The notes beneath the pieces are model-generated. The model was not told where the DNA came from, made no database searches, and worked only from the letters and a program-made list of their open reading frames with translations. From NCBI GenBank assembly GCA_003169895.1, contig PNAE01000007.1:1655978-1719977 (forward strand): a stretch of 64,000 nucleotides of DNA, given 5' to 3'. The DNA comes from Gemmatimonadota bacterium (GTDB taxonomy: Bacteria > Gemmatimonadota > Gemmatimonadetes > Gemmatimonadales > GWC2-71-9). The translations under genes and the position numbers were made by a program. Positions 1 to 64,000 of this stretch are shown here, in pieces; the first letter of the stretch is position 1, and each line of letters starts with the position of its first letter.

Positions 1-791
1 CCGTCCTGGTCGGTCATCTCGGCCAGCCGCCGGAGATTCTCCCGGAGTGGCTGGTAATTCTCGTCGCCTGGATCGCCTTCGACCACCGTGACGACGGTAT
101 GTTCGTCGACGAACCGCGCGAGGTCGTCGATATGGCCGTCCGTGTCGTCACCCGCGATTCCATCGCCCAGCCAGAGAATCTTCGTGACGCCGAGGTAGTT
201 ACGCAGCCGCGCCTCGATCTGCTGGCGGGACAACTGCGGATTGCGATTGCGGTTGAGCAGGCATGCTTCGGTGGTGAGTAGCGTGCCCTGCCCGTTGACG
301 TCGATCGAGCCACCCTCGAGGATCATCCCGGGATGCTCGACCGGGATCCCCAGCTCCGCGCCGATTCGCGACGGCACCACGTCGTCGTGATCGAATGGCG
401 GGTACTTCCCGCCCCAGGCGTTGAAGCCCCAGTCAAGGATCAGCTGCTCCCGCACGCCGCTTGCGACGTGCTGCACGAAGACCGGTCCGTGGTCGCGGCA
501 CCAGGCGTCGTCGGTCGGATGGTGATGAAAGAACACGTTGTGATCGGGGACGTGCGCGTCGGTCAGCACGAACCGGGCGTGCTGCTCCATGGCATCGCCC
601 GCGACGTTGATGTGCACTTCCTCGCCCAGGGCGAGTTCGCGAATCATTTCCGCCACGATGCCCGGCACCGGCGCGAAGTTGCCCGGCCACGATGCTTCCT
701 TGTGCGGCCAGGAGAGCCAGGTGCCGCGGTGCCGAGCCCATTCCGCAGGCATGCGAAACCCGCGTGCTGCGGGCGTTCGCCGGTCAGTCAA
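1..791 (-). CDS. aguA: agmatine deiminase, 3' end outside the window
   Basis: Hydrolyses agmatine to N-carbamoylputrescine and ammonia, the first step of the arginine-decarboxylase route to putrescine. About 263 residues are visible; the family is usually near 340-370, so the C-terminal part with the catalytic Cys lies beyond the left edge. Visible family motifs include GFRMPAEW near the N-terminus, WCRDHGPVF, DWGFNAWGGKY, EGGSIDVNGQG and TDGHIDDLARFV, which carries the catalytic His. The best start is TTG at 791-789, which gives the usual lead-in TPAARGFRMPAEW; an internal ATG at 752 would cut the family N-terminus short. The frame stays open from 791 to the edge. The start overlaps the stop of aguB by 8 nt, so the two are probably translationally coupled. 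Confidence 0.93.
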   Translation of the reverse strand, partial: MTDRRTPAARGFRMPAEWARHRGTWLSWPHKEASWPGNFAPVPGIVAEMIRELALGEEVHINVAGDAMEQHARFVLTDAHVPDHNVFFHHHPTDDAWCRDHGPVFVQHVASGVREQLILDWGFNAWGGKYPPFDHDDVVPSRIGAELGIPVEHPGMILEGGSIDVNGQGTLLTTEACLLNRNRNPQLSRQQIEARLRNYLGVTKILWLGDGIAGDDTDGHIDDLARFVDEHTVVTVVEGDPGDENYQPLRENLRRLAEMTDQD

Positions 792-1680
792 GGTAGCGTT
801 GCGTGAGACCGTCGTAGGCGTCAATGCGGCGGTCCCGCAGGAACGGCCAGTGGGTGCGCACGCTATCGACCTGCGCCAGGTCGCAGTCGGCTGTGAGGAT
901 TGCTTCGTCGCGGCCGCCCTGCACCAGTATCTGGCCATGGGGATCGACGACGAACGATGCGCCCCAGAACTCGATGCCGGGGTGTTTCGCCTCGCTGCCG
1001 GGAAGCACCTCGTGCCCGACGCGGTTGACCGCCACGACGTAGCAGCCATTGGCGATCGCGTGGCTTCGCTGGATGGTCTCCCACGCCGCCTGCTGGCGCT
1101 CGCCATACTCGGCCTTCTCGGGCGGCAGCCAGCCGATCGCGGTGGGATAGACAAGGATTTCCGCGCCCTGCATGGCGGTGAGCCGGGCGGCTTCGGGATA
1201 CCATTGATCCCAGCACACCAGCACGCCGATGCGGCCGACCTTGGTGTCCCAGACGCGAAAGCCGAGATCGCCCGGCGTGAAATAGAATTTCTCGTAGTAT
1301 TGCGGGTCATCCGGAATGTGCATCTTCCGGTACTTGCCGAGATACTCGCCGTCGGCATCGATCACGGCTGCGGTGTTGTGATACAGGCCGCCGGCGCGCT
1401 TCTCGAACAGCGACGCGACGATCACGACGCCGAGTTCGCGGGCGACGTCGCGGAGCCGCGCCGTCGTCGGTCCCGGGACCGGTTCCGCGAGCTTGAAGAA
1501 GTCGTGATCTTCACGCTGGCAGAAGTAGTACCAGTTGGACAACTCCTGGAGGCACACCAACCGCGCGCCGCGCCGCGCCGCCTCGCGAATGCCGGCAACG
1601 GTGTGCTCGAGGTTGGCAGCCGGGTCGGGGCCAACTCGCTGCTGGACCAGACCGACTCGAACGACGCGCGAAGGATTCAT
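784..1680 (-). CDS. aguB: N-carbamoylputrescine amidase
   Basis: Nitrilase-superfamily enzyme of 298 residues that hydrolyses N-carbamoylputrescine to putrescine, CO2 and ammonia. The catalytic triad is visible: Glu46 in CLQELSNWYYF, Lys119 in GKYRKMHIPD and Cys156 in VLVCWDQWYPE. The C-terminal SFVVDPHGQIL and YLD end are also typical. The start is ATG at 1680-1678 (MNPSRVVRVGLVQQ); the frame is open far upstream but the extra sequence is not nitrilase-like and lies antisense to another gene. It is directly followed by aguA, so the pair forms a two-gene route from agmatine to putrescine. No strong ribosome-binding site is seen. Confidence 0.94.
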   Translation of the reverse strand: MNPSRVVRVGLVQQRVGPDPAANLEHTVAGIREAARRGARLVCLQELSNWYYFCQREDHDFFKLAEPVPGPTTARLRDVARELGVVIVASLFEKRAGGLYHNTAAVIDADGEYLGKYRKMHIPDDPQYYEKFYFTPGDLGFRVWDTKVGRIGVLVCWDQWYPEAARLTAMQGAEILVYPTAIGWLPPEKAEYGERQQAAWETIQRSHAIANGCYVVAVNRVGHEVLPGSEAKHPGIEFWGASFVVDPHGQILVQGGRDEAILTADCDLAQVDSVRTHWPFLRDRRIDAYDGLTQRYLD

Positions 1681-1701
1681 GGCGTGACTAAGATAGTTGC
1701 C

Positions 1702-2817
1702 GTGAGAGCCCAGAGCCCAGAGCCAGAAGTCACCCTCGAGTCCCGCGCGGGGCGGGGCCGCCTGCTGCTGAACGCGGCGTTCCTTGCGCTGGTCCTCACG
1801 ACACCGATGTCGGCACAACGCCTTGACTGGCGCACCAGTGCCGTGCTCTACGCCGATAACACCGAGTTCTTCACGCCCTATCGCGTGGGTGAGACAATTC
1901 TGGGCGGGCAAGTGACCTCCTGGCTCGCCGCGCGCATCGGGCCGCGCACCGAACTGCGCGTTGGGCTCTTTGCCGACCGGCGTTGGGGCTCGGACAATTT
2001 CACCGATTCGCTCAAGCCGGTGCTGGCATTCCGTTTTCATACGCCGCATTCGCTCGGCGTGTTTGGCACGCTCGAAACAGTGCAGCGCCATGGCCTGCTC
2101 GAACCACTGATGGTGACGACGCGCGAGCTCACGACGCCGATGGAATACGGTGGACAATGGATCGAGAATCGCGGCATATTTCACGGCGAGGCGTGGATCA
2201 ACTGGCAGAAGTTGAACCTGCCAAACCAGCGCGAGCAGTTCGAGTTCGGCAACGTCTTCTGGTTGAATCCCTCCCGCTGGCTCACCGCCGAGTTGCAGCA
2301 CCTCTGGTACCATCGTGGTGGGCAACTATTCAATCCGACACCCGTGACCAACAATCACACGGAAGCGCTCGGCGTGACGTTGCACGACTCGCTTGGCAGG
2401 CTCGGCCGCACGTATGCCGCGGCCTGGGGGCTCTGGAGCGCGGGGCATATCGATCCAAACTATCCGCCGGACCGGCCAGGTCAGGGTCACGGCACCTACC
2501 TGCGCGCCGGGATCACGCCGTGGAACTGGGCCGAGATCTTCGCGATTCACTGGATCGGGCGGGACTATTCCGGTGACGCCGGCGACAACAACTACAACTC
2601 GACGGGGTTCGACCCGAGCTTCTATCAGTCACATCGCGTCTACACGGAAATCGGCATCATCCGCAGGACGCCGATCGAGGGTGGGGCAACGTTCGATGCG
2701 GAGTTCCGCTTCCACAACATCGACGACCTCAAGAGCATCGCATTCTTCAATACCCACTGGGAGATTTCGTACCGCCTGGTGGTCCGTGCCCCCCTCGATA
2801 TGGTCCTGCGGCGATAG
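1702..2817 (+). CDS. predicted outer-membrane beta-barrel protein
   Basis: About 371 residues with a Sec-type signal (RGRLLLNAAFLALVLTTPMSAQ), followed by alternating aromatic and polar strands typical of a barrel (for example LRVGLFADRRW and EISYRLVV at the C-terminus). No named family is recognised; function unknown. The start is uncertain. GTG at 1702 or 1684 would supply the signal peptide, but the first codons coincide with a heptamer repeat (1705-1725), and the next in-frame ATG (1807) lies at the cleavage site. The longer open frame that extends upstream to about 589 is antisense to aguAB and is rejected. The gene is divergent from aguB with almost no spacer, so any promoter must overlap coding sequence. 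Confidence 0.72.
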   Translation: MRAQSPEPEVTLESRAGRGRLLLNAAFLALVLTTPMSAQRLDWRTSAVLYADNTEFFTPYRVGETILGGQVTSWLAARIGPRTELRVGLFADRRWGSDNFTDSLKPVLAFRFHTPHSLGVFGTLETVQRHGLLEPLMVTTRELTTPMEYGGQWIENRGIFHGEAWINWQKLNLPNQREQFEFGNVFWLNPSRWLTAELQHLWYHRGGQLFNPTPVTNNHTEALGVTLHDSLGRLGRTYAAAWGLWSAGHIDPNYPPDRPGQGHGTYLRAGITPWNWAEIFAIHWIGRDYSGDAGDNNYNSTGFDPSFYQSHRVYTEIGIIRRTPIEGGATFDAEFRFHNIDDLKSIAFFNTHWEISYRLVVRAPLDMVLRR

Positions 2818-2852
2818 CAGCTGACGCCAGCCAGCCTCGGCCGGCGCACAAC

Positions 2853-4823
2853 TCACCCCACTGGCGCGGCGACGGTGACCGCCGCCTGGCCCGCCGATAT
2901 CGGCCAGCGCAAGATGACCGCGGTTCCCTGGACCATGCGTTCGAATCCTTTCTCGCTCTTCGCCACCGTCTCGATGGCGTACTCCCACCGTTCGGCGCCC
3001 GGCGCCTCGATCGTCAGCGGGGCGGAGAACGAAAGCTCGGTGCTGAACCAGGAATCCGCGGGGAAGTGGGCGGGGTTCCAGCGCCAGGTCGCGGCGATGA
3101 CGCCAGGCTCGACATGAAGCGATTTCTCGATGTCCTCGCAGCGGAAGTGCAGGTCGACCTGGGCGTCCACGACGTGCCAATCGGCCGTCATTTGCTGGCC
3201 TGCCCATGACCGCGCGACCAGCACACTCGCACGGACGAAATCGTCCCGGATGGTGTCCGGGGCCAGGATGCGATCAACGAACAGGCCACGCGGCTCGATG
3301 TCCACTGGGGGAACGTCCGCGAGCTGGGTTTCGAGATCGTGGATCGATGGTGCGCCGCCAGCATCGCCGTGAGTTTCATCGGTGCCGTGGTCAGATGTCG
3401 TCGATTGCGCCTCCCCCTGCTCCCCTCGCGGCCCGCCCTGGTCCCTGAGGCCAAGGACTTCGTGATACGACTCGCGGTGTCGAGCGAGCACGTTAAGCAG
3501 GTTCTCGCGACGTGCCAGGTCGAGCCAGACTTCCACCATGGCGCCGCGCGCGGGCGCGATCAAGATGCTCGCATTGGGCGACCGGATCCAGATTTCATCG
3601 CGGCCGTCGGCATCAACGTCCCACGACTCGACGCCGGGCGGCTTGCCGTACTGGAGCACCGATTCGGCTTCGGCGAGGTTGCTCCACACCGTGCCACGCA
3701 GAAACGGGAGGTACAATCCGCCGAACACGCCGTGCCAGTACGCATCGTTGCATTGGGCTCGCCCGATCGCCCGGCGCGCCGCCGCCGGGTCGCCTTGTTC
3801 CCGGCACTGCGCGGACAGCGCCAGCATCACCTTGTGCATCCGGTTGCTCTCGGGATACTTGACCAGGAAGTGGCGCCAGTGACCGCCGCGCAACAGGCTG
3901 CCCTCGACGCCATCGAGTCGCGCCCCATCCCATTCACGCTCGAGGCGCAGCAGCGCGCGCGCCGGCTCGAACGGCAGAGCCCATCCTTCCATTTCGCGAT
4001 AGGACGCCGACGGCAGGTACGCCAGGCTCGTCGGCGCCGTTGCGGTGAGTGCGTCCTCGAACCGGGAGAGCCGCACCTCGTCGGTGTCCCGCAGCTCGCG
4101 CATCGTGCCCAGGAAGGCTTCGAGCCAACCCTCCTCGTACAGCCATTTCCGGGTGCCAGGCCAGCCGCCGAACTTTTCGCCGTCGTCGCCGAGTATGGCG
4201 AGCTCACGGCCGGCAGCGCGCAGGGTGCGGAAATAGTTGGCGAGTTCCGCCGGCGGACGGAAGGGAACGAGGTAGCGGAGCTTCTCGTCGATCGGAAATA
4301 CTGCGACGCGATGTCCGCCCGCTTCGGTAACGAAGTGGGCGTGGAGCTGCTCGTTGGCGAATCCCGACACGCGAAAATGCCGGTCATCCACCAGCACGAA
4401 GCGCACGCCAGCGGGGGCAAGCTCCTCCGGCAGGGTCGGCTCCCAGACGCGTTCGGTGAGCCAGAGCCCGCGCGCATCGACACCGAAGCGCGACCGGATC
4501 CGGTCGCGATGGCGCAGCACCTGCTCCAGGCGGTCCTCGCGCGACAGCACGGCGAGAATTGGCTCATCGTGTCCGGCGGCGAGCAGCTCCAGGCGTTGGG
4601 CCGCGGCGTGCTCGCCGATTTCATCGACGAAGCGTGGTGCATGGGCATCCAGCCATTCGAGGAGCGGGCCTGAGATGTGCAGCGCCACCGGCCACAGCTC
4701 GCCGGCCATGAAGCCACGCAGCAGGGGGCGGTATACGTGTTCGAGATGCTCCTCAAATACGGAGTCGAAGTTGCCCCATGGCTGGTGGAGGTGCAGCGCG
4801 AAGCAGAAGCGGAGCGAGCGCAT
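2853..4823 (-). CDS. GH57 4-alpha-glucanotransferase/amylase-like enzyme
   Basis: Glycoside hydrolase family 57 protein of 656 residues, of the Thermococcus litoralis 4-alpha-glucanotransferase type (GH57 barrel, then DUF1925/DUF1926-like beta domains). It probably cleaves or transfers alpha-1,4-glucan chains in the cytoplasm; there is no signal peptide. The N-terminal FALHLHQPWGNFD is the family start. The nucleophile is predicted as Glu124 in LTERVWEP and the acid/base as Asp214 in LGDDGEKFGGWPG, both at positions matching the characterised enzyme. It is the last gene of the alpha-glucan operon, 24 nt after the DUF3536 protein. Whether it acts as transferase or hydrolase cannot be told from sequence. 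Confidence 0.88.
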   Translation of the reverse strand: MRSLRFCFALHLHQPWGNFDSVFEEHLEHVYRPLLRGFMAGELWPVALHISGPLLEWLDAHAPRFVDEIGEHAAAQRLELLAAGHDEPILAVLSREDRLEQVLRHRDRIRSRFGVDARGLWLTERVWEPTLPEELAPAGVRFVLVDDRHFRVSGFANEQLHAHFVTEAGGHRVAVFPIDEKLRYLVPFRPPAELANYFRTLRAAGRELAILGDDGEKFGGWPGTRKWLYEEGWLEAFLGTMRELRDTDEVRLSRFEDALTATAPTSLAYLPSASYREMEGWALPFEPARALLRLEREWDGARLDGVEGSLLRGGHWRHFLVKYPESNRMHKVMLALSAQCREQGDPAAARRAIGRAQCNDAYWHGVFGGLYLPFLRGTVWSNLAEAESVLQYGKPPGVESWDVDADGRDEIWIRSPNASILIAPARGAMVEVWLDLARRENLLNVLARHRESYHEVLGLRDQGGPRGEQGEAQSTTSDHGTDETHGDAGGAPSIHDLETQLADVPPVDIEPRGLFVDRILAPDTIRDDFVRASVLVARSWAGQQMTADWHVVDAQVDLHFRCEDIEKSLHVEPGVIAATWRWNPAHFPADSWFSTELSFSAPLTIEAPGAERWEYAIETVAKSEKGFERMVQGTAVILRWPISAGQAAVTVAAPVG

Positions 4824-4847
4824 CGCGGTCAGTGGTGTGCCGGGAAC

Positions 4848-6818
4848 TCAGGATGTCCGATCAAGTGCCACTCCAAACCGTTCGGCCAGCGACTCTCGCA
4901 TGTGCGAGGCCGGCTGGGCAGCCAGTCGCAGGAATGCGATCGCTCGGGCGTCATCGGCCGGCTTCAGGTTGTCGAGATCGAACAGATCCAGCGCGCCTTG
5001 GAGCACGATGCCGGCGTCGTCCAGGCCGTCGCGGTCGATCAGGCGCCACGCGCCGTCGAGTGCGCGGACTCGCACCGTCGGTGGATCGAGCAGCCCGGCA
5101 CGCAGCGCCGCCGTGTCGGCCGCAGCCAGTGCGGCGTCGTAGATCATCGGCGTCGCGATCTCGCGGAGTGCCTGCCGGACCGGTTCCGGGTAGTCGGCGA
5201 TCCCGACGACCAGCGTGGCGCCCGCCGGGAGCGCGCGCACCTGGGTACGAATCGCCAGGACACCGATGGTGACCGGTTCGGCGCGCCAGCGGCACGTGCG
5301 GCCGGTGCGAACATGCTGTACGGTGATGTCGTCGCCGTCGACACGCCAGTGATGCGCGGGCATCACGATGTCATCAAGGGCGTCCGGCGACAGCTCGCGC
5401 AGCGCGGCAAGTCCCGCCGCAAGTCGCGCCGGTCCATCCGCGTCAGGGAGGACGTCGCGGTGCCAGATCTCCGCGCCGTTTCCCTTGGCGGGATCATTAC
5501 TCCATGCGTGAGCAAGCGCGGCGACGAGCGCCGGTTCGAGGCGCGCCCGCTCGGCGGCGGGCAACAGATCGAGCGCGCGTGCGGCGTGGCGCAGGACGAT
5601 GCGCGGTTCCAGCCGGCCGAGGTCGTCGAAGAACCAGGCGCACGAGGTGAACATCGCGAGCACGTTCCGTTCGACCTCGAGCAGCCGGCGCGCATCGGGG
5701 GGCAACTGCGGTGCGCCACCGAGATCGGGTCCGGCGACATCCCGCGCGATCCAGATATCGCCCGCCGCGGAGGGCCACAGGCGCTGCGCCACCTCAGTGA
5801 TACTCACGGCCAGCGCCTCCAACCCATCGCGTAGCGGGGCGCGCCACGCCTGTGATGTTCCGGGCTCGACTCGGCAGCCGCATTCCCGCCGCCACCGGTC
5901 CACACCGTGTGGACAGCTCCAGGAACTCGGGCCCACGATCGTCACGTCATGTACCGGCGGGCAGGCATCGAGAGTCGCGGCGAAGTTGGTCAGCGTGGCA
6001 TCGTCGCGTCGGTGGAGCCGGTCGATCAGCGCCGCGAGCGCGAGGTCGCCAAACCGATGATGATGACCGAAGGTCTCACCGTCGGTCGCCAGTGAAACGA
6101 CGCTGGGAGCGCCATCGTCCGCGACGGGGAACGCCGTGAGGCTCGCTTCCCAGCGCGTCGCGTCTTCGAGCGCGTCGCCGAAGGCGACCTGATGAGCCGA
6201 CGGGCCGTCGTAGGCAAAGATGGCGAGTTCACGGCTGCCGGGTCCTCGCCAGCGCCCGGGCCGGCCGAACGGCGGTACCCCGCTTACCTGATTCGGCGCC
6301 AGCACCGTCAGGCGAACGCCCTCATCGACGAGCACGGCCAGCGTTTCGTCGTCGACGGCGGTCTCCGGCAGCCACATGCCGTCGGGCTCCCGGCCAAACC
6401 GGGTGCGGAAATCCCGGATGCCCCACCGGACTTCGGTCACCTTGTCCCGCCGCGACATGAGCGGGAGAATGACGTGGTGGTATGGCATCGCCATGGCGTT
6501 GCCGGCGCCGAGGCGCACGCGGGACTCGCGATCGCCGGCGACAATTGCGTCGCATACGTCGGGCGCGTGATCGTCCAGCCAGCGAAACAGCGTCGGACCG
6601 ACATCGAACGAGCACCATGCATACGCGTTGATGACCCGGAGGATGCGGCCGCGTTCATCGACGACCTGCCCGCGTGCGAGCGGCCGGTAGCATTCGGTGG
6701 TGATCCGTTCGTTCCAGTCATGGTCCGGCGTGGCACTCAACTCGCGCGGAACGAGCTCCAGCCACGAATCCTCGCGCGGCGGCTGATAACAGTGGGCGTG
6801 AATGATGACGTTACGCAT
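4848..6818 (-). CDS. GH57 family protein with DUF3536
   Basis: A second GH57-type protein, 656 residues. The N-terminal IIHAHCYQPPREDSW and the predicted catalytic Glu152 (MWLPETAVD) and Asp246 (SLATDGETFGHHH) identify the DUF3536 branch of GH57. A Cys-containing segment (WSCPHGVDRWRRECGC) follows, as in that branch. As far as I know this branch has no firm biochemical assignment; the position between branching enzyme and glucanotransferase points to a glycogen or maltodextrin substrate. There is no signal peptide. It starts 81 nt after the branching enzyme stop. Confidence 0.85.
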   Translation of the reverse strand: MRNVIIHAHCYQPPREDSWLELVPRELSATPDHDWNERITTECYRPLARGQVVDERGRILRVINAYAWCSFDVGPTLFRWLDDHAPDVCDAIVAGDRESRVRLGAGNAMAMPYHHVILPLMSRRDKVTEVRWGIRDFRTRFGREPDGMWLPETAVDDETLAVLVDEGVRLTVLAPNQVSGVPPFGRPGRWRGPGSRELAIFAYDGPSAHQVAFGDALEDATRWEASLTAFPVADDGAPSVVSLATDGETFGHHHRFGDLALAALIDRLHRRDDATLTNFAATLDACPPVHDVTIVGPSSWSCPHGVDRWRRECGCRVEPGTSQAWRAPLRDGLEALAVSITEVAQRLWPSAAGDIWIARDVAGPDLGGAPQLPPDARRLLEVERNVLAMFTSCAWFFDDLGRLEPRIVLRHAARALDLLPAAERARLEPALVAALAHAWSNDPAKGNGAEIWHRDVLPDADGPARLAAGLAALRELSPDALDDIVMPAHHWRVDGDDITVQHVRTGRTCRWRAEPVTIGVLAIRTQVRALPAGATLVVGIADYPEPVRQALREIATPMIYDAALAAADTAALRAGLLDPPTVRVRALDGAWRLIDRDGLDDAGIVLQGALDLFDLDNLKPADDARAIAFLRLAAQPASHMRESLAERFGVALDRTS

Positions 6819-6899
6819 GGCTCACGCGGCCAGCAGGCGCGCGAGGCACGAGCCGATCGGGTCCGGCCTGCGGCCTCGGTGGCGACGCGCCCGGATCAT

Positions 6900-8546
6900 C
6901 TACGAAGCCGCCACGTCGGACGCCGCCGCGATTGCGCCGATCAGGTCCGGAAACGGTCCGTCGATCAGTTCAAGTTCCGCCGCGTGCGCGGCGCCCGCGG
7001 CGAGATCGGACGTCGAGCTTTCGAGAAACGGGAGCAGCGCTTCCAGGGCGTCGCAATGCTCGTTGAACCGCTTGGTCGCGTAGTCGCCGGCGGCGCCGGT
7101 GGAGATGATGAATTGCCAATCGGATGACTGCGCCAGGAGCAACTCGCGTCCGGCCTGCTCCAGCACTGGCCGGGCGTCCCACCGCCGCATCGCCGCAGGC
7201 ACCGCATTCCAGAACCGATCTTCCAGCGGCCACAGGCGTCGCCATGTCCACTCGGTTTCGGGGTTGAGCCACATCGAGAAATCGCCGTCCTTGCCCCACG
7301 ATCCCGCGCCGAGGCGCAGCGACAGGTCGGGCGGGGCTTCGGCAAGCGCGGCGCCGGCGGTCATGGGCCGCGTCATCCCGACAACCGCCATGTCCTGATA
7401 CAGGTACTTCAGGAACGCGATGCCCTCGAACCACCAGTGGCCGAACAGTTCGGTATCGAACGGCGCGATGATCGCATGATCACCGGGATCGCCGTGGGTT
7501 TCGTCGAGCAGTGTCTGGAAGTGCGCCGCGTGGCTCATCGCGGCCTCCCGCGCCGCCGCCGGCACGTACGGCTGCTTGTCGGCGAGATCCGCGGCGGGAT
7601 CGGTCACCGACCAGTACTTGAGCCCGCCGGGATGCCGGATCTTGTGGAACTCGAGATACCGCCCGTCGCCGGGATAGCCGCCATGACGACTCCACACCTG
7701 CTCCGTCGCTTTTGGGTCGCGAACCAGCGCGTAGATCGGCCGGCCGCGTGACTCGTTGCCCACGCGATAACCGCGATAGGGCGAACGCTTGCGTTGCTTC
7801 GCCAGGCGTCGTTGCGTCTTGCCGCTGTACGGATCGAACGTCGCGCCGGCGTCGACAATCTGCGCGTCGACAAAGAACCACTGAAAGCCGGCATGACGCA
7901 GGTGGTCTTCGATCCCGCTGCGGATGCGACCGTGCGCGGCGCCGGGCAGCGGCTGCCATATGCCGCGCGGCCGATAGGCGCATTCCGGGACCCAGCAACC
8001 GCGGGGCAGGTCGCCGAAGTGGCGGGCGTGTTCCGCGCGCCCGACGAGCAACTGAAAGCGGATGCTTTCGTCGCGGGCGAGCAAGGGCAGGAATCCGTGC
8101 GTCGCCGCCGACGAGATCAGTTCGATGCGGCCGGCGTCCGCGTGGCGGCGAAACGCGGCGATCAGGTCCTTCCCGATTCGCAGCCAGGTCACCTGCAACG
8201 TGCGCACATGCGCGCGCCAGAAGTCCACCAGCGGAAGGAGGTGCCCATCGCCGGTGGCCCGGAGTGACTCGGGCGCTTCGTCGAGCGTCGCCAACCGGTG
8301 CGCGAAGTAGATGTCGAGTTCGTCCCGAAACGACGGGTGCGCGAACTGCGCCACCAGGATGGGCGTGATGCCGATGGTCAGCGGCGGCGGGACATCCTCC
8401 TGCTCCAGCTCGTCGAGCATCGCGATGAGCGGCAGGTAGCTGTCGAGCGCAGCTTCGCAGATCCAGTCGGAGCCATGCGGCCAGCGACCGTGATGGAGCA
8501 CCCAGGGGAGGTGACTGTGCAGGGTGAGGACAAAGCGGAGGCTCAC
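6900..8546 (-). CDS. GH57 1,4-alpha-glucan branching enzyme
   Basis: Transfers alpha-1,4 chains to make alpha-1,6 branches in glycogen. 548 residues, GH57 catalytic domain followed by the DUF1957-type helical domain. Key residues: His10 and His12 in LTLHSHLPWV, predicted nucleophile Glu188 in CWVPECAYRPRG and acid Asp364 in APFDTELFGHWWFEG, the hallmark pair of the Thermus/Thermococcus enzymes. The start is GTG at 8546, the only one that gives the family N-terminus SLRFVLTLHSHLPW; it overlaps the glgA stop as GTGA, so translation is coupled. It replaces the usual GH13 GlgB, which is absent from this operon. Confidence 0.92.
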   Translation of the reverse strand: MSLRFVLTLHSHLPWVLHHGRWPHGSDWICEAALDSYLPLIAMLDELEQEDVPPPLTIGITPILVAQFAHPSFRDELDIYFAHRLATLDEAPESLRATGDGHLLPLVDFWRAHVRTLQVTWLRIGKDLIAAFRRHADAGRIELISSAATHGFLPLLARDESIRFQLLVGRAEHARHFGDLPRGCWVPECAYRPRGIWQPLPGAAHGRIRSGIEDHLRHAGFQWFFVDAQIVDAGATFDPYSGKTQRRLAKQRKRSPYRGYRVGNESRGRPIYALVRDPKATEQVWSRHGGYPGDGRYLEFHKIRHPGGLKYWSVTDPAADLADKQPYVPAAAREAAMSHAAHFQTLLDETHGDPGDHAIIAPFDTELFGHWWFEGIAFLKYLYQDMAVVGMTRPMTAGAALAEAPPDLSLRLGAGSWGKDGDFSMWLNPETEWTWRRLWPLEDRFWNAVPAAMRRWDARPVLEQAGRELLLAQSSDWQFIISTGAAGDYATKRFNEHCDALEALLPFLESSTSDLAAGAAHAAELELIDGPFPDLIGAIAAASDVAAS

Positions 8547-10039
8547 CCTGCGCGCCTCGCTGCCAGTGCGATGGCACGCTCGTAGATCTCGACATAGCGT
8601 TCGGCGGCGCGGTCCCAGCCAAATTCGCGTGACATGCCCTCGCGCTGCATTTCGCGCCATGCCTTGGTCGACCGATGCTCGGTCATCGCCCGCCAGATGC
8701 CGCCGACGAGCGCGCGCTCGTCGAACCCCTCGAACAGGAAGCCGGTGAGGCCGTCGTCGATGGTGTCGGCGAGGCCTCCGACGCGGCGCGCGACCGGGAC
8801 CGTGCCATAGCGTTGCGCGCGCATCTGGGTCAGCCCGCAGGGCTCGTACTGCGAGGGCATCAGGTAGAGATCGGCGCCGGCGATGACGACGTGCTCGAGC
8901 GGATCGGAGAACGTCGTTTCGACGCCGACGCGGTTCGGCAGGGCAGTGTGCAACGCGCGCACGGCGTCTTCGAGTCGCTTGTCGCCGCTGCCGAGGAAGA
9001 CGTACTGCGCCGCAAAATGGAACAGCGCCGTGTTGTGCACGACGATGTCAAGCCCTTTCTGGGTCGCCATCCGGCCAATGAACGCGATGACGGGTACGAA
9101 CGGATTGTCCGGAAGGCCGAATCGCCGTTGGATGTCCGCCTTGCAGGCGCGCTTGCCATCGAGATGATCCGCCGAGAACCGCGCGGCGATGTAGGGGTCG
9201 GTCGCAGGATTCCAGACGCTCTGGTCGATGCCGTTGAGTACGCCGGTGAACCGGTTGCCCATCAACTCGTAGACGTCGTGGAGGCCGAACCCGCCGGCCG
9301 GTGTCCGCAATTCGTGGGCATGCGTGGGACTCACCGTCGTGGCCATGTCGGTGTGCGTCAGCCCGCCCTTGAGATAGTTCGTCTTCCCGTACCATTCGAG
9401 CTTGTCAGGCGTCCACACATCCCAGGGCAGGCCGATCTCGGGGATAATCTCGCGGCCGAAGTGTCCCTGATATCCGCCGTTGTGCACCGAAAGGACGACG
9501 GGAATGCGGCGATACCAGGAATGTTCCCTCCACCAGTTGTGGAGATACACCGGTGCCAGCGCCGCGTGCCAGTCGTGCGCATGCAACAGCACCGGGCCAC
9601 CGGTCACGAGCGGCAACGCGGCAACCGAAGCGGCGGCAAAGGCGGCGAAGCGCAGGTAGTTGTCGGGATAGTCGGCGCCCCGCTCGCCATAGAGGCCATC
9701 GCGGCCGAAGAAGCCGTCGTGCTCGAGAAAACAGGTCGGCGTTTCCGAGGCCGGGTCCAGTTCGCGCCAGAGCCGGAAGGTCTCCGCGCGGGGGCCGAAT
9801 CGCAGTGTGAACGGATCGCCGGCGGCTTCGAGACGGCGGGTGTGCCGTCGCGCGGCGCGATACAACGGCACGATCGCCATCGTCCTGAGCCCCGAACGGT
9901 GCTGGTCGCGATGCAGGCCCCACGCCGCTTCGGCCAGGCCTCCCGTGCGCGCATACGGATAGTACTCTGCCGCGAGGTGAACGATCGTGGGTGCCTCACC
10001 CGCGATGGTCGGGAGCGTGAACCGGCGCTGCGCGTTCAT
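8543..10039 (-). CDS. glgA: glycogen synthase, GT5
   Basis: Elongates alpha-1,4-glucan from a nucleotide-glucose donor. 498 residues with the two Rossmann halves of GT5: PTIVHLAAEYYPYARTGGLAEA at the N-terminus contains the donor loop, HAHDWHAAL, FSVHNGGYQGHF-like (LSVHNGGYQGHF), NGIDQSVWNPATD, IGRMATQKGLDI, and the C-terminal MPSQYEPCGLTQMRA. The donor-binding K-x-GGL motif reads RTGGL, so Lys is replaced by Arg. The start is ATG at 10039, 4 nt after the phosphorylase stop with GAGG just upstream; an in-frame TTG 30 nt earlier is less likely. No glgC lies in the operon, so the donor (ADP- or UDP-glucose) is open. Confidence 0.93.
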   Translation of the reverse strand: MNAQRRFTLPTIAGEAPTIVHLAAEYYPYARTGGLAEAAWGLHRDQHRSGLRTMAIVPLYRAARRHTRRLEAAGDPFTLRFGPRAETFRLWRELDPASETPTCFLEHDGFFGRDGLYGERGADYPDNYLRFAAFAAASVAALPLVTGGPVLLHAHDWHAALAPVYLHNWWREHSWYRRIPVVLSVHNGGYQGHFGREIIPEIGLPWDVWTPDKLEWYGKTNYLKGGLTHTDMATTVSPTHAHELRTPAGGFGLHDVYELMGNRFTGVLNGIDQSVWNPATDPYIAARFSADHLDGKRACKADIQRRFGLPDNPFVPVIAFIGRMATQKGLDIVVHNTALFHFAAQYVFLGSGDKRLEDAVRALHTALPNRVGVETTFSDPLEHVVIAGADLYLMPSQYEPCGLTQMRAQRYGTVPVARRVGGLADTIDDGLTGFLFEGFDERALVGGIWRAMTEHRSTKAWREMQREGMSREFGWDRAAERYVEIYERAIALAARRAG

Positions 10040-10043
10040 GACC

Positions 10044-12206
10044 TCATCCGAGCGGAGGATCATCCACAAACGGATCGCCGCGGAGGATCGGCGCGTAGTA
10101 ACGGTCGGCGTAATCCTGCATCATGCGGCGGGCGGTAAAGTGCCGGCCGGCGACCCGGATCGATTCCTTCATGCGCTGCACCCACCGTCGCGGAATCCCC
10201 TGGTCGTCCTGGTCGTACCAGAGCGGCACCACGTCCTTTTCGAGCAATTGATAGAGATGCTCGGCATCGGCGGCGTCGGCGTCTTCGCTCGGTTGCGCCT
10301 TGGGAATCGCCCAGCCGTTCTTGCCGTTGAATCCTTCTTCCCACCACCCATCGAGCGTGCTGAGTTGCGGCACGCCGTTGAGGGCGGCCTTCATCCCGCT
10401 GGTGCCCGATGCCTCGAATGGCACGCGTGGCACGTTGAGCCAGAGGTCGACGCCCTGAACCAGCAAGTGGGCGAGGTGCATGTCGTAATCTTCGAGAAAC
10501 GCGACCCGCCCCTCGAACATGGGATCGCGCGCATAGTGATACAACGTTTGCAGGATTTCCTTGCCGGGCGTGTCCTGCGGATGCGCCTTGCCGGCGATGA
10601 TCAGCTGCACCGGCCGCTGGGTATCGGTGACGATCAGGCGCAGCCGCTCGATGTCGCGAAACAGCAGGTCGGCGCGCTTGTACGTGGCGAACCGCCGGGC
10701 GAAGCCGATGGTGAACACCCTGGGATCGAGCAACGTTCCGGACGCTACGACCTGGGCGGCCTCGCTCCATTCGTCGCGCCAGCGCCGCCGCGCTTCTTCG
10801 CGCAGGTAGCGCAACAGCATCCGCTTGAGCTCGTCGTGGGTGAACCACACGGCGCGTGCGTCGAGACCGAGGACGGCATCCCAGATCTCCGGGTCGTCGA
10901 GCCGGAAGCCCCAGTCGTCGCCGAGATGGTAGTCGAGCAGCCGCATGATCGGATTGGCCATCCAGGTGGCGAGGTGTACCCCGTTCGTCACGGCGCCGAT
11001 GGGAACCTGCTCGATGGGACGCTCACTCCAGAGGTCGCTCCACAACTGACGGGACACGATGCCATGCCGCTTTGCCACGCCGTTGACGTGGCCGGCGAGG
11101 CGGATCGCGAGCACCGTCATCTGGAACCCGCGGGCCTCATGTTGCGGATGCACCCCAAGGGTGACGGCGCGTTCGGCGGCCGCGCCGAAATCCTCCAGGT
11201 ATGCCATCCCGGCGCACTCGGCGACCTGGCCGACGTCGAAGGCGTCGTGGCCGGCCGGCACCGGCGTGTGAGTCGTGAAGATCGATGTCCGCCGCACCTC
11301 GTTAATCGCGTCGCTCATCGCCGTGCCCGAGCCGACCAGCTCACGCAATCTCTCGAGCATCATGAACGCCGCGTGGCCTTCGTTGGCGTGCCAGACCGCC
11401 GGGTTGATCCCGAGCGCGCGCAACACCCGCACCCCCCCGGTGCCCAGGATCCATTCCTGCCGTAGCCGCATCTCGGCGCCGCCGGAGTAGAGCTTGCTCG
11501 TGAGGCCCCGATCCGCCTCGTCGTTGACATCGAGGTCGGTGTCGAGCAGGTAGAGCGGGGCGCGACCGGCCGTCAGGGTCCAGGCGCCAATGTGTACCGC
11601 GCGGCCGAATGTATTCAGCACGGTCACCCACGGCGCGTCGTCCGGTCCGAGGAGCGGGACCAGCGGCGTCTGGTCCAGGTCGATTTCGTCGTCGGAATCC
11701 TCCTGCCATCCGTCAGGCGTGATCCGCTGGTCGAAGTAGCCTTTCTTGTAGAAGAGCCCCACGCCGACGAACGGCACGGCGAGATCCGACGCCGACTTGC
11801 AGTGGTCGCCGGCCAGCACGCCCAGGCCGCCGGAGTAGATCGGCACGGATGCGTGCAACCCGAATTCGGCACAGAAGTACGCGACCGGCCGGTCGACGCC
11901 GATCTCGGAGTAGTGCTCTCGGAACCAGCCGCTGGTGGTCGAGCGTTCGCGCGAGAACCAGTCCATCACCTCGTCATAGTGCGAGCAGAAATCGGCGTCA
12001 TGCGCCAGCGCTTCCAGGCGCTCTGGTGCGGCATCCCGGAGCACGACAATGGGGTTGTGATGCGAGTGACGCCAGAGCGGCTCGTCGATGCGGCGGAACA
12101 GGGCGCGGGCCTGGCGGTGCCAGCTCCAGGCAAGGTTGACTGCGAGCGCGGCCAGTCCCTCCAGACGGGATGGCAGCGCCGGAATCTTGGCGCGCGACAG
12201 CGTCAT
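10044..12206 (-). CDS. glgP: alpha-glucan phosphorylase, GT35
   Basis: Releases glucose-1-phosphate from glycogen or maltodextrin. 720 residues of the short bacterial and archaeal type: a DUF3417-like N-terminal domain (GLAALAVNLAWSWH), then the phosphorylase fold. The pyridoxal-phosphate Lys is predicted at about residue 606 in EASGTSGMKAALNG; the phosphate-binding region FAEFGLHASVPIYSGGLGVLAGDH is also seen in parts. It is the first gene of the leftward operon, 101 nt from ettA. The upstream gap has no promoter I can defend. Confidence 0.94.
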   Translation of the reverse strand: MTLSRAKIPALPSRLEGLAALAVNLAWSWHRQARALFRRIDEPLWRHSHHNPIVVLRDAAPERLEALAHDADFCSHYDEVMDWFSRERSTTSGWFREHYSEIGVDRPVAYFCAEFGLHASVPIYSGGLGVLAGDHCKSASDLAVPFVGVGLFYKKGYFDQRITPDGWQEDSDDEIDLDQTPLVPLLGPDDAPWVTVLNTFGRAVHIGAWTLTAGRAPLYLLDTDLDVNDEADRGLTSKLYSGGAEMRLRQEWILGTGGVRVLRALGINPAVWHANEGHAAFMMLERLRELVGSGTAMSDAINEVRRTSIFTTHTPVPAGHDAFDVGQVAECAGMAYLEDFGAAAERAVTLGVHPQHEARGFQMTVLAIRLAGHVNGVAKRHGIVSRQLWSDLWSERPIEQVPIGAVTNGVHLATWMANPIMRLLDYHLGDDWGFRLDDPEIWDAVLGLDARAVWFTHDELKRMLLRYLREEARRRWRDEWSEAAQVVASGTLLDPRVFTIGFARRFATYKRADLLFRDIERLRLIVTDTQRPVQLIIAGKAHPQDTPGKEILQTLYHYARDPMFEGRVAFLEDYDMHLAHLLVQGVDLWLNVPRVPFEASGTSGMKAALNGVPQLSTLDGWWEEGFNGKNGWAIPKAQPSEDADAADAEHLYQLLEKDVVPLWYDQDDQGIPRRWVQRMKESIRVAGRHFTARRMMQDYADRYYAPILRGDPFVDDPPLG

Positions 12207-12307
12207 GCACGGTCTCCGACTGCTTGACGATCAACGGATCACCCGGTCGCAAGATAAGCCCGGAGGCCGCGATGCCCCTCGCCTCTCTGGTTTCTTCTCG
12301 CTGCGTT

Positions 12308-13984
<1,677 letters not shown>

Positions 13985-14073
13985 GGGGCAAGAAGGTAAT
14001 CGGTGCCCAGCCGCCCACGACCGTCGGATTCGGCTCCATTGACCAGCGGCAATGGACCGTCGAGCATTCCCTC

Positions 14074-15309
14074 ATGCGCCTCCCTCTGGCTGTCGTGCTC
14101 TTCGCCGCCGGTCCGCTCACCGCGCAATCCCGCGACTGCGACGGCTATTTCACCTCGCTAGTAGCACCCGCCGGGTTTTGTGTGCGCACCTTTGCCGATT
14201 CGGTCGGTCCGGTACGGCAGGTCGTGGTGCATCCCAGCGGGCAGGTCGTTGCGGCGCTCAACGAGGCGCCGGGCCTCGTGCGCTTGCGCGACCGCGATCA
14301 CAACGGGAAGGCCGACGAGGTCGTCCGGTTCGGTCCGGACGAGGGCGGCACCGGCGTCACGTGGCGCGCCGACTGGCTCTACTTTGCCGCGGAGAGCGGT
14401 GTGATCCGCTACTGGTGGCCGGCCAACGCCGAGGCGCCGGATTCGGCGGGCGAGTGGATCGCTCGCGGACTGCCAACCGGGGATCCCGGCTCGGCACATG
14501 CCGCAAAGGGCATCGCCGTGGGGCTCGACGGCACCGTCTACGTCTCGATCGGTGCCGCGACCAACAACTGCCAGGTGAAGGAGGGTGAACCGAAGTCGCT
14601 GGGCAGGTGGCCCTGCCCGGAACTCGCCCGGCGGGCGGGAGTCTGGCGCTTTACGCCGCCTGCAACCAAGGGTGCGGCCTGGACCATGCAGCGCTTCGCC
14701 ACCGGGCTGCGCGACGCCAGCGCCCTGGCGCTCGACCCGGCCACCGACCGTGTGTGGACAGTCACGCGGGGGCGCGACCTGCTCGACGTGTTGTGGGGAG
14801 TCGACGCCTCGACCGCCGCAAATCAGCCGGCCGAAATGCTCGAGCAGGTCGTGCAGGGCGGCGATTACGGGTGGCCATACTGTCAGGGAATGTGGTCCCG
14901 GCGCGTCACGATGCTGGCCCGGGCGCCGGAGTATGCCAACCAGGCCAGCATCGATTGTACGGCCAAGACGCTCCCGGTGATGGGCTTTCCGGGTCACTGG
15001 TCGCCGATGGCGATCGCGGTGGTCAACTCGACCCTCGCTGCCGTGCCGCACCCCGGTCTCTTCATTGCGTTTCATGGCTCCCTTGATCGGGCAGCGCTGT
15101 CGGAGGACGGCCAATTTGTCGTGTTCGTGCCATTGGATGAGAATGGCCGGCCCGCCGGCGATTTTCGGATCATGCTGCACTCGGCGACAGCCCCGGGCTC
15201 GCTCCGGCCGACCGGTGTGGCGGTAGCGATCGATGGCAACGTCTACGTAACCGACGACGAGCATGGCCGGATTTACCGGATCGAGCCGCACCCGCCGAGA
15301 GCGCGTTGA
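14074..15309 (+). CDS. secreted sorbosone/glucose dehydrogenase-like propeller
   Basis: 411 residues with a signal peptide (RLPLAVVLFAAGPLTAQS) and a six-bladed beta-propeller of the soluble PQQ glucose/L-sorbosone dehydrogenase superfamily. Family-like segments: AKGIAVGLDGTVYVSIG, ASALALDPATDRVWTVTRGRD, GGDYGWPYCQG, FPGHWSPMAI and FIAFHGSLDR. Paired Cys residues near CDGYF and PAGFC are shared with its neighbour. It probably acts in the periplasm on an aldose or aldehyde, but the substrate and even PQQ use are not shown by sequence. It and the gene at 15402 are tandem paralogues. Confidence 0.82.
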   Translation: MRLPLAVVLFAAGPLTAQSRDCDGYFTSLVAPAGFCVRTFADSVGPVRQVVVHPSGQVVAALNEAPGLVRLRDRDHNGKADEVVRFGPDEGGTGVTWRADWLYFAAESGVIRYWWPANAEAPDSAGEWIARGLPTGDPGSAHAAKGIAVGLDGTVYVSIGAATNNCQVKEGEPKSLGRWPCPELARRAGVWRFTPPATKGAAWTMQRFATGLRDASALALDPATDRVWTVTRGRDLLDVLWGVDASTAANQPAEMLEQVVQGGDYGWPYCQGMWSRRVTMLARAPEYANQASIDCTAKTLPVMGFPGHWSPMAIAVVNSTLAAVPHPGLFIAFHGSLDRAALSEDGQFVVFVPLDENGRPAGDFRIMLHSATAPGSLRPTGVAVAIDGNVYVTDDEHGRIYRIEPHPPRAR

Positions 15310-15401
15310 GCTGGACGGTTCACAGGCCGATCCGGACGCCGGCGAGCTATCTTCAGATCCTGAACATTCAACGTTCGATCCCCGACGCCGACTGACTCAC
15401 T

Positions 15402-16628
15402 ATGCGCCGCATGCTGCTCCTCCTGGGTCCGCTCGCCACCGCGGCCGCCTTGCTCGCGTTTCGTCGTCCGGCCCCGTCGACCTGTGATCCCGACAACGGC
15501 GGGCTGGTGCTTCCCCAGGGCTTCTGCGCGTCGTTGTTCGCATCGGTGCCTGGTGTGCGCCACATCGCTGTGGCGCCCAACGGTGACGTCTTCGCCGCCG
15601 GCGGCCGCCGCGGCGTCACGGCGCTTCGCGATCGCAAGGGCTCGGGCCACGCCGACACGTCGGTCACCTTCGGCAGCGGCTCGGGCACCGGAATCGCGCT
15701 CGGGCTCGATGCGATCTTCTTTGCGCCGGACGATCGCGTGATCCGTTTTGCCTGGACGCCGGGCTCGCTCACACCGCGCGACGAAGGGACCATTGTGGTG
15801 AGCGGACTGCCGGCCGGCGGCCACACCGCCAAGACGCTGGCGCTGGCGAAGGATGACTGGATCTTCGTCGATCACGGGTCTGGGTCGAACTCGTGCCAGC
15901 AAGCCGATCGTGCCGGGCGGTCTCCCGGCAAGCAGCCGTGTCCGGAACTGCCGACTCGCGCCGGCACCTGGCGGTACAACACTCGCCGGGCGAATCAGAC
16001 GCCGGCGGACGGCGTGCACTGGACAACGGGTGTCCGCAACGGGATGGCGATCGCAGTCGAGCCGTCGACCGGTGTACTCTGGGGCGCCACTCACGGGCGC
16101 GATCAGTTGAGCGACTGGGGCATGTCGGCTGGGGACAATGCGGAAAAGCCCGCCGAAGAATTTGGCGTGTTTGCCCAGGGCGCTGACTTTGGCTGGCCCT
16201 ATTGCTACTACGATCCGATTGCGAAGAAGAAGGTGCAAGCGCCCGAATACGGGGGCGACGGCATCAAGCAAGGTGATTGCGCGCAGAAGATGCAACCGGT
16301 CATCGCGTTCCCCGGCCATTGGGCACCGATGTCGCTGACGTTCGTGCCGACAGCGCGTTTCGGGGCCGAGTACGCGGGTGGGGCGTTCCTCGCGTTCCAC
16401 GGCTCGTGGAACCGTGCGCCGCTGCCGCAAGCCGGCTATCGCGTGGTATTCATCCCCTTCAAGAACGGCAGGGCGACGGGCCAGTACACCACGTTTGCCA
16501 CCGGTGCCGGTGGAGCGACGTCACTTCGACCGAGCGGCGTCGCAATGGCGCCCGATGGCAGCGCACTCTTCATCGCATCCGATGCCGCCGGAAAGATCTG
16601 GCGCGTCATTCCCACGACCTCGAGGTAG
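15402..16628 (+). CDS. secreted sorbosone/glucose dehydrogenase-like propeller, second copy
   Basis: 408 residues, same fold as the preceding gene. The N-terminus MRRMLLLLGPLATAAALLAF is a signal peptide or membrane anchor. It then shows PQGFCASLFA, AKTLALAKDDWIFVDHGSGSN, GVRNGMAIAVEPSTGVLWGATHGRDQL, GADFGWPYCYYD and FPGHWAPMSLTFV (given in parts), aligning along the whole length with the first copy. The two copies differ a lot, so the duplication is old. Start ATG 15402, 92 nt after the first copy; the peroxiredoxin ATG follows its stop by 5 nt, so the three genes are probably one operon. Confidence 0.82.
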   Translation: MRRMLLLLGPLATAAALLAFRRPAPSTCDPDNGGLVLPQGFCASLFASVPGVRHIAVAPNGDVFAAGGRRGVTALRDRKGSGHADTSVTFGSGSGTGIALGLDAIFFAPDDRVIRFAWTPGSLTPRDEGTIVVSGLPAGGHTAKTLALAKDDWIFVDHGSGSNSCQQADRAGRSPGKQPCPELPTRAGTWRYNTRRANQTPADGVHWTTGVRNGMAIAVEPSTGVLWGATHGRDQLSDWGMSAGDNAEKPAEEFGVFAQGADFGWPYCYYDPIAKKKVQAPEYGGDGIKQGDCAQKMQPVIAFPGHWAPMSLTFVPTARFGAEYAGGAFLAFHGSWNRAPLPQAGYRVVFIPFKNGRATGQYTTFATGAGGATSLRPSGVAMAPDGSALFIASDAAGKIWRVIPTTSR

Positions 16629-16633
16629 TTCCC

Positions 16634-17206
16634 ATGCGAATCACGTTGCCCGCTCTCTGTGCCGCTCTCATGCTCCCGGTCGCGCTCGCGGCGCAGCAAA
16701 TGACGATGCCGATGCCGGCGAGCCCCAAGGTCGGCGACGTCGCGCCCGACTTTACTCTCGCCGCCGGAACGAGGAGCGGCGTCTCGGCCAAGCCGGTGTC
16801 GCTGTCCGGCCTCCGCGGCCAGACCGTAGTGATCGCGTTCTATCCGAAGCAGCGCAGCGGCGGCTGCACTATCCAGATGCAGCACTACCGGGATGCGTAC
16901 GAGCGGATCTTCCAGGGCGGCAAGGGCGTCACGCTGCTCGCCATCAGCACGGATTCGGTGAAGGACATCGCGTCGTGGGCGGCGGATTCCAGTTTCCAGT
17001 GGACCTTCCTCAGCGACGTGAACAAGGAAGCCGGCATGAAGTACGCCACTGCGGGGAAAAGCAGGTATGAGAACCGGGTCGTGTTTGTCGTGGCGCCGAA
17101 CGGAAGGATCTCGTTCGTCATGAATCCCTTCAATGAGATCGATCCGACCTCGTATGAGGTGTTGACGCGGGCGATCAACGAGGCGAAGGGAATGACGGGC
17201 CCGTAG
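16634..17206 (+). CDS. secreted 1-Cys type peroxiredoxin (AhpC/TSA family)
   Basis: 190 residues. Signal peptide ITLPALCAALMLPVALAAQQ, then a thioredoxin-fold peroxiredoxin domain (VGDVAPDFTLAAG, VVIAFYPKQRSGGCTIQM, LLAISTDSVKDIASWA). The peroxidatic site reads P-x3-S-x2-C (PKQRSGGC), which fits the family rule. No second Cys exists in the mature part, so it would act as a 1-Cys enzyme needing an external reductant. The start ATG at 16634 gives a good signal peptide; the open frame continues upstream only as antisense to nothing useful. It reduces peroxides, probably in the periplasm, and sits right after the two dehydrogenase-like genes. Confidence 0.88.
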   Translation: MRITLPALCAALMLPVALAAQQMTMPMPASPKVGDVAPDFTLAAGTRSGVSAKPVSLSGLRGQTVVIAFYPKQRSGGCTIQMQHYRDAYERIFQGGKGVTLLAISTDSVKDIASWAADSSFQWTFLSDVNKEAGMKYATAGKSRYENRVVFVVAPNGRISFVMNPFNEIDPTSYEVLTRAINEAKGMTGP

Positions 17207-17239
17207 GCGCGCTTGATCCATTCCAAGGAGAAGAACCCG

Positions 17240-19498
17240 ATGATGCAACGATCCGCGCTGCTCCTGTTGACAGCGCTGGCGGTCACACCCGCGGCGTCCC
17301 ATGCCCAGGACCGGCTCAAGGCGATGCCGGGTTACGACCAGTACACGAGGATGGCACCGATGTACCTGGGCAGCGTCAAGCTCGGTTCGGTGCTCGGCGG
17401 CGGTGGTGGGCGCGGCGGCGGCGGCCGCGGTGGCTCTGGTGCTGCAGCCGGCTCACCCGCGGTCGTTTGGGCAGCCGACGGCAAGGGCGTCGACTACTCG
17501 TGGGACGGCAAGCGTTACCACTTTGCCTTTGCCGCGAAGCGGTCGACCGAGGTCGCAGCCACCGAAGCGGCCGCGTCGGCGACAGCCGCGCCGGGTGCCG
17601 GTCGCGGCGGTCGCGGCAATTTCGCCGGCCTCGATTCGATCCGTGCGTGCGGCGGCGTGATGCTGCCGCCGCCGGTCCGCGGTCGGCAACGGCCAGTTGC
17701 TGCTTCGCCCGATGGCAAGTACCTCGCCACGTACCGCGACCGGAACCTGTCCGTGTGCGATGCGAGCGGCGGCGTCACCGGCGCGGTGACCAGCGACGGG
17801 AACGAGAAGGAGCGAACCAAGTACGGCACGGCATCCTGGGTCTATGGTGAGGAACTGGGGCAGACCACGGCGATGTGGTGGAATCCCGCCAGCACCAAGC
17901 TGGCCTATTTCCGCTTCGACGAGAGCAAGGTTCCCGATTTCTACATCACCAACGACGAAACCAAGGTGCAGACGCGGGTCGACGTCGAGGCGTATCCCAA
18001 GCCGGGCGTGGCCAACCCCGTGGTCGACCTGTTCGTGTATGACCTCGCGACCAAGCGGAGCGTGCACATTGACGCGCGCGACGGCAAGCCATTCACGAAC
18101 GACGTCGTTGGCCACTACGTCTACGACGTGGCCTGGTCGCCCGACGGCAAGAGCCTGCTGATTCACCGTACCAACCGGCGCCAGAACGTCCTCGAACTGG
18201 CGATGTGTTCGCCCGAAACCGGCCAGTGCCGGACGATCATTCACGAGGAGTGGCCAACCGGCTGGGTGGAGAACCATCCGCCGATGCGGTATCTCGCTGA
18301 TAGCACGCGCTTCCTCTGGGAGTCGGAGCGCAATGGCTTCAAGAACTACTATCTCTACAATCTGGGTGGCCACCTGTTGTCGACGGTGACTGCCAACCGG
18401 TTCGAGGTTGCCGGCATCAGCCGTGTCGATGAGAAGACCAACACGCTGTGGTACACCGCTCGTGACGGCGACAACTTCATGAAGGTGCAGCTGCACAAGG
18501 TCGGGCTCGATGGCAAGGGCGATCGGCGGCTCACGGACCCGGCGTTCAACCACCAGGTCGACATCTCGCCCGACGGCAAGTACTTCATCGACGTGGCGCA
18601 GACGCACGACCAGGCGCCCGTGTCGCGACTCGTCGACGTCGCCAGCGGCAAGACCATCGCCGAACTGGCCAATAGCGACCTCGCGGTCATGGAACAACGC
18701 GGTCTCCGCAAGGCAGAGTTGTATCGCTACCTCGCGGCAGATGGCAAGACGCAACTGTACGGCGAGCTCTGGTTTCCGTCCAACTTCGATCCAAGCAAGA
18801 AGTATCCGATCCTCACGGCGGAGTACGGCGGTCCGGCAGCGGGCACCGGCGTCTCGGAGACGTTCAGCTCGGGCAATTCCCAGGCTGAGTATGGTTTCCT
18901 GATCGTGGCGCTGTCGTCGCGCGCCATGCCGGGCATGGGCAAGCGGACGCTGGACGACATCTATCTCAAGCTGGGCCAGACCGAGATGGACGACATGGCC
19001 GAAGGGATCAAGGCGCTGTGGAACCGGCCCTATGTTGACCGCGACCGCGTGGGTATCTACGGGACATCGTACGGCGGGTACACCGCCCTGATGGAAATCC
19101 TGCGGCACCCCGACGTCTTCACCGTGGCATCGTCGTCATCACCGCCGACCGACTGGCGCAACTACGACACGATCTATACCGAGCGCTACATGTGGCTCCC
19201 GGATTCGACCGACAACAAGGACGGATACGACAAGGGCTCGGCCATGAACTACGCGAAAAACCTCACCGGGCGCCTGTTGCTGGACTACGGTACGGTCGAC
19301 GACAACGTGCACAACACCAACATGATGCAGGTGATCAAGGCATTGCAGACCGCGGGCAAGAGCTTCGAGGTGCAGCTGCAGCCCGATTTCGGCCATTCGG
19401 GCGTCAACCCTGCGCGGATGATGGAGTTCTTCCTCGAGAATCTGATTCAGCACCCTGAGCGGATTCACGAGGGGTACGAGCAGAAGGCGACGCCTTAG
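17240..19498 (+). CDS. secreted dipeptidyl-peptidase IV-like S9 peptidase
   Basis: 752 residues from ATG 17240, preceded by AAGGAG with a 9 nt gap. Signal peptide RSALLLLTALAVTPAASHA, DPP-IV beta-propeller (about 40-500), then an alpha/beta-hydrolase domain. The catalytic triad is visible: Ser610 in YGTSYGGYTAL, Asp687 in DYGTVDDNVH and His719 in PDFGHSGVN. The propeller includes the paired EE/RE-type region near DEEWPTGW-like HEEWPTGWVENH. A Gly/Arg-rich, low-complexity insert (about residues 54-70) and an Ala/Gly-rich one (about 115-135) interrupt the N-terminal part. It probably removes dipeptides from peptides in the periplasm. Confidence 0.9.
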   Translation: MMQRSALLLLTALAVTPAASHAQDRLKAMPGYDQYTRMAPMYLGSVKLGSVLGGGGGRGGGGRGGSGAAAGSPAVVWAADGKGVDYSWDGKRYHFAFAAKRSTEVAATEAAASATAAPGAGRGGRGNFAGLDSIRACGGVMLPPPVRGRQRPVAASPDGKYLATYRDRNLSVCDASGGVTGAVTSDGNEKERTKYGTASWVYGEELGQTTAMWWNPASTKLAYFRFDESKVPDFYITNDETKVQTRVDVEAYPKPGVANPVVDLFVYDLATKRSVHIDARDGKPFTNDVVGHYVYDVAWSPDGKSLLIHRTNRRQNVLELAMCSPETGQCRTIIHEEWPTGWVENHPPMRYLADSTRFLWESERNGFKNYYLYNLGGHLLSTVTANRFEVAGISRVDEKTNTLWYTARDGDNFMKVQLHKVGLDGKGDRRLTDPAFNHQVDISPDGKYFIDVAQTHDQAPVSRLVDVASGKTIAELANSDLAVMEQRGLRKAELYRYLAADGKTQLYGELWFPSNFDPSKKYPILTAEYGGPAAGTGVSETFSSGNSQAEYGFLIVALSSRAMPGMGKRTLDDIYLKLGQTEMDDMAEGIKALWNRPYVDRDRVGIYGTSYGGYTALMEILRHPDVFTVASSSSPPTDWRNYDTIYTERYMWLPDSTDNKDGYDKGSAMNYAKNLTGRLLLDYGTVDDNVHNTNMMQVIKALQTAGKSFEVQLQPDFGHSGVNPARMMEFFLENLIQHPERIHEGYEQKATP

Positions 19499-19503
19499 AA
19501 GGC

Positions 19504-19583
19504 GAGAGACGAGAGACGAGGGAAACAAGTCGGGCCGCGGAAATCATCGCACGCTGGCTGGTTGCTGTCGTCTCTCGTCTCTC
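19504..19583. repeat. 16-bp perfect inverted repeat of heptamers between convergent genes
   Basis: GAGAGACGAGAGACGA (19504-19519) is the exact reverse complement of 19568-19583, with a 48 nt loop. Each arm is two GAGAGAC heptamers plus GA. It fills the gap between the S9 peptidase stop (19498) and the acyltransferase stop (19584). It could end transcription from both sides, although it lacks a U-tract. It belongs with the other heptamer tracts listed here. Confidence 0.75.
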
Positions 19584-20903
19584 CTACTGAATCTCTCCGT
19601 CCAGTTCCAGGATCGCCTCGCGAATCTTCCGGCGCTGCGCCTCAAGATGCCGGAAGGCGCGCGGGCGCAGCAAACGCAGCGACAGGCCGCGCGCGGACCC
19701 GACCAGCCGGTCGAATTGTTCGACGAACAGCAACGCCGCGTAACCGGACACCGGACACGCCACGAACGCGAGCGTTGCGAGCCCTGCCCCCCAGTGCTTC
19801 CATACCAGCCACGCGATCACGAACCAGATGATCGGAAAGACCGCCGCCGCGGCAAAGATCTTGGTTGTGGCGACAACATCCCGCTGCACCTTGGCGGCGC
19901 GGGTGATCAGCGGGCCGGTGATCTTGTAAGCCGGCAGGTGGATGACGATGCCGACGACCGCCAACGGTGCCAGCAGGAGCAGCGTCACGACGGCGATCGA
20001 CGCATTCCGGGTGACCATGCCGACCGTGAGTCGTGATTCCAGCATGTTCTCGGGCGCCATCCCGGCGGCCACGAGTTCGGCGTCGTACCGGGTCAGCATG
20101 TGTTCGACCGCCGCGACCCGGTCCGGGATGCGTACGCGCAGTTGCGTGTATCCTCGAAGAAATCGCTGGCGCAGCGCGAACTGTCTCGTGAGGTCGCGAT
20201 CCTTCGTGCCAGGCCCTTCGACCGACGAGAAGATCCGCTCCGCTCGCGTGATGAGTCGCAGTGCCTCTTCCTGGTCCGCCTGGAGCGTGACCTTCGACAA
20301 TGCTTCCTGCAGGCGCGCCGTGAGCGCGCGAACGATTTCCGGCGTCGGCTCGCCGTCGGGCCCGAGCGGCTCCGACGCGACGGTGATCGGCTCACCGAAA
20401 CACAGCACCGCCGAGCTGCGGAAGGTCACCTTTGCCGTGTAGTAGAGGCCGCCTGGAACGATCCGCACCGGTAGACCGGGGTTCATGCTCGCTGCCCCGA
20501 GCGCCATCCGCGCCGAGCCGGTCTTGAACGGGCGCATCTTCGGGTCACTGTGCGACGTGCCCTCGGGAAAGAGCGCAATGGCGCCACCGCGGGCGAGCTC
20601 CTGCCATACCTTCTCGAACGTCTTGCGATTCTGCGATGTATCGGCGCCGTCCATGCGGCGATACACCGGGATCGACCCCATGGCGCGCGTGAGCCAGCCG
20701 ACAACCGGGATGCGGAATAGCGGTTCCTTGGCCAGGAAGACCACGCGGCGCGGCGCCAGGCCGAGCAGAAGGAGCGGATCGACGAGTGAGTTGGGATGAT
20801 TCAACAGGAGGATCACGGGGCCGGCCGGCGGCACGTGTTCGGCGCCGATGATTTCGACACGTCGAAAGAAGATGCGGACGATCAGCGCGATCAGGCGGCG
20901 CAT
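19584..20903 (-). CDS. 1-acylglycerol-3-phosphate acyltransferase-like (PlsC domain) membrane protein
   Basis: 439 residues. The PlsC acyltransferase domain is N-terminal, with motif I modified to NHPNSLVDP (N in place of part of the usual NHxxxxD, His and Asp both kept), and motif FPEGTSHSDP. A C-terminal part has two to three membrane segments (SIAVVTLLLLAPLAVVGIV, TKIFAAAAVFPIIWFVIAWL, GLATLAFVACPVSGYAALLF). It most likely acylates a phospholipid precursor at the inner membrane. The start ATG (20903-20901) shares one base with the MFS stop (TGATG), so translation is coupled. Confidence 0.85.
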   Translation of the reverse strand: MRRLIALIVRIFFRRVEIIGAEHVPPAGPVILLLNHPNSLVDPLLLLGLAPRRVVFLAKEPLFRIPVVGWLTRAMGSIPVYRRMDGADTSQNRKTFEKVWQELARGGAIALFPEGTSHSDPKMRPFKTGSARMALGAASMNPGLPVRIVPGGLYYTAKVTFRSSAVLCFGEPITVASEPLGPDGEPTPEIVRALTARLQEALSKVTLQADQEEALRLITRAERIFSSVEGPGTKDRDLTRQFALRQRFLRGYTQLRVRIPDRVAAVEHMLTRYDAELVAAGMAPENMLESRLTVGMVTRNASIAVVTLLLLAPLAVVGIVIHLPAYKITGPLITRAAKVQRDVVATTKIFAAAAVFPIIWFVIAWLVWKHWGAGLATLAFVACPVSGYAALLFVEQFDRLVGSARGLSLRLLRPRAFRHLEAQRRKIREAILELDGEIQ

Positions 20904-22198
20904 CAGGTGCGTCTCACGCCCTTCTGCAGTCCCCCGACGGTCCAGATCACTCCACTCAGTAGAATCGCCGCAGGCAGGATCAGCATCGCATGCTGGAGCG
21001 CGGGTCCGTCTCCCATGCCGTGGGCCTTGCTTGCCGTCGAGATCGCCCCGACGAGGAAGGGCGACGGCGCGTCGCCGAGCAGGTGCATCAAGAGGATGCT
21101 GAACGCCATGGCGGTGGCACGCTGCGTGGGCGCGACGTAGTTGACGATGGCGGAGTTGATCGGACCGGTGGACGCGAACATCATCAGTTCCGCGACAATC
21201 AGTCCGGCGAAGAAGAACGTCGGCTTACGCGCGGTGAGTGCCATCACGCAGAACGGTGCCGCAATCAGCGTCGCGATCCCGGACACGAGCAGGTAGGCGT
21301 GCCTGGTGTAGCGCAACACATAGTCGCCGATCCACCCACCGACGAAGGTCCCGGTGAACCCTGTAAGCACGGCGATCAACCCGACGAGCTTGTCGGCCCT
21401 CGCCTCTTTCATGCCATGGAACGACACCAGGAAGTCCGGGAACCAGAACGCCAGCGCGCCGAGCGCGAAGGTGTACGCGGCATAGCCGAGCACGGTGGTG
21501 CGGTATTGCGTGTTGCGGAGCAATCCGGCGTACGCCGCCAGGCGGCTACCACCCGTGGGGCCGGCATAATGGGGGATGTCATCGTCGCCGCCTTCCTGCG
21601 CGCCACGCGGGACCTCCGGCAACTTGAGCAGCAACACCGCGAGCACGAGCCCCGGCGCGCCGGCGACGAAGAACGCCGAGCGCCAGCCGAAGTGTTCCGC
21701 CATCCCGCCAGCGATGACGTATCCGAGCGCCGACCCGATCGGGATGGCCGCGAAGAACACTGAAAACACCCGCCCGCGCAGCCGCCGCGGAAACGAGTCC
21801 GCCAGCAAGCTCGGCGCAATCGATCCGTATGCCGCCTCGCCGATCCCCAACGTCGCTCGCGCAACGAACAGCGTGAAGAAGCTGACGGCGAAGCCGCCGA
21901 GCACAGTGGCGACGCTCCAGATGGCCACGCCCAACGCGATCAGTCGCGGCCGATGGCGAAGGTCACCGAGTTGTCCGAACCACGGCGACGCGATCGCATA
22001 CACGAGGATGAAGCCGGTGCCGAGGAGGCCGATCTGCGCCCGGTCGAGGTGTAACTCCGACTTCCCGAGGCTCACGGCGAGCCCCGGGACGATGAATCGG
22101 TCGATGTAGTTGAAGAGGTTGACGAACGTCAGCACCAGCAGGACGTTGCGCGCCGTGCCCGGCAGGATGGGTCGCGGCGCGGTTTTGTCCCTGCTCAT
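20903..22198 (-). CDS. MFS transporter, spinster-like
   Basis: 431 residues, about 12 membrane helices. NYIDRFIVPGL in helix 1, the loop GQLGDLRHRPRLIALG between helices 2 and 3, and GIGEAAYGSIAPSLLADSFP are typical of the spinster-type major facilitator branch. A cytoplasmic loop with acidic residues (EGGDDD) separates the halves. The substrate is unknown; coupling to a PlsC-type acyltransferase suggests a lipid or lipid-like cargo, which is only an inference. The stop overlaps the start of the acyltransferase. Confidence 0.88.
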   Translation of the reverse strand: MSRDKTAPRPILPGTARNVLLVLTFVNLFNYIDRFIVPGLAVSLGKSELHLDRAQIGLLGTGFILVYAIASPWFGQLGDLRHRPRLIALGVAIWSVATVLGGFAVSFFTLFVARATLGIGEAAYGSIAPSLLADSFPRRLRGRVFSVFFAAIPIGSALGYVIAGGMAEHFGWRSAFFVAGAPGLVLAVLLLKLPEVPRGAQEGGDDDIPHYAGPTGGSRLAAYAGLLRNTQYRTTVLGYAAYTFALGALAFWFPDFLVSFHGMKEARADKLVGLIAVLTGFTGTFVGGWIGDYVLRYTRHAYLLVSGIATLIAAPFCVMALTARKPTFFFAGLIVAELMMFASTGPINSAIVNYVAPTQRATAMAFSILLMHLLGDAPSPFLVGAISTASKAHGMGDGPALQHAMLILPAAILLSGVIWTVGGLQKGVRRT

Positions 22199-22266
22199 TC
22201 AGTGCTACCCAGCCTCGAGTTCCGATCCGCCGCGGCTGCCTTCGGCATCATGCCGGATTGGCACGC

Positions 22267-22857
22267 TCACGGCGTCACGACAACGGAACCGGTATAGGTG
22301 AATATCCGCCCGGTAATTGCTCCGATAACGGCATAGAGCACGATCGCGCAGATAATGACCACCACGGTATAGCCGACTGCCTTGTCATTGGGCGACTTCA
22401 TCAGTACCGGCAGACCCAGGTACAGGAGATAGAGCGAGTAGAGGCCCAGGATCGCCAGGATCGAGAGTGCCGGGAGCACCAGGAAAATACCGGCGACCCA
22501 GGAAGCCGTGCTGCAGTAAGCGGCAACTTTGAGGGCCTGGATCTGGTTCTTCTGTCCGCCAAAGCTCGGTGCGAGCGCGTCGATGATGAGGGCGAGGACG
22601 TAGACACCAATCAGCGCCAGGACATACCGCGCCACCGCCTGCTCGAGGCCGATGCTGATTGGCCACCGGAATGTGACGCCGAGCAGGCTGCCGCCGATCA
22701 GCGAAAACCCGACGAACCACGCGACTGCGGGAATGGCGGCGAGTGGGGCGATGTATCCCGTATACAGCGAGCCCACCGTTGTCGGCTCGGTATCGATGAC
22801 ACCCCACTCGGTCTTGGGGGTCAAGAGAATGCCCTTTACGCGGGAGACCAGATCCAT
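22267..22857 (-). CDS. Yip1-family membrane protein
   Basis: 196 residues with five or so hydrophobic segments and the short N-terminal VSRVKGILLTPKTEWGVID, which is the characteristic opening of bacterial Yip1-domain (PF04893-type) proteins. ATG 22857 is preceded by GGAGG with a 5 nt gap. Function in bacteria is not established; it may affect membrane properties. It ends 68 nt before the MFS gene and could be cotranscribed with it. Confidence 0.8.
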   Translation of the reverse strand: MDLVSRVKGILLTPKTEWGVIDTEPTTVGSLYTGYIAPLAAIPAVAWFVGFSLIGGSLLGVTFRWPISIGLEQAVARYVLALIGVYVLALIIDALAPSFGGQKNQIQALKVAAYCSTASWVAGIFLVLPALSILAILGLYSLYLLYLGLPVLMKSPNDKAVGYTVVVIICAIVLYAVIGAITGRIFTYTGSVVVTP

Positions 22858-23208
22858 GCGAACCTCCGTGCGACGGTGAACGACGGTGTTAGGTGGGAAG
22901 AGCCTGAAGGTATCTCTCGCGAGCAGACGCGGTAAGCCCCCGAACGCACTCGCGGTGCAGCTCCCCAGCTGGGCCTGATCGAGGACCGACGGGCACGGGC
23001 CACGGCAAGTTGGCGTTCGGGCGCAGGACGGCGAGAACGGGTTGTGGCGCGCGATGCCGGTGATCGCGTGCGTGGGGCAGGTCGTGGATCCAGCGGTACC
23101 GCTGGATCCGGCGACGGGGGGACCCCCTAGCCGTCCCCAGTCTGCGCGGTATGATAGTTCGGCCGGGGGTCACCGGCTTCCCCCTGCAACCGCTGGCTCG
23201 GAGGATCG
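22858..23208. other. 351-nt intergenic region between divergent genes
   Basis: No convincing gene: one open frame on the minus strand (about 22889-23173) is Arg/Pro-rich and looks like GC-driven noise. It contains the 24-bp palindrome at 23086-23109, a hairpin GACGG...CCGTC around 23113-23135 with a G-run facing a C-run, and TATGAT at 23150-23155, a good -10 hexamer 54 nt before the DUF4383 start. No matching -35 is seen. Confidence 0.5.
23086..23109. promoter_or_regulatory. 24-bp perfect palindrome upstream of the DUF4383 gene
   Basis: GGATCCAGCGGT is followed directly by its exact reverse complement. There is no loop, so it suits a dimeric protein-binding site better than an RNA hairpin. 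It lies about 40 bp upstream of the TATGAT at 23150 and 100 bp upstream of the start at 23209. Confidence 0.5.
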
Positions 23209-23604
23209 ATGAATCAGACGATCGCGAAGCTCTTTGGCTGGGTGCTGATCCTGGTTGGTGTCCTGGGCTTCCTCGGCTTCGCTGGCGGGACGATGAGCAT
23301 GGGGACGCCGAGCAATCTGCTCACCCTCTTTCCGGTCAACGTCGTACACAACATCGTGCACATTCTGATCGGCCTTTGGGGACTCAACGCGGCTCGCACA
23401 GCGACCGCTGCGACGGCGTACTGCAAGCAGGCCGGCGTGCTCTTCCTGCTGCTCGCCGTGCTCGGCTTCATTCCGGCGACGGCGACCATGCTCGCCAACC
23501 TGGTACCGATCGGTGGCGCCGATGTCTACCTCCACCTCCTGCTTGCGGTGATCCTGCTCTACTTCGGGTTCATGGGCCGATCGCCCCAGGCTGCGACGGC
23601 GTAA
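23209..23604 (+). CDS. DUF4383 membrane protein
   Basis: 131 residues with four predicted membrane helices: FGWVLILVGVLGFLGF, NVVHNIVHILIGLWGL, GVLFLLLAVLGFIPA and VYLHLLLAVILLYFGF. The His pair in helix 2 (HNIVHILIG) and the overall layout match the DUF4383 family. Function unknown. ATG 23209 is preceded by GGAGG (CTCGGAGGATCG). It has its own upstream region with a palindrome and a -10-like hexamer, and a repeat-type terminator candidate after it. Confidence 0.85.
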   Translation: MNQTIAKLFGWVLILVGVLGFLGFAGGTMSMGTPSNLLTLFPVNVVHNIVHILIGLWGLNAARTATAATAYCKQAGVLFLLLAVLGFIPATATMLANLVPIGGADVYLHLLLAVILLYFGFMGRSPQAATA

Positions 23605-23620
23605 GATCAAGCAAGGCAGT

Positions 23621-23711
23621 GGTGAGAGGCGAAAGGTGAGAGGTGAAAGGTGAAAGGGGGGTCGCCGACACGGCACCTCTCACCTCTTACCGCTCACCGC
23701 TAACCTCTTTC
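23621..23711. repeat. heptamer-repeat inverted element between convergent genes
   Basis: The left tract (23621-23661) is a run of 7-mers such as GTGAGAG, GCGAAAG, GTGAGAG, GTGAAAG, GTGAAAG. The right tract (23674-23711) is made of the complementary kind (CACCTCT, CACCTCT, TACCGCT...). GGTGAGAGGTG at 23635-23645 pairs perfectly with 23674-23684, and the pairing extends with mismatches. It fills the space between the DUF4383 gene and the glycosylase stop. Confidence 0.75.
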
Positions 23712-23721
23712 CGGGCACTTC

Positions 23722-24606
23722 TCACTCCAGGTCGTCGATCGATCTGGGCCAATCCTGCTTCAACAGCCGTGACATCGCCCGATCGGCGAGCAATTTGCCG
23801 CCGGTCTGGCATCGGGCGCAGTAGTTCGTCTCATTGGTCGCGTAGCGGATGCGCTGCACGGGAGCGCCGCAGTCGGGGCAGGGAAGCCGATAGCGGCCAT
23901 GGACCGCCATGCCCTCGCGGAACGCAGTGACTTGTTCCGGAAAGCCGTCGCCAACTTCATGTCGCAGCCGATTGATCCAATCGAGGAGCGTTGCTCGCAT
24001 CGCCTCATACAGCGCGCTGACCTGATCCGCTGCAAGCCTGGACGTCAGCAGCAACGGTGACAGCCGAGCGCGATGGAGGATCTCGTCCGAGTAGGCGTTG
24101 CCGATGCCGCTGAACAACCGTGGATCGGTCAATGCGCGCTTGAGCGTGTGATTCTCCGATTGCAGGCGGTCGCCAAACTGATCGCGGGTGATATCCAGCA
24201 CCTCGAGTCCGCCGCGATCGAACTCCCGCAGCCCCTGCTCATTTCGTACCAGATGGATCGATGCCCGGCGCTGTGTACCGGCCTCGGTGAGATACAACGT
24301 CCCAGACGGAAATACGAAGCTCGCCAGCGCGAGCTTGCCGCCGAGCTTCTTCGCGGGCGGGCGCCACCGGAGCCGTCCGGCGATCATCAGATGGACGACA
24401 ATGAACCGCCCGTTGTCGAGTCCGACCGCGATCCGCTTGCCGAGCCGGCGCAGCGACAGGACGGCGTGTCCAGCGCAGTCCGCCAATGGCGGATCCACCG
24501 ATCGGAGCACGAACGGATTGTGCAAGTCGACCCGCTGTAACACCTGGCCGCGCAGCAGCGCGTCGAGGCGCTCGACATACACAGTGACATCGGGAAGCTC
24601 GGGCAG
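23722..24606 (-). CDS. Fpg/Nei-family DNA glycosylase, apparent CTG start
   Basis: Removes damaged bases and nicks the strand, in base excision repair. 294 residues if translation starts at CTG 24606-24604. That start yields Pro-Glu-Leu-Pro-Asp-Val as residues 2-7; the N-terminal Pro is the Schiff-base nucleophile of this family and the Glu is also catalytic. GGGAG lies 5 nt upstream of that CTG (24616-24612). No ATG, GTG or TTG exists in frame upstream before a stop, and the first standard start (GTG 24582) would delete the active site. Other marks: HLMIAGRLRWRP, the helix-two-turn-helix GIGNAYSDEIL and the zinc finger CPDCG...CARCQ. Alternative: a pseudogene that lost its start codon. Confidence 0.87.
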   Translation of the reverse strand: MPELPDVTVYVERLDALLRGQVLQRVDLHNPFVLRSVDPPLADCAGHAVLSLRRLGKRIAVGLDNGRFIVVHLMIAGRLRWRPPAKKLGGKLALASFVFPSGTLYLTEAGTQRRASIHLVRNEQGLREFDRGGLEVLDITRDQFGDRLQSENHTLKRALTDPRLFSGIGNAYSDEILHRARLSPLLLTSRLAADQVSALYEAMRATLLDWINRLRHEVGDGFPEQVTAFREGMAVHGRYRLPCPDCGAPVQRIRYATNETNYCARCQTGGKLLADRAMSRLLKQDWPRSIDDLE

Positions 24607-24626
24607 CAGGACTCCCGGTTGCAGTG

Positions 24627-24677
24627 ACCTACCGTCGGTGGCTCCTGGTTCCGACCTCCCAGCCCCCAGATCTCAGC
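24627..24677 (-). repeat. degenerate heptamer tract between two minus-strand genes
   Basis: On the minus strand, right after the M1 peptidase stop, the sequence divides into 7-mers: GAGCTGA, GATCTGG, GGGCTGG, GAGGTCG, GAACCAG, GAGCCAC. No strong second arm is seen here. It lies just upstream of the glycosylase ribosome-binding site. Confidence 0.5.
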
Positions 24678-27143
24678 TCACGGCTTCTCCAGCGCCGCGA
24701 TCAGATCGGTCACCTGTCGCCTGGTATCCGGGTACGTGAGACTCGCGACCGCCCCCTTCAGGCGTTGCAGCGCGACGGCCTTGTCGATCCGGGCCATGCT
24801 GTTCCTGAATGCGCTGACGGTCCACCGCCGGACCGCCGACCGCGTGTCGTTCAGGTGGCCCGTGATCAGGTCGAGCGCGTGGGCGTTTCCGCGGGCGCCC
24901 AGGCTCGCCAGGACGTGGGCCGCGAATTCCTGCTGGCCGATGGCGGCATCGACGAGGCCGATGACGCTGGTGTCGTTTGTCTGGATGACGGCCGTGAAAG
25001 CGGCGCCCTGGATCGCGTCGCGATACGACGGCGTCGCGATTGCGCTGCTCACCAGATCGTGGGCGTGCGCCGAATCCGCCCGCACCAGCGTCAGCAGCGC
25101 AGCCGCGCGAACCTCGTAGCTCGAATCACGCAGGAACGCCTCACGGGCGGTGCCGGCTACGGTCTCACCGTCGAACTTTGCCATCGCGGTGATCGCGGCC
25201 GTGCGCACTGCCGCGGAGGTATCCTTCACGGCGTCGGACAGCGCCCCCATCGCGGTTGCGGCGGGAAACTCCGCGAGCGCCTGGATCGCCTGCACTCGAG
25301 TGAGGTAGTAGTCGGCCCGGGTTGCCGCCTCGGTGAGCGCGAACACCGCTTCGCGGTCGGTCTTGTACTGCGCTAGCTGGCCGATCGCCCACTGACGATC
25401 CCACAGGTTGGCGTCGTGGCGGAGCTGATCGGCAAGCCACGCGGTCGGCTGATCGAAACTCAAGCTCTTCAGGATCCGGTTCCCATCATCGAACACCACC
25501 ATCGTCGGCTCGGCATTCACGCTGTCGATGACGATGGTCTGCTCGCGTGCATCGAGCTGGCCGTGATAGAGCCTCTCGCCGCCGTGAAACCCGATGCGGA
25601 TCGTGACCGGCATCCGGAACGCGAGGGGAATGCTGAACAGGCGGCCCGTGCTGTCGACCTTGAACGAGTCGAGCTGCGTCTGCTGGACGGCGAGCGACAA
25701 CGTGGCCTTTGCCGCGTCGTAACTTGCCTTCACCGTGAACTTCGGATAGCCGGCGCCGTAGACCCACTCGTTCCAGAACCAGTCGAGGTTCTCCCCCGTA
25801 GCCGCCAGCACCGCCTTGCGCAGGTCCTCGGAGGTCGCGTTGCCGAACGCGTGCTGCACCAGGTAGCTGTGCACCGAGGCCCAGAACCGCTCCGGGCCGA
25901 GATAATCCTTCAGCATCTGCAGGACCAGCGCGCCCTTGGGATAGATGTTGTTCGATCCCATCGACGCGAGCGGCATCGAGCGGCTCGCCTCGATCCGCAG
26001 GTACTGGCGGTACTCGCTGACGTAGTAGTCCTGGGCTGCATGCGCGCCGAGCGCCTCGTTCCAGTACTGCCCGGGCATGAACTCGGCGAACCCTTCGTTC
26101 AGCCAGGTGTTGGCCCAGTTGTCGGTCGTCACATAGTCGCCAAACCACTGGTGCGCCAACTCGTGCGGAATCAGGATGTACTGGTACCATGGACGATCCC
26201 GGTAGGCGCGCGCGTCGGGGAGCCAGTCGACCAGTGTCGTCGCGCTGACGTTCTCCATGCCGCCGAAGAAGTCGGCCACGGTGGTCTGTGCGTACTTGGC
26301 CCAGGGATACCGGATGCCCGTGAGCCGGGAGTACACGCCGATCATGTCGGGGGTGACGTGGAACAGGCGCCACGCCCGGGTGCTGTCCTCATGATACGTG
26401 TAGTAGTCAACGGGTATGCCGTGCCAATTGTCGTGGATCGTTGCCAGTGGGGCGACAATCAGCGACACCAGGTAGGTCGCCGACGGTGAGGCCTGACTCC
26501 ATCTCATCGTGCGGTTGTTGCCCGCGACGACGTTGGACACCAGGCGACCGTTGGAGATCGCGAGATCATTTTTCGGCACCGTCGCGACCAGTTCCCAGGT
26601 CATCTTGTCGTTGGGGAAGTCATAGGTCGGAAACCAGTAGTGATTGTCGTGGTCCTCACCCTGGCTCCAGATCTGGTCGGGCCGGTGTGCCTGTCCGTCG
26701 CCGGTGATGAACGTGAGCCCGTGGCCACCGCGCACCGTGCCATGGTAGGCCACGGTGAACACCAGCGTGTCGCCGAAGCCGAGGGGCCGAGCCGGTCTGA
26801 TGACGAGGGTATCGCCGGCCCGGGAGCTCGTGAGCGCCCGGTTTGCGCGATCCCGCACCCTGTCGTTGACGAGCAACGGGCCTTCGTCGAGGATGACGGC
26901 GTCGAGATCCGGTCGCCGCGCAACCACCGTGGTCGTCACGCTGCCGTCGAACGACGTTGAGTCCCAGTTGAAATGCGACAACACGATGCGCTGATGGATG
27001 AGGTCGTAGTCGTGCGAGCGAGTGTAATGATCGTTGGCCATGAGCGCCACGTTCGACTGCGCTGGAACGGCTTGGCTGTTTACGCTTGGCACAACCAGCG
27101 TGAGCGAGCCAATGACGGTGACGATGAATGCAGGCAGACGCAT
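24678..27143 (-). CDS. secreted M1 aminopeptidase with C-terminal HEAT-like repeats
   Basis: 821 residues. Signal peptide FIVTVIGSLTLVVPSVNS, M1 N-terminal beta domain, then the zinc metallopeptidase domain: FGGMENVSA (exopeptidase GxMEN, about 293-300) and HELAHQWFGD with the downstream Glu in WLNEGFAEF (ligands His327, His331, Glu350; catalytic Glu328). The last 200 residues are Ala-rich helical repeats of about 30 residues (VKDTSAAVRTAAITAMAKF, AFLRDSSYEVRAAALLTLV), like PBS/HEAT repeats. It probably trims peptides outside the cytoplasm. Confidence 0.9.
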   Translation of the reverse strand: MRLPAFIVTVIGSLTLVVPSVNSQAVPAQSNVALMANDHYTRSHDYDLIHQRIVLSHFNWDSTSFDGSVTTTVVARRPDLDAVILDEGPLLVNDRVRDRANRALTSSRAGDTLVIRPARPLGFGDTLVFTVAYHGTVRGGHGLTFITGDGQAHRPDQIWSQGEDHDNHYWFPTYDFPNDKMTWELVATVPKNDLAISNGRLVSNVVAGNNRTMRWSQASPSATYLVSLIVAPLATIHDNWHGIPVDYYTYHEDSTRAWRLFHVTPDMIGVYSRLTGIRYPWAKYAQTTVADFFGGMENVSATTLVDWLPDARAYRDRPWYQYILIPHELAHQWFGDYVTTDNWANTWLNEGFAEFMPGQYWNEALGAHAAQDYYVSEYRQYLRIEASRSMPLASMGSNNIYPKGALVLQMLKDYLGPERFWASVHSYLVQHAFGNATSEDLRKAVLAATGENLDWFWNEWVYGAGYPKFTVKASYDAAKATLSLAVQQTQLDSFKVDSTGRLFSIPLAFRMPVTIRIGFHGGERLYHGQLDAREQTIVIDSVNAEPTMVVFDDGNRILKSLSFDQPTAWLADQLRHDANLWDRQWAIGQLAQYKTDREAVFALTEAATRADYYLTRVQAIQALAEFPAATAMGALSDAVKDTSAAVRTAAITAMAKFDGETVAGTAREAFLRDSSYEVRAAALLTLVRADSAHAHDLVSSAIATPSYRDAIQGAAFTAVIQTNDTSVIGLVDAAIGQQEFAAHVLASLGARGNAHALDLITGHLNDTRSAVRRWTVSAFRNSMARIDKAVALQRLKGAVASLTYPDTRRQVTDLIAALEKP

Positions 27144-27389
27144 GACGCCTCAGCGGAAGAGCGAGGAACCTGAATGGTCGCGGCGCAGTCGGGCTGGCGC
27201 CGGAGAGCACGGACCCGTACGAGCGGGCGGTGCGGTCGTGTCAGCCACTGACCGCCGTGGGGAAAACTAGCCGGGCGCCCGGCCCCGCTGACCCGTCCGC
27301 CCCTACCCCGACCGGCTCCGGCAGCCCATCTGGCGCGCTTCCTGCACTCCACGGTCGGAATGGCATTCCTCGGTCCGTGAGGCTGGCAG

Positions 27390-28106
27390 GTGGCAAGAGA
27401 GTGGGGCGGTGCGCTGGCGTCGGTTTTGGTGGTTGTTGTCGGCTCTCCGCGACCGGGCTCCCCGCCCAGGTCGGTGGCGTCCGACCCGGGTCGCATCGAG
27501 GGCGTTGCCAGCATCGCCCCCGTACTCACAGGCACGCGTGCACGCATCCGGGTGTACGATGAGCCCGGTACGCCGCCGCCGAAGCGGGAGCGCGATGGGC
27601 AGGCGCTGGCCAACGTGGTGATCTACCTGAATGCCGCGCCTGCGTTGCGCGGTGTGACGCCCCCGATTGCGCATGCCGCGGCGGCGCTGCACCAGCGAGA
27701 CGAGACGTTCGTGCCGCATGTCCTCCCGGTGGTGGTTGGAACGACCGTCGAGTTCACGAACGACGATCCGCTGTTTCATGATGTCTTCTCGCTTTCATCC
27801 GTGCGGGCGTTTGACCTCCAGCGATTCCCACAAGGAACCTCGCGCACGGTGGCATTTTCCAAACCGGGCGTGGTCGAGGTGTTTTGCCACATCCACGCCG
27901 ACATGAGCGCCTACATCCTGGTGCTCGGGAACACATTTTTCGTGAGCCCGGACTCGTCAGGGCACTTTGCGCTCGACGGCGTTCCCCCAGGGGACTATCA
28001 GATGGTCGCCTGGTACGAGCGATCGCACCCGGTGGTCACCCGGGTGCACGTCGACGCCGGGCGGACGACGCGCCAGGACGTGCGCATTCCGATCCCGGCG
28101 TCATGA
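27390..28106 (+). CDS. secreted plastocyanin-like cupredoxin with carboxypeptidase-regulatory-like tail
   Basis: 238 residues from GTG 27390. Hydrophobic leader ALASVLVVVVGSP, then a cupredoxin domain: EFTNDDPLFHDVFSL gives the first copper His, and VEVFCHIHADMSAY gives Cys, His and Met, so all four type-1 copper ligands are present. The last 50 residues (SGHFALDGVPPGDYQMVAWYE, in parts) resemble a carboxypeptidase regulatory-like beta domain, as in methylamine-utilisation-type proteins. Its stop overlaps the start of the sensor kinase (ATGA), so copper protein and kinase are coupled. It may carry electrons or sense copper or redox state. Confidence 0.83.
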   Translation: MAREWGGALASVLVVVVGSPRPGSPPRSVASDPGRIEGVASIAPVLTGTRARIRVYDEPGTPPPKRERDGQALANVVIYLNAAPALRGVTPPIAHAAAALHQRDETFVPHVLPVVVGTTVEFTNDDPLFHDVFSLSSVRAFDLQRFPQGTSRTVAFSKPGVVEVFCHIHADMSAYILVLGNTFFVSPDSSGHFALDGVPPGDYQMVAWYERSHPVVTRVHVDAGRTTRQDVRIPIPAS

Positions 28107-30499
28107 CCGCCGCCCGGCGGACAACGGCGCTGCTCGCCGGCCTTCGCACCAGCTCGCTCGGCGCAAAGCTCGCGTTGCTCGGTGCGTTGCTCACGGCGTG
28201 TGTCGTGGGAAGCACGTTCTTCGCATTGCGGATCACGACCGAACGGAACATCCGCCGGGTCTTTGCGACCGAGCTGCAGGAAAGCCAGCGCTCGATCCGC
28301 CAAGCGCAGAACCGCGACCGTCAGCTGTTGCTTCGGAGTGCGATCCTGCTGTCGAGTTCACCGACGTTGCGGGCCGCACTCGATTGGCGAACCGATGTTG
28401 GCAACGCACGACTGCGCGCACAACAGACCGCTACGGTCGAGAACGAGGCGAACAGCGCATTCGCGGGACTCGGCGATGATGTGCTGCTCATCACCGATGA
28501 TAGTGGGCGCGTGGTCACCACGGTCGGCAACCTGCGAGGACCGCCGGCCGGCACGTCGTTACGATCGCTGCCGGCCGTGTACGCCGCGCTCTTCGGTCAG
28601 AGTGGATCGCCCGACTCGGCGTTCGGCGTGCTCGACCGCCGCGGCGCGCCACCGGTCGAAATCGCCGCCGTACCAATCCTGGTCCACGGCTTCCCCGTCG
28701 GTGCGCTGGTTCTCGGCCGCCGGGTCGACCGCATCGTGAGGATCGCGCCGGCGAGTTCATTCCTCGGCACCCACGCCGTGGTCGCATCGGATCGAGTGCT
28801 GGCGTCGTCGCTCGAGGGGGCGCCGGCCGGTTCGGCCTGGCATCCGCAGACGCTGAGCCTGCCGCGAGGGGCGTCAGCGCTGGCCATTGCGGGTGAGGAT
28901 TATGTCACGGCGATCGTGCCGCTCGGACTCGGCCAGGAAGGCCGCCCAGTCAATCTTTACCTGCTGCGCTCGCTCAACGCCGCGATCGGTCCGGTCGAGC
29001 GCGCGCTGACCTGGCAATTCCTCCTCGCCGGGATACTCGCGGTCGTCCTGGTCGGAGCCGGCGCCGCGGCGCTGTCAAGAACCACGCTGCTGCCGTTGTC
29101 GCGCTTCGTCAACTTCATGCAATCCGGGACGGCGATCGATCGCTATGCCCGATTCAATGAACCGAACGCGCCGCGCGAAATCGCCACGCTTACCGATACC
29201 TACAATCAGCTGATCGAGTCGCTGCAGCACGGCCACGAGGAGTTGCAGCTGCGCACGGTGGATCTTGCCCAGGCCAACGACCGGCTCACCGGCCAGATCA
29301 ACCGCCGGGAGCGCGCCGAGCAGGCGCTCCGCGAGAGCGAGGAACAGCTCCGCCAGGCGCAGAAGCTGGAAGCGCTCGGTGCGCTCGCCGGCGGCGTGGC
29401 CCATGACTTCAATAACATTCTTTCCATCATTCTCGGTTACGCCGAGATCGTCCAGTCCGAACTTCCGGCGGGCAGTTCACCCCGCGCAGATGTGGGCAAG
29501 ATCAGCGACGCGGCGGTCCGGGCCCGGACACTCGTCCGGCAGTTGCTCGCCTTTTCGCGCAAGCAGATTCTGCAACCGCAGGTCCTCGACCTCAATCAGG
29601 TCGTGGCTGGCGTGGAGCCATTGTTGCGCCCGCTGATCGGCGAGGATGTGCTGCTCGAAGTCAAGCTCGCGCCCGACTTGGCGCGAGTCACCGCAGACCC
29701 GGGGCAAATCGAGCAGGTCATCCTCAACTTGGCGGTCAACGCCCGCGATGCCATGCCTAGCGGGGGCCGGCTTTGTATCGAGACGGCCAACGTCATGCTC
29801 GAGCCGCGAGTCGAAGAGTATCCGGTCGCCGGCGGCCCCGTCGTCATGCTCGCGGTGTCGGATACCGGCATCGGGATGGACGTCGCGACGCGGCGCCGGA
29901 TCTTCGAGCCGTTCTTCACCACCAAGCCGGTGGGCAAGGGCACCGGGCTCGGGCTCGCGACGGTGTACGGCATCATCCGGCAGTCCGAGGGGAACATCAC
30001 GGTGTTCAGCGAGCCCGGTGCGGGAAGCGTCTTCCGATGCTACTTCCCGCGCGCCGCGACCCCCGATGGCGTGGCGCAATTCACGGCGATAACCCCGGCG
30101 CCGTCACGAGGTGCCGAGACGATTCTCATCGCGGAAGACGAAGCCGAGCTTCGCGCACTGATGCGGCGGGCACTGGAGCGGCAGGGTTACCACGTGCTCC
30201 AGGCCGGTGACGGCGCGGAGGCGCTTGACGTCGCCGCCAACCACGATGGTCCGATTCACCTGGTCGTGACGGACGTCGTGATGCCGCGGTTGTCCGGGAA
30301 GGAACTTGCCGTCCGCTTGCTGGAGCGGCGCCCCGGCATCCGTGTGCTGTTCATCTCCGGATACTCGGACGAAGCGATCGAGCGGCACGGCGTACTCACG
30401 CCGGATTCAGTCTATCTCGAAAAGCCCGTGTCGCCGGAAGCCTTGTCGCGCACGGTGCGCGAGCTGCTCGACGCCCAGCTTGCGGTCCAGGCGACCTGA
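28103..30499 (+). CDS. hybrid sensor histidine kinase with receiver domain
   Basis: 798 residues. Membrane helix 1 at about 20-43, an extracytoplasmic sensor region of about 250 residues (double-Cache-like), membrane helix 2 at about 305-325, HAMP and coiled coil to about 420. Then the HisKA domain with His434 in GGVAHDFNNILS, an HATPase domain (NLAVNARDAMPSGG, DTGIGMD, GKGTGLGLATVYGI) and a C-terminal receiver domain with phospho-Asp724 in VVTDVVMP. There is no output domain, so it must pass phosphate to an unlinked protein. ATG 28103 overlaps the cupredoxin stop. The ligand is unknown. Confidence 0.92.
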   Translation: MTAARRTTALLAGLRTSSLGAKLALLGALLTACVVGSTFFALRITTERNIRRVFATELQESQRSIRQAQNRDRQLLLRSAILLSSSPTLRAALDWRTDVGNARLRAQQTATVENEANSAFAGLGDDVLLITDDSGRVVTTVGNLRGPPAGTSLRSLPAVYAALFGQSGSPDSAFGVLDRRGAPPVEIAAVPILVHGFPVGALVLGRRVDRIVRIAPASSFLGTHAVVASDRVLASSLEGAPAGSAWHPQTLSLPRGASALAIAGEDYVTAIVPLGLGQEGRPVNLYLLRSLNAAIGPVERALTWQFLLAGILAVVLVGAGAAALSRTTLLPLSRFVNFMQSGTAIDRYARFNEPNAPREIATLTDTYNQLIESLQHGHEELQLRTVDLAQANDRLTGQINRRERAEQALRESEEQLRQAQKLEALGALAGGVAHDFNNILSIILGYAEIVQSELPAGSSPRADVGKISDAAVRARTLVRQLLAFSRKQILQPQVLDLNQVVAGVEPLLRPLIGEDVLLEVKLAPDLARVTADPGQIEQVILNLAVNARDAMPSGGRLCIETANVMLEPRVEEYPVAGGPVVMLAVSDTGIGMDVATRRRIFEPFFTTKPVGKGTGLGLATVYGIIRQSEGNITVFSEPGAGSVFRCYFPRAATPDGVAQFTAITPAPSRGAETILIAEDEAELRALMRRALERQGYHVLQAGDGAEALDVAANHDGPIHLVVTDVVMPRLSGKELAVRLLERRPGIRVLFISGYSDEAIERHGVLTPDSVYLEKPVSPEALSRTVRELLDAQLAVQAT

Positions 30500-30501
30500 T
30501 C

Positions 30502-31590
30502 ATGGGGAGCCGGTTGTCGCTCGTGATTGCATTGCTGGCCGGACTGGCCGGGCAATCCCGCGCCCAGGCCGTCGCATTCGAAACGCTCGGTGCGGTGCAG
30601 GTGGCGAAGACCGACGCCGGATCGCGCTTGCTTGCGCTGAACGACGGCAATCCAGTCCTCGACGGTCAACTCTACGGATGGTTCGCGTTCCAGCCCGCCA
30701 ACGGATTGCGGCTGATGGCGGTGGGCGAAGCATACGGCGAATCCGGGAGTGACAGCGAGCTTGAGGCCGAGCTGCAGCTGCTCTCGCTGCGCTGGTGGCA
30801 CACTCGCGCGGCACGGATCGAACTCGGGAAGATCCTCCTGCCAATCGGCGAGTTCGCACCTCGCCGCTTCGCCAATGTGAATCCGCTCATCGGACAGCCT
30901 GATACCTATGTCGATGAATACCCCTGGGGCATCTCGCTCACCGGAGCGGCCGGTCGGGTAGACTACACTGCCGCGGTGGTATCGCTGCCGGCGGTGAACG
31001 TGCGGTACACGCCCGGGCCCGGAAGTCGCCTGCGCCCGGTGATCGGGATGGGGATCACTGCGGGGCCGCGGTTCCACGTCGGGGCGGCAGTGACATACGG
31101 GTCGTACCTGAACGCCGATCTGGACGCCCAGCTCCCGGCCGGCACGTCATGGCAGGATTTCACGCAAACCGTCGCGACCTTGGACGTGCGGTACAGCGTC
31201 GGCCGGATGGACACGCGTGGGGAGGCAGTATGGTCATCATATCAGGTGCCCACCCTCGCGGAGGCAGTACATGGCCTGGGCTGGTACCTGGAACCGCGAG
31301 TGACAATCTCGCCGCGCCTCTTCGTGGCGGCGCGGTACGAACACAATCGCTATCCGTTCGTTCAGCCGGTCAACCCCGGGCTCTGGATCGGCGCGGCGAC
31401 GACGCAAATGAACGGTGAAGTGGGGTTGGGATACCGTCTGAGCCCCGATGCGCTGGTCAAGATGTCGCTGCGCATGGATCACTGGCCAGTGCACGAGCTG
31501 CCCGGTGTGACCTTTCCCGATGGATACTCGCTCGCGGTGCAGTTCTCGCTGCATTCCGACATCATCCAGCTGCTTACGCGCAAGCCCTGA
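30502..31590 (+). CDS. predicted outer-membrane beta-barrel (porin-like) protein
   Basis: 362 residues with signal peptide SLVIALLAGLAGQSRAQA and strongly amphipathic strands throughout (FAFQPANGLRLMAVGEAY, YEHNRYPF, YSLAVQFSLHSDIIQL). The segment LGKILLPIGEFAPRRFANVNPLIG resembles that of several proteobacterial-type porins, but I cannot name the family. It starts 2 nt after the kinase stop, so it is the third gene of a cupredoxin-kinase-porin operon. Its role may be uptake of the substrate or metal that the kinase senses. Confidence 0.78.
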   Translation: MGSRLSLVIALLAGLAGQSRAQAVAFETLGAVQVAKTDAGSRLLALNDGNPVLDGQLYGWFAFQPANGLRLMAVGEAYGESGSDSELEAELQLLSLRWWHTRAARIELGKILLPIGEFAPRRFANVNPLIGQPDTYVDEYPWGISLTGAAGRVDYTAAVVSLPAVNVRYTPGPGSRLRPVIGMGITAGPRFHVGAAVTYGSYLNADLDAQLPAGTSWQDFTQTVATLDVRYSVGRMDTRGEAVWSSYQVPTLAEAVHGLGWYLEPRVTISPRLFVAARYEHNRYPFVQPVNPGLWIGAATTQMNGEVGLGYRLSPDALVKMSLRMDHWPVHELPGVTFPDGYSLAVQFSLHSDIIQLLTRKP

Positions 31591-31627
31591 AACTGGATGC
31601 GATGGAATAGTCAGGGCGGTACCTGGT

Positions 31628-33433
31628 TCACGGCAGCCGTTGAAGCTCCAGGTCAAACGCCGGTACCGGCGGCTCACCCGGGTACATCTCCGCAAACGGC
31701 AGGCGCAGCTTCTGCCCGCCGCTTACGACGCCTTCGACCGCATGCACCACAGCCAGCGCCTGCAATCGCGTGACGGCGGGATTTCCTGGATCTGTCCTCA
31801 GTGTCCATCCGATCAGCAGCGGGCCACGGGCGCGAATGGCCCAGCCGGGCCCGGTGATGCGGACGCCCTCGGGCGCCACGACGGGCTCGGCCGGCATGCC
31901 CATCAGCCAGCGGCCCGCGCGCCCGCTTGGAGAATTCTCGGGCGCGAGCGTGAGTACCGCGATTGGCGCGTGCAGCGTCACCTCGATGACGGCCTGGTAG
32001 CGCGCACCGAGTCGCCGCTCGAGTTGCACGCGATCAATGGCCGTGTGAATCACCAACCGGCGCGCATCTGCGGCCACCGCGACCGGAACGGCAGCGACAG
32101 CGGCGCTGTCGCTGACAAACGGATACATGAATGCCGGGCCGGCCCGCACTCGTGCCACGTTCTTGCCGTCACCGACGATTGGACGCCACGCGCTCGGCCA
32201 CGGCCCCGGTTGCGGTGCCACGAGCGATGGTGGCGCCGCGGTCAACCCGGCCTTGCCAATGGCTCCCTCGACCACCCGACGGTACAGGTCGGCGACCTCC
32301 GCGACGTGCTGGTACGCCGTCGTGACCGGCAATCCGTCCATCCATCGGGGGCCGAGGCCGACATTGTGATCGGTCGCCATGACGGCGGCGATCCGTAATG
32401 CGCGCGGCGACGTCGTGCTGAGTGCATGGATGGCCTGGCGCAGCCGCCAGCTCCAGACGGGCTCACTGGCACGCAGCAGATCCCAGTCGCCGCCCCATTC
32501 GCCGTGCCGCACGATCAATTGGCTGCCCCGGCGGGCTTCGAGATGCTGGAAGAACTCTTCGGGGGTAGCCACTACCAGGCGCGCGACATGGGCGCGGAGG
32601 TTCCAGCGCCTGGTGGCCGCAGCGAGGTGGGCGACGCAGTCGGGGCTGCTATTGTCGAGCGAATGCTGGATGATCCCGAGTGGCTGGGCGCTGGCTCGAT
32701 GTGCCAGCTGAGTCGCGACGCCGAGCGTGAGCATACTGTCATCGTCGACGGCGCCGAAGTGCTGCGGGTCCAGCGCCCGGATGCAGTCGGGTGGCAGCAG
32801 CCACCGGTTCAGACCCGCTTGATATCCGGCGGGATCAATTGCTACCAGTACTCGCGCCCCAGCGGCAGATTCCCAGTAGAAGGGATCGTTCGTTACGCGC
32901 GCGGGTAGCGGCGGGGAGAACATCAGGTTCGGACCCATGAGCAAGTAATGAATGCCGGCCGCCGCGAGTGCATCGACCAGCGCTTCCGGTACCGCCGGCA
33001 CGTCGTTGATGACGGCGACGGTGGGACGCCGGCCGAGTTCCCGTTCGACCCGGTCGAGGTGCAGCGTCAGCAGGTGCAGCGCTTCGGGAAAGGCGGCGGC
33101 GTAGGGGTTCAAGAGTGTCGCGCCGACGCTGATCTGCCTTCGCCGCACCAGCGCGCGCAGGCGGGCGATCTGCCCGGGATTGGACCAGTAGTGATCGAGC
33201 CACGTATCGACCGACCACCCGCCTTCCTCGAACCAGACGAACGTGCGGTCATGTTCCGCCAGATCGATCGCGCGGTCGAGAATCTGGATGCGTTGTTCGC
33301 GCACAGCGGTAATCGGTGCGGTATAGCCCAGGTCGAGGTGGCTGCCGGGGACGATGAAGACGGTGTCCTGCGCTCGCTGGGCCTGGGCCGGCAGCTGCGC
33401 GGTGAGCAGCAGCGCAGCCAGCATTGACCGCAC
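31628..33433 (-). CDS. secreted GH38-like (alpha-mannosidase-type) hydrolase
   Basis: 601 residues. Leader SMLAALLLTAQLPAQAQ; GTG 33433 gives a positively charged n-region, with ATG 33424 as the alternative. GSHLDLGYT (His32, Asp34) is the metal-binding H-x-D motif of the GH38 N-terminal domain, and Asp144 in VINDVPAVP could be the nucleophile. FEEGGWSVDTWL and IRALKQ-like segments also fit. The protein is shorter than usual GH38 mannosidases (800-1000), with only a brief C-terminal beta region. It may cleave alpha-mannosides or related glycans outside the cytoplasm; substrate unproven. Confidence 0.65.
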   Translation of the reverse strand: MRSMLAALLLTAQLPAQAQRAQDTVFIVPGSHLDLGYTAPITAVREQRIQILDRAIDLAEHDRTFVWFEEGGWSVDTWLDHYWSNPGQIARLRALVRRRQISVGATLLNPYAAAFPEALHLLTLHLDRVERELGRRPTVAVINDVPAVPEALVDALAAAGIHYLLMGPNLMFSPPLPARVTNDPFYWESAAGARVLVAIDPAGYQAGLNRWLLPPDCIRALDPQHFGAVDDDSMLTLGVATQLAHRASAQPLGIIQHSLDNSSPDCVAHLAAATRRWNLRAHVARLVVATPEEFFQHLEARRGSQLIVRHGEWGGDWDLLRASEPVWSWRLRQAIHALSTTSPRALRIAAVMATDHNVGLGPRWMDGLPVTTAYQHVAEVADLYRRVVEGAIGKAGLTAAPPSLVAPQPGPWPSAWRPIVGDGKNVARVRAGPAFMYPFVSDSAAVAAVPVAVAADARRLVIHTAIDRVQLERRLGARYQAVIEVTLHAPIAVLTLAPENSPSGRAGRWLMGMPAEPVVAPEGVRITGPGWAIRARGPLLIGWTLRTDPGNPAVTRLQALAVVHAVEGVVSGGQKLRLPFAEMYPGEPPVPAFDLELQRLP

Positions 33434-33464
33434 GCGTCGGGAGTGGGCAGGGAACGTCAGGAAA

Positions 33465-35591
33465 CTACCTCCCGCGTCGGGCCCATCCCCACTGCTTCGC
33501 GATCAATCTCTCGATAAGCTTGCGAGCGCGCAGCTCGAGTGCGGCGCCCCAGTCGCGTATCGGTTCGAGGTTCGGACTCTCGATCGGACCACATTCGGCC
33601 TCGCTCGGCTCGGTTCCGGCCAGAAAGAATTCGCTCGAGCTGCACTCCGATTGCCCGTCGCCCTCGGTGACGCTTGCCGGAGCCTCCGTGACGCCGGCAG
33701 GCACCTCGAACGGACTCCAGTCGTCGTCGGTCGTGGCCTCCGCGAGAAACTGTGCCACGATTGGCAACGCCGCGGCGGCGCCGGTCATGTGCAAGCTGCG
33801 ATCGTCATCGTAGCCGACCCATACCCCGACCACCAGCGACGTCGAGTAGGCGACGAACCAGGCGTCACGCCAGTTGTTCGATGTTCCCGTCTTCCCGGCG
33901 ATGCCATCCAGGTGGCCTTCGGCACCCAGTGCGCGACCGGTGCCGCGAGCAATCACACCCTGGAGTGTGGATGTCACCAGATACGCCACGGCTGGGTCGA
34001 TCACGCGTGACACCGACATCGCGGCGTCGATCTGCACCGTGTCGCCGTATCGCTCGCGTCGGAGAATGGTCCGCGGCGTGGCGAGATCTCCGCCGGCGGC
34101 CAGCACGCCATATGCGCGCACCAGTTCGGTCAGCGTCAGCGCGGAGCTGCCAAGCGCCAGGCTCGGCACGGCATCGAGCGAGCTGGTAAGCCCCAAGCGT
34201 CTCGCGGTCGCCACGATCTGTTCGGGACCGACCGCAAGTCCGATGCGCGCGAACGGAACGTTCAGCGACTGTTCCATCGCCTCGCGTATCGTGACCGGAC
34301 CGCGGAAAGTGCCATCGTAATCGCCCGGCTCCCACGGCCCGGTCGCCGTCTCGACTCGCAGCGGCTCGTCGTCAACGATCGAGGCGAGAGTGAACGCCGG
34401 GGGGTGATTGTCCAGCCGCTGCAGCGCGGTGAGTGCGACGATGGGCTTGAACGCGCTACCGGGCTGGCGCAGCGCCGTGGTGGCCCGATTGAATTGCGAC
34501 GCACCGTAGTCGCGGCCGCCGACCATCGCGAGCACATCACCGTTGCGGGGATCGATGGCGACCAGCGCGGCCTGCACGCCGGAATCGCGCAGCCGGTCGA
34601 GGCCGTGCTCCACCGAACGCTCGGCCGCGCGCTGCAACGTCGCGTCGAGTGTCGTGTAGACCGCCACACCGCGGGCTGGGAGGTGACGGCCGATGGCAGC
34701 GAGCGCAACGTCGCGGAAGTTGCGCCCGTCCAGCGTGCCCGCCGGATGGGTGCGGGTGGGCACGTCGGCACGACTCGCCTGTTCCGCGGCTGACGGCGTG
34801 ATGCGACGCTGGTCGGCCATCAACTGGAGCACCAGGTCGCGGCGCTCGCGGGCCACATCGGGATGGCGGTTCGGCGCGTTGTGATTCGGGGCACTGATCG
34901 TGGCGGCCAGCAGCGCCGATTCGGCCAGCGTGAGCCGCCGCACGTCTTTTCCAAAGAAGTACCGCGCGGCGGCGCCCACGCCGTGGATCGCGCGCGCACC
35001 GTCCTGGCCGAGATAGATCTCGTTAAGGTAGGCCTCGAGGATCGTCGCCTTGTCGTATCGCATCTCGAGGACTGACGCAATCGCGGCCTCGCGAAGCTTC
35101 CGCCACGGTGTGCGACTGGCCGAGAGGAACAGGTTCTTGGCGAGTTGCTGCGTGAGTGTGCTGCCACCCTGCGCGATGCCGCCGGCACGGACGTCTGCCA
35201 CGAGCGCGCCGACGATCCGGCGGACGTCGATGCCATGATGCTGGTAGAAGCGCTGGTCCTCGACAGCGAGCACGGCCTGAATGAGGTGCTTGGGTACCTC
35301 GCCAAGCGTCACCGGAACGCGTTCCTCCATCGTTCCGTCGATGGCGCCGATCGCGACCGCTGAACGCGGTTGACGGTTCACGCCCCATGGGATTGGCCGG
35401 GTGTACAGGGCCGAAGGGATGCGCCCACGGGGATCGCCGATGTGAGCGCGGACAACGGCTTCCGTGACGATCGCGACGAAGCCGGCCGCGGCGCAGCCGA
35501 GCCCCGCGAGCAACACCGAGCGGGGAGAGATTCGGGCGCGAGCGGCGGTCCACCCAGTACGGCAACGTTCGACAATCGACTGCCAGGTCAT
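33465..35591 (-). CDS. class A penicillin-binding protein (transglycosylase/transpeptidase)
   Basis: Bifunctional peptidoglycan synthase of 708 residues. One membrane helix (about 26-46), GT51 domain with catalytic Glu111 in AVEDQRFYQHHG and GGSTLTQQLAKNLFL, then the transpeptidase domain with SxxK at Ser379-Lys382 (RQPGSAFKPIV), SxN in EQSLNVPFAR and KTG in GIAGKTGTSNNWRD. The C-terminus is acidic and Ser-rich. The short region before GT51 does not clearly contain a UB2H domain, so PBP1A- or PBP1B-type cannot be decided. It starts at ATG 35591, divergent from the BNR propeller gene. Confidence 0.93.
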   Translation of the reverse strand: MTWQSIVERCRTGWTAARARISPRSVLLAGLGCAAAGFVAIVTEAVVRAHIGDPRGRIPSALYTRPIPWGVNRQPRSAVAIGAIDGTMEERVPVTLGEVPKHLIQAVLAVEDQRFYQHHGIDVRRIVGALVADVRAGGIAQGGSTLTQQLAKNLFLSASRTPWRKLREAAIASVLEMRYDKATILEAYLNEIYLGQDGARAIHGVGAAARYFFGKDVRRLTLAESALLAATISAPNHNAPNRHPDVARERRDLVLQLMADQRRITPSAAEQASRADVPTRTHPAGTLDGRNFRDVALAAIGRHLPARGVAVYTTLDATLQRAAERSVEHGLDRLRDSGVQAALVAIDPRNGDVLAMVGGRDYGASQFNRATTALRQPGSAFKPIVALTALQRLDNHPPAFTLASIVDDEPLRVETATGPWEPGDYDGTFRGPVTIREAMEQSLNVPFARIGLAVGPEQIVATARRLGLTSSLDAVPSLALGSSALTLTELVRAYGVLAAGGDLATPRTILRRERYGDTVQIDAAMSVSRVIDPAVAYLVTSTLQGVIARGTGRALGAEGHLDGIAGKTGTSNNWRDAWFVAYSTSLVVGVWVGYDDDRSLHMTGAAAALPIVAQFLAEATTDDDWSPFEVPAGVTEAPASVTEGDGQSECSSSEFFLAGTEPSEAECGPIESPNLEPIRDWGAALELRARKLIERLIAKQWGWARRGR

Positions 35592-35781
35592 CGGGTGGCA
35601 CTCCGGATGGCGTCAAATTAGCCTGACGGGCTGGAGATGAATTGAGTTTCAAGGTGTAACGGCAACTCTTCGCGCGAGGTCGCTGGCGAAGCGAGACGGC
35701 CTCGGTGAGACTTGCCGCGCGCCGCGCCCGGCAGCAAGATGGAACTGATCGGAATGTCCGAAGCCCAACAAGGAGCAGGGG

Positions 35782-36897
35782 ATGAGCAGCGTACGGGTTC
35801 TGGTTGGGACCCATAAGGGCGCGTTCGTATTGACGTCGGATGCCAAGCGCAAACGGTGGGACGTGGCGGGCCCCCACTTCGCCGGGTGGGAGATCTACCA
35901 CGTCAAGGGCTCGCCCGTTGAGCCGAACCGGCTGTACGCGTCGCAATGCAGCGGCTGGTTCGGGCAGCTGATCCAGCGCTCCGACGATGGCGGCAAGACC
36001 TGGGACGCCGTGGGCAACCAGTTCAGCTACGATGGCGCGCTGGGCACGCACCAGTGGTACGACGGCACGCCGCATCCATGGGAGTTCAAGCGCGTCTGGC
36101 ATCTCGAACCGTCGCTCACCGATCCGGACACCGTGTACGCCGGTGTGGAAGACGCCGCCCTCTTTCGCACGGTCGATGCCGGCAAGACGTGGCACGAACT
36201 CCCCGGGCTGCGGCAACACGGCTCCGGGTCGCGGTGGCAGCCTGGTGCCGGTGGCATGGGCCTGCACACGATCCTGCTCGATCCCGGCAATCCGGAGCGG
36301 ATCTTCATCGCGATCTCGGCGGCGGGCGTGTTCCGGAGCGACGACGCCGGCAAGACGTGGCGTCCGACCAATCAGGGCCTGCGTTCGCAGTACATTCCCG
36401 ATCCAACGGCGGACGTCGGCCACTGCGTTCACCGCATCGCGATGCATCCATCGCGTCCGGACGTGCTCTTCATGCAGAAGCACTGGGACGTGATGCGCAG
36501 CGACGACGCCGGCGAGTCGTGGCAGGAGATCAGCGGCAACCTGCCGAGCGATTTCGGCTTCCCGATCGACGTGCACGCGCACGAGCCGGATACCATCTAT
36601 GTCGTCCCGATCAAGAGTGACTCCGAGCATTTCCCGCCCGACGGCAAGCTGCGTGTCTATCGCAGCCGGACCGGTGGCAACGAGTGGGAAGCGCTCACGA
36701 AGGGTCTGCCGCAGCAGGATTGTTACGTGAACGTCTTGCGCGAGGCGATGGCGGTTGACTCGCTCGATTCGTGCGGCGTGTATGTCGGCACCACGGGAGG
36801 GCAGGTGTACGGGTCCGCCGATGCGGGCGACACGTGGGCGCCGATTGTCCGCGACCTTCCGGCCGTTCTGTCGGTCGAGGTCCAGACGCTGCAATGA
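35782..36897 (+). CDS. BNR/Asp-box beta-propeller protein
   Basis: 371 residues, no signal peptide. Asp-box repeats occur at [32 protein letters not shown] and SADAGDTW, spaced as in a sialidase-like or Ycf48-like beta-propeller. The start [20 protein letters not shown] is typical of a widespread WD40/YVTN/BNR-like group of unknown function. AAGGAGCAGGGG precedes ATG 35782. No catalytic sialidase residues can be argued, so it is likely a scaffold. Its stop overlaps the start of the ubiquitin-like gene (ATGA), so the two are coupled. Confidence 0.85.
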
Positions 36898-37190
36898 TCC
36901 GTGTGATACTGCCGGCCCACCTGCGGACACTGGCGCGCGTCAACGGCGAGGTGGAACTGGCGGCTCCGGACCTGGTGACGGTACGCTCGGTCCTCGACGC
37001 GCTCGAGGCGAGCTACCCCGTCCTGCGCGGCACGATCCGCGACCACGTTACCCTGCAGCGCCGCGCGTTCCTGCGCTTCTTCGCGTGCGGCGAAGACCTG
37101 TCGCATGAGCCGCCCGACGCGCCGCTCCCCGATGCGGTCGCCAAGGGAGAGGAGCCATTGCTGGTGATTGGGGCGATCGCGGGGGGATAG
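36894..37190 (+). CDS. MoaD/ThiS-like beta-grasp protein ending in Gly-Gly
   Basis: 98 residues. The pattern [37 protein letters not shown] and the end [10 protein letters not shown] fit the MoaD/ThiS fold, with the C-terminal Gly-Gly needed for adenylation and thiocarboxylate formation or conjugation. No E1-like (ThiF/MoeB) or molybdopterin or thiamine gene lies nearby. ATG 36894 overlaps the propeller stop. It could be a sulfur carrier or a small protein modifier; the sequence does not decide. Confidence 0.83.
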
Positions 37191-37285
37191 TCAGGCTCGC
37201 CCTCAGCGGCCAGCGGGTGATGGCTCCGTTATGTCCGGGAGGTCGACGTGAGCGACACGTGCGTCGGGCGAGCGATTCAGCCTGA
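37191..37285. repeat. nested inverted repeat between convergent genes
   Basis: TCAGGCT (37191-37197) pairs with AGCCTGA (37279-37285), and the overlapping GCTCGCCC (37195-37202) pairs with GGGCGAGC (37266-37273). It starts at the stop of the MoaD/ThiS-like gene and lies before the stop of the ABC permease. It may be a terminator; the long loop and lack of a U-tract keep this weak. The rest of the gap to 37348 shows nothing. Confidence 0.4.
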
Positions 37286-37348
37286 GGAGTTGCGGCAGGG
37301 CGACCTACGGATGACGATCCATACTCGTCTCGCGCTATCAGGCACTGC

Positions 37349-38185
37349 TCACCGCGCCAGATCGGGATAGAGCCACGCCGCCGCAACGATCAACCCGACG
37401 ATGCCGGCACCCATCACGGCGAAATCGAGCGGCACCCCGGTGACGCTCACGGCCCCCATGACCATCAGGGTGCGCAACGCGTCCACCAGGTACGTGAGCG
37501 GATTGACCTCCGCGATCGCACGGAGCCAGTTGGGCATCATCGTGATCGGATAAATGGCATTGCTGGCGAAAAACAGCGGCATGGTGAGGAGCTGGCCGAT
37601 CCCCATGAAGCGTTCCCGGGTCTTCACGACGCAGGCGACCAGCAGCGAAAACGTGGCAAACAGCGCCGACCCCATGAAGACGGCGACACCGACGCCAAGC
37701 ACCGACAGGGGATCGAGGCGGACATGCACACCGAGCAGCAGGGCGATGATGAACACGATCACCCCCTGCACCAGGCCCCGCACGCCAGCAGCGATCGCCT
37801 TCCCGGTCACCAGAGAACTCCGTGACGCAGGCGCGACCAGCAGCTTGTGCACGATGCCGAGGTCACGTTCCCAGATGACCGCGATGCCATAGAAGATCGC
37901 GGCGAACAAGACACTCTGTGCGAGCACACCGGGGGCCATGAATGCGAGGTAGGACAGTGCCCCGGTGGGGATGGCGCGGGTTCGCGAAAACACCTGGCCG
38001 AACACCAGCAGCCAGAGGAGCGGTTGAACGGCACGGGTGAACAGCTCGGTGGGATCGCGCTTGAGCTTAAGCAGGTCGGCGCTGGCGATGGCCATGGCGT
38101 GCCGCGCAAAGCCGCTCAACCGGGCGAGCGGCTTACCGGATTCAGCCAAAGCGCGTGGCGGTGTTGCGGGTCCGGCCGATGTCAC
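37349..38185 (-). CDS. ABC-2 type permease (DrrB-like)
   Basis: 278 residues, six membrane helices with the ABC-2 pattern (PLLWLLVFGQVFSRT, SYLAFMAPGVLAQSVLFAAIFYG in parts, ERDLGIVHKLLVAPASR). The start is GTG 38185, preceded by AAGGAGG with an 8 nt gap; it lies inside the 3' end of the ATPase gene, a 44 nt overlap. It forms an export pump with that ATPase, of the daunorubicin-resistance DrrAB type. Substrate unknown; drug or lipid export are both possible. Confidence 0.88.
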   Translation of the reverse strand: MTSAGPATPPRALAESGKPLARLSGFARHAMAIASADLLKLKRDPTELFTRAVQPLLWLLVFGQVFSRTRAIPTGALSYLAFMAPGVLAQSVLFAAIFYGIAVIWERDLGIVHKLLVAPASRSSLVTGKAIAAGVRGLVQGVIVFIIALLLGVHVRLDPLSVLGVGVAVFMGSALFATFSLLVACVVKTRERFMGIGQLLTMPLFFASNAIYPITMMPNWLRAIAEVNPLTYLVDALRTLMVMGAVSVTGVPLDFAVMGAGIVGLIVAAAWLYPDLAR

Positions 38186-38948
38186 GGAAACTTCCTCCTT
38201 CGGTGATGGCGCCACCGGCAAAATGTGCAAATACGTCGTCGAGCGTGGCGTCCGGACCGATCTGGCTGCGCAGCTCGGCCGGGGCACCCAGTGCGGCGAT
38301 GACGCCGGCATGCATGATGGCGAGCGTATCGCAGAGCACCTCGGCCTCTTCCATGTCATGCGTGGTGATCAAGATTGTCATGGCGAACTGCCGCCGCGCC
38401 TGCTGCAGTCGTTCCCAGACTGATCGGCGCGCGATCGGGTCGAGGCCGATTGTCGGCTCATCGAGGAAGAGCACCGCGGGGTGATGCAACATGGCCTGCG
38501 CCAGTTCGAGACGACGGACCATCCCGCCCGAGTAGGTCCGAACCAGGAGCCGGGCAAACTCGGTCAACCCCATGAATGCGAGGGCTTCGGCGATCCGCGG
38601 CTTCCGTTCTGCCCGCGGGATGTCATACAGGCGCGCGGACAGCATCAGATTCTCGGCGCCGGTGAGGCTGCCGTCGGCCGACAGCAGTTGCGGCACATAG
38701 CCGATCGCGCGCCGCACGCGCGCAGGCTCCGTAGTGATGTCAAACCCGGACACCCTGGCGGAGCCGCTCGTCGGTGGCAAGAGCGTCGTCAGCATCTTGA
38801 TGGTGGTTGATTTTCCGGCGCCGTTTGGTCCAAGCAGCCCGAAAATGGCGCCGGGGGTCACCGACAACGTCAGGCGATCGACGGCGACGCGGTCGCCGAA
38901 GCGGCGGGTAAGCCCGTCGGTCGCGATGGCGGATTCAGGTGCCGGCAT
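38142..38948 (-). CDS. ABC transporter ATP-binding protein (DrrA-like)
   Basis: 268 residues, one ATPase domain: Walker A GLLGPNGAGKSTT, Q-loop near YVPQLLSADGSLTG, signature YSGGMVRRLELAQAM, Walker B VLFLDEPTIGLDP, and H-loop TTHDMEEAE. The 25-residue tail resembles the DrrA-type regulatory end. The ATG follows the mgtA stop with no spacer (TGAATG), so it is part of the kinase-regulator-MgtA operon. Confidence 0.93.
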   Translation of the reverse strand: MPAPESAIATDGLTRRFGDRVAVDRLTLSVTPGAIFGLLGPNGAGKSTTIKMLTTLLPPTSGSARVSGFDITTEPARVRRAIGYVPQLLSADGSLTGAENLMLSARLYDIPRAERKPRIAEALAFMGLTEFARLLVRTYSGGMVRRLELAQAMLHHPAVLFLDEPTIGLDPIARRSVWERLQQARRQFAMTILITTHDMEEAEVLCDTLAIMHAGVIAALGAPAELRSQIGPDATLDDVFAHFAGGAITEGGSFRDIGRTRNTATRFG

Positions 38949-41561
38949 TCAGAGCCACTCGTGGTAGTGGGCGATGTACCATTGCTTGACCAGCTGCACC
39001 GTAACGGCATACGCGATCGCACAGCACACCGCATAGGCCATGAAGGTGGCCGGCAGGGCAGTCATGTGCAGCGGCCCCGCGACCGGGCTGAACGGGATCA
39101 GCATCCCGACCGCCATGACGGCGCCGGTGGTGGCGAGTACCGGCACCGCGGCACGACTCTGCACGAACGGCACACGGGACGTCCGGATCATGTGTACCAC
39201 GAGTGTCTGCGTGAGTAGTCCGACGACAAACCATCCTGACTGGAATAGCGCCTGCCGTGCGGGCGCATTCGCCCCGAAGACATACCAGAGAACGCCGAAC
39301 GTGAGCAGGTCGAACAGTGAAGATACCGGGCCAACGCGCAGCATGAACCGCCCGATGTCGCCGGCGTTCCATCGCCTCGGCACCGCAACATAGTCGGCGT
39401 CGACGTTGTCCCATGGAATCGACACCTGCGACATGTCGTACAACAGGTTCTGCGCCAGCAGCTGCACGGGGAGCATCGGAAGAAACGGCAGCACGACACT
39501 GGCGGTCAGCACGCTCAGCACGTTCCCGAAGTTGGAGCTCGCGGTCATCTTGAGGTACTTGAGCATGTTCGCGAAAATCCGCCGGCCCTCGGTGACCCCG
39601 GCCGCAAGTACGAGGAGATCCTTTTCCAGCAGGATGATATCGGCGGATTCCCGCGCGATATCGACCGCGGTATCCACGGAGATGCCGACATCGGACTCCC
39701 GGAGCGCGCCGGCGTCGTTGATGCCGTCGCCGAGGTAGCCCACCGTGTGCCCGCGGCGCCGGAATGATCGCACCACGCGGACCTTCTGATCCGGCGTGAG
39801 CTTGGCGAACACGGTGATGGTATCCACGCGCGCGTCGAGTCGCGTGTCGTCGAGCTGCTCCAACTCGGTCCCGAGCAGCACCTGATCCACATCGAGGTGC
39901 ACGTCGTGACACACCTTGCGCGCTACCAGGTCGTTGTCGCCCGTCAGGATTCTGACCGTGATGCCGCGATCCCGGAGTGCCCGGAGCGCCGGTTCGGCGG
40001 TCTCCTTGGGCGGGTCGAGGAAACAGACGAAACCGGCCAGCACCAGATCGCACTCGTCCGCGGCGGACCAGCGCCGGGCTGCGTCCGGACACGGTTTCCA
40101 TGCGACCGCCACGACGCGCATGCCGGTCTGGTTCTGTTCGCGAACCAGGTCGAGGACTTGCCGGCGCCGTGCATCGGTAAGCGGGACCACGGCACTGCCG
40201 TCGCTGACCCGGGTGCAGGCAGCCACCACCTCTTCGACGGCGCCCTTGCTGATCAGCCGGCATGGCTCATCGGCGCGGGCGACCACCACCGACATCCGGC
40301 GCCGAATCAGGTCGAACGGCACTTCGTCCAGCTTCTGGTATCCCGCATCGCCGGTGAGGTGGCCGAACTCCGACGCATACGCCAGCACCGCATCGTCGAG
40401 GAGGTTGCGCAGGCCGGTCTGGTTCGCGCTCACGAGGTAGGCGAGCTCCAGCACGCTGTGGTCCTCGCGACCGAGCGAGTCGACGTAGCGCTCGAGCACG
40501 ATCCGGTCCTGCGTCAGCGTGCCGGTCTTGTCGGTGCACAGCACATCCATGGCCCCGAGGTTCTGGATGGCACCCAGGTGACGCACGATCGTCTTGCGAC
40601 GCGACATCGCGACCGCACCCTTGGCCAGGTTGGCGCTCACGATCATCGGAAGCATTTCCGGGGCGAGACCCACCGCCACCGCAAGCCCGAACATGAACGC
40701 CTGCAACCAGTCGCCCTTGGTGATGCCATTCACCACGAACACCACTGGTACCATCACCACCATGAACCGGACGAGCAGCCAGCTGACGCGGCGGACACCA
40801 AGATCGAACGACGTCATCGGCTCCCTGCCCGCCAGCTGGTGCGCGATCGCACCGAACATGGTGTCGGCGCCGGTTGCCACGACCATTGCCGTCGCGGCGC
40901 CGCTCACCACGCTCGTCCCCATGAACGCCATGGTGGGGAGATCGGTCAGCGAGCCGGCCAGGGGCAGCGCACCGTTGGCGGGGATGGCGGCATGCTTTTC
41001 CACCGGTGCCGATTCACCGGTGAGGGTCGCCTGCGCCACGAAGAGATCGGTGGCGCGCAATATCCGGACATCGGCCGGGATCATGTCGCCGGCGGCAAGC
41101 TGGATGATGTCGCCGGGCACCAGCACCTCGAGCGGCACTTCTTGCGACGTCGCGTGCGCCGATTCGGTGCCACCCGGCGGGCGCACCACCGCGGTATGGG
41201 TACGCACCATGTTTCGCAACGCCGCCGCCGCGTTCCCGGAACGGAGTTCCTGCGTGAACGGCAGGAGGGTACTCAGGACGATCATCACGGCGATGACGGT
41301 CACGACTCGCACGTCGCCGGTGACCCAGGAGAGCGTGGCGATCACCAGCAGGATGTAGTTGAATGGCGAGTTCCAGGCGTGCCAGAGATGCGTGGGCCAG
41401 TGGACCGGCTTGTCCGAGGCAGCACGGTTGGGGCCATATCGCAGCGTCCGCGTCGCGACTTCGTCCGGCCCGAGGCCCTGGAGGCTGGTACCCAGGCGTC
41501 GCATCGCATCGACTTCGGACTCTGCGGCCACCTGCCGGATCAGCTGTTCGCCCGGGTTCAC
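38949..41561 (-). CDS. mgtA: magnesium-translocating P-type ATPase
   Basis: P3B-type cation pump, 870 residues from GTG 41561. Ten predicted helices; TGES at about 181-184 in the actuator domain, phospho-Asp344 in LCTDKTGTLTQ, KGAVEEV in the nucleotide domain, and GDGINDAGALRESDVGIS in the hinge. The helix-4 motif GLAPEMLPMIVSANLAKGA is characteristic of MgtA/MgtB Mg2+ importers. It lies 43 nt after the response regulator gene and directly before an ABC exporter, which suggests control by that two-component system rather than by a Mg2+ leader RNA; none is seen. Confidence 0.9.
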   Translation of the reverse strand: MNPGEQLIRQVAAESEVDAMRRLGTSLQGLGPDEVATRTLRYGPNRAASDKPVHWPTHLWHAWNSPFNYILLVIATLSWVTGDVRVVTVIAVMIVLSTLLPFTQELRSGNAAAALRNMVRTHTAVVRPPGGTESAHATSQEVPLEVLVPGDIIQLAAGDMIPADVRILRATDLFVAQATLTGESAPVEKHAAIPANGALPLAGSLTDLPTMAFMGTSVVSGAATAMVVATGADTMFGAIAHQLAGREPMTSFDLGVRRVSWLLVRFMVVMVPVVFVVNGITKGDWLQAFMFGLAVAVGLAPEMLPMIVSANLAKGAVAMSRRKTIVRHLGAIQNLGAMDVLCTDKTGTLTQDRIVLERYVDSLGREDHSVLELAYLVSANQTGLRNLLDDAVLAYASEFGHLTGDAGYQKLDEVPFDLIRRRMSVVVARADEPCRLISKGAVEEVVAACTRVSDGSAVVPLTDARRRQVLDLVREQNQTGMRVVAVAWKPCPDAARRWSAADECDLVLAGFVCFLDPPKETAEPALRALRDRGITVRILTGDNDLVARKVCHDVHLDVDQVLLGTELEQLDDTRLDARVDTITVFAKLTPDQKVRVVRSFRRRGHTVGYLGDGINDAGALRESDVGISVDTAVDIARESADIILLEKDLLVLAAGVTEGRRIFANMLKYLKMTASSNFGNVLSVLTASVVLPFLPMLPVQLLAQNLLYDMSQVSIPWDNVDADYVAVPRRWNAGDIGRFMLRVGPVSSLFDLLTFGVLWYVFGANAPARQALFQSGWFVVGLLTQTLVVHMIRTSRVPFVQSRAAVPVLATTGAVMAVGMLIPFSPVAGPLHMTALPATFMAYAVCCAIAYAVTVQLVKQWYIAHYHEWL

Positions 41562-41604
41562 GTCGTGGTCACCTTGGCCTCATGAACGCCGCCGCCGCGG
41601 AACA

Positions 41605-42267
41605 CTAGTCCTGGGCCAACAACCCGAGCTTCAGCGCGTACTGGATGTATTCCGACCGATGCGTGAGGCCGAGTTTTTCGTGGATGCGCTGCTTGTATGT
41701 CTCGACGGTCTTGGGGCTGATGGTGAGCCGGGTGCCAATCTCCGGGGCGGAGAACCCCTGGGCGACCAGGCGGAGGACGCCACGCTCGCGCGGCGTGAGA
41801 CGGTCGAAGTTGGAGCGCTCGTCGGCATGCTCGGCGCGCTTGCGCATGCCGCCGGCGAGCACCCGAGCGGCGGAGGGCTGAAGATAGGTGTCGCCGTAGG
41901 CCACGGCGCGTACCGCATCCACGAGTTCGCGATCGGCCGCCGTCTTCTGCAGGAACCCCGCGACGCCCTGCTCCACCAGCGGGATGACCGCCTCGTCGGG
42001 CGTGTGCATCGTGAGGATCAGAATCCGGGTGCGCACGCCGGCGGCCACCAGTTGCTTGGTCGCTTCGATACCGTCCATTTGCGGCATCGACAGATCCATC
42101 ACCAGCACGTCGGGGTCAAGGCGTCCGACGGCGGCGATTGCCTCGACACCGTTGGCGGCTTCACCGACGACCTTCATGTCCTTGGCGGTGCTCAGGACGG
42201 CCTTGAGGCCGGCGCGGACCACGGCGTGGTCATCCGCAAGCACGACGCTGATGATGTCATTGATCAT
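41605..42267 (-). CDS. NarL/LuxR-family response regulator
   Basis: 220 residues. Receiver domain with the acidic pair in VLADDHAVVRAG, phospho-Asp58 in LVMDLSMPQMDG, Thr in LTMHT and Lys in FLQKTA, then a LuxR-type helix-turn-helix (LTPRERGVLRLVAQGFSAPEIG, in parts; ISPKTVETYKQRIHEKLG). It should bind DNA as a dimer at short inverted or direct half-sites. Its ATG overlaps the sensor stop (ATGA). Likely targets are its own operon (mgtA and the ABC pump) and nearby stress genes. Confidence 0.93.
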   Translation of the reverse strand: MINDIISVVLADDHAVVRAGLKAVLSTAKDMKVVGEAANGVEAIAAVGRLDPDVLVMDLSMPQMDGIEATKQLVAAGVRTRILILTMHTPDEAVIPLVEQGVAGFLQKTAADRELVDAVRAVAYGDTYLQPSAARVLAGGMRKRAEHADERSNFDRLTPRERGVLRLVAQGFSAPEIGTRLTISPKTVETYKQRIHEKLGLTHRSEYIQYALKLGLLAQD

Positions 42268-43259
42268 GTATCGCTTCCCGCCGCCACGGTGCTCGTCGCC
42301 ACGACCCGGGTGCCGGAGCCGGGGGACGATCGAATGTGCATCGCTCCGCCCGCATGCGCGAGCAGTTCCCGCGCGCGGAAGAGCCCGACGCCGGTGGATC
42401 GCCGCTCGGCGGCGGCAACGTCGAAGCCGACCCCCTCGTCGACTACCTCGATCATGACAGTTGGTGCGTCGAATCTCAGCGTGACGTTTACGGCATTCAC
42501 GCTTGCATGCTGTTCGGTGTTTTCCACCGCCTCCTCCGCCACGCGCAGCAACGCGCGCATCACCGGGAGCGGAATGGTAAACGCCGAGCCTTCAACGCGC
42601 ACCCGCACGTCCAGCCGGCTCCGGTCTGCGATCCGTCGCCGCAGCGCGCTTAACGCGGACAGCAACCCGAACTCCGACAGCAGGCCGGGATAGATTTCGT
42701 CCGCCGCCGATCGCACGTCGTCCATGAGACGCGCCGTAGTCGCCTGCACCGCGTCAAGTACCGCCGCCACCTTGGGATCTCGGTTGCCACGAATCGCCGC
42801 GGTCAGCTGCAGGTTGAGGGCTGCCAGGTCCTGTCCCGTGGTGTCGCGCAGCTGCCTGGCGATCGCGGCACGCTGCTCTTCGTGAACCCGCAGGGTCCGC
42901 CGGACGAGGTCGATGTTGTGGGTGCGATCGGCCTCGATGTGGGCCACGAGCTGCTCGAGAACTTCCTCGATGGGGTGTTCGCCGCTGGCTGGCGGCTTCA
43001 TCGTCGTGCCAACGGCCAAGCGCCGTGCCGCCCGCTCGGCGGCGTGCAGCGGCCGCATTGCGGCCGGCGTCAGCACCAGGTCCAGTACGAGACTCGCCAC
43101 CAGCAGCGCCAGGATCATCAACACGAGTCGTTCGCCGGAACTGCCCGGGAATACGACGGCGGTGAATCCCACTAACAGGGCGTCGGCGCCGAGCATCTTC
43201 CAGAACAGTGGCCGGTGCCAGGCATGCCGTCGGTGCGGCGCGTTCACGGTGCTTGACAT
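42264..43259 (-). CDS. NarX/DegS-type sensor kinase lacking the phosphoacceptor His
   Basis: 331 residues from ATG 43259; further upstream codons are GC-driven read-through. Two membrane helices (about 25-40 and 45-63), a short HAMP-like stretch, HisKA_3 region and HATPase. The family motif R-E-L-H-D reads IARQLRDTTGQDL, so Arg138 stands where the phosphorylated His should be. The ATPase side looks intact: AEEAVENTEQHA (N-box), DEGVGFD and TGVGLFRARELL (G-boxes). It sits directly upstream of a response regulator with a normal Asp. It may act as a phosphatase or ligand-gated switch, or work with the PAS-GAF kinase encoded next door. Confidence 0.85.
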   Translation of the reverse strand: MSSTVNAPHRRHAWHRPLFWKMLGADALLVGFTAVVFPGSSGERLVLMILALLVASLVLDLVLTPAAMRPLHAAERAARRLAVGTTMKPPASGEHPIEEVLEQLVAHIEADRTHNIDLVRRTLRVHEEQRAAIARQLRDTTGQDLAALNLQLTAAIRGNRDPKVAAVLDAVQATTARLMDDVRSAADEIYPGLLSEFGLLSALSALRRRIADRSRLDVRVRVEGSAFTIPLPVMRALLRVAEEAVENTEQHASVNAVNVTLRFDAPTVMIEVVDEGVGFDVAAAERRSTGVGLFRARELLAHAGGAMHIRSSPGSGTRVVATSTVAAGSDT

Positions 43260-43384
43260 GGGGGCAAGGTAAGTGGCGGGTGCCAGCATCGTGTATCGGG
43301 CGGACGATGGTATTACTGTCAGGGGTCGGCGGACGCTGCGCCCGGCATTTCCCCGACACTGCCAGCGGAGGGGAGCGATCGGCG

Positions 43385-45199
43385 ATGTCAATGGGGATGA
43401 TCAGGCGAGTCAACATCAGCCTTGCCGCGGGCCTCGGGTTCGTCGGCATGGTGACGGCCGTCGCGATACTGACGACGGACCACCCGCTGCGAGCCGTCCT
43501 GCTCGGCGTCCTTCTCATCATCGCGGCCGCGATGGCCTGGCTGCTGCAACGCGTGATTGTCCGTGACCTCCGCGACCGCGCGGTCGCCGAAGCGAAATTG
43601 CGAGACTCCGAAGCGCGGTTCTCGGGCATCCTCGCCATCGCCGCCGACGCCATCGTCACGACCGATCAGACGGGCCGCATCATCCAGGTCAACCGCTGGG
43701 CCGAGGCGATGTTCGGCTATGCAGCGGCAGAGATTGTCGGTCGGCCGCTCGACATCCTGCTGCCGCAGGACAAGACCGTGATCCACCGCGAGCACATGGC
43801 TCACTTCGCCCGCTCGAACGACACCTCGCGTCGCATGGGCGGGCGGCGGGAAGTGTCCGGCCGGCGGAACAACGGCGAGGAGTTTCCGGCGGAGGCGTCG
43901 ATTTCGAAGCTCTCGACTGCTGACGGGATGCTGTTCACGGCGGTGGTGCGCGACACCACGGAAGCAAAGCAGCTGGCGCATCACGAACACGTACTGGCAG
44001 TGGCCGGTGTCCGCCTGGGAGCCACCCTCGATTACGAGATGACGCTGCGTCTCGTCACCGAGTTGCCGGTGCAGGCGGCGGGCGACTGGTGCCTTCTCGA
44101 CGTGGTGGAAGAGACGGACCGCGGGCCCACGCCGCTGCGCCGGCTGGCAAGCCCGCACTCGGAGGCCACTCGCGACCGCGCGCTGCGATCGATCGAGGCG
44201 CGCGGGCTCGACTGGGACTCCCCGTCGGAGACGCTGGATGTCATGCGTACTGGTGAGACGCGATTTCATCCCGATATCGCCGAGGACTGGCTCGAGGCGC
44301 ACGCCGTGGACGCCGGGGAACTCGACGATCTGCGCCGTCTCGGGATCAGGTCGTGTGTCACGGTCCCGCTGCGCTCCCGTGACCGAATGATCGGTGCACT
44401 GACGGTGGGGACCTCGGTGCGACGGATGCACGCGGCGGACGTCGAACTGACGCAGGCACTGGCGGAACGGGCGGCGCTCGCAATTGACAACGCCCTCCTG
44501 TATCAGCGCGCGCAGCACGCGCTCGCCGCCCGCGACGAAGTGCTCGCGGTGGTGTCGCATGACTTGCGTACCCCGGCCAGCGCGATCGCGATGTGCGCCC
44601 GGACATTGCTGGACCACCCTCCGGACGCGCCCGGCGAGCGCCGCGCGCTCTACGTCACCATCCTCGACTCATCGGAGTGGATGCATCGGCTGATACGGGA
44701 CCTCCTTGACGCGGCGAGCATCGACGCCGGCAAACTGGCGATCCATCTCGAGCGGGAACCGATGGCCCCCATGCTCACGGCGGTCGCCGAGCTGTTCCGG
44801 GAACGGGCGCGCGCCGCCGATGTCGCGCTCGAAGCCGACGTGCCACCAAACCTGCCATTGGTGCTGGCCGACCGCGACCGCATCCAACAGATGCTCGGTA
44901 ATCTTCTCAGCAATGCGCTGCGTTTCACGCCACGAGCTGGGACGATCACGGTCGCCGCGGTGCGAGGCGACGATGGCGTGGTTCTGTCAGTCAGCGATAC
45001 CGGTGCGGGGATTTCGCCCGAGAACCTGCCCTATCTCTTCGACCGTTTCTGGCAGGCGGGACGGGCCGGAGTTGCGCAAGGCAGCGGTCTCGGGCTCGCG
45101 ATTGCGAAGGGGATTGTATCTGCGCATCGCGGCCGGATCTGGGTCGAGAGTGCGATCGGGCGCGGCAGCAAGTTCTCCGTGTTCCTCCCCGGCGCGTAA
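43385..45199 (+). CDS. PAS-GAF sensor histidine kinase
   Basis: 604 residues from ATG 43385, preceded by GGAGGGGAG. Two membrane helices (about 10-30 and 36-55), PAS domain (about 75-195, ending VVRDTTEAKQ), GAF domain (about 205-375), HisKA with His392 in VVSHDLRTPASA, and HATPase with NLLSNALRFTP, DTGAGIS and GSGLGLAIAKG. It has no adjacent response regulator of its own; it is divergent from the His-less sensor and its regulator with a 125 nt gap. It might be the actual phosphate donor for that regulator, although HisKA/HisKA_3 cross-talk is unusual. Confidence 0.9.
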   Translation: MSMGMIRRVNISLAAGLGFVGMVTAVAILTTDHPLRAVLLGVLLIIAAAMAWLLQRVIVRDLRDRAVAEAKLRDSEARFSGILAIAADAIVTTDQTGRIIQVNRWAEAMFGYAAAEIVGRPLDILLPQDKTVIHREHMAHFARSNDTSRRMGGRREVSGRRNNGEEFPAEASISKLSTADGMLFTAVVRDTTEAKQLAHHEHVLAVAGVRLGATLDYEMTLRLVTELPVQAAGDWCLLDVVEETDRGPTPLRRLASPHSEATRDRALRSIEARGLDWDSPSETLDVMRTGETRFHPDIAEDWLEAHAVDAGELDDLRRLGIRSCVTVPLRSRDRMIGALTVGTSVRRMHAADVELTQALAERAALAIDNALLYQRAQHALAARDEVLAVVSHDLRTPASAIAMCARTLLDHPPDAPGERRALYVTILDSSEWMHRLIRDLLDAASIDAGKLAIHLEREPMAPMLTAVAELFRERARAADVALEADVPPNLPLVLADRDRIQQMLGNLLSNALRFTPRAGTITVAAVRGDDGVVLSVSDTGAGISPENLPYLFDRFWQAGRAGVAQGSGLGLAIAKGIVSAHRGRIWVESAIGRGSKFSVFLPGA

Positions 45200-45263
45200 C
45201 GACTCACGCCACCGAGACCGTGCCGAGGTTTGCGGCGGCCACCTTCGCCGCGCGGGTAGTCGC

Positions 45264-46400
45264 TCAACTCGCCGCGGCCAACGGATCTGCCGGTTGGCGC
45301 ACGAACCTGAGGTGGGCGGCGATCCCGCCGGCTTCTCGATCCAGCCGGTCCGCCGCCTCGCCCATCACGATCTCGAGCCTGGTGTGATGCGCGAGCGCGA
45401 ACTTCACCGCCTGTTCCGCAAGCTCCGGCTCGGCATTGACGAATCGCTCCGTGAGCAGCACCTCGTGCGCCCGGCCGGCACTCGCCGCGTCGAGCACGGC
45501 GACGGCTCCCGCCACGGCGGCGCCATGCGCACCCACTGCCTCGATGAGCTGGTCGACCATCGCTTGATCGTCCGCATCGCGCAACGCGCTGGCTCCCTGT
45601 GCGGCCAGGTCACGGATCGCGGCATCAGGCGTGCGTGCGGTCAACGCGGCCAGACACAGCGTGTGCCGAGCCAGACTGGGGGACAACTCGCGCAGCAGGG
45701 CATGCGCCGCCGGCGTGGTGCCACCGAGAATGACGTAGCCCGACTCCCCCGCCAGGGCCAGAATCTGCGACGCGGCGGCATGTACCAGGCGACCGCGCGC
45801 CGTGACCCGGGCCTTTGCGGCCAAGTCGGTCGCGGGCGTGCCGCGAGTGCCTGGATGAAACCCGGCCCGAGGCAACGCTCCGAGGTGATCCGCGTGGCCG
45901 CCGCGAACATGCACGGCGACCTTGCCCGCCGGCAGCAGGCTTCCAGCCACATAACGGAACAGGCGCGCCGAGACGCCATCGGCGATTGCCACGATGACCA
46001 CGCGATGCTGCTTCAGGGCACGAATGCACGGCGTGGCCCAGACGCCGCGTTGCCAACGCACCAGCGTCGGCGTCGGTGCAGGCAGGGCGCCGGCAAACCG
46101 CACTTGGTCCGACGTGATGAAGCCGACCCATCCGCACGCATGCGCCGCGGGGGAGCCATCGCTCACCACGTCGCCGAGCAGCGCGACACTCCGCTCGAAC
46201 TCGTCGCGCTCGTTCCTGGACTGCTCCGCGAGGCTCGCTCGCACCGGCGCCAGCGCATTCAGGATCGTGGCTTGCCAGGCATCTCGTCCGGCTGGATCGC
46301 TGACCGGTTGCTCGAGATAGACGCTGAGCACCATGTCGCCGTCGAGGGCCTCCGCAAGGGCGACGAGTTGTGCTTCACTCAACAGATCGGATTCGTTCAT
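45264..46400 (-). CDS. eRF1/baeRF-like protein
   Basis: 378 residues from ATG 46400. The segment VVIVAIADGVSARLFRYVAG followed by a basic, His-containing stretch and a C-terminal domain (EVLLTERFVNAEPELAEQAVKFA) resembles the bacterial archaeo-eukaryotic release factor (baeRF) group, in which an eRF1 middle-like domain is followed by an L7Ae-like domain. No GGQ motif is visible. Possible roles are ribosome rescue or hibernation; this rests on fold-level resemblance only. Its start overlaps the stop of the universal stress protein (ATGA). Confidence 0.55.
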   Translation of the reverse strand: MNESDLLSEAQLVALAEALDGDMVLSVYLEQPVSDPAGRDAWQATILNALAPVRASLAEQSRNERDEFERSVALLGDVVSDGSPAAHACGWVGFITSDQVRFAGALPAPTPTLVRWQRGVWATPCIRALKQHRVVIVAIADGVSARLFRYVAGSLLPAGKVAVHVRGGHADHLGALPRAGFHPGTRGTPATDLAAKARVTARGRLVHAAASQILALAGESGYVILGGTTPAAHALLRELSPSLARHTLCLAALTARTPDAAIRDLAAQGASALRDADDQAMVDQLIEAVGAHGAAVAGAVAVLDAASAGRAHEVLLTERFVNAEPELAEQAVKFALAHHTRLEIVMGEAADRLDREAGGIAAHLRFVRQPADPLAAAS

Positions 46401-47368
46401 ACGGCAGCATGGGCGGTGACCGCCCCCTCCGGACCGGGGTGGAGATCTACGCCGTCGGCGTGGCACACGAGCAGCGCACAGTGGGTATCGTGGAGGACCC
46501 GATCGGCTACGCTGCTGCGCAGCAGGCGCGACGTCCTCCGGTCGCGAGTCGTCAATGTCACAAGGTCGGCGCGGACATCGCGGGCGATTCTTGCCACCAT
46601 GGGTCCGATGGGCGCGGATGGAAATGCCACGGGCGCGAGGTCCACGACCGTCTCAACTGGCAGCCTCTCGCGCGTGCGCAACTCCGCGGCAACGGCATCG
46701 AGGTAGCGATTCGCCTCGTCGACCTGCGCTTTCGTTGCCCCCTCGTCGGTCACGAGGACGCCCGGTACCTGCGCCGCTGCAACTTCGACCGGGACCGGCG
46801 TCACGACGCGGCCCAGTATCAGGGTGGACTTCCCCAGGCGGCCCAATGCGCGCGCTGGTTCCAATGCCGTCTCGGCCGCCTTCGAACCGTCGAGCGCGAC
46901 CAGGATGCGCCGGAACGGTGACGGCGGCACAATCGACTGGTCATCAAGCCGCAGCAACAATACGGGCGTCGCAGTACGATGTACCAAGTCGTCGGCAACG
47001 CTGCCGGTCAAGGCGCGGCGCCATCCAGTGAGGCCGTGGGTCGCCATCACGATCAAGTCGCTCCCAGTCTTGGCGACGTAGTCGGCCACCGCTGCTGCCA
47101 CCGGCAGGGTGCCGCTGAGTCTCACGGTAGTGACGGCAAGGCCGGCATCATCGCGGAGCGCCTTGGCAACGGGCTGCATCCGCTCGTCACGGTAGGTGCG
47201 GTGTTCACGCTCAAGCTGCTCATCCAACGTCGGATCGACCCGGCTCAGCTCGGTCACCAGCACCAGATGCAATTCGGCACCGTGGGCCCGTGCCAACACT
47301 GCCGCCGGAGAAATGGCCGCCTCGGCTGCCGCCGAACCATCCAGCGGAACCAGTATCCTGCTGAACAT
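46397..47368 (-). CDS. universal stress protein with two Usp domains
   Basis: 323 residues, two tandem Usp domains. Domain 1 (1-145) begins FSRILVPLDGSAAAE and has the ATP-binding motif G-2x-G-9x-G-S in MATHGLTGWRRALTGSVAD. Domain 2 (about 150-305) begins FRRILVALDGSKAAE, and its loop reads TTRDRRTSRLLRSSVAD, without the glycines, so it probably does not bind ATP in the usual way. It is the first gene of a two-gene unit with the eRF1-like protein. The upstream region carries GCAGTC-type sites. Confidence 0.92.
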   Translation of the reverse strand: MFSRILVPLDGSAAAEAAISPAAVLARAHGAELHLVLVTELSRVDPTLDEQLEREHRTYRDERMQPVAKALRDDAGLAVTTVRLSGTLPVAAAVADYVAKTGSDLIVMATHGLTGWRRALTGSVADDLVHRTATPVLLLRLDDQSIVPPSPFRRILVALDGSKAAETALEPARALGRLGKSTLILGRVVTPVPVEVAAAQVPGVLVTDEGATKAQVDEANRYLDAVAAELRTRERLPVETVVDLAPVAFPSAPIGPMVARIARDVRADLVTLTTRDRRTSRLLRSSVADRVLHDTHCALLVCHADGVDLHPGPEGAVTAHAAV

Positions 47369-47682
47369 CGCTGCCTCCTCGCCGCCTGGGCCGGTTCACC
47401 ATCGGAGGTGAACGTGTCGCAGTCTAGCAATCGCGAACGGCCGCGGCAGTCGGGCAACGGCCGACGCAATGTCGGGCGATTCGACCCGTTTCCCGGCCGC
47501 GCGCCAAGCATCGGGGAAGCGCGCCAGCCACGTCGGGGTCTGCCCTGACGGCGGGTCCGTCCTTCCGCTGACTGACGCGCGAGGGCGCCCAGTGCATCAT
47601 GCATGGCACCCCATGGACGGGCTCGCGACCGAGCGTCGCGACCTGCATCAACCACGCAGCGCGATGCTGCAAGGAGAGACCG
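47369..47682. other. 314-nt divergent intergenic region (usp / BON)
   Basis: No gene is supported. It holds the two 10-mers described separately (47418-47453) and, near the end, AAGGAGAG at 47671-47678, the ribosome-binding site of the BON gene. On the minus strand TAGACT (47426-47421) could be a -10 for usp, without a good -35. Confidence 0.5.
47418..47453. promoter_or_regulatory. paired GCAGTC-type sites upstream of usp
   Basis: CGCAGTCTAG (47418-47427) and CGGCAGTCGG (47444-47453) lie 26 nt apart in the same orientation. Both 10-mers recur in the divergent region at 53342-53502. Candidate activator or repressor sites, about 50-85 nt upstream of the usp start. Confidence 0.45.
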
Positions 47683-48342
47683 ATGAAGACCGACATGCAG
47701 CTCCAGAAGGACGTGATCGACGAGTTGAAGTGGCAACCGAGGACCCGTGACGCGGAGATCGGTGTGGCTGCCAAGGGGGGCGTCGTGACACTCACCGGCG
47801 ACGTGACCAGTTACGTACAGAAGTTCGAGGCCGCCCGGCTTGCCGAGCAGGTAAGCGGTGTTCAGGCGATCGCGGATGAACTGCACGTGAAGCTGCCGAA
47901 CGCCTCGGTGCGGTCGGACACGGACATCGCGCACAGTGCCATCACGGCGTTCAAGTGGAACATCGAGATCCCCGACGACCGCCTCACGCTCAAGGTCCAG
48001 GATGGGTGGGTCACCGTGCATGGCAACGTCGACTGGCAATACCAGAAGAGCGCGGCGGAGAACGCGATCCGTTACCTGATCGGCGTCAAGGGCGTGACCA
48101 ACCTGGCCGTGGTGCAGCAGCCGCAAGTGGCGCCGGAAGTCGTGCGCCAGCAGATTGCCGCGGCGCTGAAGCGCAGCGCCACCGTCGACTCCGCACGCGT
48201 CACCGTCGAGTCCAAGAATGGTGGCACCGTCGTCCTGCGCGGCACGGTGCGCTCGTGGACCGAGCGCGAAGATGCGGAGCGCGCCGCCTGGGCGACGCCC
48301 GGCGTGGCTCGGGTCGACGACGAACTGGCAGTAGGCGTCTGA
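47683..48342 (+). CDS. BON-domain protein, three domains
   Basis: 219 residues from ATG 47683. Three BON (bacterial OsmY and nodulation) domains: about 3-70 (IGVAAKGGVVTLTGDVTSY), 75-145 (LTLKVQDGWVTVHGNVDWQY) and 148-218 (VTVESKNGGTVVLRGTVRSW). There is no signal peptide, so it is cytoplasmic, unlike OsmY. BON proteins bind membranes or lipids and rise under osmotic or stationary-phase stress. The first 13 residues resemble the N-terminus of the hydrolase at 55633-56346. Confidence 0.9.
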   Translation: MKTDMQLQKDVIDELKWQPRTRDAEIGVAAKGGVVTLTGDVTSYVQKFEAARLAEQVSGVQAIADELHVKLPNASVRSDTDIAHSAITAFKWNIEIPDDRLTLKVQDGWVTVHGNVDWQYQKSAAENAIRYLIGVKGVTNLAVVQQPQVAPEVVRQQIAAALKRSATVDSARVTVESKNGGTVVLRGTVRSWTEREDAERAAWATPGVARVDDELAVGV

Positions 48343-48370
48343 CGAGCAAGCGAGAATCGAGACCAGAGAG

Positions 48371-48470
48371 GTGAGGCGTGAGTGGTGCATGGTGAAAGGG
48401 GGCACGTGGGGTTCCGATGCTCGCATCGCACACCCGACGATGCCCCCATTCACCGCTCAACCGCCTCGGC
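48371..48470. repeat. heptamer-like purine tract and long inverted repeat
   Basis: After the BON gene, GGTGAAAGGGGGCA (48391-48404) pairs with 48441-48454 with a single mismatch. Inside the loop CGATGC (48415-48420) pairs with GCATCG (48423-48428). The flanking left tract is GTGAGGCGTGAGTGGTG-like with 7-nt steps; the right tract is complementary in character (CACCGCTCAACCGCCTC). It lies between two plus-strand genes and could separate their transcripts. Confidence 0.65.
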
Positions 48471-48510
48471 TCCTGGAATGACAACGATCACACGACAAAG
48501 GACCGCCACG

Positions 48511-49005
48511 ATGGGTCGCCTCACCTGGATTGCGCTGCTATTGCTGACCGGCTGCCGGTACCGACCGGAACCCGTGCTGCTTCGTGGTGATCCGAACGAC
48601 CTGCGCGCGCTGGCCGGAAAGTGGGACGGGGTATACAGCGGCCTGGAATCTGGGCGGGCGGGCAACATCACGTTCGAGATCACCGCCAACGCCGACTCTG
48701 CATTCGGCGAGGTACTGCTCACCATTCCCGGGGATTGGGGGCCGGTGTTTCCGGTCGACCTCGGTGCGGCGCATCTCGAGCATGCCCGGTCGGCGCAGAC
48801 ATTGAATGTGCAGTTCGTGCGCATAGCCGGCGGCCAGGTGCGCGGAACACTCGAGCCCTATCGCGCGCCGGACTGCAGCTGTGTGGTGCATACGGTGTTC
48901 ACCGGGAGCGTGGTCGGCGACCGGATCCGCGGGTCGTTCGTCACCATCCTGGAGAACGGCCGGGAACAGCACGGCACCTGGCAGCTGAAGCGCAAGAAGG
49001 AATGA
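48511..49005 (+). CDS. small lipoprotein of unknown function
   Basis: 164 residues. LTWIALLLLTGC is a lipoprotein signal with Cys at the lipobox. The mature part is beta-rich (KWDGVYSGLESG, NITFEITANADSAFGEV, GDRIRGSFVTILENG, HGTWQLKRKKE) and looks like a lipocalin-type small barrel or META-like fold. It contains CSCVVHTVF. No family is recognised. It precedes the Met/His-rich protein and multicopper oxidase and may belong to the same copper-handling group. Confidence 0.7.
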   Translation: MGRLTWIALLLLTGCRYRPEPVLLRGDPNDLRALAGKWDGVYSGLESGRAGNITFEITANADSAFGEVLLTIPGDWGPVFPVDLGAAHLEHARSAQTLNVQFVRIAGGQVRGTLEPYRAPDCSCVVHTVFTGSVVGDRIRGSFVTILENGREQHGTWQLKRKKE

Positions 49006-49097
49006 TCGATGGACCCTGTTTCCTCCTTGGCGTGACCGGGTCCGACCGGCACGTGAAGGGTACTATTGTGTCATCTCCGACCCGGGAATCCCGACCA

Positions 49098-49694
49098 ATG
49101 CACCGCCCAATTGCACTCCTGCTCATCCTCACGCTCGCCGCATCAAGCGTCATCGCCCAACAATCGCCCCCCACCGGCACGCAACACACCGGGGGCATGG
49201 ACCACATGGCCGGCATGCCGCACGAAGGCGCGCCCACCATGGCGACCGAGTCGGGTCAGGCCGCTTTCGCCGCGATCGCCGAAGTGGTGAAGATCCTCAA
49301 GGCCGACAGCACCACCGACTGGTCGAAGGTGAATCTCGAGGCGCTGCGGTTGCACCTCATCGACATGGATAACGTCACTCTGCGCTCGCGGGTCCGCCAG
49401 ACACCGACCACGGGTGGCCTGGTGATGAACGTCACCGGGACTCCTCCGGTCGCTGCGGCGATACAGCGCATGGTCGGCATGCACGCGATGATGCTGAGCG
49501 GGAGCGATGACATGCTCGCCAAGGCCGTCATCATCCCGGGCGGCATGCGCCTCACCGTCACGGCACGCGACACCGCCGACACTCGGCTCGTCGCCCGGAT
49601 TCGCGGACTCGGATTCATCGGCCTGATGACCGAGGGTGCGCATCATCAGATGCATCACCTCATGGTCGCGCGCGGCGGGATGATGGGGCACTGA
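49098..49694 (+). CDS. secreted Met/His-rich protein, putative copper-binding
   Basis: 198 residues with signal peptide PIALLLILTLAASSVIAQ. The mature N-terminus (TGGMDHMAGMPHEG) and C-terminus (HHQMHHLMVARGGMMGH) are rich in Met and His, as in periplasmic copper-binding proteins. The middle contains a helical region (FAAIAEVVKILKAD) and TDWSKVNLEALRLHLIDMD. Domain unknown. It lies 29 nt upstream of the multicopper oxidase, which supports a role in copper supply or detoxification. Confidence 0.72.
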   Translation: MHRPIALLLILTLAASSVIAQQSPPTGTQHTGGMDHMAGMPHEGAPTMATESGQAAFAAIAEVVKILKADSTTDWSKVNLEALRLHLIDMDNVTLRSRVRQTPTTGGLVMNVTGTPPVAAAIQRMVGMHAMMLSGSDDMLAKAVIIPGGMRLTVTARDTADTRLVARIRGLGFIGLMTEGAHHQMHHLMVARGGMMGH

Positions 49695-49723
49695 AGAGAG
49701 GTCCTGATCGAGGGGGATTCCGG

Positions 49724-51277
49724 TTGAATCGTCGTGACCTGGTGCGCTGGCTCGGCCTCGGTGCCGTCACCCACGCGGCCCGTCGAACGCTATTCGCCCA
49801 CGCCGATACGGCGCACTTCGGAGCCGCGTCGCGTAGCGCGTCCCCCTCGTTCGATCCCGACGTCGAGCTTTCGCTTTCCGCTGCCCCGGGAGAGGCATCG
49901 ATTCTTCCGGGGGCCGCGACCCGCGTGTGGCGATTCACCGGCAGTGTCCTCCGGGGTCCTCCCGATTCGCTCCAGGCGGTGCCTGATTCCTATCTCGGTC
50001 CCACCATCCGGCTGAGACGGGGACAGCGGGTCCGCATCCGGTTCACCAATCAACTCCCCGGTTCGACGATCGTGCACTGGCACGGTCTTGACGTCCCGGC
50101 CCTGATGGATGGCCATCCGCGGCTGGCGATCGCCGCCGGCGACGAGTACGTGTACGAGTTTGAAGTAAGCAATCGCGCCGGCACGTACTGGTACCATCCG
50201 CATCCGGATTTGCGCACCGGTCCGCAGGTGTATCAGGGGCTGGCCGGGTTGCTGGTGGTGAGCCATGACGAGGAGTCCGCGCTGCGCCTGCCGAGCGGCG
50301 AGGCCGAGTTGGTGTGCATTCTCCAGGACCGGCAGTTCGACGCTCAAAACCAACTGATGTATCTGGGTGGCGGGATGATGGACCAGATGCAGGGCTTCCT
50401 CGGTGACCAGATGCTTGTCAATGGGAAGCTGCGCCCCACGATGTCACTCGCTACGCGGGCGTACCGGATCCGGTTGCTGAACGGATCGAATGCGAGAATC
50501 TACAAGCTGCGCTGGAGTGACGGAACGCCGATGACGGTGATCGGTGGTGACGGAGGGTTGCTCGAGCAGCCGGTGCGCCAGCGCTACCTGACGCTGGCCC
50601 CGGCGCAACGCGCTGACGTGATTCTCGACCTGAGTACCCATGCGGTCGGCGCAACGCTCGCGCTTGAGACCGCGGCATACGCGGCCTCGGAGGTGAGCAT
50701 GAGCGCGGCCGGAATGGGCGGGATGATGCGACCCTCAGCAGTGCCCAATGGCACCGCGCGCTCCCTGATGACCCTTGACGTCGCGCGACGGGAGCGCGCA
50801 CCCTGGGTGCTGCCAACACGCCTTTCCACGTTCGATGCAGCGTGGGATCGTCCGGCCGACGGTCCAATGCGGCGCATCACGCTCGAGTTTCGGCAAATGC
50901 AGTGGCTGCTCGGCGGACGGACCTTCGGGATGCTGGATGTGGCCGAGGAAGAGACGGTCCCGGCTGGCAGCACCCGAATCTGGGAGCTGGCGAATGTCGG
51001 CGGGATGATGGGAATGTCAATGGCGCATCCGATCCACATTCATGGCCGGCAGTTCCGGGTGCTCAGTCGTCAACGCGCCAACGGAGCCGTGCCGCCGCCG
51101 GGCTCGGTGCGCGAGGGGCTGATTGACGCGGGTTGGCGAGACACCGTGCTCGTGCTCCCCGGCGACACCGTCCGACTCCAGATGCATTTCACCGAGCACC
51201 CCGGACTGTACCTCTATCACTGCCATATTCTCGAGCACGAGGATGCCGGGATGATGCGCAACTTCAAGGTCGTTTAG
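49724..51277 (+). CDS. multicopper oxidase (CueO-like)
   Basis: 517 residues from TTG 49724, with GAGGGGG upstream. The N-terminus NRRDLVRWLGLG resembles a Tat signal. Three cupredoxin domains. Copper sites: IVHWHGLDVP and YWYHPHPD (types 2/3), HPIHIHGRQF, and YHCHILEHEDAGMM with the type-1 Cys, His and Met. It probably oxidises Cu(I) or phenolics in the periplasm. A Met-rich segment (MYLGGGMMDQMQ; MSAAGMGGMMRP) may bind extra Cu(I), as in CueO. Its TAG is immediately followed by the stop of the converging gene. Confidence 0.92.
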   Translation: MNRRDLVRWLGLGAVTHAARRTLFAHADTAHFGAASRSASPSFDPDVELSLSAAPGEASILPGAATRVWRFTGSVLRGPPDSLQAVPDSYLGPTIRLRRGQRVRIRFTNQLPGSTIVHWHGLDVPALMDGHPRLAIAAGDEYVYEFEVSNRAGTYWYHPHPDLRTGPQVYQGLAGLLVVSHDEESALRLPSGEAELVCILQDRQFDAQNQLMYLGGGMMDQMQGFLGDQMLVNGKLRPTMSLATRAYRIRLLNGSNARIYKLRWSDGTPMTVIGGDGGLLEQPVRQRYLTLAPAQRADVILDLSTHAVGATLALETAAYAASEVSMSAAGMGGMMRPSAVPNGTARSLMTLDVARRERAPWVLPTRLSTFDAAWDRPADGPMRRITLEFRQMQWLLGGRTFGMLDVAEEETVPAGSTRIWELANVGGMMGMSMAHPIHIHGRQFRVLSRQRANGAVPPPGSVREGLIDAGWRDTVLVLPGDTVRLQMHFTEHPGLYLYHCHILEHEDAGMMRNFKVV

Positions 51278-52615
51278 TCAGAGCGCCGTGGGAAAGCTCT
51301 CGGGCACCTCATCGGTCGACCAGAGCGCGCCCCGGTCCAACGGTTCGACGGCGCGGGTCACGTCATAATGCAGCATGGCGTCGAACTGGTTGGCGAGCTG
51401 GGCGTGGTAGTAGTGACTCTGTCGCTCGGTTTCCGGATGGTAGATGACGCCGATGGCTCGTTGCAGCCGGGCAGGAGTGAGCGCGGTCGCCGGGCCGGGC
51501 TCGCCGGTGATGACGAGGAAATTCGGGATGGCGAGCTGGTGAAAGAGGAGCTCATAGCTGTTCGGTAATGCGGGCCGCACCGTCTTGCGTTCCGCTGCCT
51601 CATCCCACCCGGATGCCGCCGTCACGGTGCCGCCATAGGTGCTGAATCCCACGGCCACCGTCTGCGGGCCGTGCCGTTCCCGGAGGAGCTGTCCCAGGTT
51701 GATCTCTCCGGACCGCCCCTGCTCCGTGGCGCGCGCGTCGCCGAGATGCGAATTGTGCGCCCAGACAACGACCTTGGCGGGCGCCGATGCGGTGGACAGA
51801 TGGGTCACCAGCGCGTCGAGCGTGTCGGCCATGTGTCCATCGCGCAGGTTCCACGACAGCGCGCGGCTGCCGAACATGGCGCGGTAGTAACGCTCGGCAT
51901 TGGCGACGACCAGCGCATTCTGCGCGGCATAGAACAGATCATCAGGCAGATCCTGGTGATCGCGACGGAGGTATGTGGCCGCAGCCCGGCGCAGCTCGAC
52001 CAGCTGTGCGACGACATCGGTTTCACACGACGGCGTCAGCCCGAGGCTCGCGGCGTATCCATACGACTGGAGGTCGCGGTCAAACCGGTCGAAGCAAGCA
52101 TAGCGCGCGCGGGCTCGGCTGGAGGCGGCAGGATCCGCGGTGTCGAGGTACTGCAGAACCGCGTCGATCGAAGCATGCAGGCTGTAGAGATCCAGCCCAT
52201 AGAAGCCCACTCGCCTCGCGTCCGCACGGCCGTCGTTGAATGCGCGGAGCCAGCCGACGAAGTCGAGCACATCGGCATTCCGCCACATCCACTGAGGGAA
52301 TCTGACAAAACCGAGCAGGGCCTCGCTGGCATCAGCGTCATCGTTCAGGCCGCGCACGTATCGGTTGACGCGGTAAGCGTCCGGCCAGTCGGCTTCCACC
52401 GCAACGGCGCTGAAGCCGTGGTCGATGATGAGGCGCTTCGTGATCTCCGCGCGGATGCGGTAGAAGTCATGCGTGCCGTGGGACGCTTCGCCGAGCAGTA
52501 CGAGGCGCGCGTCGCCGATCCGCTTGAACAGGGGATCGAAGTCTGATCGCTCGCCGCGCAGCGGATGAACTGCGGTCCGCAGCAGGTCGGCGGCGCTCCC
52601 GGTGGCATGGATCAT
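51278..52615 (-). CDS. erythromycin-esterase family protein
   Basis: 445 residues. LVLLGEASHGTHDFYRIRAEI carries the conserved Glu and His of the family (given in parts), followed by AVEADWPDAYRVNRYV, FVRFPQWMWRN, and WAHNSHLGDAR. The family includes macrolide esterases, but most members are stress-linked proteins of unknown substrate, so resistance should not be assumed. It lies 27 nt downstream of a phosphoribosyltransferase; in some actinobacteria (mycobacterial Rv2030c type) these two domains are fused, which supports a shared function. Confidence 0.88.
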   Translation of the reverse strand: MIHATGSAADLLRTAVHPLRGERSDFDPLFKRIGDARLVLLGEASHGTHDFYRIRAEITKRLIIDHGFSAVAVEADWPDAYRVNRYVRGLNDDADASEALLGFVRFPQWMWRNADVLDFVGWLRAFNDGRADARRVGFYGLDLYSLHASIDAVLQYLDTADPAASSRARARYACFDRFDRDLQSYGYAASLGLTPSCETDVVAQLVELRRAAATYLRRDHQDLPDDLFYAAQNALVVANAERYYRAMFGSRALSWNLRDGHMADTLDALVTHLSTASAPAKVVVWAHNSHLGDARATEQGRSGEINLGQLLRERHGPQTVAVGFSTYGGTVTAASGWDEAAERKTVRPALPNSYELLFHQLAIPNFLVITGEPGPATALTPARLQRAIGVIYHPETERQSHYYHAQLANQFDAMLHYDVTRAVEPLDRGALWSTDEVPESFPTAL

Positions 52616-52642
52616 CGTCAGGTCTCCGGTCGTTTCACTGCG

Positions 52643-53311
52643 TCAGGGCTCGCCACGAGGTGCCGGTAGAGGGCGCGCATCGCGCAATAGATGCCGCACC
52701 TCTTCATCACTCGTCTGGCCGAAGTCGGCGTACCACCGCCCCACGCCGTCGAACGGTTCGGGCGTCATCACCGACACGATCTCGTCGGCGATTCCGCGCA
52801 CGGCGCGATAGGCGTCCGTCGAGGCCACTGGAACGGCAACGATGATACGGTGCGGGTGCTGTGCGCGGATTGCCGCGACCGCTGCGCTCATCGATGCGCC
52901 GGTTGCCAGGCCGTCGTCGACGAGGATCACGGTCTGGCCCGTGATGATCGGGGGAGGAGCCCCGCCGCGATACTGGGTATCGCGGCGGGTCAGTTCCCGC
53001 TGCTCACGTGCCGCAATCCGCTCGATCTCCGCTGCGTTCAGGCCAAGCAGCTCGATCAGGTCGGCATGAAGCACGCGGACACCGCCCGGGGCGATGGCGC
53101 CAAATGCAAGTTCTTCGTTTTGCGGGACGCCGAGCTTTCGTACGACGAATACATCGAGGGGCAACGACAGCGCACTCGCAACCTCATAGGCAACCGGCAC
53201 GCCGCCGCGCGGCAAGCCGAGCACCAGCGTATTCGGCCGGGACGCATAGGCGCCGAGTAACTCGGCGAGTCGGCGCCCGGCGGCGCGACGGTTGGGAAAT
53301 GGTGTAGGCAT
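52643..53311 (-). CDS. phosphoribosyltransferase-fold protein
   Basis: 222 residues from ATG 53311; upstream in-frame codons do not look coding. PRPP-binding motif VILVDDGLATGASM, N-terminal LVLGLPRGGVPVAYEVA, and a middle insertion with LGVPQNEELAFGAI are typical of the small stand-alone group related to ComF-like proteins. The substrate is unknown. It is linked with erythromycin-esterase or dienelactone-hydrolase-like domains in other bacteria, and both kinds of partner are in this window. GGCAGTCGG-type sites lie 31-40 nt upstream. Confidence 0.87.
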   Translation of the reverse strand: MPTPFPNRRAAGRRLAELLGAYASRPNTLVLGLPRGGVPVAYEVASALSLPLDVFVVRKLGVPQNEELAFGAIAPGGVRVLHADLIELLGLNAAEIERIAAREQRELTRRDTQYRGGAPPPIITGQTVILVDDGLATGASMSAAVAAIRAQHPHRIIVAVPVASTDAYRAVRGIADEIVSVMTPEPFDGVGRWYADFGQTSDEEVRHLLRDARPLPAPRGEP

Positions 53312-53341
53312 CGTATCCACTATGCACTCCTGGGAGTCGCC

Positions 53342-53351
53342 CGGCAGTCGG
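53342..53351. promoter_or_regulatory. CGGCAGTCGG site upstream of the phosphoribosyltransferase
   Basis: The same 10-mer as at 47444 and 53481. A related GGGAGTCG begins 11 nt before it (about 53332), one helical turn away. Position 31-40 nt upstream of the start suits a regulator near the promoter. Confidence 0.4.
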
Positions 53352-53470
53352 CGGAATCTCGCACGCCGTGTCAGGTGACGCCGGACGCCGGGGGCCCGGA
53401 ATACCGCGGGCGCCACCCGGCACACCCAGTCCAGAGCGATCCGGCCGACATCCCGTCGGCCAATCCCGGT

Positions 53471-53502
53471 TTGACCTGATCGGCAGTCGGCCCTAGACTG
53501 CG
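53471..53502 (+). promoter_or_regulatory. promoter with embedded inverted repeat, upstream of DUF4242
   Basis: TTGACC (-35, 53471-53476), 17 nt, TAGACT (-10, 53494-53499). The spacer and -10 are covered by GCAGTC-N7-GACTGC (53483-53501), a perfect inverted repeat, so a bound protein would block RNA polymerase. It would drive the DUF4242-ABC operon with a leader of about 100 nt. Confidence 0.55.
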
Positions 53503-53545
53503 GTCCAGCTACCCGCACGGATTGCCGGAATTGTCGTTATTTCAG

Positions 53546-53580
53546 GGCAGCAGGTTCGCTATTACAAGGCAGCAGGTTCG
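53546..53580 (+). repeat. direct repeat GGCAGCAGGTTCG in the DUF4242 leader
   Basis: The 13-mer occurs at 53546-53558 and 53568-53580, a 22-nt step (about two helical turns). It lies downstream of the predicted promoter and 28 nt before the start codon. Possible operator or RNA-level site. Confidence 0.5.
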
Positions 53581-53607
53581 ATCCACCCGACCTATCGGAG
53601 AAGAACG

Positions 53608-53880
53608 ATGCCGCAATACCTGATCGAGCGAGAGGTTCCCGGAGCCGGCAAGATGACGCCCGCGGAACTCAAGGCGCTGTCGCAGCAATCGTGCAGCGTG
53701 CTCAACCGGATGGGGCCGGCGATCCAGTGGGATCACAGCTACGTCACCGGCGACAAGATCTACTGCGTGTACCGGGCGCCGAACGCCGAAATGATTCGCG
53801 AGCATGCCCGGCAGGGCGGCTTCCCGGCCAATGTGGTTTCCGAGATCGCGGCGGTGATCGAGCCGAAGACCGCGGAGTGA
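53608..53880 (+). CDS. DUF4242 protein (SCO4226 nickel-binding type)
   Basis: 90 residues. MPQYLIEREVPGAGKMTPAELKAL is the typical opening, followed by SCSVLNRMGPAIQWDHSYVTGDKIYCVYRA (in parts) and EHARQGGFPANVV. The ferredoxin-like small family DUF4242 includes a Streptomyces nickel-binding protein; His/Cys residues here (WDHS, YCVY, REHA) could bind metal. GGAG lies 9 nt upstream of ATG. It is followed after 3-21 nt by an ABC exporter and probably cotranscribed. Confidence 0.88.
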   Translation: MPQYLIEREVPGAGKMTPAELKALSQQSCSVLNRMGPAIQWDHSYVTGDKIYCVYRAPNAEMIREHARQGGFPANVVSEIAAVIEPKTAE

Positions 53881-53901
53881 CGTTTGACCGGGGCTGCGGC
53901 G

Positions 53902-54873
53902 ATGCAGATGATCGAAACGGAGGGCCTGTCCAAGAATTATGACGGGCTCCTCGCCGTCGATCGGCTCAACCTCCGGATTCAGGAAGGCGAGCGCTTCGGT
54001 CTCCTCGGACCCAATGGTGCGGGAAAATCGACCACGCTGCTCATGCTCACGACGCTGCTGCGACCGACGTCGGGCACCGCCCGCGTCAACGGATTCGACG
54101 TCGTCCGCCAGCCGGCGCGGGTCCGGCGGTCGATCGGGGTGGTATTTCAGGATCCGAGCTCTGACGACACACTCACCGGTTATGAAAACCTCAAGCTTCA
54201 CGGCATGTTGTACGGCATGCCGGCGGCCCTGCGAGAACAGCGAATTGGCGAGCTGCTTGAACTCGTAGAACTGACGGCGCGAAAGGACGATGTCGTCAAG
54301 CATTACTCCGGTGGGATGCGCCGCCGCCTGGAACTCGCGAGAGGGCTGCTGCACCAGCCCAAGGTGCTCTTCCTCGACGAGCCGACGCTCGGCCTCGATC
54401 CGCAATCCCGCGAGCACATCTGGCGGTATATCGAACGGCTCTCGCACGAGCAGCGGACCACAATGGTCCTGACGACCCACTACATGGAAGAGGTTGATCA
54501 GCTCTGCGATCGCCTCGCGATCATGGATGCCGGAAGAATCGTCGCGCTGGACACGCCGGCCGCGCTGAAGCAGGTGATCGGGGGCGACGTTGTGGTGTTG
54601 CAGGTGGACGACACGAACCTCGACCGTCTGCAACGGCTCGGTTACGTAACCAAGATCGACCGCCAGCAGGGCATGCTGTACCTGACGGTGACCAATGCCG
54701 GCGTCCACCTGCCCGAGATCCTCCAGACGGCCGGCGCCGTGGCATCGGTCGCCGTGCGATCGCCCACGCTCAATGATGTGTTCCTGCACTACACCGGCAA
54801 AGAGATTCATGCCGAATCCCCGGAGGGTGGATGGGCCGAACGTTCGATGCACTACAGCTCCAGAACGAGATAG
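53902..54873 (+). CDS. ABC transporter ATP-binding protein (DrrA-like)
   Basis: 323 residues from ATG 53902 (MQMIETEGLSKNYDG); TTG 53884 would add six residues. Walker A GLLGPNGAGKSTT, signature YSGGMRRRLELARGL, Walker B VLFLDEPTLGLDP, H-loop TTHYMEEVD. The C-terminal 90 residues form the DrrA-type extra domain. It pairs with the permease at 54831, whose start lies 43 nt inside this gene. Part of the DUF4242 operon. Confidence 0.92.
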   Translation: MQMIETEGLSKNYDGLLAVDRLNLRIQEGERFGLLGPNGAGKSTTLLMLTTLLRPTSGTARVNGFDVVRQPARVRRSIGVVFQDPSSDDTLTGYENLKLHGMLYGMPAALREQRIGELLELVELTARKDDVVKHYSGGMRRRLELARGLLHQPKVLFLDEPTLGLDPQSREHIWRYIERLSHEQRTTMVLTTHYMEEVDQLCDRLAIMDAGRIVALDTPAALKQVIGGDVVVLQVDDTNLDRLQRLGYVTKIDRQQGMLYLTVTNAGVHLPEILQTAGAVASVAVRSPTLNDVFLHYTGKEIHAESPEGGWAERSMHYSSRTR

Positions 54874-55631
54874 GCGGCATCGCCGCCGTCTGGTACCGGG
54901 AGTGGAAGGTCTTCCTGCGGGAGCGGTCCCGGATTGTTGCGTCGATTATCAATCCGATTCTCTGGTTGCTGGTATTCGGCGGAGGACTGGGGGCCAACGT
55001 CTCGATCCCCGGCGGCAATTACCAGGCATTCATCTATCCCGGCATCCTGGCGCAAGCGGTGCTCTTTTCATCGATCTTCTTCGGTGTCTACATCGTCTGG
55101 GACCGGAAGATCGACTTCCTCAAGGAAGTCCTGGTCGCGCCGATCTCACGAACGTCGATCTTCGTCGGCAAGGTGCTCGGCGGTGCGACCGATGCGATGG
55201 TGCAATCGTGCATCCTGCTTCTGCTCGGTCTGCTGCTGGCCCGGGGGGGCGTCATCGCCGGACTGCAGCTCAATGTCCTTTCGCTGGCGACGGCACTGCT
55301 GATCCTGTTCGTCACCACCGTCTCGTTGGTGAGCGTCGGCCTGATCATCGGGTCACTGATGGAGAGTCCCGAAGGATTCCAGCTGATCTCGAGCTTTGTC
55401 CTCTTTCCGACGTTCTTCCTCTCGGGGGCGCTCTTTCCACTCGACCGACTGCCATCGTGGCTCTCAGTCTTCATCCGCTGTGATCCACTGACCTATTCGG
55501 TCGATGCGTTGCGCGCCGCGATCCTCGGACGGTCGCATTTCGCGCTCGCGTGGGACCTCGGCGTCATGACCGGCTTCGCGGTCGCGACGATCGCCGTGGG
55601 CACGTACGCGTTCGCGCGGATGAAGACCTAG
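54831..55631 (+). CDS. ABC-2 type permease (DrrB-like)
   Basis: 266 residues, six membrane helices (PILWLLVFGGGLGANVS, FIYPGILAQAVLFSSIFFGVY in parts, LISSFVLFPTFFLSGALFPL). The cytoplasmic loop DRKIDFLKEVLVAPISR is the ABC-2 hallmark. It closely parallels the permease at 37349, which suggests a duplicated exporter. The stop is 1 nt from the stop of the converging hydrolase gene. Confidence 0.9.
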   Translation: MGRTFDALQLQNEIGGIAAVWYREWKVFLRERSRIVASIINPILWLLVFGGGLGANVSIPGGNYQAFIYPGILAQAVLFSSIFFGVYIVWDRKIDFLKEVLVAPISRTSIFVGKVLGGATDAMVQSCILLLLGLLLARGGVIAGLQLNVLSLATALLILFVTTVSLVSVGLIIGSLMESPEGFQLISSFVLFPTFFLSGALFPLDRLPSWLSVFIRCDPLTYSVDALRAAILGRSHFALAWDLGVMTGFAVATIAVGTYAFARMKT

Positions 55632-55632
55632 A

Positions 55633-56346
55633 TCACATTCGCCCGCCGAGATGCCGCACGAACCACTGCTCGGCAAGTCGGGCGACCTCTTCCAGGGCCC
55701 CCGGTTCCTCGAACAGATGTGTCGCCCCCGGAATCAGCACCAGTTCCTTGACGCACCGGAGCTGCATCAGCGCGGTGTAGTTCAGGGTGATCACGTCGCC
55801 ATCCTCCCCGCCCACCATCAAGAGGGTTGGGGCGCGTACGTCGGCCAGCGCGGATCCGGCCAGATCGGGGCGGCCGCCGCGGGAGACGACGGCATGCACC
55901 TGTCCGGCCCGGCGGGCCGCCGCGATCAGTGCGGCGGCCGCACCGGTACTGGCGCCGAAGTACCCGAGCCTGAGCGGCCTGCCGGCGAGGCCGCCCAGCA
56001 CGAGATCGGTCACCGCGACCAAGCGGTCGGCAAGGAGTGCAATGTTGAAGCGGAGCGATGCGGTTTGCCGATCGACGACTTCTTCCTCGGCGGTGAGCAG
56101 ATCGAATAACAGCGTAGCGAGCCCGGCTTCCTGCAGCGACCGGGCGACCTGCCGGTTGCGGGGGCTGCGCCGCCCGCTGCCACTTCCGTGCGCAAACAGC
56201 ACGATACCCGTTGCTCCTGCCGGAACCATCAGGTCGCCCGTCAAAGGGCCACCCGCAATGGGGAGACTGACCGACAGGTCAACATCAAGTGCGTTGAACC
56301 GCACCTTGTCGACGGCATCGCGCTGCAACTGGATGTCCGTTTTCAT
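55633..56346 (-). CDS. dienelactone-hydrolase-like alpha/beta hydrolase
   Basis: 237 residues from ATG 56346, with GGAGG upstream. Oxyanion region FAHGSGSGRRSPRNRQVA, nucleophile Ser133 in YFGASTGAAAAL, acid Asp182 or Asp184 in VGGEDGDVI, and His210 in GATHLFEEPG. This hydrolase group is often fused or adjacent to phosphoribosyltransferases. The substrate is unknown. The first 13 residues (MKTDIQLQRDAVD) match the start of the BON protein (MKTDMQLQKDVID) and are not part of the hydrolase fold. Confidence 0.87.
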   Translation of the reverse strand: MKTDIQLQRDAVDKVRFNALDVDLSVSLPIAGGPLTGDLMVPAGATGIVLFAHGSGSGRRSPRNRQVARSLQEAGLATLLFDLLTAEEEVVDRQTASLRFNIALLADRLVAVTDLVLGGLAGRPLRLGYFGASTGAAAALIAAARRAGQVHAVVSRGGRPDLAGSALADVRAPTLLMVGGEDGDVITLNYTALMQLRCVKELVLIPGATHLFEEPGALEEVARLAEQWFVRHLGGRM

Positions 56347-56470
56347 TCCATCCTCCACGAGCAGGGGCACGCGACCAAAGGTGCGGCGGAGGGGATCCGG
56401 CCGCCGTCCACCTTTTCCCGGGCAGCTGTCAGGTAACTATCCTACCGTTGCCACGCATTCCACCGACGCC

Positions 56471-56485
56471 GACTGGCCATCAGTC
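56471..56485. promoter_or_regulatory. GACTG-N5-CAGTC inverted repeat upstream of the hydrolase
   Basis: GACTG-GCCAT-CAGTC; on the minus strand it reads as part of GGCCAGTCGGCG, close to CGGCAGTCGGCG upstream of the phosphoribosyltransferase. It lies 125-140 nt upstream of the hydrolase start and about 120 nt upstream of the TolC-type gene. The rest of 56347-56603 shows only the two ribosome-binding regions. Confidence 0.4.
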
Positions 56486-56603
56486 CGGACCGACCGGGCC
56501 GGCTCTGGCGACTACCATGCGGGGCTTGGAGGTGACCTGTGGTTTGCAATCGGGAACGGGAGGCGGGATCCGCCATGGTTGACGGTGGTTGGGTAGGTGG
56601 CAG

Positions 56604-57938
56604 ATGATCCTCGCCTTGCTATTGGGCACTCTGGTCGCGCCGCAGGATACCGGTCGGTTATCGCTCCACGACGCAGTGGCGGCCGCCATCGGCTCCTATC
56701 CCGCAGTGGCCGTGGCACAGGCACAAGTCGACCAGGCAGAGGCCAACATCGGCGTGGCGCGTGCCGCACTCGCGCCCGACGTGCGACTCGATGCGTCGCT
56801 CATGCGCTATCAGGAGCCGATGATTGTCTATCCGCTGCACAGCCTCAATCTGATCAGCCCACCCGTCTTCGATCGGACCCTGGTGCAGCCGGGTGTCTCG
56901 GTCAGCTACACCCTGTACGATTTTGGCGCGCGAGCGGCGCGGATTGTGGCCGCCGGTGCGCAGCACGACGCCGCCATGACCGGCGTCGACGCCACGGTCC
57001 AGCAGGTGGTGGCGCGCACTGCCGAAGCGTACCTGCGGGTGCTCGCGTCCCGCGACCGGATGGCCGCCGGCGACCAGGATGTCGCGGCGGTCCGGGCGGA
57101 AGTCGATCGGGCCCGCAAACGTTTCGACGCGGGCAAGGCCGCACAGGTGGAAGTGTTGCGGGCCGAGGCGGAGTTGCAGCGCGCCTTGGCTGACGATCTC
57201 ACCAGCGTCGACGATCTCGATCTGGCGGAGCGCCAGCTGGCACTGGTGACCGGATTGCCCGTCCACTCGGTGCATGGTGCGCGCCTCGTGGCGTTGCGGC
57301 TGACCGACGCCACGCTCGCGGCGGATACCGCCGACAGTGGGCGCGCAGCGCTGGTGGCCCGCGCGCTGAGCCACAATCCGGACGCGGTCGCGGCGGAGGA
57401 CCGGGCGCGCGCGGCGCGCGCCACCGCATCGGCCGCGCGCGCCATGGCGTCGCCGAAAATCCAGGCATCGGGAGCCTATCTCAGTCCCGGTTCTATCAAT
57501 GGCAACTTCCATCCCGATTGGCAGGTGGGCGTGATGATGTCGTACGCGTTGTTTACCGGCGGCGCCACCAGCAGCGCGGTGAATGCCGCGGACGCCATCG
57601 CGCGCGCCGCCACCCAGACCGTGCGGCTCGCCCAGCTCACCGCCGTCAGTGCCGTCGACCAGGCGCTCGCCACGTTGCACGACGCGCACGCCCGGGTGAG
57701 CGCGCTCGAGAGCGCCGAAGCCCGGTCCGCCGAAGTGGTGCGCATCGAGGCGCTATCGCGCGACGTGGGCGAGGGAACCCAGACCGACTACCTCACCGCT
57801 ACCGCGGATCTGCTGCGGACCCGCGTCACCTTGATCGACGCGCGCCACGCCGAGGTGCTGGCGCGGATCGACCTGGCGGCCATCACTGGCGAGCTGTCAC
57901 CCGAGTGGCTCGACCGTACGGTGGAGCCACAGCCATGA
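56604..57938 (+). CDS. TolC-family outer-membrane efflux protein
   Basis: 444 residues from ATG 56604 (GTAGGTGG upstream). Two TolC repeats with long Ala-rich coiled coils (AQAQVDQAEANIGVARAALAPDV in parts; QVEVLRAEAELQRALAD), strands such as QPGVSVSYTLYDFG and VGVMMSYALFTGG. It forms the outer-membrane exit duct for the ABC pump encoded after it. The stop overlaps the HlyD-type gene (ATGA). Confidence 0.92.
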   Translation: MILALLLGTLVAPQDTGRLSLHDAVAAAIGSYPAVAVAQAQVDQAEANIGVARAALAPDVRLDASLMRYQEPMIVYPLHSLNLISPPVFDRTLVQPGVSVSYTLYDFGARAARIVAAGAQHDAAMTGVDATVQQVVARTAEAYLRVLASRDRMAAGDQDVAAVRAEVDRARKRFDAGKAAQVEVLRAEAELQRALADDLTSVDDLDLAERQLALVTGLPVHSVHGARLVALRLTDATLAADTADSGRAALVARALSHNPDAVAAEDRARAARATASAARAMASPKIQASGAYLSPGSINGNFHPDWQVGVMMSYALFTGGATSSAVNAADAIARAATQTVRLAQLTAVSAVDQALATLHDAHARVSALESAEARSAEVVRIEALSRDVGEGTQTDYLTATADLLRTRVTLIDARHAEVLARIDLAAITGELSPEWLDRTVEPQP

Positions 57939-58939
57939 CGCGCAAGGCAGTGGTGCTGCTCGCCGTCCTGGTCGCGATTGTGGCCGCGGCGGTCTACGTC
58001 GCCCGTGGGCATCGCGCAGCGACCGTCAGCGGGCTCATGGCGTCGGGAACGGTCGAGGCCACCGAGGCGGCGCTGGGGTTTCAGGTGCCGGGCAGGATCG
58101 CCCGCGTCGTCGTCCACGAGGGCGATCGGGTGCATGTCGGTGATACGCTGGCCGCGCTCGACCGAACCGAACTCGACGCGCGGCTCAACCAGGCCGCCGC
58201 GGCGCTGGCGTCGGCCCGGGCGATGCTCACTGAACTGGAACACGGAGCCCGTAGCGAGGAGATCAGCCAGGCGCGCGCGGCCGACAGCGCCGCCAGCGCA
58301 CGGCTGCGTGACGCTGAGCGGGACCGCGACCGCGCGACGACGCTGGTGCGAGGCGGCGCTGTGTCGCAGGAGACGCTCGACAAGGCCCAGCTGGGGTTCG
58401 ATGTGGCGCGGAGCGCGGCGCAACAGGCGAGCGATCAACTGCGGCTGGTTCTGGCCGGACCGCGGCCGGAGCGAATCGATGCGCAGCGCGCTGGAGTGGC
58501 CCAGGCGCAAGCCGCGGTGCAGCAGGCCCAGGCCACGCTCGACAACGCCGTAGTGCGGGCCCCGTTTGACGGTATAGTGACGGTGCGCCACCGCGAGCCC
58601 GGCGAAACCGTGGCCGCCGGCGCACCGGTGCTGACCCTGGCTAACCTGGGCGACCGCTGGGTGCGGATCTACGTCGGTGAGACCCGTCTGGGCGACGTGC
58701 GCCTGGGCCAGGGCGCAGTGATCACCACCGACACCTATGGTAATAAACAATATAGTGGCGCGGTGGCCTTCATCGCGACCGAAGCGGAATTCACGCCGCG
58801 CAACGTGCAGACCGCCGAGGAGCGCGTCAAGCTGGTGTTCGCGGTCAAGGTGCGGATCGTCGGCGATCCGGCCAACGACCTCAAGCCGGGAATGCCGGCG
58901 GACGTGGTGCTGCAGTCCGTGGCGTCGACCCGGCCGTAG
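57935..58939 (+). CDS. HlyD/YbhG-type membrane fusion protein
   Basis: 334 residues: one N-terminal membrane anchor (VVLLAVLVAIVAAAVYVA), lipoyl half-domain (GRIARVVVHEGDRVHVGDTL), long coiled coil (about 75-205), second lipoyl half (VVRAPFDGIVTVRHREPGE in parts) and a beta-barrel domain. Layout as in E. coli YbhG. It links the inner-membrane pump with the TolC-type duct. Confidence 0.92.
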   Translation: MTRKAVVLLAVLVAIVAAAVYVARGHRAATVSGLMASGTVEATEAALGFQVPGRIARVVVHEGDRVHVGDTLAALDRTELDARLNQAAAALASARAMLTELEHGARSEEISQARAADSAASARLRDAERDRDRATTLVRGGAVSQETLDKAQLGFDVARSAAQQASDQLRLVLAGPRPERIDAQRAGVAQAQAAVQQAQATLDNAVVRAPFDGIVTVRHREPGETVAAGAPVLTLANLGDRWVRIYVGETRLGDVRLGQGAVITTDTYGNKQYSGAVAFIATEAEFTPRNVQTAEERVKLVFAVKVRIVGDPANDLKPGMPADVVLQSVASTRP

Positions 58940-58945
58940 CGGACC

Positions 58946-59899
58946 ATGGGCGCTGCTCAATCAGAACTTACCGCGATCGCGGTGCGGGACCTGGGTCGCC
59001 AGTTTGGGCCGGTGACGGCGGTGGATCGGCTCCATTTCGACGTGGCACGAGGCGAGTTGTTCGGCCTGGTGGGTCCCGACGGCGCGGGCAAGACCACGAC
59101 GCTTCGGATGCTGGCCGGTGTACTGCGGCCAACCGCCGGCGACGCGCTGCTGTGCGGCGTGAGTGTGCGTGATGATCCCGAAGGCGTCAAGCATCACATC
59201 GGCTACATGTCGCAGCGATTTGGTCTGTACGGCGACCTCACCGTGCGCGAGAATATCGAGTTCTATGCGGACCTCTACCGGGTGCCGGCCCGGGAGCGTG
59301 CCGCGCGGCGGGAGCGGCTGTATCAGTTTTCCAGCCTGGGGCCGTTCGAGCGGCGGCTGGCGGGTCAGCTGTCCGGCGGGATGAAGCAGAAGCTGGGCCT
59401 CTGCTGCGCGCTGATCCACGAGCCGGACATCCTGTTGCTCGACGAGCCGACCTTCGGTGTGGACCCGATTTCACGCCGCGATCTCTGGTTGATCATTCAC
59501 GAAATGGTGAGTCAGGGCGTGGCGGTGCTGGTGTCGACGGCGTACCTCGACGAAGCGGAGCGCTGCGATCACGTGGCACTGCTGGATGGCGGGCGCATCG
59601 TGGCACTCGACCGGCCGCAGGCGCTGCAGCAGAGCGTCGCCGGTGTGACGCTGGAGGTCCGGACGTCCAATCCGCGCGCTGCGCTACGGGCGCTGGCGCA
59701 CGCGCCCGGCGTGCGTCGCGCCGAACTGTTCGGCGATACGCTGCACGTCGTGGTGAGTTCGCGCGAGAACGACTGGCCCGCGGCGGCCGCGGCACTCGTC
59801 GCTGGGTCGGTCGACGTGCTCGACGTGCGCGAGATCGAGCCGTCGCTGGAAGACGTGTTCATCGACCGGGTCGCGTCGGCAGAGGCGGCGCGTCAGTAA
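58946..59899 (+). CDS. ABC ATP-binding protein, YbhF N-half-like
   Basis: 317 residues. Walker A LVGPDGAGKTTT (Asp instead of the usual Asn), signature LSGGMKQKLGLC, Walker B ILLLDEPTFGVDP, and H-loop replaced by TAYLDEAER (Tyr in place of His), as in the N-terminal half of YbhF. A C-terminal extra domain follows (about 225-310). TAATG overlap with the next ATPase gene. The missing H-loop His suggests that this half is less active. Confidence 0.9.
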   Translation: MGAAQSELTAIAVRDLGRQFGPVTAVDRLHFDVARGELFGLVGPDGAGKTTTLRMLAGVLRPTAGDALLCGVSVRDDPEGVKHHIGYMSQRFGLYGDLTVRENIEFYADLYRVPARERAARRERLYQFSSLGPFERRLAGQLSGGMKQKLGLCCALIHEPDILLLDEPTFGVDPISRRDLWLIIHEMVSQGVAVLVSTAYLDEAERCDHVALLDGGRIVALDRPQALQQSVAGVTLEVRTSNPRAALRALAHAPGVRRAELFGDTLHVVVSSRENDWPAAAAALVAGSVDVLDVREIEPSLEDVFIDRVASAEAARQ

Positions 59900-60837
59900 T
59901 GGCCACTGCGGTCGCGGTCACCAATCTCACCCGGGCGTTCGGGGACTTTATCGCGGTCGATCGCGTCACCTTCGACGTGCCGGAAGGCCAGATCTTCGGC
60001 TTTCTGGGGCCCAACGGGGCCGGCAAGACCACCGTGATCCGGATGCTCACCGGATTGCTGGCACCCACGAGTGGCAGCGGACGCGTGGCGGGCCTCGATG
60101 TCGCCACCCAGGCCGAGGCGATCAAGCGGCGCATCGGATACATGTCGCAGCTGTTCTCGATGTACGGCGATCTGACGGTCGAGGAGAACATCGCGTTGTT
60201 CGCCGGCCTGTACGGTGTCACCGGTGCGCGGTTCCGCGCTCGGCGCGACTGGGTGCTCGACATGGCGCATCTCGAATCCCATCGCGGCCAACTCACCGGC
60301 GATCTGCCGCTGGGCTGGAAGCAGCGCCTGGCACTGGGCTGCGCCATGCTGCACGAGCCGCCGATCCTGTTCCTCGACGAGCCGACCTCCGGGGTGGATC
60401 CCCTGTCACGCCGCAGCTTCTGGGAGTTGATCGACGCCGAGTCGGCGCGTGGCACCACGGTATTCGTCTCGACGCACTATATGGAGGAGGCGGAGTATTG
60501 CCAGCGGCTGGCGCTGATGAATCGTGGCAGGCTGATCGCGCTGGACCGTCCGGCGGCGCTGCGCGACCAGATGACCGACCCGATCCTCGAACTCAGCACC
60601 GAGAATGGACCGGCCGCAGTGCGTGCGCTGACTGGCGTTCCGGGCGTGATCGAAGCGTCGCTGTTCGGGCGCGAAGTACATCTGGTGGTGGAGGACGAGC
60701 CGGCGGCGCGGCGCACGCTACCGGCGTTGCTGGCCGAGCGCGGGCTGGCCTGCCGGAGACTGGCGCGGGTACGGCCCTCACTGGAAGACGTGTTCGTCGC
60801 GCTGGTGCGGCGCGAGGGCGGGGCGGTGGCGGGATGA
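59899..60837 (+). CDS. ABC ATP-binding protein, YbhF C-half-like
   Basis: 312 residues. Walker [13 protein letters not shown], signature changed to LPLGWKQRLALG, Walker B ILFLDEPTSGVDP, and a normal H-loop STHYMEEAE. The altered signature is the usual state of the C-terminal half of YbhF-type proteins. Together with the preceding ATPase (good signature, bad H-loop) it would form an asymmetric dimer with one complete site. Its ATG shares a base with the preceding stop. Confidence 0.9.
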   Translation: MATAVAVTNLTRAFGDFIAVDRVTFDVPEGQIFGFLGPNGAGKTTVIRMLTGLLAPTSGSGRVAGLDVATQAEAIKRRIGYMSQLFSMYGDLTVEENIALFAGLYGVTGARFRARRDWVLDMAHLESHRGQLTGDLPLGWKQRLALGCAMLHEPPILFLDEPTSGVDPLSRRSFWELIDAESARGTTVFVSTHYMEEAEYCQRLALMNRGRLIALDRPAALRDQMTDPILELSTENGPAAVRALTGVPGVIEASLFGREVHLVVEDEPAARRTLPALLAERGLACRRLARVRPSLEDVFVALVRREGGAVAG

Positions 60838-60841
60838 TGCC

Positions 60842-61960
60842 GTGCTGATAAACCTGGGCCGTCTCGCGGCGGTGACGCGCAAGGAGATCATCCAGTTGCG
60901 CCGCGATCCGCGCAGTCTCGCCATGGCGTTTCTCGTGCCGGCCGTGATGGTGGTGTTCTTCGGCTACATCATCAACTTCGATGTCAAGGACATCAGGCTC
61001 GCGATCGTCGACCAGGACCACACCATGGCGAGCCGCGAACTGGTACAGGCGTTTGTCGGCGCGGGGCGGTTCCGGGTGACCGCGCGGCTGGACCGGCCTG
61101 GTGACGTCGACCCGCTGCTGCTGCGCGGCTCGATCCGCATGGCGCTGATCATTCCTCCCGGGTTCGAGCGCGAACTCGCCTCTCTGCGTCCGGCACCGGT
61201 CGAGGGAATTGTCGACGGGGCGGACGCGAATACCGCGTCGATTTCGCTCAACTACGCCACCGCCATCGTGACCGCGTACTCCACTCGGGTGATGCTGGGC
61301 CACACCCAGGCGATGCCGATCGCGCTCCAGAGTCGCGTCTGGTACAACGAGTCGCTGGAGAGCGCCCCGATGATCGTGCCCGGATTGGTCGCCATGGTGA
61401 TGATGATCATCGCGACCATGCTCACCTCGCTCACGGTGGCGCGGGAATGGGAGCGTGGCACCATGGAGCAGCTGGCTGCGACACCGGTATCGCGGCTGGA
61501 GGTCATTCTGGGCAAGCTGCTGCCATACCTGGGGATCGGCCTGATCGACGTCACCGCGGTGGTGCTGCTGGGGATGTTCGTGTTTCAGGTCCCGTTCCGC
61601 GGCAATCCGCTGCTGCTGGCCGCGATGGCGCTGCTGTTCCTGCTGGGCTCGTTGGGCCTGGGCATCTTCATCAGCGCGGCGGTCAAGTCGCAACTGCTCG
61701 CGACGCAGACGGCGATGGTGGCTACCTACCTGCCGTCCACGATTCTGTCCGGCGCGATCTTCGACATCGCATCGATGCCGCTGGCGTTGCGCGCCATTTC
61801 CGTGGTGGTGCCGGCGCGCTACTTCATCGTGGCGTTGCGCGGGGTGCTGCTCAAGGGCGTGGGACTCGACCAACTCGCCGCACAGGGGGCGGCGATGCTG
61901 GCGTATGCGGTGATCGGACTGGGCCTTGCCGTGCGCGCCTTTCGCAAGGAGATCGCGTGA
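60842..61960 (+). CDS. ABC-2 permease, YbhS-like
   Basis: 372 residues from GTG 60842. N-terminal helix after VTRKEIIQLRRDPRSL, a large extracytoplasmic loop of about 140 residues (IVDQDHTMASRELVQAF, VDGADANTAS), then five helices with the ABC-2 loop EWERGTMEQLAATPVSR. Half of the membrane part of the efflux pump. The stop overlaps the next permease start (TGATG). Confidence 0.9.
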   Translation: MLINLGRLAAVTRKEIIQLRRDPRSLAMAFLVPAVMVVFFGYIINFDVKDIRLAIVDQDHTMASRELVQAFVGAGRFRVTARLDRPGDVDPLLLRGSIRMALIIPPGFERELASLRPAPVEGIVDGADANTASISLNYATAIVTAYSTRVMLGHTQAMPIALQSRVWYNESLESAPMIVPGLVAMVMMIIATMLTSLTVAREWERGTMEQLAATPVSRLEVILGKLLPYLGIGLIDVTAVVLLGMFVFQVPFRGNPLLLAAMALLFLLGSLGLGIFISAAVKSQLLATQTAMVATYLPSTILSGAIFDIASMPLALRAISVVVPARYFIVALRGVLLKGVGLDQLAAQGAAMLAYAVIGLGLAVRAFRKEIA

Positions 61961-63096
61961 TGCCCGGGAGTGTGGGCCGCCTGGTCGAACTGTTGCGCAA
62001 GGAATTTCGCCAGATGTTCCGCGACCCCCGGTCCAAACGGTTGCTGTTTCTGTCACCGGTGCTTCAATTGCTGATCTTCGGCTACGCCGTCACCACGGAC
62101 GTGCGGCATGCCCGATTGTTCGTGGTGGATCACGACCGGACGGAAACCTCGCGTGCGTTGATCGACGCGCTGACGGCGGGAGGATACTTTGACGTCGCTG
62201 GCCGGGGTAACCGGCCGCGAGACGTGGTGGCCGCGCTGGATCACGGCGATGCGCTGATGGCCATCGAGATTCCGGTCGGCTTTGCGGACGACATCGCCAG
62301 CGGCCGGTCCGCTTCGCTACAGCTGCTGGTCGACGGGACCACCGCCAACACCGCCAATGTCGCGCTCGGCTATGCCACGCAGATCGTGGGCCGGTTCGGC
62401 CTCCAGCGACGGGCGGATGTCATCACCCGGTCGGGCGCGACACTGCCGAGCGGTGGCGTCGATTTCCGGGTGCGGGCGTGGTTCAACGCCAACCTGGAAA
62501 GTCGCGCCTACAACGTACCTGCCGTGATGGGCAACATCCTGATGCTGATGAGCCTGCTGCTCACATCGCTGGCGATCGTCCGCGAGCGGGAGATCGGCAC
62601 GCTGGAACAGCTGATGGTGAGTCCGCTCACGTCGGCCGAGCTGATCATCGGCAAGACATTGCCGGCGGCGCTGGTCGCATTCGTGGACCTGCTGCTGGTG
62701 ACCGGCATGGCGCTGTTCTGGTTTGCCGTCCCATTTCGCGGCTCGTTCCTCCTCCTGGTCGTCGCCTCGCTGTGTTACATCCTCACCGGGCTCGGCGTCG
62801 GGCTGCTGATCTCGACCATCTCGGCGACGCAGCAGGAAGCCTTCATGTCGATGTTCCTGTTCTTCTTTCCGGCGATGATGCTCTCGGGGTTGATGTTTCC
62901 GGTGGAGAACATGCCGGCCGCGCTGCGCATTGTGGCGCAGGCCGATCCGATCGAGCACTTCCTGGTGATCGTGCGCGGCGTCTTCCTGCGCGGGGCGGGG
63001 TGGAGCGTGCTCTATCCGGAAGTCCTGGTGCTCGCCGCGATCGGACTGGGCGTACTGGCGTTCGCCACGACGCGGTTCCGGAAGACGGTGGCGTAG
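61960..63096 (+). CDS. ABC-2 permease, YbhR-like
   Basis: 378 residues from ATG 61960, same plan as the preceding permease: LLRKEFRQMFRDPRSKRLLF, periplasmic loop with VVDHDRTETSRALIDAL and VDGTTANTANVALGYA, then VREREIGTLEQLMVSPLTS and five helices. Partner of the YbhS-like permease; last gene of the six-gene efflux operon. In E. coli the related pump affects sensitivity to cationic drugs; the cargo here is unknown. Confidence 0.9.
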   Translation: MPGSVGRLVELLRKEFRQMFRDPRSKRLLFLSPVLQLLIFGYAVTTDVRHARLFVVDHDRTETSRALIDALTAGGYFDVAGRGNRPRDVVAALDHGDALMAIEIPVGFADDIASGRSASLQLLVDGTTANTANVALGYATQIVGRFGLQRRADVITRSGATLPSGGVDFRVRAWFNANLESRAYNVPAVMGNILMLMSLLLTSLAIVREREIGTLEQLMVSPLTSAELIIGKTLPAALVAFVDLLLVTGMALFWFAVPFRGSFLLLVVASLCYILTGLGVGLLISTISATQQEAFMSMFLFFFPAMMLSGLMFPVENMPAALRIVAQADPIEHFLVIVRGVFLRGAGWSVLYPEVLVLAAIGLGVLAFATTRFRKTVA

Positions 63097-63165
63097 CGCG
63101 GGGCCCCGTCGCTCATCGCGCGCTGAGCGGTGCTCCCAGCGCGAACGACGGGGGTCCGGCGGCCT

Positions 63166-63705
63166 TTACGCGGCCGCGGGCCGGCGACCGGCGGCTGCCG
63201 CGTCGACGATCGGCTTCTCCTCCGGCACCAACCTCGGCTCCGCACCCAACCAGTACAGGCCGTTGGCCATGATGCAGTAGCCTGTGGCGGCAAACCATAC
63301 CATCGCGAGTCCCACGAATCCGGTGAACGTCAGCCACCATGGGCTGTACACCAGGGAGAGCACCGAGGCGATGGAGATGTTGATGCCCACGGCGAGATAG
63401 ATGCGCCGTTCGAGGTACCACCGGTCCGTCTGCATGAAGTACCACCTGGACCGCTCGGTGGCCGGCCGTCCCAGCATCGGGGTAAAGCCGAGCCGGTAGA
63501 GCACATTGCCCACGATGCAGAAGCCGGTCAGCGCCACGGTGATCGAGGCAAGTCCGGTCACGATGATCAACAACACCCAGAGCGGCTGCACCAGGGCTGC
63601 CAGGGTGGTCGCGGTGATCAAAAACAGTCCCGCGATCAGCCAGACCGTGCGCTCGATGTACCAGCGGTTGGTCGGCACGACGTAAATACCTGAGCGGAGC
63701 GCCAT
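63166..63705 (-). CDS. membrane protein with two DUF2892 units
   Basis: 179 residues from ATG 63705, with AAGGAAG upstream. Two repeats of about 70 residues, each with RWYIER or RWYLER followed by two membrane helices and a Gly-Cys-Ile motif (LTGFCIVGNVLYRLG; ATGYCIMANGLYWLG). This is a tandem duplication of the DUF2892/YgaP-type inner-membrane domain. Function unknown. An upstream GTG or ATG start at 63735 is possible but has no ribosome-binding site. Confidence 0.82.
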   Translation of the reverse strand: MALRSGIYVVPTNRWYIERTVWLIAGLFLITATTLAALVQPLWVLLIIVTGLASITVALTGFCIVGNVLYRLGFTPMLGRPATERSRWYFMQTDRWYLERRIYLAVGINISIASVLSLVYSPWWLTFTGFVGLAMVWFAATGYCIMANGLYWLGAEPRLVPEEKPIVDAAAAGRRPAAA

Positions 63706-63761
63706 GATCAGCTTCCTTTCACGTATACGGTTCATGATGATGGTGCGTCGTCACGATCGGG

Positions 63762-64000
63762 TCACCCGCCGGCACCGGCGCGCGCGTGTCGGCGCCGCAG
63801 CAGTCCGCCGAGTCGCAGCCGTTCTTCGCGTTCGCGTTCGTCGAGCACCCGTCGCACGCGCGCAACGTCCCGTTCCAGTTGGGGCGAAACGCGCCGCTCC
63901 AATGTATGGACCTGGCGCGAGGTCTGCGCCAGCGCCTGTCCCACGCGCCGGAGCAGCATCTCCTGTGGGGCGGCGTCCAGCAAGAGCTCGGTCAGGTGCT
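63762..64000 (-). CDS. V/A-type ATPase subunit D, 5' end outside the window
   Basis: Only the last 79 residues are visible. RRVGQALAQTSRQVHTLERRV and ARVRRVLDEREREERLRL match the C-terminal helix of the central-shaft subunit D of V/A-type ATP synthases or pumps (pattern of TRRRVNALE...LDEREREDF). The frame is open to the right edge. Its operon would lie to the right and transcribe leftwards. Confidence 0.82.
   Translation of the reverse strand, partial: HLTELLLDAAPQEMLLRRVGQALAQTSRQVHTLERRVSPQLERDVARVRRVLDEREREERLRLGGLLRRRHARAGAGG

Follow-up and report, generated by a model that had tools for sequence, protein, structure and literature searches.

A glycogen operon in Gemmatimonadota with a DUF3536 GH57 protein as candidate debranching enzyme

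The 64,000-nucleotide stretch of a Gemmatimonadota genome analysed here (the window) contains a five-gene alpha-glucan operon at 2853-12206. It consists of glgP and glgA followed by three GH57 genes, which encode in turn a branching enzyme, a DUF3536 protein and a TLGT-like 4-alpha-glucanotransferase. We lean towards reading it as a self-contained glycogen operon in which the DUF3536 GH57 enzyme stands in place of GlgX as the debrancher, and the glycogen-debranching step of GlgX is the most likely role of the DUF3536 protein.

The initial annotation had described a consecutive operon on one strand. The five ORFs do lie where it placed them, all on the minus strand, and their families are confirmed by profile (Table 1). 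The glgA gene probably starts at the ATG at 10039, inside the ORF 8543-10069, and the branching enzyme is likely to start at a GTG at 8546 that overlaps the glgA stop codon (GTGA). All three GH57 proteins match PF03065, with scores of 126.7, 52.7 (DUF3536 protein) and 101.8 bits against a cut-off of 21.2. The branching enzyme contains HSHLP and ELFGHW, in agreement with the HxHLP and ELF(Y)GHW fingerprints of GH57 glycogen branching enzymes cited in PMC11206854; it scores below the cut-offs of both NCBIfam equivalogs (Thermus, 433 of 920; Thermococcales, 396.2 of 1000). The 4-alpha-glucanotransferase has the CSR-4 signature DGEKF, which places a Lys at CSR-4 position 23, as expected of such an enzyme. 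All five genes are found in one stretch in 14 of 33 examined loci with a short-type DUF3536 protein, so the gene order is more than chance. A promoter and terminator scan found fewer sites than in shuffled sequence and is therefore uninformative about transcript boundaries.

Table 1. Features of the alpha-glucan operon and its upstream neighbour in the window.
Feature	Position	Strand	Evidence or conservation
4-alpha-glucanotransferase, GH57, TLGT-like	2853..4823	-	GH57 + AmyA-A_glucT_m + AmyA-gluTrfs_C; PF09094, PF09095; PDB 1k1w E 1.6e-114, residues 2-457
DUF3536 GH57 protein, candidate glycogen debranching (GlgX-slot) enzyme	4848..6818	-	PF12055 114.1 bits (cut-off 25), PF03065 52.7 bits
Cys302-x-His304 ... 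Cys313-x-Cys315 motif, putative metal site	5874..5915	-	family-specific
Predicted acid/base Asp246 codon	6081..6083	-	D in 58/60 loci, V in 2
Predicted catalytic nucleophile Glu152 codon	6363..6365	-	E in 59/60 loci, 1 outside alignment
GH57 glycogen branching enzyme (predicted)	6900..8546 (ORF 6900-8660)	-	PF03065 + BE_C; PDB 1ufa E 1.1e-103
glgA, GT5 glycogen synthase	8543..10039	-	TIGR02095 468.1 bits, cut-off 328.45
glgP, TIGR02094-type alpha-glucan phosphorylase, N-terminal DUF3417	10044..12206	-	TIGR02094 764.8 bits, cut-off 191.7; PF11897, PF00343
ettA, ABC-F translational throttle, upstream neighbour (context; outside the five-gene set)	12308..13984	-	TIGR03719 942 bits, cut-off 806.75

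The Escherichia coli glgBXCAP operon groups synthesis, branching, debranching and phosphorolysis. The window operon likewise joins synthesis, branching and phosphorolysis with a proposed debranching step; unlike the E. coli operon it is without GlgC, and GH57 supplies the branching enzyme as well as the transferase and the proposed debrancher. In the proposed scheme GlgA would lengthen alpha-1,4 chains, the GH57 branching enzyme would make alpha-1,6 branches and GlgP would phosphorolytically shorten the outer chains until stubs remain. Removal of these stubs through alpha-1,6 hydrolysis would fall to the DUF3536 GH57 enzyme, in place of GlgX; as in a GH57 amylopullulanase, this may go together with a degree of alpha-1,4 cleavage. 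The freed short maltodextrins would be rebuilt by the GH57 4-alpha-glucanotransferase into chains usable by GlgP. The reactions, alpha-1,6 hydrolysis most of all, are predictions, as is the sugar-nucleotide donor. The gene content and order, the conserved residues, the absence across the genome of those debranchers that were searched for, the pattern of exchange with GlgX and the predicted fold are the observed part.

The host is a soil-type bacterium. Its genome is 98% complete, and the absences given here come from genome-wide profile searches. The best match to GlgC in the genome, at 33.8 bits against a cut-off of 424.9, is a generic sugar nucleotidyltransferase, and the glgC gene that marks the GlgC-GlgA glycogen pathway is absent. 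Across the genome GlgX has a best match of 54 bits against a cut-off of 640.9, GDE_C was not found, and there is no pullulanase TIGR02104 at 1e-30 and no GH13 GlgB TIGR01515 at 1e-60; this debrancher search covered GlgX, GDE_C and TIGR02104. PF03065 is found at only three places, all in the operon. A genome with a branching enzyme that lacks GlgX, GDE_C, TIGR02104 and GH13 GlgB, and has all its GH57 places in one operon, argues for debranching by the DUF3536 protein.

The lack of GlgB, GlgX and GlgC that the initial annotation noted in the operon therefore extends to the whole genome. The absence of GH13 that it reported is true of the operon and of the glycogen set but not of the genome, which has three PF00128 places on another contig, at C6:171-176 kb; GH77 is present at C6:152-154 kb, and this contig also bears the starch-uptake context of GH97, SusC/SusD-like and MFS genes. 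A full GH13 glycogen set elsewhere, named there as counting against its reading, was searched for genome-wide and not found, and the reading is not refuted on this count. The CBM48 match is an isolated 153-aa ORF.

The PF12055 match of the DUF3536 protein covers only about profile positions 3-40 and 74-170 of 284, so the protein is C-terminally divergent. The Glu and Asp of GH57 CSR-3 and CSR-4, predicted earlier as catalytic residues 152 and 246, are both present. Asp246 is lost in only two of 60 proteins (G158 and G169, one genus), and both genomes bear GlgX. At the positions of the branching-enzyme fingerprints the protein reads HAHCY and ETFGHH and thus departs from both. A Cys/His motif is invariant in 24/24 and 38/38 aligned sequences; across 60 loci C302, H304 and C313 are present in 60/60 and C315 in 59/60. 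These residues are possibly a metal site peculiar to the DUF3536 family. The GlgX/TreX glycogen debranching enzyme (GH13_11; NCBIfam TIGR02100) is a GH13 protein, whereas Pfam finds only DUF3536 and GH57 in the window protein and no GH13 domain; the proposed likeness to GlgX is therefore one of function only.

The predicted structure of the DUF3536 protein has a pLDDT of 87.1 and a pTM of 0.86. By VIA-align the nearest solved folds are the GH57 amylopullulanases of Aquifex aeolicus (9k7c/8zyi; Z 32.8) and Staphylothermus marinus (7e1y; Z 31.3), followed among other GH57 enzymes by a maltose-forming amylase (29.6), 4-alpha-glucanotransferase (29.3) and branching enzymes (about 28). For a 435-aa minimal form the amylopullulanases reach Z 34.4 and 32.9 against 30.7, 28.9 and 28.6. 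No GH13 chain is among the matches listed for either model, which excludes nothing. The amylopullulanases are 15-20% identical to the DUF3536 protein; the DUF3536 set is distinguished by its invariant Cys/His motif, and alpha-1,6 activity in this set is a prediction. Ranking by Foldseek E-value puts the 4-alpha-glucanotransferase 1k1x first, and ranking by sequence profile puts branching enzymes first.

GlgX/TreX shares the proposed step with the DUF3536 protein and alternates with it in glgA-bearing genomes. Among 200 genomes of the phylum Gemmatimonadota, 93 have glgA, 61 of them with a short DUF3536 protein and 32 without. GlgX is present in 6/61 of the former and 22/32 of the latter (Fisher 8e-9); counting GlgX, GDE or a type-I-like pullulanase the numbers are 10/61 and 28/32 (2e-11), and by genus 7/28 and 17/19 (1.7e-5; two mixed genera excluded). 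Six genomes of the same family (G065, G017, G154, G048, G090 and G008) keep glgA, the GH57 branching enzyme and the GH57 4-alpha-glucanotransferase with DUF3536 cleanly absent, and five of them also keep ettA and glgP. GlgX is found in all six; the copies in G048 and G090 are contig fragments. These operons form one clade of the glgA tree and perhaps reflect a single event.

TreY or TreZ is found near DUF3536 in 21 of 80 loci from many phyla, with GlgX in 0/21 within the stretch examined, and GlgX adjoins TreZ in 9/13 GlgX loci of DUF3536-negative genomes. The exchange in the 93 genomes, the six DUF3536-less operons with GlgX and this TreZ/TreY placing all support debranching. A tree-aware pairs test on the glgA tree yielded about 6 independent contrasts, in which any debrancher ran opposite to DUF3536 in 3.0, the same way in 0.1 and without difference in 2.9 on average; with a median p of 0.25 it is not significant and is underpowered. 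This result counts against debranching, as do the single clade of the DUF3536-less operons, the coexistence of long-type DUF3536 with GlgX in 5/6 long-only genomes, some other debrancher in 15/61 short-DUF3536 genomes, the finding of no debrancher in 4/32 glgA genomes without DUF3536, and the Foldseek and profile rankings.

The earlier remark that the DUF3536 member of the operon lacks an assigned reaction no longer holds, as PoGH57, a DUF3536 GH57 enzyme from Pontibacter, was characterised in 2024 (PMC11206854). PoGH57 was weakly active on amylose (27.7 mU/mg) and maltooctadecaose (MD18; 4.2 mU/mg), trimmed branches above DP6 and was interpreted by its authors as alpha-1,4-acting (PMC11206854). 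Its CSR-I HGHFY and CSR-IV ETYGHH are the consensus of the DUF3536 alignment; the window protein reads HAHCY and ETFGHH there. It belongs to a GlgE/TreYZ locus and, at 93 kDa, is probably of the long type, whereas the window protein is a short type from a glgP-glgA operon. PoGH57 also freed more linear DP3 and DP4 from branched product, and in combination the branched peak area fell (PMC11206854). This release fits debranching as well as trimming; we count it for debranching, together with the fold that VIA-align places nearest to amylopullulanases and the loss of Asp246 only in GlgX-bearing genomes.

The window enzyme could instead act on alpha-1,4 bonds, as an alpha-amylase or 4-alpha-glucanotransferase that trims outer chains or disproportionates maltodextrins and leaves branch points to an unrecognised enzyme or to nobody. 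The trimming by PoGH57 and its weak activity on amylose and MD18 agree with this, as does the CSR-4 of the window protein, DGET, since alpha-amylases are listed as having Thr at position 23. We nevertheless find it unlikely: GlgP and the GH57 4-alpha-glucanotransferase already cover trimming and disproportionation in the operon, and both the GlgX exchange and the TreZ/TreY neighbourhood would be left unexplained. A term search of PMC11206854 found no pullulan, limit-dextrin or amylopectin among the PoGH57 substrates. Debranching and chain trimming had both been suggested before; comparative genomics favours the former, the PoGH57 authors' own reading the latter, and the initial annotation as a whole is partly supported. 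A further reading is improbable: the protein would work together with the branching enzyme to set branch length or density in glycogen, and the GlgX pattern would stem from a lineage-wide swap of entire glycogen systems, not from isofunctionality. The branching-enzyme gene does lie directly upstream of DUF3536 in most short-type loci, and the tree-aware result suits such a swap, but the six genomes above keep the rest of the operon, including the branching enzyme, with only DUF3536 gone, and in loci whose branching enzyme is GH13 GlgB (L086, L111 and L151) DUF3536 is still found with glgA.

Relatives of the window protein are found in at least 583 loci of GTDB species genomes. Extending debranching from this operon to the family is a more tentative step, which we hold at slightly below even: DUF3536 GH57 proteins may be glycogen-debranching enzymes of a distinct class that has so far gone unrecognised, bearing a Cys/His motif of their own (possibly for metal) and substituting for GlgX in glycogen operons, and for TreX in trehalose clusters, of many bacterial phyla and some archaea. 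An open-access literature search found one paper naming the domain and no report of DUF3536 debranching. Such a function would give a little-studied but widespread family a concrete, testable job, and many uncultured lineages the step now missing from their predicted glycogen and trehalose metabolism. Pathway calls that score DUF3536 genomes as without debranching would be corrected, and starch work would gain a new kind of enzyme.

A recoded in-frame TGA within DUF3536 was considered for some relatives (L049, L050, L051 and L058) and rejected; the gene simply ends there, with the 4-alpha-glucanotransferase start close by and the C-terminal part absent. An EttA-like ORF adjoins glgP also in loci L047, L053 and L176-L180.

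The window carries a conserved GH57-based glycogen operon of Gemmatimonadota. Its five consecutive minus-strand ORFs are transcribed in the order glgP, glgA, GH57 branching enzyme, DUF3536 GH57 protein and GH57 4-alpha-glucanotransferase, and they match the operon coordinates of the initial annotation. The branching enzyme has both the HxHLP and ELFGHW fingerprints, and DGEKF is found in the 4-alpha-glucanotransferase. The branching enzyme has a likely GTG start that overlaps the stop codon of glgA (GTGA), which suggests that translation of the two genes is coupled. EttA is an ABC-F translation throttle, and an EttA-like ORF also adjoins glgP in seven fetched loci (L047, L053, L176-L180); a possible link between translational energy sensing and energy storage deserves study.

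Features of the glycogen operon, with positions in the window
Feature	Position	Strand	Best match or remark
ettA	12308-13984	minus, directly upstream of glgP	TIGR03719, 942 bits
glgP	10044..12206	minus	TIGR02094, 764.8 bits
glgA	8543..10039	minus	TIGR02095, 468.1 bits
GH57 branching enzyme	6900..8546	minus	T. thermophilus TT1467 (1ufa), E 1.1e-103
DUF3536 GH57 protein	4848..6818	minus	
Cys-x-His ... Cys-x-Cys motif	5874-5915	minus	DUF3536-specific
GH57 4-alpha-glucanotransferase	2853..4823	minus	T. litoralis TLGT (1k1w), E 1.6e-114

DUF3536 is present in 71 of the 200 phylum genomes sampled. Forty loci were fetched from 39 of these, seven of a long type (~800 aa; L052, L074-L079) and 33 of a short type. 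All five operon genes occur in order in one stretch in 14 of the 33 short-type loci, the remainder being cut by contig ends or without the 4-alpha-glucanotransferase or branching enzyme. Some relatives have shortened DUF3536 genes of about 435-500 aa, without the C-terminal part; in L049, L050, L051 and L058, which have genes of this size, the 4-alpha-glucanotransferase gene begins shortly downstream. Glu152 and Asp246, which the initial annotation had named as predicted catalytic residues, are both present in the window protein. Glu152 is conserved in 59 of 60 loci, the position being uncovered in the other, and Asp246 in 58. Cys302, His304 and Cys313 are found in all 60 and Cys315 in 59, and the Cys/His motif is invariant in the 38 sequences of alignment A2. 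This motif, adjoined by a conserved Trp-Ser, is a possible metal or structural site.

The window's genome is 3.42 Mb and 98.24% complete, and its three PF03065 places are all within the operon. The initial annotation had noted that GlgB, GlgX and GlgC were missing from the set, had seen no GH13 in the operon, and had proposed searching the rest of the genome for glgC and GH13. Genome-wide searches found no GlgB, no TIGR02104 pullulanase and no GDE_C, with best matches of 54 bits for GlgX (cut-off 640.9) and 33.8 bits for GlgC (cut-off 424.9), so the three absences are upheld. The absence of GH13 holds for glycogen-type GlgB, GlgX and pullulanase, but not genome-wide: three PF00128 places lie outside the operon on contig C6. 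Also on this contig are GH97, GH77 MalQ, an MFS transporter and genes resembling SusD and TonB receptors, a set that reads as starch uptake. These Sus-like genes lie at C6:145-180 kb (L011, L012), the GH13 amylases and the SusD-/TonB-receptor-like genes being ~20 kb from GH97, MalQ and the transporter. GlgA is of the ADP-glucose type, yet the genome is without GlgC.

We lean slightly towards the window DUF3536 protein performing the GlgX step, glycogen debranching. If it does, non-orthologous displacement would have given glycogen metabolism a new form here, and the novelty beyond the operon would lie in assigning the GlgX role to the wider DUF3536 family. GH57 amylopullulanases top the VIA-align list for the predicted models of both the window protein (pLDDT 87.1, pTM 0.86) and L092, a 435-aa minimal form (pLDDT 93.8, pTM 0.93). 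The window model aligns to 9k7c_A with Z 32.8 (2.5 A, 334 residues) and L092 to its top amylopullulanase with Z 34.4 (2.3 A, 326 residues). S. marinus amylopullulanase is second (Z 31.3 and 32.9 for the window and L092 models), followed by a maltose-forming amylase (29.6 and 30.7), 4-alpha-glucanotransferase (29.3 and 28.9), and branching enzymes and AmyC (28.7-27.9 and 28.6-27.3). This predicted fold likeness is a pointer, not proof, because Foldseek E-values place the 4-alpha-glucanotransferase 1k1x on top and the sequence profile places branching enzymes there.

The one characterised relative is PoGH57 of Pontibacter, a DUF3536 protein according to its authors, which had low activity on amylose and DP18 (PMC11206854). 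Acting after branching enzyme it raised linear DP3 and DP4, increased short branches and decreased long ones, and the combination lowered the branched peak area; hydrolysis together with alpha-1,4-glucanotransfer, at a constant branch number, was the authors' interpretation. A term search of that paper found no limit-dextrin or amylopectin substrate, and isoamylase and pullulanase as reagents only. In our view these data neither demonstrate nor rule out alpha-1,6 cutting.

The distribution of debranchers bears on the GlgX role. Among the 93 sampled genomes with detected glgA, GlgX (fragments included) is found in 6/61 with short DUF3536 versus 22/32 without, the latter including the long-type genomes G142 and G186. 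Adding GDE_C-type debranchers (GDE) and type-I-like pullulanases gives 10/61 versus 28/32, and type II pullulanases bring any debrancher to 15/61 versus 28/32; pullulanase types were assigned by family scans, G054 being typed as II from a TIGR02104-search match alone, and these counts treat related, non-independent genomes as separate. Per genus, with two mixed genera excluded, GlgX is found in 4/28 versus 14/19, and GlgX, GDE or type-I-like pullulanase in 7/28 versus 17/19. Long-type DUF3536 and GlgX occur together in five of six long-only genomes. A glgA tree implies about 8 changes of state for DUF3536 and 13 for GlgX; a pairs test for any debrancher gave ~6 independent contrasts (on average 3.0 in opposite directions, 0.1 in the same direction and 2.9 without a difference) and a median p of 0.25, the direction being as predicted and the power too low.

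The clearest case of exchange comes from six genomes within the window's own family. Five (G065, G017, G154, G048, G090) have the order ettA-glgP-glgA-branching enzyme-4-alpha-glucanotransferase, and G008 has the last three at a contig end. All six lack DUF3536, with no ORF between the last two genes, and all have GlgX; in G048 it is split into two fragments that both fall short of the cut-off, and in G090 into two of which one exceeds it. Two genomes that are sisters in the glgA tree point the same way, G124 having DUF3536 and no pullulanase match, and G119 a pullulanase and no DUF3536. Cys315 is replaced, by Asp, only in G129, which has GDE. The two genomes whose DUF3536 is without Asp246, G158 and G169, both have GlgX and GDE; their proteins (L069, L264) also lack Cys393 and are possible pseudoenzymes.

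At least 583 relatives of the window DUF3536 protein occur in GTDB species genomes, and among the best 80, analysed for neighbours, TreY or TreZ is nearby in 21, with GlgX in none of these 21 stretches around the locus. TreZ-DUF3536-TreY is found, for example, in L143 and L134. GlgX adjoins TreZ in 9 of 13 GlgX loci from DUF3536-negative phylum genomes, a control chosen by GlgX, so the share of TreZ clusters carrying GlgX is not derivable from it. Two genomes, G140 and G150, carry GlgX as well as DUF3536; there TreZ is with GlgX, and DUF3536 is elsewhere with MalQ.

Follow-up and report, generated by a model that had tools for sequence, protein, structure and literature searches.

Sensor kinases of at least nine related species of Gemmatimonadota have, as read from their alignment, permanently lost the phosphoacceptor histidine. 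In the sensor studied here the residue is Arg138, and the protein is probably an off-switch that sits beside a second, intact kinase. The reading we favor, with reasonable rather than strong confidence, is that the Arg138 sensor is a dedicated phosphatase of the adjacent NarL-type response regulator, with a PAS-GAF kinase as the most likely phosphodonor. The gene lies in a 64,000-nucleotide stretch of contig PNAE01000007.1, referred to below as the window.

The sensor gene (42264–43259, minus strand) starts with ATG and encodes 331 amino acid residues. Profile searches find HisKA_3 (PF07730) at 33.1 bits, where the Pfam cut-off is 24, and HATPase_c at 39.8 bits, where it is 26.4. The layout is two predicted transmembrane helixes with a very short loop, a HAMP-like linker, a DHp domain carrying Arg138, and a CA domain. 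The AlphaFold2 model (pLDDT 85) agrees: after two N-terminal helixes and their short loop come a long pair of DHp helixes and the CA domain. The N-terminal hydrophobic helixes (residues about 18–60; 43080–43208, minus strand) are predicted to anchor the protein in the membrane, with no sensor domain in the periplasm. Fold matches of the model include the VraS CA domain and DesK-DesR complexes, among them the phosphatase-state structure 7ssj.

The H-box reads EEQRAAIARQLRDTTGQDLAAL. Arg138, encoded by CGC (42846–42848, as all sensor codons on the minus strand), occupies the position of the HisKA_3 phosphoacceptor His, which is therefore missing. It follows that ordinary autophosphorylation is lost, and no autokinase activity is expected. 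The DxxxQ phosphatase motif of HisKA_3 proteins is complete, with Asp139 at H+1 (42843–42845) and Gln143 at H+5 (42831–42833). The ATP site retains E243, N247, and H251 in the N-box region (residues 243–251; 42507–42533), D274, G276, and G278 in the G1 box DEGVG (residues 274–278; 42426–42440), and G290 and G292 in the G2 box GVG (residues 290–292; 42384–42392). Residue 299 (42363–42365), at the Arg position of the MRER motif, is Leu. A sequence-only reading had placed Arg138 at the His position of the HisKA_3 motif, and its coordinates and numbering prove right; its view that the N- and G-boxes are kept is borne out by the alignment.

The sensor's partner is a NarL/LuxR-type response regulator with REC and GerE domains, found by profile search (41605–42267, minus strand), whose start overlaps the sensor stop by 4 nt (ATGA). 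Its phospho-accepting pocket is kept, to judge by the aligned rows: D58 (codon 42094–42096, minus strand), T86, and K108 are present in all of them, and D12 and D13 wherever the match covers these residues. Sensor and regulator genes are adjacent in 8/8 Arg loci in which the regulator is visible, and regulator identity within the Arg clade is 63–98%. On the other side, a 125-nt intergenic region (43260–43384) separates the sensor gene from a divergent one encoding a PAS-GAF-HisKA-HATPase kinase (43385–45199, plus strand). Profile search and alignment show that this kinase has an intact His392 (codon 44558–44560, SHDLRTP), and it is the proposed phosphodonor. Both Asp58 and the divergent kinase at 125 nt had been picked out earlier, and both are confirmed.

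Relatives were gathered from the phylum Gemmatimonadota, from two GTDB families, and from the order. The alignment holds 80 sensor proteins; two more, L195 and L196, were found later and stand outside the 80. At position 138, the 80 proteins have His (64), Arg (8), Gln (4), Tyr (3), or Asn (1), i.e., 16 are non-His. Besides the window, Arg is found in L006/L003, L007, L008, L035, L036, L089, L095, and L195, making nine species; L195, the ninth Arg member, belongs to the window's genus and reads ETLREATAQQ. The Arg clade extends over family f1, represented by the window's genus with three species, and family f2, represented by genera g34 and g37. In a concatenated sensor and regulator tree, from which the H-box columns were excluded, the eight Arg rows form one clade with an SH-aLRT value of 99. 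On that tree, five changes between His and other residues are required: one to Arg, two to Gln, one to Asn, and one to Tyr. The sensor-only tree places L089 and L095 apart from the other Arg rows, on a long branch, which suggested several separate Arg origins; that proposal is dropped because the concatenated tree joins all eight.

Thus, Arg138 is an old, inherited substitution, fixed throughout a clade that spans two families; fixation was the point that the sequence-only reading had asked to see checked. A sequencing error at codon 138, which the sequence-only reading had named as what could undo it, is ruled out by the same residue in nine species, and the His-bearing proteins (64/80) lie outside the Arg clade. 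A wrong start or frame is likewise ruled out, as the ORF is collinear with its relatives and has no stops.

Of the other replacements, Gln is found in L054, L055, and L056 (genomes G094, G112, and G046) and in L057 (G212), in the contexts RQLQD, RRLQD, and RELQD, with two apparently separate origins on the tree. Asn (RELNE) occurs in two genera, in L131 (G372) and L196 (G385). The later-found L196 reads RELNESTAQ and has sensor, regulator, and PAS kinase in that order on one strand. Tyr (ARKLYDE) occurs in the distant relatives L100–L102 (loci L145, L146, and L147; G175, G119, and G124), a DivL-like residue within a HisKA_3 protein.

Position 138 is the column that is 100% conserved in the His-bearing set yet changed in every His-less protein. 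Gln143, by comparison, is invariant in the whole alignment: it is one of 13 invariant columns in the 67 aligned relatives, position 138 not being among them, and it is present in 16/16 His-less proteins of the 80-row set, whether these have Arg, Gln, Asn, or Tyr at 138. The ATP-site residues N247, H251, D274, G278, G292, and G316 are likewise invariant in the 67. Phosphatase activity of NarX, a HisKA_3 sensor, requires DxxxQ (PMC3510030), and the His is nonessential for NarX dephosphorylation of P~NarL (PMC5231405). In the phosphatase-state DesK:DesR complex, the water is positioned by Gln193 and the regulator contacted by Asp189, with His188 pointing away (PMC5231405). Because this work on NarX and DesK separates the two activities, the Arg138 protein is read as a phosphatase. 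Phosphatase states are ATP-bound or ATP-dependent in DesK (PMC5231405) and in DrBphP (PMC8292422). The invariant ATP-site residues fit such a state, and a need for ATP like that of DrBphP would explain why the site is kept. Of the three roles offered in the sequence-only reading, then, that of phosphatase is best supported, with DxxxQ intact and Gln143 unchanged whichever residue replaced the His. The 12 other columns are equally invariant, those of the ATP site included, so any role requiring the fold also predicts Gln143 retention.

The proposed sequence of events is as follows. Asp58 of the regulator would be phosphorylated by the PAS-GAF kinase, by acetyl phosphate, or by the genome's other HisKA_3 kinase. 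The membrane-anchored Arg138 protein would dock on the regulator through its DHp helix, and hydrolysis of the acyl phosphate would be carried out by a water that Gln143 positions. The conformation competent for phosphatase activity would be set by ATP binding, and input would raise or lower phosphatase activity, not kinase activity.

The SHDL-box His of the PAS kinase is intact in every locus with a readable H-box. In most Arg loci, its gene is divergent and lies 125–410 nt from the sensor gene; in L036 the distance is about 1.4 kb. The arrangement is convergent in the g44 Gln clade. Many His-bearing relatives have the kinase gene in third place, after those of sensor and regulator, in a tight operon, and in L131 the kinase frame overlaps the regulator frame by 4 nt. 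The tight operons and this overlap indicate that the PAS kinase belongs to the NarL-type regulator. At the Tyr loci, the regulator is coupled instead to a PAS-HisKA_3 kinase, and the two face the sensor from the other strand. A PAS kinase lies within 4.5 kb in 9/13 His-less and 32/44 His-bearing loci (Fisher P = 1). Recruitment of the kinase to compensate for the lost His is unsupported by these counts. Being equally frequent beside His-bearing homologues, the kinase is instead an old part of the signaling module. An opposite-strand arrangement is found in 8/9 His-less and 6/32 His-bearing loci that have the kinase, counts uncorrected for relatedness. The tie to the PAS-GAF kinase drawn in the sequence-only reading thus stands as conserved synteny, but not as a dependence arising from His loss.

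Other phosphodonors are possible, since the genome carries an acetate kinase gene and a single further HisKA_3 sensor, which lies at a distance of about 160 kb and has a separate regulator. Besides the 12 equally invariant columns, three observations count against the phosphatase reading. Glu replaces Asp139 (LRE) in 7/9 Arg proteins, no PAS-kinase homologue was found at L089 or L095 within about 7 kb (about 3.5–5 kb for L089), and kinase presence does not track His loss. The Asp139-to-Glu change was also considered as a mark of kinase loss and dropped, because a His-bearing clade has Glu at the same position (HESSAQ).

The close company of the PAS-GAF kinase in most Arg loci would also suit the main rival, an allosteric partner, i.e., a protein that binds the kinase or the regulator and tunes phosphotransfer while catalyzing nothing itself, in the manner of DivL with CckA or RetS with GacS. 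That a kinase lacking the His can tune another one has its precedent in DivL (PMC4211667, PMC9491836). In addition, a pseudokinase form of ChrS boosts HrrS phosphotransfer, and native ChrS and HrrS heterodimerize (PMC9491836). However, the HisKA_3 and HisKA helix bundles are of different classes, so that heterodimers of the two seem unlikely, strict retention of Gln143 is unneeded for such a role, and L089 and L095 lack the neighboring kinase. We regard this role as unlikely. A different non-catalytic role, in which the sensor buffers the regulator by holding it at the membrane with an affinity set by ATP and its phosphorylation unchanged, would fit the predicted anchor, the kept CA domain, and the kept adjacency of the regulator gene, but it leaves the invariant Gln143 unexplained and is distinctly unlikely.

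The kinase part of the Arg proteins bears on two further proposals. Between the window and the g34 proteins, CA identity is 0.54–0.56 and TM-HAMP identity 0.28–0.30; in this comparison TM-HAMP is the most changed part of the Arg-clade sensors, the CA domain being otherwise well kept. The exception is the MRER Arg beside the G2 box. It is present in 63/64 His-bearing relatives and in all Gln, Asn, and Tyr relatives, whereas residue 299 is Leu or Met in 8/8 aligned Arg138 proteins. By the alignment, the kinase part of these proteins is thereby altered at a second site. The mostly intact ATP site and the better-kept CA domain would allow the Arg138 sensor, paired with a different sensor in a mixed dimer, to phosphorylate that partner's His. 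Against this stand the loss of the MRER Arg, the loss of one G1 Gly in L006, and the distance and separate regulator of the genome's single other HisKA_3 sensor, which together make phosphorylation in trans very unlikely.

The second proposal is that the kinase is on its way out and kept by inertia. Arg-clade sensors do diverge faster relative to the regulator than average: the window and L006 have values of 0.88 for the regulator and 0.54 for the sensor, where His-bearing pairs in that bin have a mean of 0.65 and a range that includes the Arg value. In addition, the CA domains of L089 and L095 are degraded, with E at 290, and HATPase_c falls under the cut-off in L144. Yet the clade spans two families, stops and frameshifts are absent from the sensor gene in all nine species, and dN/dS is 0.17–0.33 in His-less pairs (synonymous sites being near saturation in the window-L006 pair), inside the 0.07–0.41 span of His-bearing pairs. 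Values of 0.17–0.33 mean constraint by purifying selection and indicate a gene that is not decaying; decay is hardly tenable and already largely refuted. Finally, Arg138 might itself take phosphate from ATP and pass it to Asp58, a phosphoarginine-to-aspartate system. In its favor, the clade has settled on Arg alone at this position, and phosphoarginine, like phosphohistidine, is an N-phosphate of high energy. Against it, the acceptor position is occupied by Gln, Asn, or Tyr in sister lineages, the Arg of MRER is gone, and we know of no phosphoarginine-accepting sensor; its probability is close to negligible.

The surroundings of the signaling genes (45264–48342 and 38949–41561) encode a protein that weakly matches baeRF, a peptide release factor-like family, as well as a double universal stress protein (Usp; 46397–47368, minus strand), a protein with three BON domains (47683–48342, plus strand), and a P-type ATPase. 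The Usp and BON genes, possible targets of the regulator, are neighbors in L003 and L049 as well, and L003 has the same gene order as the window. Together, these neighbors suggest a stress regulon around the signaling genes. Between the sensor gene and the divergent kinase gene lies a TGTCRGGG(G)AAT-like sequence (43357, minus strand) that recurs and is also found before the Usp gene of L049; its positions in the other loci are L049 7953 and 4935, both minus strand, and L195 5176, plus strand. It is a possible binding box for the regulator.

Compared with known systems, the Arg138 sensor agrees with the NarX, DesK, and LiaS-VraS class in having HisKA_3 and HATPase_c above the Pfam cut-offs, a NarL-type regulator, DxxxQ, and a fold matching VraS CA and DesK-DesR; it differs in lacking the phosphoacceptor His and the MRER Arg near G2. 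DivL of Caulobacter carries Tyr in place of His, a replacement not found in the Arg138 sensor, which has Arg, and the sequence match between the two is weak and confined to the CA domain. The phytochrome DrBphP of Deinococcus radiodurans lacks detectable kinase activity, apparently for reasons other than a lost His, and its phosphatase activity relies on the H+4 Glu of HisKA-type proteins, not on the HisKA_3 Gln. As for likenesses, DivL too has its phosphoacceptor His replaced and, as a pseudokinase, tunes a second kinase (PMC4211667, PMC9491836), and DrBphP is an ATP-dependent phosphatase with no detectable kinase activity (PMC8292422). BumS of Campylobacter jejuni is reported to be a phosphatase only, without the residues for autophosphorylation, so that its regulator must receive phosphate from another, non-cognate source (PMC11796366). 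The description of BumS is that of a PAS sensor in the cytoplasm, whereas the Arg138 sensor is of the HisKA_3 class and predicted to be membrane-anchored.

Phosphatase-only sensors (BumS, DrBphP) and His-less kinases (DivL) are thus already known. No paper on HisKA_3 sensors with a naturally lost His was found in the open-access literature, a search outside which most subscription journals lie. What appears new in these sequences is a HisKA_3 family with repeated His loss in which the catalytic Gln is untouched. Most sensors both phosphorylate and dephosphorylate their own regulator, and the share of each activity is hard to judge. The family described here amounts to a natural experiment: five changes on the tree removed the kinase acceptor, and both the regulator and the phosphatase Gln were retained. 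If the phosphatase reading is true, these proteins would be natural HisKA_3 phosphatase-only sensors beside an intact kinase for the same regulator, and the kinase and phosphatase activities would be split over two genes, where each could be studied separately.
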